DNA from: Polyangium sp. 15x6
GTDB taxonomy: Bacteria; Myxococcota_A; Polyangia; Polyangiales; Polyangiaceae
Direction of reading: 5' to 3'
Length of the DNA: 34,398 bases
Assembly: GCF_029960785.1 (NCBI RefSeq)
Contig: NZ_JASBQE010000120.1
Coordinates: 1 to 34,398, forward strand
The stretch's first letter is position 1. Each line of letters starts with the position of its first letter. Shown here piece by piece: positions 1 to 34,398 of the stretch. A program made the position numbers and the translations under genes. The notes beneath the pieces were generated by a model. The model was given only the letters and a program-made list of their open reading frames with translations. It ran no database searches and was not told the origin of the DNA.

Positions 1-1
1 G

Positions 2-625
2 TCGCCTCCGCCGCCGCCTCCGCCGCCGCCTCCGCCTCCGCCGCCGCCGCCTCCGCCGCCACCGCCGCCGCCTCCGCCGCCGCCGCCTCCGCCGCGGCCC
101 GCGTACCACGTCCAGGTCGGCGCCCAGGGGGCCGTTTGGAACGCCCTCGCCCCCGAGCCCGCCTGGGGCCTCGTCCTCTTCGCCGAGCGGGCTTCCTGGG
201 GCCACGCAGGCCTCGCGCCGGCCTTCCGCCTCGGCCTGGCCGTCGCCCAGAGCCCCACCACCGAGACCGACGGCGGCGCCGCCCGCTTCCGCTGGCTCGC
301 CGCCCGCCTCTCCGCGTGCCCGTATGCCTGGATCGTTGGACCCGTCACCGCGCGCCCCTGCGCCGGCCTCGACCTCGGCGCGCTCCAGGGCCAGGGCCTC
401 TCCGTCGTGAACCCCCGAGAGGCGTCCCGGCCCTGGGTCGCCTTGACCGCCGCGGGCCGGTTCCAGGCGCGGCCCCTGCCGTCCCTCGCCCTGGAGGCCG
501 AGGCCGGGCTCGTCGTACCGCTCGTCCGCGAGGTCTTCGGCTTCGAGGACCCCCGGCGCATCCTCCACGCGACGCCCGCCCTCGGGGGCTTCGCCGCGAT
601 CGGCGCGGGGTGGGTGTTCTGGTGA
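2..625 (+). CDS. Partial proline-rich envelope protein, C-terminal part
   Basis: The reading frame is open from the left edge and stops with TGA at 623-625, so the start lies outside the window. The visible part begins with about 30 residues that are almost all proline (CCG/CCT repeats, 1-95), then a domain of about 175 residues beginning AYHVQVGAQGAVWNALAP. That domain alternates hydrophobic and small residues and ends GAGWVFW. A terminal aromatic residue after alternating strands is typical of outer-membrane beta-barrels, so I infer an envelope protein with a Pro-rich spacer crossing the periplasm. Myxobacteria often place such proteins after an ECF sigma factor and its membrane partner, so this may be the last gene of a sigma operon to the left. 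Function is unknown. Confidence 0.6.
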   Translation, partial: SPPPPPPPPPPPPPPPPPPPPPPPPPPPPPPRPAYHVQVGAQGAVWNALAPEPAWGLVLFAERASWGHAGLAPAFRLGLAVAQSPTTETDGGAARFRWLAARLSACPYAWIVGPVTARPCAGLDLGALQGQGLSVVNPREASRPWVALTAAGRFQARPLPSLALEAEAGLVVPLVREVFGFEDPRRILHATPALGGFAAIGAGWVFW

Positions 626-694
626 ACGAGATCACGGGCCGGACGTGAGTCGTTTTCGTGATCGAAACGCGGCGAGCGGGACATCGGGGGAGAG

Positions 695-1321
695 ATGACG
701 ACCATGGGCACGGCGCAGGACGGCGGCGAGGGGGTCGATTGGTCCCTGTCGTCGCCGCTCTCGGTCGCGCCGGTCGAGGGAGAGGCCGCCGCGCGCTTCC
801 GGGCGATCCGTGACGAGCATTTCGAGTTCGTCTGGCGCTCGGTGCGACGCCTCGGCGTGCCGGACGCCGACGTGGACGACGCGGCGCAGCAGGTCTTCAT
901 CGTGCTGAGCCGGAGGCTCGACGAGATCGCCGCCGGCAGCGAGCGGGCCTTCCTGTTCGGGACGGCGATGCGCGTGGCCATGCAGGTGCGCCGGACCATG
1001 CGGCGGCGGGGCGAGGTCTCGCTCTCGGAGGACGGTGCCGCGGAGCTGCCGCTCGAGCCGCCGGACACCGGGCCCGACGCCGAGGAGCTGCTCGCGCAGC
1101 GGCGCGCCCGGGCGATGCTGGACGAGGTGCTGGAGACGCTGCCGCTCGACGTGCGCGCGGTCTTCGTCCTGTTCGAGCTCGAAGAGATGAGGGTCCCGGA
1201 GATCGCGAGCCTGCTCGGCATCCCGCTCGGGACGGCGGCTTCCCGCCTGCGCCGCGGCCGCGAGCTCTTCCAGGCAGAGCTCTCGCGAGTCCAAGCGCGC
1301 AAGAAACGGAGCATTCGATGA
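695..1321 (+). CDS. ECF-type sigma-70 family RNA polymerase sigma factor
   Basis: This 208-residue protein has the two-domain ECF layout. Region 2 is near residues 30-105 (DEHFEFVWRSVRRLG, then DDAAQQVFIVLSRRL). Region 4 is near 145-195 (LPLDVRAVFVLFELEEM, then EIASLLGIPLGTAASRLRR, the helix-turn-helix that reads the -35 box). It would direct RNA polymerase to a small regulon. The ATG at 695 follows GGGGGAGAG closely, which supports this start; an in-frame ATG at 704 is the alternative. The stop overlaps the ATG of the next gene by 4 bp, so translation is probably coupled to the membrane partner. An imperfect inverted repeat at about 650-668 lies in the short upstream region and might be part of its promoter. 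Confidence 0.9.
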   Translation: MTTMGTAQDGGEGVDWSLSSPLSVAPVEGEAAARFRAIRDEHFEFVWRSVRRLGVPDADVDDAAQQVFIVLSRRLDEIAAGSERAFLFGTAMRVAMQVRRTMRRRGEVSLSEDGAAELPLEPPDTGPDAEELLAQRRARAMLDEVLETLPLDVRAVFVLFELEEMRVPEIASLLGIPLGTAASRLRRGRELFQAELSRVQARKKRSIR

Positions 1322-2082
1322 CGGATCCCGAGCGACTCGTCGACGGAGACGACCTGGGGGCCGAGCTCTTGCGCTCGGCCCGCACGCTCGACGCGAAGCG
1401 CGCCCGCGAGCGAAAAGTCGCGCTGATCGGCGCCGCCGCAGGGCTCGGGGCGATCGCCGCGGCGAAGGCAGGCTCGGCCGGGACGACGAAGGGCATGTTC
1501 CAGGGCGCGCTCGCGAAATGGCTCGCGATCACGATCGGCGCGACCGCGATCGGAATCGGAATCGCGGTCGCCGCGACGGAGGGCGGGGGCGAGGTCTCCG
1601 TCGGGGCGAATCGATTCGCACCGGCTTTGCAGGCGCGTCCGCTCCCGGTCGCCGCGGAATCCCCCGCCGAGAAGCCTCCGGAAGCCGAGACGATCGCCCA
1701 GGCAGAGCCCCCGGCCCCCGAGATCACGCCCGCCGAGCCATCCGCTCCGCCCAGGGGAAAACGCGCCCCCGCGGCGCCCGCTCCGAGCACGTCGACCGAC
1801 CGCGCCGCGCGCCTCGCGGCGGAGCTCCGGGCCCTCCGGGTCGCGCGCGAGGCCCTCGCTTCCGGGGACGGCGCCCGCGCCCTCGTCGCGCTCGACGACT
1901 ACGCCGCGCGTTTCCCCCGCGGCCACCTCGCTCTCGAAGCCGAGGTCCTCCGCATCGAAGCGCTCTCCCGCGCGGGCGACGCCTCGGCCGCCGACCGCGC
2001 CCGCCGCTTCCTCGAAGCCCACCCCCAGAGCCCGTACGCCGAACGACTTCGCCCTCTCGCCGGGGGCACGTCGATTCCGTGA
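1318..2082 (+). CDS. Putative membrane-anchored partner of the ECF sigma factor (TPR-like C-terminus)
   Basis: The 254-residue product has a short N-terminal cytoplasmic region and one likely membrane segment near residues 65-85 (WLAITIGATAIGIGIAVAAT). A Pro/Glu/Ala-rich linker follows, then a helical C-terminus near 160-250 that looks like a TPR or outer-membrane lipoprotein-assembly type helical hairpin (AREALASGDGARALVALDDYAARFP). It starts inside the sigma-factor stop codon (ATGA). Position and topology suggest control of the sigma factor from the membrane, but no ZAS zinc motif (HxxxCxxC) is visible, so a classical anti-sigma role is inference. The Ala/Arg-rich composition creates long false open frames on the other strand. 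Confidence 0.8.
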   Translation: MTDPERLVDGDDLGAELLRSARTLDAKRARERKVALIGAAAGLGAIAAAKAGSAGTTKGMFQGALAKWLAITIGATAIGIGIAVAATEGGGEVSVGANRFAPALQARPLPVAAESPAEKPPEAETIAQAEPPAPEITPAEPSAPPRGKRAPAAPAPSTSTDRAARLAAELRALRVAREALASGDGARALVALDDYAARFPRGHLALEAEVLRIEALSRAGDASAADRARRFLEAHPQSPYAERLRPLAGGTSIP

Positions 2083-2151
2083 TCGATTCGGACCTCGCCG
2101 GCCATCGGTAGCGTCGGCCCTCTCTTGACCACCCTGGCCTAGGAGACTCCC

Positions 2152-3300
2152 ATGCACAATCGATTGGCGCTTTCCACCTTGTCGCTCTCCCTTGCGTCCC
2201 TGCTCGCGCTCGCCGCATGCGGCGGCACCGTCGCCGGTGGCGGCGGTGACGACGGCGACGGCGGCACCGGCGCGGCCCCCGATCCCGACACCTCGAGCAG
2301 CAGCAGCAGCGGCACCCCGGGCACCGGCGGCAGCGGCGCCACGGGCGGCACGGGCGATACGGGTGGCACGGGTGGTACAGGCGGCACCGGCGGCTCCGGC
2401 AGCAGCACCGGCGGCTCCGGCGGCGTGCCGGTCGACGATTTCGGCCCCCCGAAATGCGACGACAACCTCGCCCTCGACGACGCGGATCCGTACAACGCGG
2501 CCAAGGCGATCGAGATCTGCAAGACCGCGGAAGGCCCCAATGCCTGGGGCCTCATCGAGGCCAAGTGGACGCTCCCCGACGGCTCGGCGATCCCGGCGGG
2601 CTACGAGGCGAACTACGCCCTCGGCCACGGCATCTACGACACCTTCGGCCCCAACGTGCCCCCGCGCAAAGGCGACCGCATCCTCGGCCTCTCCAGCGGC
2701 GCCGCCCGCCGCCCGACCGATCCGAACTACTCGGCTCCGAACGGCGGCTTCGCCAAGGGCTACCAGCACGCCGCGCCGGACGGCTTCCCCAAGCCCTCGC
2801 CGGCCTGCCCCGGGGTCATCTCGGGCCAGCCCTACGACGGCGTCGCGCTCGAAGTCACGCTCCGCGCCCCGAACAGCGCGCTCGGCTTCGCCTTCGACTT
2901 CACCTACTACACCGCCGAGTTCCCGACCTGGACCTGCAGCTCCTTCAATGACGCCTTCGTCGCCTTGCTCTCGCCGACGCCCGCGGGGCAGAGCGACGGC
3001 AACATCTCCTTCGACAGCCTGGGCAACATCATCAGCGTGAACAACGTCTTCCTCGACGCCTGCAACCAGCCCACCTGCTCGCTCGGCGCGGGGCCGCTCG
3101 TGGACACCGGCTACGAGAACAATGGCGCCACCGGCTGGCTCACCACCACCGCGCCCATCAACGGCGGCGACGTGTTCACCTTGCGCTTCACCACCTACGA
3201 CAACGGCGACGCGATCCTGGACAGCGCCACCCTCGTCGACCACTTCCGCTGGACCACGCAACCGAACAGCGTCGTAGGCACGTTCCGCCCGATGGAGTGA
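2152..3300 (+). CDS. Choice-of-anchor L domain lipoprotein (first paralogue)
   Basis: This is a 382-residue secreted lipoprotein. The signal peptide ends in lipobox LAAC with Cys23. A Gly/Ser/Thr-rich linker follows to about residue 100 (repeats of GGTGGTG and runs of Ser), then one globular domain of about 280 residues. That domain carries segments typical of choice-of-anchor L proteins, such as NDAFVALLSPTP and GNIISVNNVFLDAC, and four cysteines that may pair. Proteins of this family are surface or secreted proteins of unknown ligand. The next gene encodes a close paralogue and overlaps its stop, so the two are one operon. The start ATG follows GGAGACTCCC. Confidence 0.85.
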   Translation: MHNRLALSTLSLSLASLLALAACGGTVAGGGGDDGDGGTGAAPDPDTSSSSSSGTPGTGGSGATGGTGDTGGTGGTGGTGGSGSSTGGSGGVPVDDFGPPKCDDNLALDDADPYNAAKAIEICKTAEGPNAWGLIEAKWTLPDGSAIPAGYEANYALGHGIYDTFGPNVPPRKGDRILGLSSGAARRPTDPNYSAPNGGFAKGYQHAAPDGFPKPSPACPGVISGQPYDGVALEVTLRAPNSALGFAFDFTYYTAEFPTWTCSSFNDAFVALLSPTPAGQSDGNISFDSLGNIISVNNVFLDACNQPTCSLGAGPLVDTGYENNGATGWLTTTAPINGGDVFTLRFTTYDNGDAILDSATLVDHFRWTTQPNSVVGTFRPME

Positions 3301-4499
3301 TCCTCTCGCGCATGCGCAACCGAACCGCCTCGCTCTCCCTCCTGCCGACGCTCGCCGTCCTCCTCGTCGCTTGCGGCAAATTCGTGTCGCTCGGCGGCGG
3401 CGGCGGCAGCGGGGGAGCGGGCGGCGGCCCGGATCCGGGGGATCCTGCAAGCAGCAGCAGCGGCAGCGATGCCGTGACCACGAGCTCCACGACCGGCATC
3501 GGCGGCGGGAGCGGCGTCGGCGGGGCGCTGCCCGACGGCGGCGATGGGCCCGATGCGGGCATCGGCGGCGGAGGCGGGAACGGCGGCAATCCCGGGACCT
3601 CGCCGTGCGATGACGACCTCGCGCTCGACGACGCGGATCCGTTCCAGGCTGCGCGGGCGATCGAGTTGTGCACGCTCGCCGAGGGCCCGGATGGCGCGGG
3701 CTTGCTCGAAGCCCGCTGGGTGTTGCCCGACGGCACCCCCATTCCCTCGGGATACGACATGCAATATGCGCTCGGTCACGGCCTCTACGACGGCTTTGGC
3801 CCGAACGTGCCCCCGCGCGCTGGAAAACGAATGCTCGCGCTCTCCAGCGGCGCCGCCCGTCGTCCCGGCGAGACGGGCTACCAGACGCCGTTCGGTGGAT
3901 ATGCCAAGGGCTACGCGCACGCGGCTCCGGCGGGGTTTCCCAAGCCCTCGGCTGCGTGCCCCGGCGTCATCACCGGCCAGCCCTATGACGGCGTGGCCCT
4001 GGAGGTGACATTACGCGCGCCCATCGGCACCGTCGGCTTCGCGTTTGCATTCAATTATTACACGGCCGAATTCCCGGCCTGGGTTTGCAGCACCTTCAAC
4101 GACGCCTTCGTCGCGCTGCTCTCGCCGACGCCGCCCGGTCAAACGGACGACAACATCTCCTTCGACGGCCAGGGCAACGTCATCAGCGTGAACAACGTTT
4201 TTCTGGAGGTCTGCACCTGCCAGGGCGGACCGCCCTGCACCGTGGGCGGCAAGGTTTATCCTTGCAGCCTCGGCGCGAGCGCGCTCTCGGGCACGGGATA
4301 CGACACGGGACAGGCGAACGGCGCGACGGGCTGGCTCACCACCACGGCTCCGATGCAGGGCGGCAAGACCTTCACCGTTCGTTTCGCCGTCTACGATTCC
4401 GGCGACGCTCTCCTCGACAGCGTCACGCTCATCGACCATTTCCGATGGATCAGCACGGGCGCGCCGGTCGTGGAGACCTACAGGCCCGTGCCTCCTTGA
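3297..4499 (+). CDS. Choice-of-anchor L domain lipoprotein (second paralogue)
   Basis: This 400-residue paralogue of the preceding protein has the same order: signal peptide, lipobox VLLVAC, Gly/Ser-rich linker to about residue 105, then the anchor L domain starting CDDDLALDDADPFQAARAIELC. It keeps NDAFVALLSPTPPGQ and GNVISVNNVFLEVC. It also has an insertion of about 15 residues with three extra cysteines (CTCQGGPPCTVGGKVYPC), absent from the first copy. The GTG at 3297 overlaps the upstream stop by 4 bp and suits coupled translation. The ATG at 3312 gives an equally good signal peptide and may be the true start. The pair looks like a local duplication that has diverged well beyond the near-identity of the HEAT genes further on. 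Confidence 0.84.
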   Translation: MILSRMRNRTASLSLLPTLAVLLVACGKFVSLGGGGGSGGAGGGPDPGDPASSSSGSDAVTTSSTTGIGGGSGVGGALPDGGDGPDAGIGGGGGNGGNPGTSPCDDDLALDDADPFQAARAIELCTLAEGPDGAGLLEARWVLPDGTPIPSGYDMQYALGHGLYDGFGPNVPPRAGKRMLALSSGAARRPGETGYQTPFGGYAKGYAHAAPAGFPKPSAACPGVITGQPYDGVALEVTLRAPIGTVGFAFAFNYYTAEFPAWVCSTFNDAFVALLSPTPPGQTDDNISFDGQGNVISVNNVFLEVCTCQGGPPCTVGGKVYPCSLGASALSGTGYDTGQANGATGWLTTTAPMQGGKTFTVRFAVYDSGDALLDSVTLIDHFRWISTGAPVVETYRPVPP

Positions 4500-4507
4500 T
4501 CCGCCTT

Positions 4508-4861
4508 CTACTCCTGGACTTCGAGATCCAGCTCGAGCTCGAGCTCCCCCTCGAGCCCGACGTCCGCCTCGAGCTCGAGCGCCTGCGACGCGACGTCCGC
4601 CTCGAGCTCGATGTCGCCCTGGAATCCGCGCGTCTCCTGGGTTCCGCGCGTCTCCTGGAATCCGCGCGTCTCCTGGAATCCGCGCGTCTCCTTGGCTTCG
4701 CGCGCCACCTGGAATCCGCGCGCCACCTTCGACGCGACCTGCCCGCCGCGCGCCGCCTTGTGCTGGCCGAACAGCCCGCCCGGCGTCCCCGCCGCCGCCG
4801 CGCCTGCCACCATGAGAATCGCCATTCCGAGAACCATTCCGACGTTACGACCCTTGTTCAT
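4508..4861 (-). CDS. Small exported protein with hexapeptide repeats and acidic tail
   Basis: This 117-residue protein starts at an ATG preceded by GAGGAGG at good spacing. A longer open frame extends upstream without support. Residues 1-25 form a signal peptide (MVLGMAILMVAGAAAAG). Residues 46-81 hold six hexads of the form xTRGFQ (VARGFQ, VAREAK, ETRGFQ twice, ETRGTQ, ETRGFQ), encoded by an 18-bp DNA repeat at about 4621-4725. The last 35 residues alternate acidic and hydrophobic residues, with LELEADV seen twice in near-identical form. The mature protein is therefore basic in the middle and strongly acidic at the end. I recognise no family. It is convergent with the lipoprotein pair, 8 bp apart. 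Confidence 0.72.
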   Translation of the reverse strand: MNKGRNVGMVLGMAILMVAGAAAAGTPGGLFGQHKAARGGQVASKVARGFQVAREAKETRGFQETRGFQETRGTQETRGFQGDIELEADVASQALELEADVGLEGELELELDLEVQE

Positions 4862-5165
4862 GGATGCCTCCTCGTATCGAGGTACGCGACGCGAACATCT
4901 CGCGTCCGGACCTCGGTGCCGCCCCGGTGCAACGCATATGCCCGAGTCATCGACACCCCGCGGCACGCGGCGCCTGTGTCTCCGCCGCGTCCCTTCGGGG
5001 CCGTACGTCGATTCCCAGGCCCCGCGTACTTCCTCGAAACGGAACCGAAAAGTCGGGGATGACGGGCGTCCACCATTACGATCGAACATCCGGCCGAGGC
5101 GCGCATGTTCGTATTGAATACGAGGCGCTTTCGCGGGCGCCGTCCGTCGTGGTACCGTCTCGGGC
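4862..5165. promoter_or_regulatory. Divergent intergenic region with short inverted repeats
   Basis: This 304-bp gap separates the divergent small repeat-protein gene and the kinase gene, so it should hold both promoters. Two short inverted repeats stand out on the kinase side: GAACAT at about 5084 facing ATGTTC at about 5105, and the perfect palindrome CGTATT-G-AATACG at 5110-5122, 43 bp before the kinase GTG. Either could be an operator. No recognisable -35/-10 pair, RNA gene or supported coding frame was found. Confidence 0.3.
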
Positions 5166-8549
<3,384 letters not shown>

Positions 8550-8559
8550 GGATGGCCAC

Positions 8560-8830
8560 GCCGCGCCGGGGTTTCACCCCGGGCCCGACCAGGGGTTGTC
8601 CACCCCTGGACCCGGACCAGCGCAAGCGCTGGACCTTTTGTGGAAGAACTGCGCGGTGCGCAGTTCTTCCAACGGGCCGGTGGGATGGCGTTGCCAGTTG
8701 CTTGGCTCGGCCTGTTCGATGAACTGCGCATCGCGCAGTTCATCGACCCCGAGTCCAGCGCTTGCGCTGGTCCGGGTCCAGGGGCGGACAGCCCCTGGTG
8801 GGGTCTGGGGCGACGCCCCAGCGCAGCGCC
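8560..8830 (+). repeat. Hairpin-rich intergenic element, copy A (full: type II then type I)
   Basis: This non-coding element begins about 10 bp after the kinase stop codon. The left, type II unit has the hairpin CCGGGG-TTTCA-CCCCGG (8566-8582), an AGGGG/CCCCT hairpin, the palindrome CCAGCGCAAGCGCTGG, and a 14-bp stem TGGAAGAACTGCGC with loop GGT (8641-8671). The right, type I unit is the inverse, with stem TCGATGAACTGCGC and loop ATC (8716-8746) and CCAGCGCTTGCGCTGG. The two 60-bp outer arms are also inverted repeats of each other. The spacer is about 45 bp, shorter than in the other full copies. The rest of the gap (8831-8977) shows nothing. Confidence 0.9.
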
Positions 8831-8977
8831 TTCGACAGGAAGCTGCCCGCCTGTCCTTGATTTCCTGCCTGACGAATTCGTTTCGATTGCGGCCTCCCTG
8901 CATGGACTTGCCGCGCATCACCCCTAAAAAGGCAGCGCGACGACGGCGAACGCCACGCGCCGCGGGTGGAGGACGTG

Positions 8978-10297
8978 ATGCAAAACGGATCGAACGGAGA
9001 GAAAGAAAAGGCGACCGGCGTCGTGACGTTGTCTCTCGACCCGGGCCGAGCGATCGACGACTACGCGACCGCCCGGGCCCAAGGCCCCGTCGTCACGATC
9101 TCATTCGAGGACACGGGCAGCGAGAGCGACGCCGATCCCGTCGAGCTCGACGCTTTTCTCACACGCGAGCACCTCTTCGTCTCGCATTACGACGAGGTGC
9201 TGTCCGCCCTGGTCGACAGCCGCTTCTCCTCCGATCGACACACGGCAATGACGCCGGAGCAACGCGAGAAATTGCCTCCCGTCATCGAGGCGCTGCGTCT
9301 GCTCTCGGAGAGCCTGCTGACCAAGGATCCCCCGGACCACACGCGCCTCCGCAAGCTGATCCAGCCGAGCTTCTCGCCCCGGCTCATGGAGGCGATGCGC
9401 TCGCGCATCCAGAGGCTCGCGGACGACCTGCTCGACGACGCCGAGCGCGCCGCGGAGGCCCGCGGAGAGCGCGCGCCGGATCGCCGCATGGACCTCATCG
9501 CGGCGTTCGCATACCCGATGCCGGTCACGGTCATCTCGGACATGCTCGGCATTCCGATGGAGGATCGCCCGCAAGTCAAGCAATGGACGGAGAACCTGCT
9601 CCGCGCCGACCGTCGTCGCGCCGGAGGGCTCGATGAGGAGACGACCGCCAAGCTGCGTCAGTTCACCGTGTACTTGCGGGATCTCTTCGTCCTCAAGCGG
9701 AAACAGTCGGCGGACGACATGATCACGCAGCTTTTGCGGGCCGAGGAGGAAGGCGACAAACTGAGCGAGGACGAGGTCCTGTCGACGGTCTTCATCCTGT
9801 ACCTCGCAGGCCACGTGACCACCGTGAACCTGATCGGCAACGGCGTCTTCGCGCTGTTCCAGCATCCAGCGGAGCTCGCGAAATTGAAGGCGAATCCGAG
9901 CCTCGCAAAAGGCGTCGTCGAGGAGACGCTGCGTTACTGGGGCCCGGTCGATTTCGTCGCCGCGCGTATCGCCAAAGAGAACGTGGACCTCGGCGGGACG
10001 TGCATCCCGAAAGGCGAGCCCGTCATGGTCGGCCTCGCCGCAGCAAACCGCGACCCCGCGCGCTTCCCAAACCCCGACGCCTACGACATCACGCGCGAAG
10101 GCGTCGAGCGGCACGTGGCCTTCGGCAAGGGCATCCACCTCTGCGTGGGCGCACCGCTGGCCCGGGTGGAGGGCCAAATCGCCTTCGACACGCTGTTCCG
10201 CAGGTTCCCCGCCATGCGCCTCGCCGTGCCGCCCAACCAAGTCCGCTGGAACAGATCATTCCTGCGAGGTCTCTCGGAGCTGCCAGTGCTGTTCTAG
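8978..10297 (+). CDS. Cytochrome P450 (soluble bacterial type)
   Basis: This 439-residue protein is a haem-thiolate monooxygenase that would need separate ferredoxin and reductase partners, none of which is nearby. It shows the I-helix motif AGHVTT, the K-helix ExxR motif EETLR, and the haem loop FGKGIHLCVG with proximal Cys389. The length matches soluble class I bacterial P450s and there is no membrane anchor. I chose ATG 8978 because GGAGG at 8968-8972 sits 5 nt before it; in-frame GTGs at 8966 and 8975 are alternatives. Repeat elements flank the gene on both sides. The substrate cannot be told from the sequence. Confidence 0.92.
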   Translation: MQNGSNGEKEKATGVVTLSLDPGRAIDDYATARAQGPVVTISFEDTGSESDADPVELDAFLTREHLFVSHYDEVLSALVDSRFSSDRHTAMTPEQREKLPPVIEALRLLSESLLTKDPPDHTRLRKLIQPSFSPRLMEAMRSRIQRLADDLLDDAERAAEARGERAPDRRMDLIAAFAYPMPVTVISDMLGIPMEDRPQVKQWTENLLRADRRRAGGLDEETTAKLRQFTVYLRDLFVLKRKQSADDMITQLLRAEEEGDKLSEDEVLSTVFILYLAGHVTTVNLIGNGVFALFQHPAELAKLKANPSLAKGVVEETLRYWGPVDFVAARIAKENVDLGGTCIPKGEPVMVGLAAANRDPARFPNPDAYDITREGVERHVAFGKGIHLCVGAPLARVEGQIAFDTLFRRFPAMRLAVPPNQVRWNRSFLRGLSELPVLF

Positions 10298-10300
10298 GGT

Positions 10301-10493
10301 CTCATCTGGGGCCGCCGCGCTGGGGCGTTGCCCCAGGCCCCACCAGGGGTTGTCCACCCCTGGACCCGGACCAGCGCAAGCGCTGGACCCGGGGTCGATG
10401 AACTGCGCGATGCGCAGTTCATCGAACAGGCCGAGGCAAGACCGGCGAGCGCCCCCGCCCACCAAGACAGCCGCGCTGACCTGTGCAACCGCG
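10301..10493 (+). repeat. Hairpin-rich intergenic element, copy B (type I unit plus spacer)
   Basis: This starts 3 bp after the P450 stop with TCTCA, then TGGGGCCGCCGCGC. It carries the hairpin CTGGGG-CGTTG-CCCCAG, an AGGGG/CCCCT hairpin, CCAGCGCAAGCGCTGG, and the 14-bp stem TCGATGAACTGCGC with loop GAT (10395-10425). The sequence after it matches the spacer of full copies in reverse orientation, including CAAGACAGCCGCGCTG. It ends where the 43-bp tandem array begins. With copy C it forms one element in the opposite orientation, split by the array. Confidence 0.88.
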
Positions 10494-10514
10494 TCGTCGT
10501 AGCCCTTCCCCTCG

Positions 10515-10880
10515 CGCGTCCTCATCCAGCTCCGTCCACGAGGACGTGCGTCCCCCTGGGCGTGCTCTCGCTCATCGCGCACGAGGACGTGCGCCTCCCC
10601 GGGCGTGCTCTCGCTCATCGCGCACGAGCACGTGCGCCTCCCCAGGCGTGCTCTCGCTCATCGCGCACGAGGACGTGCGCCTCCCCGGGCGTGCTCTCGC
10701 TCATCGCGCACGAGGACGTGCGCCTCCCCGGTCGTCCTCACCCTCTCCGGGCACGAGCACGTGCGCCTCCCTGGGCGTGCTCACGCGCATCGCGCGCGAG
10801 CACGAGCGACCCACTGCGCCAGTTCACCCTCTCTGTTCGCGAGGACGTGCACCCCCTCGCGCGTGCTCACACTCCGCGCG
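10515..10880 (+). repeat. Tandem array of 43-bp hairpin repeats
   Basis: Seven to eight head-to-tail units of 43 bp lie at about 10515-10557, 10558-10600, 10601-10643, 10644-10686, 10687-10729, 10730-10772, 10773-10815 and 10816-10858, with a partial unit to 10880. The four units from 10558 to 10729 are almost identical and the outer ones are degenerate. Each central unit contains the hairpin GCGCACG-AGGA-CGTGCGC (or loop AGCA). A 43-bp period is not a multiple of three, so the array is not coding. There are no unique spacers, so it is not a CRISPR array. Confidence 0.9.
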
Positions 10881-10937
10881 GCCGCTCACAGAGCGAGATT
10901 CCGCCGATGACAGCATTCGGCCCTCCAACGGGCCTGA

Positions 10938-11064
10938 TGGAAGAACTGCGCTCGCGCAGTTCTTCCACCCCGAGTCCAGGGCTTGCCCTGGTTCGGGTCG
11001 AGGGGCGAATAGCCCCCGCGGGGCCCGGGGCAGAGCCCCGGCGCGGCGCCCCCAGCTGAGACCC
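10938..11064 (-). repeat. Hairpin-rich intergenic element, copy C (type II unit, inverted)
   Basis: On the minus strand this unit follows the globin stop codon directly with GCATGGGTCTCA, then a GC hairpin CCGGGG/CCCCGG. It has the variant palindrome CCAGGGCTTGCCCTGG (10976-10991), which is fully paired but differs from CCAGCGCTTGCGCTGG elsewhere. The stem TGGAAGAACTGCGC at 10938-10967 has a loop shorter by one base. It is the partner of copy B across the tandem array. The stretch 10881-10937 shows nothing else. Confidence 0.87.
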
Positions 11065-11068
11065 ATGC

Positions 11069-11470
11069 TCAGCCTGGCCGATTGCGCATGAAGTCGGCGA
11101 CGTCGGCTAGGCGGCCGAGGAGGAAGGCGCGAAGGTCGGGCGCGACGCCGACCTCGTCCATGGCGGTCGTCATGGCCCGCATCCAGGCGTCCCGCATGGC
11201 GATGTCGACGGGCACGCGCGCGTGACGCATGCGGAGGCGTGGGTGGCCGTTCTGCGCGATGTAGTCCTGCGGGCCGCCGAGCCAGCCGATCAGGAAAAGC
11301 GCGAAGCGGTCGCGGCTGCGGCGGGAGACGCGGCTCTGGTCGTCGAGCTCGTGGAGCTTGGCGAGGGCGGGCTCGTCGCGATCCATGGCATCGTAGAAGT
11401 GCTCGCAGAGGGTTCGGACGGCGGTCTCGCCGCCCAGGCGGTCGAACGGGGTCTCTTGGGGCTCGGGCAT
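11069..11470 (-). CDS. Truncated haemoglobin, group II-like
   Basis: The 133-residue protein is a small globin. It shows Phe25-Tyr26 at the B9/B10 positions (EHFYDAM), the LFLIGWLGGPQDY segment typical of group II truncated haemoglobins, a likely proximal His83 in LRMRHARVPV, and Trp96 (RDAWMRAM) matching TrpG8. Such proteins bind O2 and are linked to oxygen or NO and peroxide chemistry in the cytosol. The ATG at 11470 starts a complete domain. The longer upstream frame covers the divergent CAP gene and is a shadow. No clear Shine-Dalgarno is visible. It is divergent from the next gene, with 78 bp between starts. Confidence 0.9.
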   Translation of the reverse strand: MPEPQETPFDRLGGETAVRTLCEHFYDAMDRDEPALAKLHELDDQSRVSRRSRDRFALFLIGWLGGPQDYIAQNGHPRLRMRHARVPVDIAMRDAWMRAMTTAMDEVGVAPDLRAFLLGRLADVADFMRNRPG

Positions 11471-11548
11471 CGGGGGGGGCTGTGTAGCACGCGGGAGCGG
11501 AAGCGGAGGCGGCGTTGGGGCGGTGCGCCGGGTGTGTATGCCGCTGGA

Positions 11549-12214
11549 ATGCGCTACGCTGCCTGCGTGCGCCAGCTCTTTCCTGGGATTTGGGGTTCGT
11601 TCCTGCTCGCGGCCTGCTCGGGCGCTGCGCCGCCGCCCCCCTCGCCGGTGCAGCCTGCGCCGCCCGCGCCTCCACTGCCGAGCTCCTCGCCCGGAGCGGC
11701 CACCACGCCGCTGCCTATGCAAGCTGGATCGACCTCGCCTCCTGCGCAGACCGCGCCTTCGCCTGCGGCCCCTGATTCCTCGTGGCCTGCGGAGTCGGCT
11801 GCGCTGGAGCAGCAGGTGCTCGACCAGGTGAACGCTCGGCGTGCGGCTCCCGCCATCTGCGGGGGCCGTCGATTCGGCCCTGCGCCTGCGCTCACGGTGC
11901 ACCCGGCCCTGCGCGCCGCGGCGCGCGACCACAGCCTCGACATGGCGAGCCGCAATTACTTCGAGCACGTGACGCCGGAAGGCCGCACGGTGGAACAGCG
12001 CGCAAAGGCGACGGGGTTTTCCGTCGATGCGACGATGGGCGAGAACATCGGTGCGGGCCGGCCCACGGCGGTGGGCGCCGTGGAGCAGTGGATGGCGAGC
12101 ACCCACCATTGTCAGAACATCATGAATCCCAAATATCGCCACATCGGCGTGGGATACGCGGCGCGCGAGGGATCGCGGTATACGCATTACTGGACGCTCG
12201 TCTTCGGAGGGTGA
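11549..12214 (+). CDS. CAP/SCP-domain lipoprotein
   Basis: This 221-residue protein has a signal peptide ending FLLAACSG with lipobox Cys23, then a Pro/Ser/Ala-rich spacer to about residue 75. A CAP (SCP/PR-1) domain follows, about 85-221. It shows HPALRAAARDHSLDMASRNYFEH, GENIGAG, an AVEQWMAS helix with H-C and MNPKYRHIGVGYA, and the closing YTHYWTLVFG strand. Bacterial CAP proteins are envelope proteins whose activity is mostly unknown. The ATG at 11549 gives the best signal peptide; an in-frame GTG at 11534 would add five residues. The downstream sialidase fragment is not part of it. Confidence 0.88.
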   Translation: MRYAACVRQLFPGIWGSFLLAACSGAAPPPPSPVQPAPPAPPLPSSSPGAATTPLPMQAGSTSPPAQTAPSPAAPDSSWPAESAALEQQVLDQVNARRAAPAICGGRRFGPAPALTVHPALRAAARDHSLDMASRNYFEHVTPEGRTVEQRAKATGFSVDATMGENIGAGRPTAVGAVEQWMASTHHCQNIMNPKYRHIGVGYAAREGSRYTHYWTLVFGG

Positions 12215-12216
12215 GG

Positions 12217-12455
12217 GCGAGCGCGCTGGTGATGACCTACGGATACCGGCGCGAGCCGTACGGCATTCGGGCCCGCGTCAGCGGCGACGGCGGCCGGACC
12301 TGGTCGACCCCCGTGACGCTGAGCGATGACGGTACCAACGGCGACCTCGGTTACCCCTCCTGGGGGACGGCCGTCTGCTGACCGTGTGGTACGAGGAACG
12401 CACGAACGATCCGTTCGCCGTCCTGCGTCAGGCCCGCTGGACGACGGGTACATAG
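12217..12455 (+). pseudogene. Remnant of a sialidase/BNR-repeat protein
   Basis: Just after the CAP gene one frame reads SALVMTYGYRREPYGIRARV and then SGDGGRTWSTPVTLSDDG, a BNR (Asp-box, SxDxGxTW) segment. It continues DLGYPSW and hits TGA at 12379-12381. The +1 frame from about 12365 continues the same kind of protein as GDGRLLTVWYEERTNDPF and then VLRQARW, ending at TAG 12453-12455. Family members read through from GYPS to DGRLLTVWYE, so a small deletion or frameshift near 12358-12366 explains the break. Only the last 75 to 80 residues of the parent remain, with no start codon or upstream domain. Confidence 0.65.
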
Positions 12456-12523
12456 GCGCCTCCTTTCGCGCCTCGGCCCCTGCTCTATGGACCTATTCCC
12501 GCGAACGGGGAATACTGCGCCTC

Positions 12524-13945
12524 ATGCGCATCCCCCTTCCGCTCTTCGCCGTGGCGCTCGCAGCGTGCATTCCTGCGTGCACCACCTCGTCCTCGCCGCC
12601 GACACCGCCTGCCCCGGAGCTACCTGGCCCGCCCGAGTGGAATCGCGACGTCGTCGAGCCTGCGGATCAGGAAGCCGCCACGGCGCGTGAGAGCTGCGCT
12701 TACCGCGCCGGCGCGCTGCCGGCGGAGACGCAAGGTGAGAGCCACCCCGTCGGCGCGGAGATCCCGATCGATCACATCGTCGTCGCGATGATGGAAAACC
12801 GCTCGTTCGATCACTATCTCCAGAAGATCGGCGACATCGGGATCGACGCCGATGTCGCGCCCGACGGCTTCACCAACCTCGATCCGGAGGGCAACCCGAT
12901 CGCGCCGTTCCCGCTCACGGAGCACTGCTTCGTCGACACCGCGCATAGCTGGGGCGCCATCAAGCAGCAGATCGCCGGCGGCGCGATGACCGGCTTCGTC
13001 ACCTCGAACGAGGGCCAGCACGAGCTCCCCATGAACGGCGACCTCAGCATGCTGCTCGGGAGACGCGCGATGGGCTATTACACCGAGCCCGATCTGCCTC
13101 TCGTGTACTGGCTCGCGAAAAACTTCGCGATTGGCGATCGGTACTTCGCGTCGGCGCCCACGGCGACCTGGCCCAACCGCATGTTCATGCATGCCGCGAG
13201 CTCGTTCGGGTTGAAGTCGAACGATTTTCCGCAAGGCGTGGAGGCGACGCTCATCGATTACCTGAACAAGCGACAGATCTCGTGGCGCTTCTATTACGAG
13301 AACACGCCCACCTTCGGCATGTTCATCGAGCGGTTCATCGAACTCCAGCAGGAGGAGAACCGCTTCGTGCCGATGAGCCAGTTCTTCACCGACGCTGCGG
13401 AGGGCAAGCTGCCTCAGGTCGCGTTCATCGATCCCGACGGCACGAGCAAGGGGCAGATGGACCACACCGACGAGCACCCCCCGACGCCGTCGACGCTCGG
13501 GCAGAACTGGCTCGCCAACGCGATCGCCGCGCTCGTGGCGAGCCCGCACTGGAGCCGCTCGGCGATGTTCATCAATTACGACGAGCACGGCGGGCTTTAC
13601 GACCACGTGCCGCCGCCGAAGGCCTGCGCTCCCGATGATCGCGCGCTCGACGAGACCGATCGCGCCATCTTCGAATCATACGGCGTCCGTGTCCCGTTCT
13701 TCGTCGTCTCGCCCTACGCGAAGAAGGGCTACGTGAGCCACGACGTGTACGATCACACCTCGGTCGTTCGTTTCATCGAGGCTCGCTTCCAGATCCCGGC
13801 GCTCAGCCATCGCGACGCCAACGCGCTCGCGCCATGGGACGTGTTCGATTTCGCATCCTCGCCCGCCAAGGAGCTCCCGGACGTGCCGAACGTGCCCGTG
13901 GACGAGGCCATCATGAGCGAATGCAGGGCGCTCTGGGGCGAATAG
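12524..13945 (+). CDS. Phosphoesterase-family lipoprotein (acid phosphatase / phospholipase C type)
   Basis: This 473-residue protein belongs to the phosphoesterase family of AcpA and phospholipase C enzymes, which cleave phosphate monoesters or phospholipids outside the cytoplasm. It shows the metal-site motif MMENRSFDHY near 89-98, an APTATWPNRMF segment, YDEHGGLYDHVPPP, VPFFVVSPYAKKGYVSH and HTSVVRFIEARF, all typical. The N-terminus is a short export signal with a possible lipobox at LAAC (Cys15) or Cys19, so lipid anchoring is likely but the Cys is uncertain. The longer upstream frame runs through the sialidase remnant. The stop is 10 bp before the first HEAT-repeat ATG (1 bp before an alternative GTG), which implies an operon with the three HEAT genes. 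Confidence 0.9.
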   Translation: MRIPLPLFAVALAACIPACTTSSSPPTPPAPELPGPPEWNRDVVEPADQEAATARESCAYRAGALPAETQGESHPVGAEIPIDHIVVAMMENRSFDHYLQKIGDIGIDADVAPDGFTNLDPEGNPIAPFPLTEHCFVDTAHSWGAIKQQIAGGAMTGFVTSNEGQHELPMNGDLSMLLGRRAMGYYTEPDLPLVYWLAKNFAIGDRYFASAPTATWPNRMFMHAASSFGLKSNDFPQGVEATLIDYLNKRQISWRFYYENTPTFGMFIERFIELQQEENRFVPMSQFFTDAAEGKLPQVAFIDPDGTSKGQMDHTDEHPPTPSTLGQNWLANAIAALVASPHWSRSAMFINYDEHGGLYDHVPPPKACAPDDRALDETDRAIFESYGVRVPFFVVSPYAKKGYVSHDVYDHTSVVRFIEARFQIPALSHRDANALAPWDVFDFASSPAKELPDVPNVPVDEAIMSECRALWGE

Positions 13946-13955
13946 CGTGGGACAC

Positions 13956-14597
13956 ATGGTCGATCCGCTCACCGATGATCTCGAAGCGTGCGCCGAGGCT
14001 CTTCGCACGGATCCGGACTTGAAGGAGCACCCCCCGGACGCGAAGAGGTTTTGCCGCAAGCTCCTCTCGCGCGGAGAACCGGGGCTCGCCGTGGTGCGTG
14101 GCGTCGTGCGAGGCAGCAGCTACAAGCCGCCGGTTCGCGCGGGTGCCGCGCGCGCCCTGAGCCCGGACCTGGATCCGGTCGATGTCGAACATACATGCTC
14201 GCTGCTCCTCTCGGGGAAGGCGGTCACGCGCTACATGGCCGCGGTGGCCTTGTGCCGCACGGCATCCCCTGCGTCCGTCGACGCGCTGGTCGAGGCGCTC
14301 GACGACGACGAGCTCATCTGGGACTTTGATTGGGGTGTGCACGTGAGCGACGTGGCCGCGCTGGCGCTCACGCGTATCGGCGACATCCGCGCGCCTGCGC
14401 TCGCGGCCTGGTACGAGAGGCGACGACGACAGCTTCACGACCCCTCCCTTGAGGGCGTCGTGGCCGTCTGTGCCCTTGCGCGGGTCGGAGATGCGCAAGG
14501 ACGCGCGATTCTGGAGGAGCGCGCCGCGGCGAGAGGTGAATACATGGCAGAGGTTGTGCTCGAAGCTTTGCGTGACGGAAAAGAATCGTACTTATGA
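13956..14597 (+). CDS. HEAT-repeat protein, tandem copy 1
   Basis: This roughly 213-residue soluble protein has no signal peptide or membrane segment. It is built of four to five helical HEAT/PBS-lyase-like repeats (RAGAARALSPDL, TRYMAAVALCRTAS, ALALTRIGDIRAPALAAW, AVCALARVGDAQGRAIL). HEAT proteins are binding scaffolds; no enzyme motif is seen. It is the most diverged of three tandem copies, with a different N-terminal patch (DLKEHPPDAKRFC), LIWDFDWGVHVSD instead of the EDMWW patch, and a different C-terminus. The start is uncertain: ATG 13956 aligns with the paralogues, while a GTG at 13947 lies 1 bp after the phosphoesterase stop. Confidence 0.82.
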   Translation: MVDPLTDDLEACAEALRTDPDLKEHPPDAKRFCRKLLSRGEPGLAVVRGVVRGSSYKPPVRAGAARALSPDLDPVDVEHTCSLLLSGKAVTRYMAAVALCRTASPASVDALVEALDDDELIWDFDWGVHVSDVAALALTRIGDIRAPALAAWYERRRRQLHDPSLEGVVAVCALARVGDAQGRAILEERAAARGEYMAEVVLEALRDGKESYL

Positions 14598-15238
14598 TCA
14601 AGGTCGACCCGCTCACCGATGATCTCGAAGCGTGCGCCGAGGCTCTTCGCACGGATCCGTTCTTGAACGAGAAGGGTTGGGAGGCGAAGAGGTTTTGCTG
14701 CACGCTCCTCTCGCGCGGAGAGCCGGGGCTCGCCGTGGTGCGTGGCGTCGTGCGAGGCAGCAGCTACAAGCCGCTGGTTCGCGCGGGTGCCGCGCGCGCC
14801 CTGAGCCCGGACCTGGATCCGGTCGATGTCGAACATACATGCTCGCTGCTCCTCTCGGGGAAGGCGGTCACGCGCTACATGGCCGCGGTGGCCTTGTGCC
14901 GCACGGCATCCCCTGCGTCCGTCGACGCGCTGGTCGAGGCGCTCGACGACGACGAGTTCATCGAGGACATGTGGTGGGCTCTGTACGTGAGCGACGTGGT
15001 CGCGCTGGCGCTCACGCGTATCGGCGACATCCGCGCGCCAGCGCTCGCGGCCTGGTACGAGAGGCGACGACGACAGCTTCACGACCCCTCCTACCGCGCT
15101 GTTGCCGTCTGTGCCCTTGCGCGGGTCGGAGATGCGCAGGGACGCGCGATTCTGGAGGAAATGGTCGCTTCGGGGGACTCTGACATGGCCTCGGATGTGC
15201 TCGACGCCCTGCGCGCCGGCGAGGAAACGTACTTATGA
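14594..15238 (+). CDS. HEAT-repeat protein, tandem copy 2
   Basis: This 214-residue paralogue overlaps copy 1 by 4 bp (ATGA). The core from about residue 40 to 110 is identical to copy 1 apart from one residue (SSYKPL instead of SSYKPP), and the DNA is nearly identical even at third codon positions. Differences are concentrated in residues about 20-36 (FLNEKGWEAKRFCC), about 118-126 (FIEDMWWALY) and the last 50 residues. This is the pattern of a recent duplication, or of gene conversion of the core with divergence in a few surface patches. Function is unknown. Confidence 0.83.
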   Translation: MIKVDPLTDDLEACAEALRTDPFLNEKGWEAKRFCCTLLSRGEPGLAVVRGVVRGSSYKPLVRAGAARALSPDLDPVDVEHTCSLLLSGKAVTRYMAAVALCRTASPASVDALVEALDDDEFIEDMWWALYVSDVVALALTRIGDIRAPALAAWYERRRRQLHDPSYRAVAVCALARVGDAQGRAILEEMVASGDSDMASDVLDALRAGEETYL

Positions 15239-15879
15239 TCGAGGTCGATCCGCGCGCCGATGAACTCGAAGCGTGCGCCGAGGCGCTTCGCACGGATCCG
15301 ATCTTGAAGGAGAGCACCATGGGCGCGAGGGCGTTTTGCCGCGCGCTCCTCTCGCGCGGAGAACCGGGGCTCGCCGTGGTGCGTGGCGTCGTGCGAGGCA
15401 GCAGCTACAAGCCGCTGGTTCGCGCGAGTGCCGCGCGCGCTCTGAGCCCGGACCTGGATCCGGTCGATGTCGAACACACATGCTCGTTGCTCCTCACGGG
15501 CAAGCCGCTCACGCGTTACATGGCCGCGGTGGCCTTGTGCCGCACGGCATCCCCTGCGTCCGTCGACGCGCTGGTCGAGGCGCTCGACGACGACGAGCTC
15601 ATCGAGGACATGTGGTGGAGTCTGTACGTGAGCGACGTGGTCGCGCTGGCGCTCACGCGTATCGGCGACATCCGCGCGCCTGCGCTCGCGGCCTGGTACG
15701 AGAGGCGACGACGACAGCTTCACAACCCCTCCGACCGCGATGTAGCCGTCTGTGCCCTTGCGCGGGTCGGAGATGTGCAGGGACGCGCGATCATGGAGGA
15801 AATGGTCGCTTCGGGGGACACCTTCATGGTCTTGGATGTGCTCCGCGACCTGCGCGCAGGCAAGGAACCGTACTTGTGA
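15235..15879 (+). CDS. HEAT-repeat protein, tandem copy 3
   Basis: This third 214-residue copy overlaps copy 2 by 4 bp. It shares the invariant core (GEPGLAVVRGVVRGSSYKPL, then SPDLDPVDVEHTCSLLL) and the EDMWW patch of copy 2. It differs at the N-terminal patch (ILKESTMGARAFCRA), at TGKPLTRY, and at the C-terminus (DTFMVLDVLRDLRAGKEPYL). It closes the apparent operon that begins with the phosphoesterase. A type II repeat unit lies about 70 bp downstream. Confidence 0.83.
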   Translation: MIEVDPRADELEACAEALRTDPILKESTMGARAFCRALLSRGEPGLAVVRGVVRGSSYKPLVRASAARALSPDLDPVDVEHTCSLLLTGKPLTRYMAAVALCRTASPASVDALVEALDDDELIEDMWWSLYVSDVVALALTRIGDIRAPALAAWYERRRRQLHNPSDRDVAVCALARVGDVQGRAIMEEMVASGDTFMVLDVLRDLRAGKEPYL

Positions 15880-15946
15880 CGGAGCAGCGCCGCTGACGTC
15901 TCGACCCATGACGTCGCCAGCGGGCAACGCTCCTTCGCGGTCTTGC

Positions 15947-16074
15947 CACCGGCCCGTTGGAAGAACTGCGCATCGCGCAGTTCTTCCACCCTCGGTCCAG
16001 GCCGTGCCTGGTCCGGGTCGAGGGGCGGATAGCCCCCGCGGGGTCCGGGGCAGCGCCCCGGCGCGACGGCCCCA
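15947..16074 (-). repeat. Hairpin-rich intergenic element, copy D (solitary type II unit)
   Basis: Only the inverted type II unit is present. It has part of the spacer (ACCGGCCCGTTGG), the stem TGGAAGAACTGCGC with loop ATC (15958-15988), the variant palindrome CCAGGC-CGT-GCCTGG (15997-16011), and the outer GC hairpins. No type I partner is found upstream. The outer end points toward the next gene. The rest of the gap between genes (15880-15946 and 16075-16284) shows nothing I can name. Confidence 0.87.
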
Positions 16075-16284
16075 CAGCGTGGTGAAACGCGCCTGGGAGA
16101 GCGCGGACGGCGGGTCACGGCGGCGTGAGGTGGACGCTGGGAGGCCGGGACAGGTGAGCGGCGAGGCGAGTCCTCGCCGGTGTGGGTCGGGAGGGCAGGG
16201 GGCGGAGACGATTTCACGGAGCCGTGGGCCCATGAAAGCGGAGGCGCCGCGCTGGGAGCGCTCGAGCGGTGGTAGCCTCTCCGC

Positions 16285-17076
16285 ATGTTTCGCCCCGCCC
16301 ACGCGCTCGCGACCGCGGCGCTCGCCGCGAGCCTGCTCTCGGCCTGTGGCTCGCCGCCGATTCCCCCGGCCCCGGCGGCGCAGCCGGCTCCCTCGGCGGC
16401 GGTCGCGGCGGAACGAACCGCGGAATGCGCGCGCCTCGGGGAGGTGCTCGACGCCGAAATGCGCGACGTGCCCGCCGCCGAGATTCGCTCGACGACGCCC
16501 ATGCCGCGCGTCGAGGAGCTGATGCATCGGCTCGAGCGATCCTGCGACGACAGCGAGCGGCTCAGCGACTCGCTCACCGACCCCGTGCTCGCGACCGAGG
16601 CGAACGAGTTCAGGCTCGCGACGGCCTATCTGCTGCTCACGACGGCGCACATCTTCGGGCTCGCGCACAAGGGCGAGCCCGACCTCGCCCCGTTCGATCG
16701 CGCGGCGGACGTCGCGGGGCGCCAGCGCGAGCTCGTCTATCGGAGCGCGAAGGCGCGCTGCAAGGACGACGGTTCCCGCGACCAATCGCCGGCGTGGGGG
16801 GAGGCGCTCATGGCCATGTTGCAGGAGGTCAGGCCCGCCGTCCACGGTTGCTACCTGAAAGAGAAAGAGCGCGCCCCTGACCGCAAGATTGGGAAGCTCG
16901 AGATCAAGCTCCATATCGACCGCGACGGGCACGTCGAGCTTGCCGGCCCGATCGGGTTCTCTGCATTGAGTCCCGCGAGGTCCGAGCTCGTGTATTGCGT
17001 CGTCCGTGTGCTCGAGCCGATGCAGTTTGCTCCCCCGGACGGCCGCGCCATCGTGATCCTCCCGTTCACCGAATGA
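16285..17076 (+). CDS. AgmX/PglI-like C-terminal domain lipoprotein
   Basis: This 263-residue protein has a signal peptide ending LLSAC (Cys21), a Pro/Ala-rich stretch, and a helical middle with several cysteines. The C-terminal domain near 170-263 reads VRPAVHGCYLKEKERAP, then IGKLEIKLHIDRDGHVE, then YCVVRVLEPMQFAPPDGRA. This is the pattern of the TonB-like AgmX/PglI domain common in myxobacteria, where the family is linked to gliding motility and envelope functions. The link to motility for this protein is inference. The next gene starts 4 bp after its stop. Confidence 0.82.
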   Translation: MFRPAHALATAALAASLLSACGSPPIPPAPAAQPAPSAAVAAERTAECARLGEVLDAEMRDVPAAEIRSTTPMPRVEELMHRLERSCDDSERLSDSLTDPVLATEANEFRLATAYLLLTTAHIFGLAHKGEPDLAPFDRAADVAGRQRELVYRSAKARCKDDGSRDQSPAWGEALMAMLQEVRPAVHGCYLKEKERAPDRKIGKLEIKLHIDRDGHVELAGPIGFSALSPARSELVYCVVRVLEPMQFAPPDGRAIVILPFTE

Positions 17077-17080
17077 CGCG

Positions 17081-17725
17081 ATGAGCCTCGATTATTACTT
17101 CCACGTCGAGACCCGCCGCTCCGGCGACTGGACCGTGCCCGAGGGGTTTCCGTGTTCGCCTTACCGGTCCGAGCCCCTCGGTGAGTTCACCTGGCTTCGC
17201 GGCCGATCCCGCTGCGCGCGGCTCTTCTTTGGCCCCTCGGCCATCTTCCCGTTCAAGCCGGGCCCTCCCGAGAGCCACGCCCGGTCGGCGTTCTTCCGGG
17301 ACCTCGGCCCGGACTACGATTTCGAGGAGAACGAGCGGAGGATCTCCTGGATCCCGTATCCCGATCTGATGGTCGACCTCTGGGACGAGATGCTTCTCGT
17401 CCTGCGATGTGACATCGGGAGCCGCGACGCCGCGCTCTTCGGTGACGGGCGGCGGCCTTTTCCCGTGGAAGCGCTCCGCGCGCGTGGCCACGACGACTTC
17501 ACGCTCGACCTCCTTCAGGAAGGCGAAATCGTGACCGAGCCGATCGACCGCACGCACGGAAAAGCCCGATTCGAGATCGAATCGGCCGCGCCGGAGGTGC
17601 GCGCCGCCGTGACCTTCGTCGCGTCCGTGAGCAAATACCTGGGCGAAGTCCGCGCGGCGGCGTTCCGGGACCTGCGCGTGTACGGAGCGGATGACGAGCT
17701 GCGCGTCATCTCCATGTATAGTTGA
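17081..17725 (+). CDS. Hypothetical protein, possible immunity or adaptor protein
   Basis: The product has 214 residues, no signal peptide and no membrane helix, and is rich in aromatic and acidic residues. It opens MSLDYYFHVETR and contains WIPYPDLMVDLWDEMLLVL and a C-terminal SKYLGEVRAAAFRDLRVY helix. I do not recognise the family. It starts 4 bp after the AgmX-like gene and so is probably in the same transcript. Codon use matches the neighbours. Confidence 0.75.
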   Translation: MSLDYYFHVETRRSGDWTVPEGFPCSPYRSEPLGEFTWLRGRSRCARLFFGPSAIFPFKPGPPESHARSAFFRDLGPDYDFEENERRISWIPYPDLMVDLWDEMLLVLRCDIGSRDAALFGDGRRPFPVEALRARGHDDFTLDLLQEGEIVTEPIDRTHGKARFEIESAAPEVRAAVTFVASVSKYLGEVRAAAFRDLRVYGADDELRVISMYS

Positions 17726-17788
17726 CGCCCCTCGACGGCTCGTGTTGCCTTGACGAGCGGCGCGGCCTCATGGTGTCCTCGATCCGCC

Positions 17789-18262
17789 ATGAAGATCGTG
17801 TTCCTGGACTTCGACGGCGTGCTGAACCACTACCTCATGCTCCTCAACGAGGACCGTGATGCGCGGAAGCAATTCAGCCCGCCGGCCGTCGAGCGGCTCA
17901 ATGCCATCGTGAAGCGGACCGGCGCGCGGGTGGTGGTCAGCTCGAGCTGGCGAGAATGGACGCCGGTCGACGCGCTGCGGAAGCTGCTCGCCGCCGAGGG
18001 GTTCGTGGGCGAGGTCCTCGATCACACGCCCATCCTGCACCCGAGGACGATGCGCGTGCCCGACCCGAACCCTGGCCAGACGCGGTGCATGGAAATCATG
18101 CAATGGCTCGACGCCTGCCCCGAGCGGCCCGAGAGTTTCGTGGCCCTCGACGATCTCGAGCTCGAGCTGCTCGCCGCCTACCACGTGAAGACGGAGTCGG
18201 ACACGGGGCTGCTCGACACGCACGTCGAGATGGCGATCGACCTTCTCGGAGAATCCCCCTAA
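17789..18262 (+). CDS. HAD-like phosphatase domain protein (HAD_SAK type)
   Basis: This 157-residue protein has the haloacid-dehalogenase core. It shows motif I at the N-terminus with two aspartates (FLDFDGVLN, Asp7 and Asp9), motif II VVVSSSWRE, and a late acidic motif FVALDDLELE. The SSSWRE form is typical of the HAD domain found in Swiss-army-knife RNA repair proteins, here standing alone. It would be a cytosolic phosphatase acting on an unknown substrate. The ATG at 17789 starts exactly at the fold; the longer frame lacks support. It is convergent with the EcsC-like gene, and both stop codons lie in the shared tetranucleotide CTAA. Confidence 0.85.
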   Translation: MKIVFLDFDGVLNHYLMLLNEDRDARKQFSPPAVERLNAIVKRTGARVVVSSSWREWTPVDALRKLLAAEGFVGEVLDHTPILHPRTMRVPDPNPGQTRCMEIMQWLDACPERPESFVALDDLELELLAAYHVKTESDTGLLDTHVEMAIDLLGESP

Positions 18263-19395
18263 GCCGCCTTCCGCCCGAGCTCCTCCATTTGCACGAGCCC
18301 TTCCGGAGAGAGCTCGGACGAGAGCAGCCCGCGCTCGTGCATCTCGTGGATCATCCGTTCGAGGCGGGCCTCGTCGAACCGGACGCCGAGCGCCTCGGCC
18401 GCGTGCGCGAGGAGCTTGCGCTCCCGAATCGAGGCGCGCTCGTCCACCGACGCGCCGATTTCGAGCGCATGATAAAAGGGAGCCCGCGCCGAGGGCGGTA
18501 TCTCGCCGAGCCGCGTGTACCAGCCGATCGGATCTGCGAGGCGCTCGTCGAGGCCGATCGACGATTCGGGGTCGCAGCCGCGCAGGAGCGTGAAAAGGAG
18601 CGCCGTCTCTTCCGGCCGGAGCCGACCATCGGCTTCGAAGAGGAACCACAGGCCCTCGAAGAGCCGATCTTTCGCGGGCACGAGGCGTTCGTCCGAGAGG
18701 ACGCGGTCGAAGGCGGCACGATAACGCACGTACCGGAGCACGGTCCGGCCGAGCGTGCGCGTGGCCTGGTAATTCGCGACGGACGAGGCGACGATGCCGA
18801 CGAACGGCACGAGGCCGCGGACGAGGCTCTCGCCAAAGAGGCGCGCGGCGAGGCCCTGCGCGGCGCCTTCGACGTCGGTGCGGGCGAGGCGCGCGAGGTC
18901 AGCGCCCGGGCGCTCCTGCTCTTCCGGCGCTTGCTCGGCGCCCTGCACGAGCTTGAAGAGCGCCCACACGTCGGCCGGGTCGTCCGCATCGAAGCGCAGG
19001 CCGACGCAACCCGCGAGGCGGCAGGCCGTGTACGTATGCGTCACGAGGCGCAGCGCGGCGTCGAGCGCGGCGCTGAGCGCGGCCGCCGGGACGGCGACGA
19101 GCGCGCCGATGCCTTGCGTGCCGGCGGTGAACAAGGCGCCGCCCGTGGAGACGAGGCCGACGCAGCCGCCAGCGAGCGCGGAGAACGTCGCGCCTCCCCG
19201 AAGGATCGACTTGCCGCACCCCGCTTCCGTCGCGCCCGTCGCGGCGGGGCCCGCGTCGCCCGCGGATTCGTTGTAGCGGCGAATCGTGGTGGAGACGAGC
19301 CGGAGCAGGAGCGCGTCCGCCCAGCCGATCTCGGCCGAACGTTCGAGCGGGAAGGGGATCGCGGCGGTCACGGCGGACGGGGCTTGCGCGGTCAT
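18259..19395 (-). CDS. EcsC-family protein with TerB-like C-terminal region
   Basis: This 378-residue protein matches the EcsC family in its middle part: Gly-rich hydrophobic segments (GGCVGLVSTGGALFTAGTQG) and VRGLVPFVGIVASSVANYQ followed by a YxxTRxxGR-type helix. The C-terminus near 240-378 is helical and acidic and resembles TerB-like tellurite-resistance domains (GLWFLFEADGRLRPEE, DERASIRERKLLAHAAEALG). It is probably membrane associated. Function in the family is poorly known. I chose ATG 19395; the TTG at 19413 is less likely. Confidence 0.78.
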   Translation of the reverse strand: MTAQAPSAVTAAIPFPLERSAEIGWADALLLRLVSTTIRRYNESAGDAGPAATGATEAGCGKSILRGGATFSALAGGCVGLVSTGGALFTAGTQGIGALVAVPAAALSAALDAALRLVTHTYTACRLAGCVGLRFDADDPADVWALFKLVQGAEQAPEEQERPGADLARLARTDVEGAAQGLAARLFGESLVRGLVPFVGIVASSVANYQATRTLGRTVLRYVRYRAAFDRVLSDERLVPAKDRLFEGLWFLFEADGRLRPEETALLFTLLRGCDPESSIGLDERLADPIGWYTRLGEIPPSARAPFYHALEIGASVDERASIRERKLLAHAAEALGVRFDEARLERMIHEMHERGLLSSELSPEGLVQMEELGRKAA

Positions 19396-19455
19396 GACGG
19401 GAGACCATTTCAAAAAACGTTCCCGGGCGCCGTCCGAACTCAGAGGGTGCTGTCA

Positions 19456-19784
19456 CAGCGTAGCGCCGGGGCGCTGCCCCGGACCCCGCGGGGGCTGTTC
19501 GCCCCTCGACCCGAACCAGCGCAAGCGCTGGACTCGGGGTGGAAGAACTGCGCTCCGCGCAGTTCTTCCAACGGGCCGGTGAGAGAGCCTTGCCAGTCGA
19601 AAGGACAGCGCGGCTGTCTTGATGGGCAGGGTCGTCGCCAGTCTTGACTCGGCTTGGTCGATGAACTGCGCATCGCGCAGTTCATCGACCCTGGGTCCAG
19701 CGCTTGCGCTGGTCCGGGTCCAGGGGCGGATAGCCCCGGTGGGGCCTGGGGCAACGCCCCAGCGCAGCGGCTTCGACCTGAGAC
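19456..19784 (+). repeat. Hairpin-rich intergenic element, copy E (full: type II then type I)
   Basis: The outer left end reads CAGCGTAGCGCCGGGG, shared with copy F. The type II unit has stem TGGAAGAACTGCGC with loop TCC (19540-19570). A spacer of about 87 bp contains the hairpin GACAGC-GCG-GCTGTC. The type I unit has stem TCGATGAACTGCGC with loop ATC (19658-19688). The right end reaches the P450 stop codon at 19791 with the conserved leader GCATTGGTCTCA on the minus strand. The remaining bases to the EcsC gene (19396-19455) show nothing. Confidence 0.9.
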
Positions 19785-19790
19785 CAATGC

Positions 19791-20972
19791 TCAGCAGGAG
19801 AACCGGAGCGAAAGCGAAATGGGCCCGCGCACCGTGAGCATCTGGTTGTACCGGATCTCGCCCGCGCCGAGCTCTACCCCGCGAAACCGCCGCGTGAGGA
19901 CCTCCAGAGCGACCCGCGCCTCCATGCGCGCGAGGAGCGCGCCGATGCAGAAATGGACGCCGTGTCCGAACTGCAACCCGCCTTGCGAGCCGCGGTCGAT
20001 GTCGAACCGGTCCGGATCCGTATATCGACGCTCGTCCCGGTTGGCCGAGGCCAGGAGCGCGAGCACCAGCGATCCCGGCGGAATCGTCACGCCCGAGAGC
20101 GTGACCTCCTCGGTGGTGATGCGCGGGATCGAGTGGCTCGGCCCGTCGTACCGGAGCATTTCATCGACGAACGGCGCGGCGAGCGCGGGCTCTTGGCGGA
20201 GCCTGTCCCAGAGCGCCAGCTGCTCGGAGAGGAGGATCATCGTGTTGCCGAGCAGGTGCGTCGTGGTCTCCAGGCCCCCGAGCAGGAGCACGACCAGGAA
20301 ATCGACGATCTCCTGCTCCGTGAGGGATTGGCCGTCCACCTCGGCGCGGAGCAGATCACTCACCGTATCGTCTGCCGGCTCGCGCCTCCGCGCGTCCACG
20401 ACCTCCCGCAGATAGCGAGAAAGCTCGGCGATCGTCGTCCGCACCTGCGCGGCGTGCTCGTCGCTCCGGGGCTCGAACGCGACCGAGAGGATGTCGTCGG
20501 CCCATCGCTTGAAATGCTTGTGCAGCGCGGGATCGACGCCGAGGATCTCGCCAATCACGAAGGCCGGCAGCGGGGTCGCGAATACGTCGACGAAATCGAT
20601 CTCGCCCACGAGCTTCGAAGCGAGCTCCTCCGCGAGGCGCTCGACCTTCGGCGCGAGGCGGCTCGCCGTGCCCGCCCCGAACGCCCGGGTGACGAGGCTG
20701 CGGAGCCGCGTGTGCGCCGGCGGATCGAGCGCGACCAGCGAATGCGCGAGCGGGTTGTACCCGATCCACGGCGGCTCCCAGGCCGCCTTGAAGCCCTGCG
20801 AGGAGAAGATGCCCGGATTCTTCAGCACGAAGAGGACATCCTCCCAGCGGCTCACCGCCCACATGTCGCCGGGATCGACCTGGCACACGGGGGAGGAGCG
20901 CCGCATCGCGGTATAACGAGGAAACGGATCCGCCCGGAACGAGGGCGAGAGGACATCAAAACGTTCTTCCAT
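19791..20972 (-). CDS. Cytochrome P450 (second)
   Basis: This 393-residue soluble P450 shows the I-helix GGLETTTH, the K-helix ExxR motif DEMLRY, and the haem loop QFGHGVHFCIG with proximal Cys342. It resembles CYP107/CYP109-like bacterial enzymes in layout, but the substrate is unknown. I chose ATG 20972. The upstream GTG at 21008 would lie at the predicted transcription start of the candidate sigma-54 promoter, which argues against it. The gene is divergent from a XylR/DmpR-type activator, so control by that protein with an aromatic-like ligand is plausible. No redox partner is nearby. Confidence 0.92.
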   Translation of the reverse strand: MEERFDVLSPSFRADPFPRYTAMRRSSPVCQVDPGDMWAVSRWEDVLFVLKNPGIFSSQGFKAAWEPPWIGYNPLAHSLVALDPPAHTRLRSLVTRAFGAGTASRLAPKVERLAEELASKLVGEIDFVDVFATPLPAFVIGEILGVDPALHKHFKRWADDILSVAFEPRSDEHAAQVRTTIAELSRYLREVVDARRREPADDTVSDLLRAEVDGQSLTEQEIVDFLVVLLLGGLETTTHLLGNTMILLSEQLALWDRLRQEPALAAPFVDEMLRYDGPSHSIPRITTEEVTLSGVTIPPGSLVLALLASANRDERRYTDPDRFDIDRGSQGGLQFGHGVHFCIGALLARMEARVALEVLTRRFRGVELGAGEIRYNQMLTVRGPISLSLRFSC

Positions 20973-21019
20973 CACGGTGTGGCTCCCCGGTCCGCGCCCG
21001 CGGACCACGCTGCCGTTCG

Positions 21020-21035
21020 AGCACGCTCCGCGCCA
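21020..21035 (-). promoter_or_regulatory. Candidate sigma-54 promoter for the P450 gene
   Basis: On the minus strand the sequence reads TGGCGCGGAGCGTGCT. It matches the sigma-54 consensus TGGCACG-N4-TTGCW at 10 of 12 defined positions, with the GG and GC invariant dinucleotides separated by exactly 10 bp. The start point would be near 21009, leaving a leader of about 37 nt before ATG 20972. The divergent gene encodes a sigma-54 activator. Confidence 0.5.
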
Positions 21036-21089
21036 GCCTCGAATCCCGCGAAAACCGAGGGCGCGCGGCGCTCCGGGCTTCCCCCGATC

Positions 21090-21125
21090 GGTCGAAACGA
21101 CCTAGGCTCCGGTCAGATTGACCGG
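21090..21125. promoter_or_regulatory. Paired inverted repeats, candidate activator binding sites
   Basis: Two perfect inverted repeats share the pattern GGTCR-N3-YGACC: GGTCG-AAA-CGACC at 21090-21102 and CCGGTCA-GAT-TGACCGG at 21109-21125. Their centres are 21 bp apart, two helical turns, as is usual for XylR-type upstream activating sites. They lie about 85 to 110 bp upstream of the predicted P450 transcription start. The second is 14 bp before the activator ATG, so it could also serve autoregulation. Confidence 0.45.
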
Positions 21126-21139
21126 GATGGGGATGGACC

Positions 21140-22756
21140 ATGCGTGTAGAGGATCTCGACATTGCGGAGCTCTTGGACCTCGACGCGCGCCGCGGCGCCA
21201 TCCGATTCGCGGGCGAGCGGGCCTTGCTGCTCGACGCCGTCGCCATGGGCCTGCTCCGCGTGGAGCTCTGCGCGACCTTCGGCCGGGCCGCGGCGCGGAC
21301 GATCCTGACGCGCTTCGGCTTCGCCCACGGCTTCCGGATGGCCGAGGCCATGCGCGCGCAGTTCGCCTGGGATCACGCCGAAGATTGGCGCGACGCCGGC
21401 GGGCGCATTCACGTGCTGCAGGGGTTTTTCTCGCTCGCGCCGGGCGAGGGGCCGCTCTCGCCGGGCGGCGCGCGCGTCGACGCTTCGTACGAGGCGGAGC
21501 AACACCTGCTCCACCTCGGCCGCGCGAGCGAGCCCGTCTGCTGGACGCTTGCGGGCTTCGCGAGCGGCTATCTCACGCGCACCGAGGGGCGAGAGGTGTA
21601 CGTGCTCGAGCATCGCTGCGCCGGGAAAGGCGACGCGGCCTGCCAGTTCGTCGGGAAGACCGCGGAGGCATGGGGGCGGGAGCTCGATCCGCACCGGCCA
21701 TTTTTCGCGCCGGGAGGGCTCGACGCGACGCTGCGCCAGGTGGGCGAGGCGCTCGAGAGTGCCAAACGCAAGCTCCGGGCACGGGAACGGGCGCTCGGCG
21801 AGGCCGCGGGCGAGCGGGACGAGCCCTCGGGCGTCGTGGCCGGGAGCGCGGCAATGCGGGGCGTGCTCGACCTCGCGCGGCGGGCGGCGAAGGTGGACTC
21901 CAGCGTGCTCGTGACGGGCGAGAGCGGCGTGGGCAAGGAGCGCGTGGCGCGGCTGGTCCACGAGGCCTCGGCGCGCGCGGCGGGGCCGTTTCTGGCCATC
22001 AACTGCGGCGCGATCCCCGAGGCGCTCCTGGAGAGCGAGCTCTTCGGCCACGCGCGGGGCGCATTCACGGGGGCGACGCACGATCGCATCGGTCTGTTCG
22101 AGGCCGCGGCGGGGGGTACGTTTTTCCTCGACGAGATCGGCGAGCTGCCCGCGTCGATGCAGGTGAAGCTCCTGCGCGTGCTGCAGGAGCGGACGGTGCG
22201 GAGGGTCGGCGAGAACCGGAGCCGGCCCATCGACGTGCGAATCGTGTCCGCGACGAACCGTGATCTCTGCGGAGAGGCGAGCGCGGGCCGTTTCCGGCAG
22301 GATCTGTTGTACCGGCTGAAGGTCGTGAAGATCCGCGTGCCGCCGCTGCGGGAGCGGCCCGAGGACATCCTGCCGCTCGCGCGGGCGCTGCTCACAGAAG
22401 CCGCCCAGCGAATGAAGCGGCCGGCGCTGCGGCTCGGGGTGCGGGCAGCAGATCAGCTTCTCCGCTACCCGTTCCCGGGCAACGTGCGGGAGCTCCAAAA
22501 CGCAATGGAGCGCGCAGCCGCACTGGCGCAGGGGCCGCAGATCGAAGTCGAGGACCTGCCGGAAGAGGTGCGTATCGCGCTGCCAGCGCCCGTGGTGGGT
22601 CCAGAGGTGCGGCCCCTGGCCGATGTCGAGCAAGCCTACATCCTGGCGGTGCTCTCGCGGAACGGCGGGAACCAAACGAGGACAGCCGCGGAGCTCGGGA
22701 TCGGGGTGTCGACGCTTTATCGAAAGCTCAAGCGGTATGGCCGTTCGTCAGCGTAG
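21140..22756 (+). CDS. Sigma-54 dependent activator with XylR_N and V4R sensor domains
   Basis: This 538-residue bacterial enhancer-binding protein resembles XylR/DmpR. The N-terminal XylR_N-like region is about residues 1-110. A V4R domain follows near 115-172, with the cysteine cluster EHRCAGKGDAACQFVG. The AAA+ domain is about 232-450: Walker A GESGVGKE at 260-267, the sigma-54 contact motif GAFTGA at 307-312, and Walker B GGTFFLDEIGEL. A Fis-type HTH is near 490-530 (TRTAAELGIGVSTLYRKLK). The family senses small, often aromatic, compounds. The likely target is the divergent P450 gene. The stop codon TAG lies inside the outer end of repeat copy F. Confidence 0.92.
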   Translation: MRVEDLDIAELLDLDARRGAIRFAGERALLLDAVAMGLLRVELCATFGRAAARTILTRFGFAHGFRMAEAMRAQFAWDHAEDWRDAGGRIHVLQGFFSLAPGEGPLSPGGARVDASYEAEQHLLHLGRASEPVCWTLAGFASGYLTRTEGREVYVLEHRCAGKGDAACQFVGKTAEAWGRELDPHRPFFAPGGLDATLRQVGEALESAKRKLRARERALGEAAGERDEPSGVVAGSAAMRGVLDLARRAAKVDSSVLVTGESGVGKERVARLVHEASARAAGPFLAINCGAIPEALLESELFGHARGAFTGATHDRIGLFEAAAGGTFFLDEIGELPASMQVKLLRVLQERTVRRVGENRSRPIDVRIVSATNRDLCGEASAGRFRQDLLYRLKVVKIRVPPLRERPEDILPLARALLTEAAQRMKRPALRLGVRAADQLLRYPFPGNVRELQNAMERAAALAQGPQIEVEDLPEEVRIALPAPVVGPEVRPLADVEQAYILAVLSRNGGNQTRTAAELGIGVSTLYRKLKRYGRSSA

Positions 22757-23117
22757 CGCCGGGGTTTCACCCCGGACCCCGTCTGGTTAACGATGGGGCT
22801 ACGCTCGGCAAGCCGAGCTACGCCCCAAACCCCGGGGTTGTCCACCCCTGGACCCGGACCAGCGCAAGCGCTGGACTCGGGGTGGAAGAACTGCGCGATG
22901 CGCAGTTCTTCCAACGGGCCGGTTGCACCGCGTTGCCAGTCGAAAGGGCAGCGCTGCTGTCTTGGTTGGCAGGGGGCTCGGTGGTCTCGACTCGGCCTGT
23001 TCGATGAACTGCGCGAAGCGCAGTTCATCGACAAACGGTCCAGCGCTTGCGCTGGTCCGGGTCCAGGGGCGGATAGCCCCGGTGGGGCCTGGGGCAACGC
23101 CCCAGCGAAACGGCTCC
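22749..23117 (+). repeat. Hairpin-rich intergenic element, copy F (full, with an extra hairpin)
   Basis: The left end CAGCGTAGCGCCGGGG overlaps the last codons and supplies the TAG stop of the activator gene. The type II unit has stem TGGAAGAACTGCGC with loop GAT (22883-22913). The type I unit has stem TCGATGAACTGCGC with loop GAA (23001-23031). Between the first and second hairpins of the left unit lies an insertion of about 45 bp (22784-22830) with its own stem CTCGGC-AA-GCCGAG, seen in no other copy. The right end is about 5 bp from the stop of the convergent GlxA-type gene. Confidence 0.9.
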
Positions 23118-23122
23118 AATTC

Positions 23123-24163
23123 TCACGAACGTGCGAATCGCCGGCGATAGGCCTCTGGCGTGACGCGGAGGTTGCGCTGGAAGGCTCGCCGCATCCGTTC
23201 GTCTGTTCCGAATCCGCATTTTCGCGCGATCTGCTTGAGGGATGCGCGTCCGCCTTCGAGACATGACCTTGCCTCTTCGAGGCGCGCGGCTTCCACGAAT
23301 TTTGCTGGTGTCGTCTGCATCGATTGCGTGAAGGCCCGTGCGAAGTTGCGGGCGCTCATGCCGGCTTTCTTGGCGAGCACCTCGACCCGGAGATCTGCGT
23401 CGAGGTGGCGCACGATCCACTCGACGAGGCCCTGCAGCGGCCCTGCGGCGGATGTCTGTGCGAGCAATGGACGGCTGAACTGCGATTGCCCTCCTGGCCG
23501 CTTCAGGAATAACACGAGCGCCCGCGCCACCGTGAGTGCTACGTCGTAGCCGAGATCCTCTTCGACGAGCGCGAGGGCGAGATCCATTCCTGCGGAGCCG
23601 CCCGCGGAGGTGTACATCTTTCCGGATCGGATGAAGATTGCGTCGGGCTCGACCTCGACATCGGGATACTGGCGCGCGAGCAGGGCCGCGCCTGCCCAGT
23701 GCGTGGTTGCCCGGTGGCCGCGCAGGAGCCCTGCGGCTGCGAGGATGAACGTGCCGCTGCAAATGGATCCCATGCGCCGCACCTCGGGCGTGCGCGCGCA
23801 GAGCCAGCCGATCAGCCGGGGGTCGGCTGCTGCGCGATGGTAATCGCCTCCCGAGACGAGCACCGTGTCGAGGTCCCGGGGCAGATCCGTGAGCGCATGG
23901 TGCGGCACGATCTGCATGCCGGACCCGCTCCGCACGGCCCCGCCGCAAGCCGAGGCCAGCTCGACCACGTACGCCGGAGGCGCGCCGGGATATTTTTCCT
24001 TGGCCACGCCGGACGCGAACGCGAACACGTCGAACGGACCCACGAAATCGATGGTGCTGGCCCCGTCGTAGATCACGAGGACGATCTTGCGCGGCGCCGG
24101 GTTTTGCGGCTTGCCGGGGGCGGTGCGTGGGGCATTCTTCTTCGTGGGGGGACGTCGCTGCAC
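23123..24163 (-). CDS. GlxA-family transcriptional regulator (DJ-1/PfpI domain plus AraC HTH)
   Basis: The product is about 346 residues. The N-terminal DJ-1/PfpI-like domain (about 20-200) shows KIVLVIYDGASTIDFVGPFD and the nucleophile-elbow region SICSGTFILAAAGLL. The C-terminal AraC-type double HTH (about 245-345) shows MSARNFARAFTQSMQTTPAK and IARKCGFGTDERMRRAFQR. Such proteins are transcription activators with a ligand-binding DJ-1 fold. The GTG at 24163 is chosen as the last start before the conserved fold. The frame is open further upstream, so the start is uncertain. It is divergent from a DJ-1 enzyme gene. Confidence 0.85.
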   Translation of the reverse strand: MQRRPPTKKNAPRTAPGKPQNPAPRKIVLVIYDGASTIDFVGPFDVFAFASGVAKEKYPGAPPAYVVELASACGGAVRSGSGMQIVPHHALTDLPRDLDTVLVSGGDYHRAAADPRLIGWLCARTPEVRRMGSICSGTFILAAAGLLRGHRATTHWAGAALLARQYPDVEVEPDAIFIRSGKMYTSAGGSAGMDLALALVEEDLGYDVALTVARALVLFLKRPGGQSQFSRPLLAQTSAAGPLQGLVEWIVRHLDADLRVEVLAKKAGMSARNFARAFTQSMQTTPAKFVEAARLEEARSCLEGGRASLKQIARKCGFGTDERMRRAFQRNLRVTPEAYRRRFARS

Positions 24164-24211
24164 GCGACCGATCCTAGCCGAGACGGGCTTGTCTTCGAAG
24201 CCAAGGAACCT

Positions 24212-24266
24212 GCATTTCCTGCCATCGTGATCCACGATCGCCTGCCCGTGACGTGGCAGGAAATGC
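24212..24266. promoter_or_regulatory. Long dyad between the divergent GlxA and DJ-1 genes
   Basis: A perfect 13-bp inverted repeat, GCATTTCCTGCCA at 24212-24224 and TGGCAGGAAATGC at 24254-24266, has half-site centres 42 bp apart, about four helical turns. An inner palindrome ATCGTG-ATC-CACGAT lies at 24224-24238. The position between divergent starts suggests a binding site for the AraC-type regulator acting on both genes. Confidence 0.45.
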
Positions 24267-24370
24267 CTGTCCGTTGTCCTTCTGGCACCTCCGCGCGGGC
24301 CCATAGTGACGCTCACGCAGCGCGAGCGCCTCGGCGGCGCATGACCTCCCGCGCGCGAAAGGACCTGTCC

Positions 24371-25108
24371 ATGAGCCTTCGACCGAGCGACCCCTTCAAG
24401 GTCCCCACGAGCCGCCCCATCGAGCAGAAGCTCCACGTGGGAATCTTCGTGTGCCCAGGATATTTCATGCCCGACGTGATCGGCATCCAGACGGTCTTCG
24501 GCACCCTACCGAACACGGAGCTTTACCTCGTCTGGAAAAATAAGGACGAATTCGAAGGGGTCCCGTGCTTCACGACCCGGGCCAATACCACGTTCGCGGA
24601 GTGCCCGAAAAACCTCGACCTCCTCCACATCGGCGCCATTCCGCCGAACGTGATGGAGGATCCCGAGGTGCTCGCGTTCGTGGCGGAGTACGGGGGCCGC
24701 GCGAAATGGGTGTCCGGCGTCTGCGCCGGCGCCCTCGTGCTCGGCGCCGCGGGCCTGCTCAAAGGGTATCGCGCCACGACGAACTTCCACATGCACGACC
24801 AGCTCGCGTATTACGGCGCGACGCCGACGAAGGCGAACGTGGTCGAGCACGGCAATCGTATCACCTCGGGCCCGGTCTCGGGCAGCTTCGACCTCGCGCT
24901 GCGCCTGGTCGGTCGGCTCGTCGGCGACGACATTGGCCGGGAAGTCGAGCTCCAGATGGAATACGCCCCGGAGCCGCCCTACCGCACGGGCCGCCCCGAT
25001 CTCGCCGGGCCCGAGCTCACGGCGAAGGCCCTCGCCGCGCTCGCGCCCCTGACGGAGATCACGCGCGAGGTCGGGCTCCGCGCCGCCCGGCGGCTCGAGA
25101 TCCGCTGA
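24371..25108 (+). CDS. DJ-1/PfpI-family enzyme, isonitrile hydratase-like
   Basis: This 245-residue single-domain DJ-1/PfpI protein has the nucleophile elbow VSGVCAGALVLGAAGLL with Cys118, an N-terminal PGYFMPDVIG segment with Asp35, and NFHMHDQL. The spacing VSGVCAGA to GYRATTNF is like cyclohexyl-isocyanide hydratase (InhA), which converts isonitriles to N-formamides; this substrate is inference. AAAGGA precedes ATG 24371 by 7 nt and supports that start over ATG 24341. It is probably controlled by the divergent GlxA-type regulator. Confidence 0.88.
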   Translation: MSLRPSDPFKVPTSRPIEQKLHVGIFVCPGYFMPDVIGIQTVFGTLPNTELYLVWKNKDEFEGVPCFTTRANTTFAECPKNLDLLHIGAIPPNVMEDPEVLAFVAEYGGRAKWVSGVCAGALVLGAAGLLKGYRATTNFHMHDQLAYYGATPTKANVVEHGNRITSGPVSGSFDLALRLVGRLVGDDIGREVELQMEYAPEPPYRTGRPDLAGPELTAKALAALAPLTEITREVGLRAARRLEIR

Positions 25109-25190
25109 TCCGCCCGCCCCCCCAAAAAAACGTACCCCCGAGGAAACCGGCGGGGCCCTCGCGCATGATGGGAGCAAAGGTTCTCCCTTC

Positions 25191-25832
25191 GTGCCGAGCC
25201 CAAACCTCGCCCCCCCGGACGTCGCCGACCTCCTCGCGCCCCTCGCGCGAAAGAGGCTCGCTCCGGAGCGTCCGCCCCCGGCCGAGGCCTCCCCATCTCG
25301 CGCCGCGGAGCTGCCCCGGACGGCCACGCCGAGCGCGGTCGAGGCTCTCTACCGCGAGCACCACGGGCTCGTGTATCGGCTCGCGCTGCGCTACGGCAAG
25401 GGGAACGTCGCCTGGGCCGAGGACATCACCCAGGAGGTCTTCATCGATCTGATGAAGGCGCTTTCGGCGCTCCACGACCACGACGATCTCGCGGGCTGGC
25501 TTTATCGCGCCACCACGAACCGCTGCATGAGCCGCCTGCGGCGGGAGCGATTCCGCTCGCTCGCGCCGATCCGCTGGCTCCTCGGCGAACACCAGCCCGA
25601 GCCGCAGCAGCCCGACACGCTGGTGATGGCCCGCGACGACCTGCGCCGCGCGATCGAGGCGATCTCGGCGCTGCCCGTCAAGGAGCAAGTCGCATTCTCG
25701 ATGTACTGGCTCGACGGCAAGGAGCAGGAGGAGATCGGCCAGATCCTCGGTCATTCCAAGGGATATGTCTGCAAATTGATCCAGCGCGCCGTCGAGAGGC
25801 TGAAGAAGGACGGCTGGGGGGGGTTTCCGTGA
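25191..25832 (+). CDS. ECF-type sigma-70 family sigma factor
   Basis: This 213-residue sigma factor has a Pro-rich N-terminal extension of about 45 residues. Region 2 (YREHHGLVYRLALRYG, EDITQEVFIDLMKAL, WLYRATTNRCMSRLRR) and region 4 (LPVKEQVAFSMYWLDGKEQ, EIGQILGHSKGYVCKLIQ) follow. The GTG start at 25191 is preceded by AAAGG at 10 nt. Its stop overlaps the GTG of the next gene by 4 bp, so it is co-translated with a membrane protein that carries Cys-rich repeats and is a candidate partner. Confidence 0.9.
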   Translation: MPSPNLAPPDVADLLAPLARKRLAPERPPPAEASPSRAAELPRTATPSAVEALYREHHGLVYRLALRYGKGNVAWAEDITQEVFIDLMKALSALHDHDDLAGWLYRATTNRCMSRLRRERFRSLAPIRWLLGEHQPEPQQPDTLVMARDDLRRAIEAISALPVKEQVAFSMYWLDGKEQEEIGQILGHSKGYVCKLIQRAVERLKKDGWGGFP

Positions 25833-27064
25833 CCACGCCCGCGCCGAACGATCTGCTCGCGCGGCTGCGCGCCGCCGACGAGCTATATGCCCAGGCCGCG
25901 CCGGATCCCGCGCTCGCGGCGCGGCTCGGCGCGCGCTTGCGAGGCCTCGCCGCGGAGCCGCCGCGCGCCTCGTGGATCCCGTCCTTCCGAGGGCTCGGGC
26001 GTCCGCTGGCCCTCGTGATGGTCTGCGCGGCCGTGCTTTTCCTTTCGCTCGATGACGACATGCCGCGCGCGCGCACCGGGCTCGTGCTCCCCAAACAAAC
26101 CGAATTCGCGGCCGATCCGGACGCGGCCCCGGCCTCCGAGCGCGCGCCGGAGACGAACCCGCGCTCCTTCGATCCACCCCGTCCCCCCGAGCCCCGCGCG
26201 CCGGATTCCCCGCCGCCCGCGCTGTCCCCTTCGTGGCGCGCGCCGGATACGTCGTTCCCGTTCGAATCGGCACCCGAGCGGCCGAGCGATCGTGCTCTGC
26301 GGAGCCCAAAAAACCAGGCGCCCTCGGGGCCTCGTTCTCGCCTGATGACGCCCGGCGGAACCGGGGACGCGGACGACGAAGGCGGACTCGTCTTCTGGTC
26401 GCCGAGGCAAACCTTCCCCGGCGAATCCCGCGCGCCCGTCCACGGCGCGACCGGCGGCGTCAGCGGCCCGAACACGAGCACGCCGAAGTCCCCCGATCCC
26501 GTCGATCCGCCTCCGCCGGAGACGTCCTCGTGCGCGACGCCCGAGACCTGGAAGCAATGCGCCGAGCTCGATTGCGACGAAAATGGCCTCGTCCTCGCCG
26601 AGATCACCTACCTCGATCCGTGCGGCGACGGCCTCTTCCGGAGCGCCGAGTACGAATGCATGGAGCCCGATCCCGAGCCCGACGTCTGCATGACCGATAC
26701 CGTGGGCGACGGCGTCACGTGCCAGGATCCGGCCTTGCTCAAGGACATGGCCTTCCAAGCCTGCCAGCTCGCGGGCCAGCAGATGGTGGATTTCCAGTAC
26801 ACGACCGGTGATTGCGGGTGGATGACGCGGCAAGCGAGTTACACGTGTTGCCCGCCGATCGTCGATCCGCCGCCGCCGCCGCCACCCGTCTGTCAAAGCG
26901 GGTCGCTCGGCGACGGCGTGACCTGCATCGATGGGTCCATCCTCAAGGAAAAGGCCTACGCGGCTTGCAGCGAGCTCGGGCTCAACCTCGCCGACCTGCA
27001 GGCCTCGGGGGATTGTCCGGTCGGTCAGGCCACGAAGGTCGGTTTCACGTGCTGCGGGCCTTGA
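25829..27064 (+). CDS. Membrane protein with periplasmic Cys-rich repeats, putative sigma partner
   Basis: The product has 411 residues. A short cytoplasmic N-terminus is followed by one membrane helix near residues 57-74 (RPLALVMVCAAVLFLSL). A long Pro/Ser/Arg-rich spacer leads to Cys-rich repeats: a divergent one near 230-275 and two clear copies at about 285-345 and 354-411. The clear copies contain GDGVTC, LLK or ILK, a Cys helix, GDC, and a closing Cys-Cys, with a Pro-rich linker between them. The same repeat occurs twice in the next gene. I infer a transmembrane sensor or anti-sigma-like partner of the upstream sigma factor; no known anti-sigma domain is recognised. It starts GTG inside the sigma stop. 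Confidence 0.8.
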   Translation: MTTPAPNDLLARLRAADELYAQAAPDPALAARLGARLRGLAAEPPRASWIPSFRGLGRPLALVMVCAAVLFLSLDDDMPRARTGLVLPKQTEFAADPDAAPASERAPETNPRSFDPPRPPEPRAPDSPPPALSPSWRAPDTSFPFESAPERPSDRALRSPKNQAPSGPRSRLMTPGGTGDADDEGGLVFWSPRQTFPGESRAPVHGATGGVSGPNTSTPKSPDPVDPPPPETSSCATPETWKQCAELDCDENGLVLAEITYLDPCGDGLFRSAEYECMEPDPEPDVCMTDTVGDGVTCQDPALLKDMAFQACQLAGQQMVDFQYTTGDCGWMTRQASYTCCPPIVDPPPPPPPVCQSGSLGDGVTCIDGSILKEKAYAACSELGLNLADLQASGDCPVGQATKVGFTCCGP

Positions 27065-27080
27065 CGCAAAAAAGAGGAAA

Positions 27081-27097
27081 CGCGAGGCAGCCTCGCG
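27081..27097 (+). terminator. Short GC hairpin between the two Cys-repeat genes
   Basis: CGCGAGG-CAG-CCTCGCG forms a perfect 7-bp stem with a 3-nt loop, 16 bp after the stop of the membrane protein gene. No T run follows, so it would be a weak terminator or an mRNA stability element that tunes expression of the lipoprotein gene. Confidence 0.3.
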
Positions 27098-27154
27098 ATT
27101 GAAGGAAAACAGATGCTACGACGGCGCCCCGCACCGGGGCGCGTGGAGGTACCC

Positions 27155-27784
27155 ATGCGTTGGTCGAATGGATTGCGGTCGCTCGTGCTCGCCCTTCTTG
27201 CTTCGGGATTCGTCGCCTGCACGGCCAATGTGCGCGACGGGAGCGGGGAGGCGTCGGCGCAGCAGGGCGCGCTCGAAGGAGACGGGAAGAACAACGGGAG
27301 CGGGGAGGGGGAGGTGAGCGAAGGCAATGAGCTGCCGCCGCCGGTCGATCCGCCGCCGCCGGTCGAGCCGCCGCTGCCGCCCGCATGCACGCAAGGCATC
27401 GTGGAGAGCGCGGCCTGCGAGGATCCAGGGCTCTTGAAGGATCTGGCCTATGCAATCTGCCAAGAGGACGGCCTCGGGCTCACGGCATTCGATTACCAGG
27501 GCGGCGATTGCGGCTGGATGACGACCCAAGCGCACTACGAGTGTTGCCCGCTGCCCCCGCCGGTCGATCCGCCGCCGCCGCCGCCTCCGCCCATCTGCGC
27601 GAGCGGATCCCTCGGCGACGGCGTCACCTGCCAGCCGCGCGACCTGCTGAAGCAAGCGGCCTACGAGGCCTGCGAGCAGGCGGGGCTCCAGCTCTTCAAC
27701 TTGATCGACGACGGCGATTGCAGCCCCGCGGAGGCCGCCAAGATGACGTATTTCTGCACGGGTGTGGACGGCGTCTGCCCTTAG
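27155..27784 (+). CDS. Lipoprotein with two Cys-rich repeats
   Basis: The product has 209 residues, with a signal peptide ending SGFVAC (Cys22). A Gly/Glu-rich and Pro-rich spacer is followed by two Cys-rich repeats at about 76-131 and 147-209, separated by a PPPVDPPPPPP linker. The repeats match those of the preceding membrane protein (ACEDPGLLKDLAYAIC, GGDCGWMTTQAHYECC; GDGVTCQPRDLLKQAAYEAC). ATG 27155 follows GGAGGTACCC, a strong ribosome site. It is probably the outer, surface component of the same sigma-linked system. I know no family for it. Confidence 0.85.
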   Translation: MRWSNGLRSLVLALLASGFVACTANVRDGSGEASAQQGALEGDGKNNGSGEGEVSEGNELPPPVDPPPPVEPPLPPACTQGIVESAACEDPGLLKDLAYAICQEDGLGLTAFDYQGGDCGWMTTQAHYECCPLPPPVDPPPPPPPPICASGSLGDGVTCQPRDLLKQAAYEACEQAGLQLFNLIDDGDCSPAEAAKMTYFCTGVDGVCP

Positions 27785-28126
27785 GGCATTGGTCTCTTGT
27801 TGGGGCCGCCGCGCCGGGGCGCTGCCCCGGACCCCGCGGGGGCTATCCGCCCCTCGACCCGGACCAGGGCAAGCCCTGGACTCGGGGGGGAAGAACTGCG
27901 CTCCGCGCAGTTCTTCCAACGGGCCGGTTGGACCGCGTTGCCGGCCGAAACGTCCGCGCGGCTGTCTTGATGGGCAGGATCGTAGCTGGTCTTGCCTCGG
28001 ATCTGTTCGATGAACTGCGCATCGCGCAGTTCATCGACCCTGGGTCCAGCCCCTGGCTGGTCCGGGTCCAGGGGCGGATAGCCCCTGGTGGGGCCTGGGG
28101 CAACGCCCCAGCGCAGCGGCCCCCGG
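27785..28126 (+). repeat. Hairpin-rich intergenic element, copy G (full: type II then type I)
   Basis: This begins at the stop codon of the lipoprotein gene with GGCATTGGTCTCT, then TGGGGCCGCCGCGC. The type II unit has CCAGGGCAAGCCCTGG (27864-27879) and stem GGAAGAACTGCGC with loop TCC (27888-27918). The type I unit has stem TCGATGAACTGCGC with loop ATC (28007-28037) and yet another paired variant, CCAGCC-CCT-GGCTGG (28046-28060). It fills the gap between convergent genes; 28127-28152 shows nothing else. Confidence 0.9.
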
Positions 28127-28152
28127 ATGGACCGGGCGTTACACGGCGGCCT

Positions 28153-28569
28153 TCACTTCTGAAGCGCGGCCGGATCCATCCACATGACCTCCCAGTGGTG
28201 GCCGTCGACGTCGTAGAAGCTCCAGCCGTACATGAAGCCGTGATCCTGCGCCGGCATCGCGTGCGACCCGCCATTCTCCACCGCGGTCTTCACCAGCCGA
28301 TCCACCTCTTCGCGGCTCTCGCACGAGAGGCAATACAAGCCCTCGGTGGACGTGCGCGTGTCGCAGATCGGCTTCGTCGTGAACTGCTTGAACTTCGGCT
28401 CGGTGAGGAGCATGACGAACGCTTGTTCGCTCACGATCATACACGTCGCGGTTTCGTCGGTGAATTGCGGGTTGAACGTGAAGCCGAGCTTCGTGAAGAA
28501 GTCGATCGAGCGCTTGAGGTCTTTGACGGCGAGGTTGACGAAAAGCATGCGAGAACGGGTCGTGGTCAT
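28153..28569 (-). CDS. VOC-family (glyoxalase/bleomycin-resistance fold) protein
   Basis: The 138-residue protein has a VOC fold: FVNLAVKDLKRSIDFFTKLGF at the start, a central MIVSEQAFVMLLTE strand, and the closing SFYDVDGHHWEVMWMDP motif with the conserved Glu-Val. VOC proteins bind a metal or small ligand; this subgroup is often found next to ECF sigma genes. GGAGGCGCAC precedes ATG 28569 and fixes the start. It lies 97 bp downstream of an ECF sigma gene on the same strand, and that spacing leaves room for a sigma-dependent promoter. The substrate is unknown. Confidence 0.88.
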   Translation of the reverse strand: MTTTRSRMLFVNLAVKDLKRSIDFFTKLGFTFNPQFTDETATCMIVSEQAFVMLLTEPKFKQFTTKPICDTRTSTEGLYCLSCESREEVDRLVKTAVENGGSHAMPAQDHGFMYGWSFYDVDGHHWEVMWMDPAALQK

Positions 28570-28666
28570 GTGCGCCTCCGTGCCGGTAGGTTCGTCGTAT
28601 GGACCCCGTGGACGGTCCAAACTCATCGGGTCCGAAGAAAAAAAGTTTCGGGCTCGGCAGACCAGG

Positions 28667-29671
28667 CTACGGCTCGAGCTCCATCGGCAGGCCGAACCGC
28701 GGGAAAAGCGCCGCCGTGTCGAGGAAGGAGTTCATCGCGACGATCCGATCGTCACGCAGTTCCAGCACGATGAGCGCCCACGGCTTGTACTTCTCGCCCG
28801 GCGCGTGTGGGGGCCGGTACTGCCCGAAGGCCGGCGAGCCGCACGCGGCCGTCGGCACGAGCCGCGAGCCGCGACACCCCGCGCCGCGACCGACGAGCCA
28901 GGCGAGGATGGAGCCGTGCCCCTTCAGCCAGAGCGAGTACGGCGGCATCGAGAGCGTCGCGTCCTCGTGGAGCAACGCGGCGAAGGCGTCCATGTCGTAC
29001 CGCTCGAACGCATCGACGTAGCGGTTGAGCAAGGTCGTCTGGACGTCCGCGAGCGGCGCGCGCTCCTCGGTGAGGTCACGCGTCGAGAGCGTGGCGCGGG
29101 CGCGCTGCAGGGCGCTGTTCACCGCGGCGACCGAGGTGCCGAGGCTCTCGGCGACCTCCGCGGCCGCCCAGCCGAGGACCTCGGTGAGGAGCAGGATCGC
29201 GCGCTGCTTCGGCGGGAGGTGCTGGACCGCGGCCACGAACGCGAGGCGGATGCTCTGGCGCATCGAGACGAGCTCGGCCGGGGTCGCGTCGTCGGGCAGC
29301 ACGCGCGCGTCGGGAATGGGCTCGATCCAGCTCGAAGCGGGCAGGGTGGTGAGGGTGTCGTCGACCGTCCCGACGGGGCCGCACTCCATCGGGCGGATGC
29401 GGCGCGAGCGATCCGAGAGCGCGTCGAGGCAGACGTTCGTGGCGATGCGATAGAGCCAGGTGCGTAGCGACGAACGGCCGTCGAACTGGGAGAAACTCCG
29501 CCAGGCGCGCAGCATCGTCTCCTGCACCGCGTCCTCGGCCTCCGAGACCGACCCGAGCATGCGGTAGCAATGCCCGGTGAGCGCGGCGCGATGTTCCTCG
29601 AGCTGGCGCGCGGTCGCCTGGGTGACATCGACGCCGGCGGCGTGCTTCATCGGAGACGAGAGGTCAGCCAT
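28667..29671 (-). CDS. ECF sigma factor with SnoaL-like C-terminal extension
   Basis: This 334-residue sigma factor belongs to the long ECF groups with a C-terminal SnoaL-like domain (ECF41/SigJ/SigG type). Region 2 is near 25-90 ([34 protein letters not shown]). Region 4 is near 150-200 ([36 protein letters not shown]). The NTF2/SnoaL-like tail spans about 210-334 ([21 protein letters not shown]) and in this family modulates sigma activity in place of a separate anti-sigma. The VOC gene downstream is a typical target. An inverted repeat TGTCCT/AGGACA at 29680-29708 lies just upstream. Confidence 0.9.
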
Positions 29672-29723
29672 CGGGGCCGTGTCCTAACAGGTTCGCCCCC
29701 CGAGGACAAACCCCGATCGCCGC

Positions 29724-30995
29724 CTACAGCACGATTTCGCGCACCACTTGTCCCCCGTCGGTCAGGGTGATCGGCCGGCCGCCCGGCGACGGGACCGTCT
29801 CCAGCGGATCGAGCCCCATCGCCGAGGTGATCGTCGCGAATAGATCCGCCACGGCGACCGGCCGCTCGACGACCTTCTCGCCTTGCGCGTCCGTCGCGCC
29901 GAGCGCGAGCCCGCCACGTATGCCGCCGCCCGCGAGCACGGCGCTCCATGCGGCGGGGTGGTGATCCCGCCCGCCTCGACCATTGAGGCGAGGCGTCCGG
30001 CCGAACTCGCCCATCCACACGACGAGCGTGCGATCGAGCTTCCTGCGCTCGGCGAGATCGCGGATCAGCGCGCTCATGGCCGGATCGAGCACGCCCATCA
30101 GCCGCTTCGTGCGCTCGAAGTTGTCTTCGTGGGTGTCCCAACCATCGAGCGAGACCTCGACGAACGGAACACCCGCCTCGACGAGCCGCCGCGCCGCGAG
30201 GCAACCGCGCCCGAAGGCCGTGTCGCCGTACGCCTCGCGCACGGCCGCGGGCTCGCTCGACACGTCGAACGCGGCCGCGGCCGGCGAGCGCATCATCCTG
30301 ACCGCCTGTGCGAACACCGCGCGCCGCTCGGTCACCGCCGCGCTTCGTGTTTCTTTCTCGAACGAGTCCTCGAGCATCGCGAGGGCCGCGCGCCGACGGT
30401 CGAAGCGCGTGGCCGAGACGCCCGGCCCGTACGCCATGTCTTCGGGCGGCCGTCCCGGCTCGCGCACCACGAACGGGCCATGGGCGCGCCCGAAAAAACC
30501 GCCGCCCGCGCTCGGGCCGCCGAGGCTCACGAAGGCAGGCAGCTCGGCTTTGGGATCGCCGCGCCGCGCGCTCACCCACGCGCCGAGGGCCGGGTGATCG
30601 ACCGTCGGATTGGGAATGTGCCCGGTATGACCGAGCTGCCGGGCGCGCTCGTGGCTACCTTCGCGGCTCGTCATGCCACGCAGGATCGCGAGACGGTGCG
30701 CCTCGGCGGCGACGCGCGGCAGGTGCTCGCAGATCGACACGCCCTTCGCGCTCGTCTTGATCGCGCGGAACGGCCCCGCTTCCTTGGTGCCTGGTTTGGG
30801 GTCGAACGTATCCACGTGGCTCGGCCCGCCGTTCATCCAGAGCACGATGCAAGCGTCCGCGCGGGGTTTTGCCTCGGCCGCGCTCGCCTCGGGCGTCGCG
30901 AGCCATCGCCCCGCGAGCCATGCGCCGAGCCCTCCGAAACCAGCCTGGAGCAGGCGCCGTCGATCGATCGTCATGCGTTTGTCCTGGGTGTCCAT
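29724..30995 (-). CDS. DUF1501 protein, Tat-exported
   Basis: This 423-residue protein starts with a twin-arginine signal (DRRRLLQAGFGG). The DUF1501 (sulfatase-like alkaline-phosphatase superfamily) domain follows: IVLWMNGGPSHVDTFDPKPG, GHTGHIPNPTVDHPALGAW, EVSLDGWDTHEDNFERTK and VVWMGEFGRTPR. DUF1501 genes are commonly paired with DUF1549/DUF1553 genes, as here. Function is not established. GGAGG precedes ATG 30995 at 5 nt. It begins 14 bp after the stop of the upstream gene, so the two form an operon. Confidence 0.9.
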   Translation of the reverse strand: MDTQDKRMTIDRRRLLQAGFGGLGAWLAGRWLATPEASAAEAKPRADACIVLWMNGGPSHVDTFDPKPGTKEAGPFRAIKTSAKGVSICEHLPRVAAEAHRLAILRGMTSREGSHERARQLGHTGHIPNPTVDHPALGAWVSARRGDPKAELPAFVSLGGPSAGGGFFGRAHGPFVVREPGRPPEDMAYGPGVSATRFDRRRAALAMLEDSFEKETRSAAVTERRAVFAQAVRMMRSPAAAAFDVSSEPAAVREAYGDTAFGRGCLAARRLVEAGVPFVEVSLDGWDTHEDNFERTKRLMGVLDPAMSALIRDLAERRKLDRTLVVWMGEFGRTPRLNGRGGRDHHPAAWSAVLAGGGIRGGLALGATDAQGEKVVERPVAVADLFATITSAMGLDPLETVPSPGGRPITLTDGGQVVREIVL

Positions 30996-31009
30996 GGCGT
31001 CCTCCGGTC

Positions 31010-32773
31010 TCAGTGCTGGAAGGCGAACTCGCTCGAATCGAGCAGCGCCCAGAAGAGGTCCTCGTAGGCCCGGTCCCGCGGCGTCTTCGCGACCCAGCCT
31101 CGTTTCTTGCCGATCTTGCCGAGCGGCCCCTGACCGTTCGTCTTCGCAACGGGCTCCTCGGGGACGGATGCGGCCTCGTCGAGGAACCGCACCCAGCGCG
31201 AAATCTCCTCGGCCGTGGGCCTGCGCGAGAGCGTGCGCAGGTAAAGCGCCTCGATCTTCGCCGCGTCTCCGCCCTGCATCGCGAGCACGTCCGCGAGCGT
31301 CGCGCCCGCGAGCGCGCTCGACCCGTAACCGACGAGCGGACCATTCAGCAGCAAAAGCGCCTGCGGAATCGTCCCGTCGAACTCCGCGCGCGCGCCTGCC
31401 TCGTCCACGTCGAACACGAACCGGAAGCGCTCGCGCATCTTCGCCCGCAGCGCGTCGGCCCGCTCGCCGAGCGTGTCCTCGAGCCACGGGTCGAGCCTCG
31501 TCGCCGTGAGGACCGCATCGAGCAGCACCGGCGCCGGCAGCGGCCGCGGGGCAAACGCCGCCCAGGTCGCCTCCGCCGCGGGCGGGCCGCCCGCGAGGCC
31601 GTACGCGCGCGTCGCGCAGAGCGTCCGCAAAAGGTGCTTCAGATCGTGGCCATGTGTCGCGAAATCAGCCGCGAGCGCGTCGAGCACGGCCGGCGCGCGC
31701 GGCGGGTTCGAGGGGCGCAGATCATCGACCGGCTCGACGAACCCACGCCCGAAGAAGAGCCCCCACACGCGGTTCACGAGCGCTTTGCTGAACCAGGGGT
31801 TCGTCGCCCGGGTGATCCACGCGGCGAGCTCGGCCCGCGGCGCATCACCTTCGAGCTCGGTCCCGTCGAGCGCGGTCGGTGCAAGTGTCGCGATCTCGCG
31901 CGCCTCGTCCGTCGCCTTTTTCCCGACCCGGCCGCGCTTGCCGTCGTCGACCTCGAAGGCGCGGGCCATGCCCTTTTCTTTCTCCTCGACCGGCCTCACG
32001 CGGGTCCTCGCGAAGGAGGCGGCGAAGCGGCGGAAGTCCGTGGTCGTCCAGTTCTCGGTCTTGTGGTCGTGGCATTGCGCGCACTGGATCTGCACGCCGA
32101 GGAAGGTGCGCGCGGTCGCGCCGGCCAGGTCCTCGACGCCGCCTCGGTACTGCACGACCCAGTTCGTCGCCCCGTTCACGCCCTCGGCCTCGGGCTCGGC
32201 GTCGTCGTTCTGCGCGGCCATGCGGCGCTCGCGCGCGGGCCCGCCGGGGCTGCTTTTCCCGGTCGCTGCGACCATCTCGCGCACGACGCGATCCCACGGC
32301 GCGTTCTCGACGAACCGCGCATGAAGCCAGGCCCGGAACGCGGCGCGGTCGACGAGGTTTCCCTTCACGTCGTCGCGGATGAGGATGTCCTCCCAGTACG
32401 CGGCCCAGCGCTCGGCGAAATGAGGGCTCGCGAGGAGCGCGTCGACGGCCCGGGCGCGCTTGTCCGGCGCGGGATCGGCGAGGAACGTGGTGACGAGCTC
32501 GGGCGGCGGCAACGTGCCCGCGAGATCGAGCCAGGCGCGGCGGAGGAACTGGGCGTCCGTGGCGGGTTTGGCGGGTGATACGCCCGCGGCCTTCCATTCG
32601 GCCTCGAGCAGGGCGTCGACGCGGCTGACGATGTCGGTCGTCGCGGGCGTCGGCGCCACGGTCGCGGGCGGCGACGAGGGCGCGGCGGTCGGGGAGGGGA
32701 GGCCACCCGTCCCGCCCCCCGAACAAGCGGAGAGCAGGGCGAGCGCGACCCAGGCAGAGGTCCGTCGAAGCAT
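31010..32773 (-). CDS. DUF1549/DUF1553 lipoprotein with a CxxCH motif
   Basis: This 587-residue protein starts with a lipoprotein signal (ALLSACSGG, Cys17) and a Pro/Ala spacer. The N-terminal DUF1549-type domain shows RRAWLDLAGTLPPPELV, ASPHFAERWAAYWEDIL and GVQIQCAQCHDHKTENW, where CAQCH is a possible c-type haem motif. The C-terminal DUF1553-type domain shows NPWFSKALVNRVWGLFFGRGF and YLRTLSRRPTAEE. Such proteins are abundant in Planctomycetes and some Myxococcota. The start is ATG 32773; the longer frame upstream overlaps the region divergent to ohr. It is the first gene of the operon with DUF1501. Confidence 0.88.
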   Translation of the reverse strand: MLRRTSAWVALALLSACSGGGTGGLPSPTAAPSSPPATVAPTPATTDIVSRVDALLEAEWKAAGVSPAKPATDAQFLRRAWLDLAGTLPPPELVTTFLADPAPDKRARAVDALLASPHFAERWAAYWEDILIRDDVKGNLVDRAAFRAWLHARFVENAPWDRVVREMVAATGKSSPGGPARERRMAAQNDDAEPEAEGVNGATNWVVQYRGGVEDLAGATARTFLGVQIQCAQCHDHKTENWTTTDFRRFAASFARTRVRPVEEKEKGMARAFEVDDGKRGRVGKKATDEAREIATLAPTALDGTELEGDAPRAELAAWITRATNPWFSKALVNRVWGLFFGRGFVEPVDDLRPSNPPRAPAVLDALAADFATHGHDLKHLLRTLCATRAYGLAGGPPAAEATWAAFAPRPLPAPVLLDAVLTATRLDPWLEDTLGERADALRAKMRERFRFVFDVDEAGARAEFDGTIPQALLLLNGPLVGYGSSALAGATLADVLAMQGGDAAKIEALYLRTLSRRPTAEEISRWVRFLDEAASVPEEPVAKTNGQGPLGKIGKKRGWVAKTPRDRAYEDLFWALLDSSEFAFQH

Positions 32774-32883
32774 GCGAAAGGCCCAAGCAGGACCGATGCC
32801 AGCGCTCGAGATCGCTGAAACGCGGTGATTTGCGCGTGCGCGGTCTGCGGACATCCTGCCGCGCGCTCGAGCGGTGCGGCGGA

Positions 32884-32898
32884 TGCTCCGCGGGAGCA
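32884..32898. promoter_or_regulatory. Inverted repeat upstream of ohr
   Basis: TGCTCC-GCG-GGAGCA is a perfect inverted repeat in the divergent region between the DUF1549/1553 gene and ohr, 75 bp before the ohr ATG. It could be an operator. The AT-rich OhrR-type site is not seen. The rest of this 199-bp region shows no clear promoter. Confidence 0.25.
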
Positions 32899-32972
32899 CG
32901 GGATCCACGCGGATTTCGATTGCAGCCGCGGTCTCGCGGCCGAATAGGGAGCCGCATCGAAAGGAGCGAAGC

Positions 32973-33389
32973 ATGAAGGTTCTGTACACGGCGGATGCGA
33001 CGGCGACGAACGGGCGCGAGGGGCGCGTCAAGACGGACGACGGCAAGCTGGATCTGGGGCTCAGCCTGCCCAAGAGCGTCGGCGGCCCGGGCGGGGAGGG
33101 GACGAACCCCGAGCAGCTCTTCGCGATGGGCTATTCGGCCTGCTTCGGCGGCGCGCTCGGCCTCGTCGCCCGCATGCAGAAGGTGCAGACCGGGCCCGTG
33201 CACATCGAGGCCAAGGTCTCGCTGAACCAGGATGACAGCGGCGGCTTCTTCCTCGCCGTGGAGCTCATCGGCCACATCCCGAACCTGCCGCGCGAGCAGG
33301 CCGAGGCGCTGATGCACGCGGCGCACCAGGTTTGTCCGTACTCGAAGGCCACGCGCGGCAACATCGAAGTCAAGCTCTCCGTGGCCTGA
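32973..33389 (+). CDS. ohr: Organic hydroperoxide resistance protein (Ohr/OsmC family)
   Basis: The 138-residue protein is a thiol peroxidase that reduces organic hydroperoxides in the cytosol. It has the peroxidatic Cys57 in GYSACFGGALG, the resolving Cys121 in HQVCPYSKATRGN, the catalytic Arg18 in REGRV and Glu47 in NPEQLF, and the N-terminal LYTADATATNGREG typical of Ohr rather than OsmC. AAGGAGCGAAGC before ATG 32973 is a strong ribosome site. No adjacent ohrR (MarR family) gene is present. Confidence 0.93.
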   Translation: MKVLYTADATATNGREGRVKTDDGKLDLGLSLPKSVGGPGGEGTNPEQLFAMGYSACFGGALGLVARMQKVQTGPVHIEAKVSLNQDDSGGFFLAVELIGHIPNLPREQAEALMHAAHQVCPYSKATRGNIEVKLSVA

Positions 33390-33466
33390 CGTCTCGATCG
33401 GGAGCGCGGCTCCGCGGATCCAGTGGGGACACTGGCGCCGCGGAGGCCTCGCCCCACAGACGTCGC

Positions 33467-33697
33467 ATGAACAAGAGCCCCAAGGATCCCGGTCGAAACC
33501 AGCCCGAGCACGCCGACGAGAAGGCTCAGCGACGCGGGGCCGAGTCGCAGCACGGCGGGATCTCCTCGGAGGAGAGCTCGCGCCGGTACGAGACCGGCGA
33601 GAACCCAGGCGGCACGCATCAGGGAGGTCAGCCGGGCCCGGCGCGGTCCGACTCGAATGGCCATGGCTCATCGAGCGGCGAGGACGGCGGGTTCTGA
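33467..33697 (+). CDS. Small, highly polar, probably disordered protein
   Basis: The product is 76 residues, made almost entirely of Gly, Ser, Glu, Gln, Asp, Arg and Asn (MNKSPKDPGRNQPEHADEK, SSSGEDGGF), with no hydrophobic core, Cys or Trp. It is probably an intrinsically disordered stress-type protein. The ribosome site is weak: GGAGG lies about 20 nt upstream. Support for coding is its position directly before the DUF488 gene, whose start follows its stop by 1 bp. Confidence 0.55.
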   Translation: MNKSPKDPGRNQPEHADEKAQRRGAESQHGGISSEESSRRYETGENPGGTHQGGQPGPARSDSNGHGSSSGEDGGF

Positions 33698-33698
33698 C

Positions 33699-34106
33699 GT
33701 GCCCCGCTACGACGATGCCGCGCGCGTGCCCCTGAAGACGAAGCGATGGGACGAGCCTGTCGAGCCCGACGACGGGCTGCGTGTCCTTGTGTGCCGCTTC
33801 CGCCCGCGCGGCGTGCGCAAGGAGGACGAGACCTGGGACCTCTGGGCGAAGAACTTGGGCCCGAGCCGCGAGCTGCTCGCCGCGTTCCAGGGCAAGAGCG
33901 GCCCGCCTCTCCCGTGGAAGGACTTCGCGCGCCAGTACCGGGCCGAAATGAAGAACGAGCGAGACCTCATCCACTCGCTTGCCGAGCGCCTTCGCCTCGG
34001 TGAACGGATGACCTTGCTTTGCTCGTCGTCCTGCGTCGATGAAGCCCGATGCCACCGGACGCTGCTCGCCCGGATCCTCGAGCACGAGGCAGCCGCGGGG
34101 GGCTGA
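33699..34106 (+). CDS. DUF488-family protein (YeaO-like)
   Basis: This protein of about 135 residues matches the DUF488/YeaO family: EPDDGLRVLVCRFRPRGVRK, TWDLWAKNLGPSRELLAAF, FARQYRAEM, and the C-terminal MTLLCSSSCVDEARCHRTLL with the conserved Cys and His cluster. The family is small, cytosolic and of unknown function. The GTG at 33699 follows the upstream stop; an in-frame ATG at 33657 overlapping the previous gene is the alternative. It is convergent with the rRNA operon. Confidence 0.85.
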   Translation: MPRYDDAARVPLKTKRWDEPVEPDDGLRVLVCRFRPRGVRKEDETWDLWAKNLGPSRELLAAFQGKSGPPLPWKDFARQYRAEMKNERDLIHSLAERLRLGERMTLLCSSSCVDEARCHRTLLARILEHEAAAGG

Positions 34107-34137
34107 CGCCTGGCGGATGACGCCGGGGGATGGAATG

Positions 34138-34172
34138 AAAAAAGCCCGCGTGAGAAAAACTCCCGCGGGCTT
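34138..34172 (-). terminator. Rho-independent terminator of the rRNA operon
   Basis: On the minus strand a 9-bp perfect stem, AAGCCCGCG (34172-34164) with CGCGGGCTT (34150-34142), closes a loop with a partial inner GAG/CTC pairing. A run of six T follows (34143-34138). It lies about 104 nt after the 23S 3' end. No 5S rRNA sequence is recognised between the 23S end and this terminator. On the plus strand the hairpin could also end the DUF488 transcript, but without a T run. Confidence 0.85.
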
Positions 34173-34275
34173 CGAACACTCCGGACAACGGAATGTAGAG
34201 CGTCTTCTTGCTGCGTTCGCGCACCGGCTCGTCACCCGAGCTCTGGGCACGCCTCTCGACGTTTGCCTCAAAGGT

Positions 34276-34398
34276 ATGGTCAAGCCGCACGACCGATTAG
34301 TACCGGTTAGCTCCGCGGATTGCTCCGCTTCCACACCCGGCCTATCAACCTCGTAGTCTACGAGGGGTCTTTAGGAGCCTTGCGGCTCGGGACACCTA
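34276..34398 (-). rRNA. rrl: 23S ribosomal RNA, 3' end (partial)
   Basis: On the minus strand the sequence contains the conserved 3'-terminal segments of 23S rRNA: GTTGATAGGCCGGGTGTGGA, then GAGCTAACCGGTACTAAT, then a final GGCTTGACCAT. The 3' end is placed near 34276 by comparison with the E. coli end; the exact base is uncertain. The gene continues beyond the right edge. The 34173-34275 stretch downstream of the 3' end holds no recognisable 5S rRNA. Confidence 0.95.

Follow-up and report, generated by a model that had tools for sequence, protein, structure and literature searches.

The window analysed in this work is the whole of contig C23 (34,398 nt) from the draft genome of Polyangium sp. 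15x6 (13.38 Mb in 275 contigs), and it breaks off at the right within a minus-strand 23S rRNA gene. Of this gene the final 123 nt are present, at positions 34276–34398, and they match the Rfam model LSU_rRNA_bacteria (RF02541, 82.6 bits) from position 2806 to the end of its 2925 positions, the 5' side being cut by the end of the window. The last model position is reached at 34276, about where the 3' end had been placed in the preliminary description, and the gene thus has the intact 3' end of a bacterial rrn operon. The remainder of the 23S gene and the 16S gene of the operon are off the contig. Rfam-family searches of the same genome for 23S and 16S gave no matches, the rRNA genes being broken at contig ends, and these zeros are uninformative since the window holds a 23S tail and contig C260 a 16S start that were both missed.

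The 23S gene is followed on the same strand by a trailer (34174–34275) that can be aligned in all six Polyangium species available, and then by an intrinsic terminator (34138–34173) with a stem at about 34173–34141 and a T-run to 34138, in agreement with the strong T-run terminator proposed near 34172–34138. The hairpin folds with -22.5 kcal/mol against a mean of -10.3 for shuffled sequences (z -5.0), and none of 200 shuffles was as good. The stem is present in all six species, with 98.6% of the cells paired, and one A-U to G-C double change is found in two of them. There is little variation and the covariation is not significant, as the score was reached in 38 of 500 shuffles and the number of double changes in 308. 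A simple terminator scan lists two other hairpins, both inside the neighbouring gene, and not the one at 34173–34141, presumably because its stem has one mismatch in the window genome, at a position that forms a standard pair in all five other species.

No 5S gene is found between the 23S gene and the terminator, in the window or in its relatives. The Rfam covariance model gives no 5S at gathering score over all 34,398 bases, and a relaxed scan of 33650–34398 with E up to 10 gives the 23S gene and eight matches below cut-off, none of them a 5S, so the interval 34173–34275 is free of 5S, as had been described, also at that threshold. The gap between 23S and terminator is about 102 nt and not 104 nt. 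The observation of a 23S operon end without 5S is therefore correct. The further suggestion that 5S must be elsewhere or unlinked holds in its first part, as 5S genes are present on contigs C155 (two of full length found with the 5S model) and C48 of the same genome, but not in its second, as the 5S adjoins a 23S gene on C155, and does so at the locus of C48 in those relatives where the 23S end is visible. The window contains no tRNA according to ARAGORN, and 23S is the only Rfam family with a match at or above its gathering score.

Convergent with the operon end is a DUF488-family gene (33657–34106, plus strand; Pfam DUF488-N3a, E 3.3e-35). Farther from the operon, an adjacent pair of DUF1549/DUF1553 and DUF1501 genes occupies 29724–33073. 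The listed TTG start of the DUF1549/DUF1553 gene overlaps the OsmC reading frame on the other strand and may be too far upstream. The CDS at 28667–29671 encodes a sigma-70 family factor with a C-terminal SnoaL-like domain.

Three rRNA loci in Polyangium

An exact 25-base piece spanning the 23S end and the trailer matches Polyangium sp. y55x31, Polyangium sp. 6x1 and Polyangium fumosum DSM 14668. Altogether 108 genomes of the family Polyangiaceae were searched, and six of them belong to Polyangium, namely the genome of the window (G000) and the relatives G085, G086, G087, G088 and G089. The search for 23S ends scored up to eight candidates per genome, and masking can hide 23S ends. Among the matches listed, each of the six genomes has three rrn 3' loci, here called A, B and C, with zero, one and two 5S genes respectively, giving a total of three 5S genes per genome, some of which are cut by contig ends. 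The three operons are counted as three 3' loci in each genome. Exact 16S start motifs number three in G085 and G087, two in G088 and G089, one in G000 and none in G086, where the rRNA stretches are masked, so that exactly three 16S starts are seen in G085 and G087 only.

Locus A, without 5S, lies on C23 in G000, C42 in G085, C1:6227199 in G086, C69 in G087, C179 in G088 and C10 in G089, and blastn with 5S was empty at this locus in all six genomes, which all carry 5S genes at their other loci. The loci A, B and C of G086 are located within one contig of 13.24 Mb. Locus B, with a single 5S, is found in all six genomes, and the 5S is linked to 23S wherever that 23S end is visible; it is complete in G085, G086, G087 and G089 and cut by a contig end in G000 and G088. 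To locate it in G000, the flank of G086's single-5S operon served as query and led to the end of C48, a contig that breaks off within the 5S gene and retains 80 nt of it. Locus C has two tandem 5S genes and an orthologous flank in all six genomes, the first 5S of G087 being cut by the start of the contig. In G000 it is found at the end of C155 as a 23S tail followed by two tandem full-length 5S genes, each with a hairpin and a T-run. An extra 23S end on C46 of G089 stops 4 nt after the 23S gene and has no bearing on 5S.

The 5S pair at locus C (G000 C155, L003 9962–10381; G086, L039 7909–8409) is built from units of spacer, 5S and terminator, and in G000 the two units are 95% identical over 255 nt. 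The second 5S is preceded by the terminator-like hairpin belonging to the first, and may for this reason give less than a full dose. The two genes are not identical in sequence in G000, G085, G086 and G088.

The trailer of locus A is related to the trailers of the 5S-bearing operons in its first approximately 47 nt, and the remainder is specific to locus A. When the 292 nt at 34107–34398 are compared with the end of C155 there is 92% identity over query positions 123–292 (170 nt), and the likeness of the two trailers stops about 47 nt past the 23S end. Between species, the trailer of the window is 89, 90 and 97% identical to those of G086, G085 and G087; the corresponding values for third codon positions of the neighbouring gene are 82, 79 and 82%. 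In G088 97 of 108 positions are alike (4 nt of 23S included), and G089 is less similar with 78 of 99 aligned positions and 20 gapped columns. A comparison of the locus-A trailers of G000, G086 and G089 with the spacer, 5S and terminator of locus B in G086 gave only short weak matches (E ≥ 0.17) and no 5S remnant.

Locus A is orthologous in the six species, as genes next to it are common to the window and all five relatives, in G089 the sigma-factor gene alone. The genes for DUF488, OsmC, DUF1549/DUF1553 and DUF1501 (Pfam) adjoin the 5S-less 23S end in G085, G086 and G087, where the DUF1501 gene of G086 is cut by the end of the stretch that was read and the sigma-factor gene lies outside the stretches read in G085 and G086. 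G088 has kept the OsmC and sigma-factor genes, with partial matches to DUF488, DUF1549 and DUF1501. The DUF488 gene is thus found beside the 23S end in five of the six genomes, counting the partial one in G088; in the 5 kb stretch at locus A of G089 it was not found, and the sigma-factor gene is the only one present of those tested.

Upstream region and function of locus A

The 16S–23S interior of locus A falls in contig breaks or masked stretches, and a probable linkage to 16S is judged from 16S starts on the contigs that carry the 5' flank. With the flank of G086 as query, contigs with a 16S start near their end are found in all five draft genomes (C260, C41, C37, C146 and C18). In G086 the distance from the 16S start, carried over from G085, to the 23S end is estimated at about 4.9 kb, which fits a whole unit of 16S, spacer and 23S.

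A tandem repeat precedes the 16S start of locus A, with about 2.5 units of 131 nt in G086 and 2.6 units of 134 nt in G000 (L037 9002–9326 and L068 3557–3900), possibly representing repeated promoters. Read by eye, the unit of G000 starts with GTTGACA and continues with TTTAAAA at about promoter spacing. A promoter scan does not list these sites and gives one other weak site.

In each of the six species the 23S tail of locus A has an exact counterpart in a second operon of its own genome, with 0/302 mismatches to both B and C in G086 and 0/123 to one other operon in each of the other five; in G000 the other operon is the 5S-bearing one on C155. Such identity fits either use of the operon or gene conversion.

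The proposed explanation, to which we assign a probability of roughly 0.87, is that locus A is a genuine 16S–23S operon without 5S, that the 5S is provided by loci B and C, and that the gene was lost in an ancestor and the loss offset by the tandem 5S. Transcription should pass through the 16S and 23S genes of locus A and stop at the hairpin about 100 nt past 23S, and the transcript would be processed into 16S and 23S. The 5S enters the large subunit as a separate RNA, and can therefore come from loci B and C, so that ribosomes with 23S from locus A might obtain it in trans from the single gene at B and the two tandem genes at C. The loss would be ancestral among the six Polyangium, and either offset by the tandem 5S of locus C or arisen together with it, and the tandem would keep three 5S for three operons, a parity that selection may maintain. 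The level total could also be due to chance, yet both the loss at A and the tandem at C are present in all six species.

That a 5S gene is concealed by a chimeric or collapsed contig edge is very unlikely. C23 does break off within the 23S repeat, and C155 does so at the very same base, but a shared breakpoint of this kind is what an assembly interrupted by a repeat usually shows, and the junction of 23S, trailer and terminator is alike in the assemblies of the five other species, including one with an unbroken contig of 13.24 Mb, so the preliminary description's own caveat of an assembly error at this edge very probably does not apply. Even harder to credit is a strongly diverged 5S in the trailer that the models have missed. 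Some of the trailer is conserved across species and has no function assigned to it, but the approximately 102 nt available are fewer than the 117 nt of one 5S here, and neither the relaxed search of the window nor blastn of the six genomes gave a match at this locus.

A silent or decaying rRNA operon, in which the loss of 5S is part of the decay, is improbable but deserves more weight than these two. The 5S is already gone from locus A, and the contig breaks or masked stretches that take in the 16S body and most of the 23S could hide an inactivating lesion. On the other hand the trailer and terminator are conserved across species, and the 16S start is in place with the repeated units upstream. 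The exact match of the 23S tail to a second operon, seen within each of the six genomes, argues in the same direction, although gene conversion could produce this without expression. Judged from these sequence features, locus A is, with some doubt, a working operon. Going beyond the proposed 16S–23S operon supplied from B and C, it is conceivable, but in our opinion unlikely, that the arrangement of zero, one and two 5S genes is itself lasting and selected, with a supply that is no longer tied to 23S at locus A and hinges on read-through of the terminator between the two 5S units of locus C; if this is true the ratio of 5S to 23S could vary with the growth state.

On the proposed explanation Polyangium has a natural rRNA operon that lacks 5S and has persisted while at least six species diverged, a tandem copy elsewhere levelling the total, and the genus offers a natural test of whether selection balances the dosage of 5S. 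Counts of operons that are based on the linkage of 23S and 5S would be wrong in Polyangium.

Irregular 5S arrangements in other bacteria and in the rest of Polyangiaceae

Surveys of unlinked rRNA operons focus mainly on 16S genes located apart from 23S, whereas in Polyangium the 5S alone is missing, and from one of three operons. Both locus A and the unlinked operons described in PMC7761764 depart from the linked order 16S–23S–5S. Other bacteria are known to have irregular rrn operons in which genes are missing or supernumerary, and locus A is a tidy and conserved case. For Romboutsia ilealis, rRNA operons with missing or duplicated genes are described (PMC5598433), but there a single genome with assembly gaps at the rRNA genes is concerned and the passage on these operons leaves the missing gene unspecified, whereas Polyangium has one defined layout that is orthologous in six species. 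The rrnD operon of Escherichia coli has two 5S genes (PMC4696680, PMC7283268), and the other six operons are given with one each (PMC7283268). It resembles locus C in having an extra 5S behind one operon; unlike E. coli, Polyangium has in addition one operon without 5S, and matching totals. In Francisella an orphan 5S fragment is reported beside three normal operons (PMC3479022). According to the text of PMC7283268 more than 20% of the bacterial genomes sequenced have a 5S dosage above that of 16S and 23S, and deletion of 5S genes in E. coli carries a fitness cost. In the open-licence papers searched no report on 5S in Polyangium was found.

Among the matches listed, 58 Polyangiaceae genomes outside Polyangium show 70 23S 3' ends, and every one of these has a 5S within 1 kb; the loss of 5S therefore looks specific to the Polyangium clade. 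The 44 of the 108 genomes without a visible 23S end are not counted. In G100 two of the 70 ends match over 25 and 29 nt only, the longer one lying between two of its 5S genes, and without them 68 of 68 longer matches remain. The first spacer between 23S and 5S is 64 to 266 nt in these genomes. For nineteen of the 103 5S matches no 23S end is seen in the 1 kb upstream; eight of them are fragments at contig edges and three are in Polyangium, at locus B or C. Weak matches covering model positions 14–110 in G033, G045, G062, G064, G081 and G105 were considered as a possible 5S-like element, and this was rejected as all eight are located at the ends of contigs and are regarded as 5S genes cut short there.

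The genome paper of Minicystis rosea gives four rRNA operons (PMC8436480), and the genome taken to be this species (G067) has three 23S ends and three 5S among the matches listed, compared with the published four operons.

Tandem 5S genes are found outside Polyangium in G099 and G100, which have no visible 5S-less operon, indicating that an extra copy alone does not require a loss. G100 (L014 1501–2700 and L084), which belongs to another genus, also has a 5S without a match to the 23S tail, and with no tail motif in the 2 kb stretch that was read. At a different site in the same genome three 5S genes are placed in a row behind one 23S, and a 29-nt copy of the 23S tail is located between the second and the third of them.
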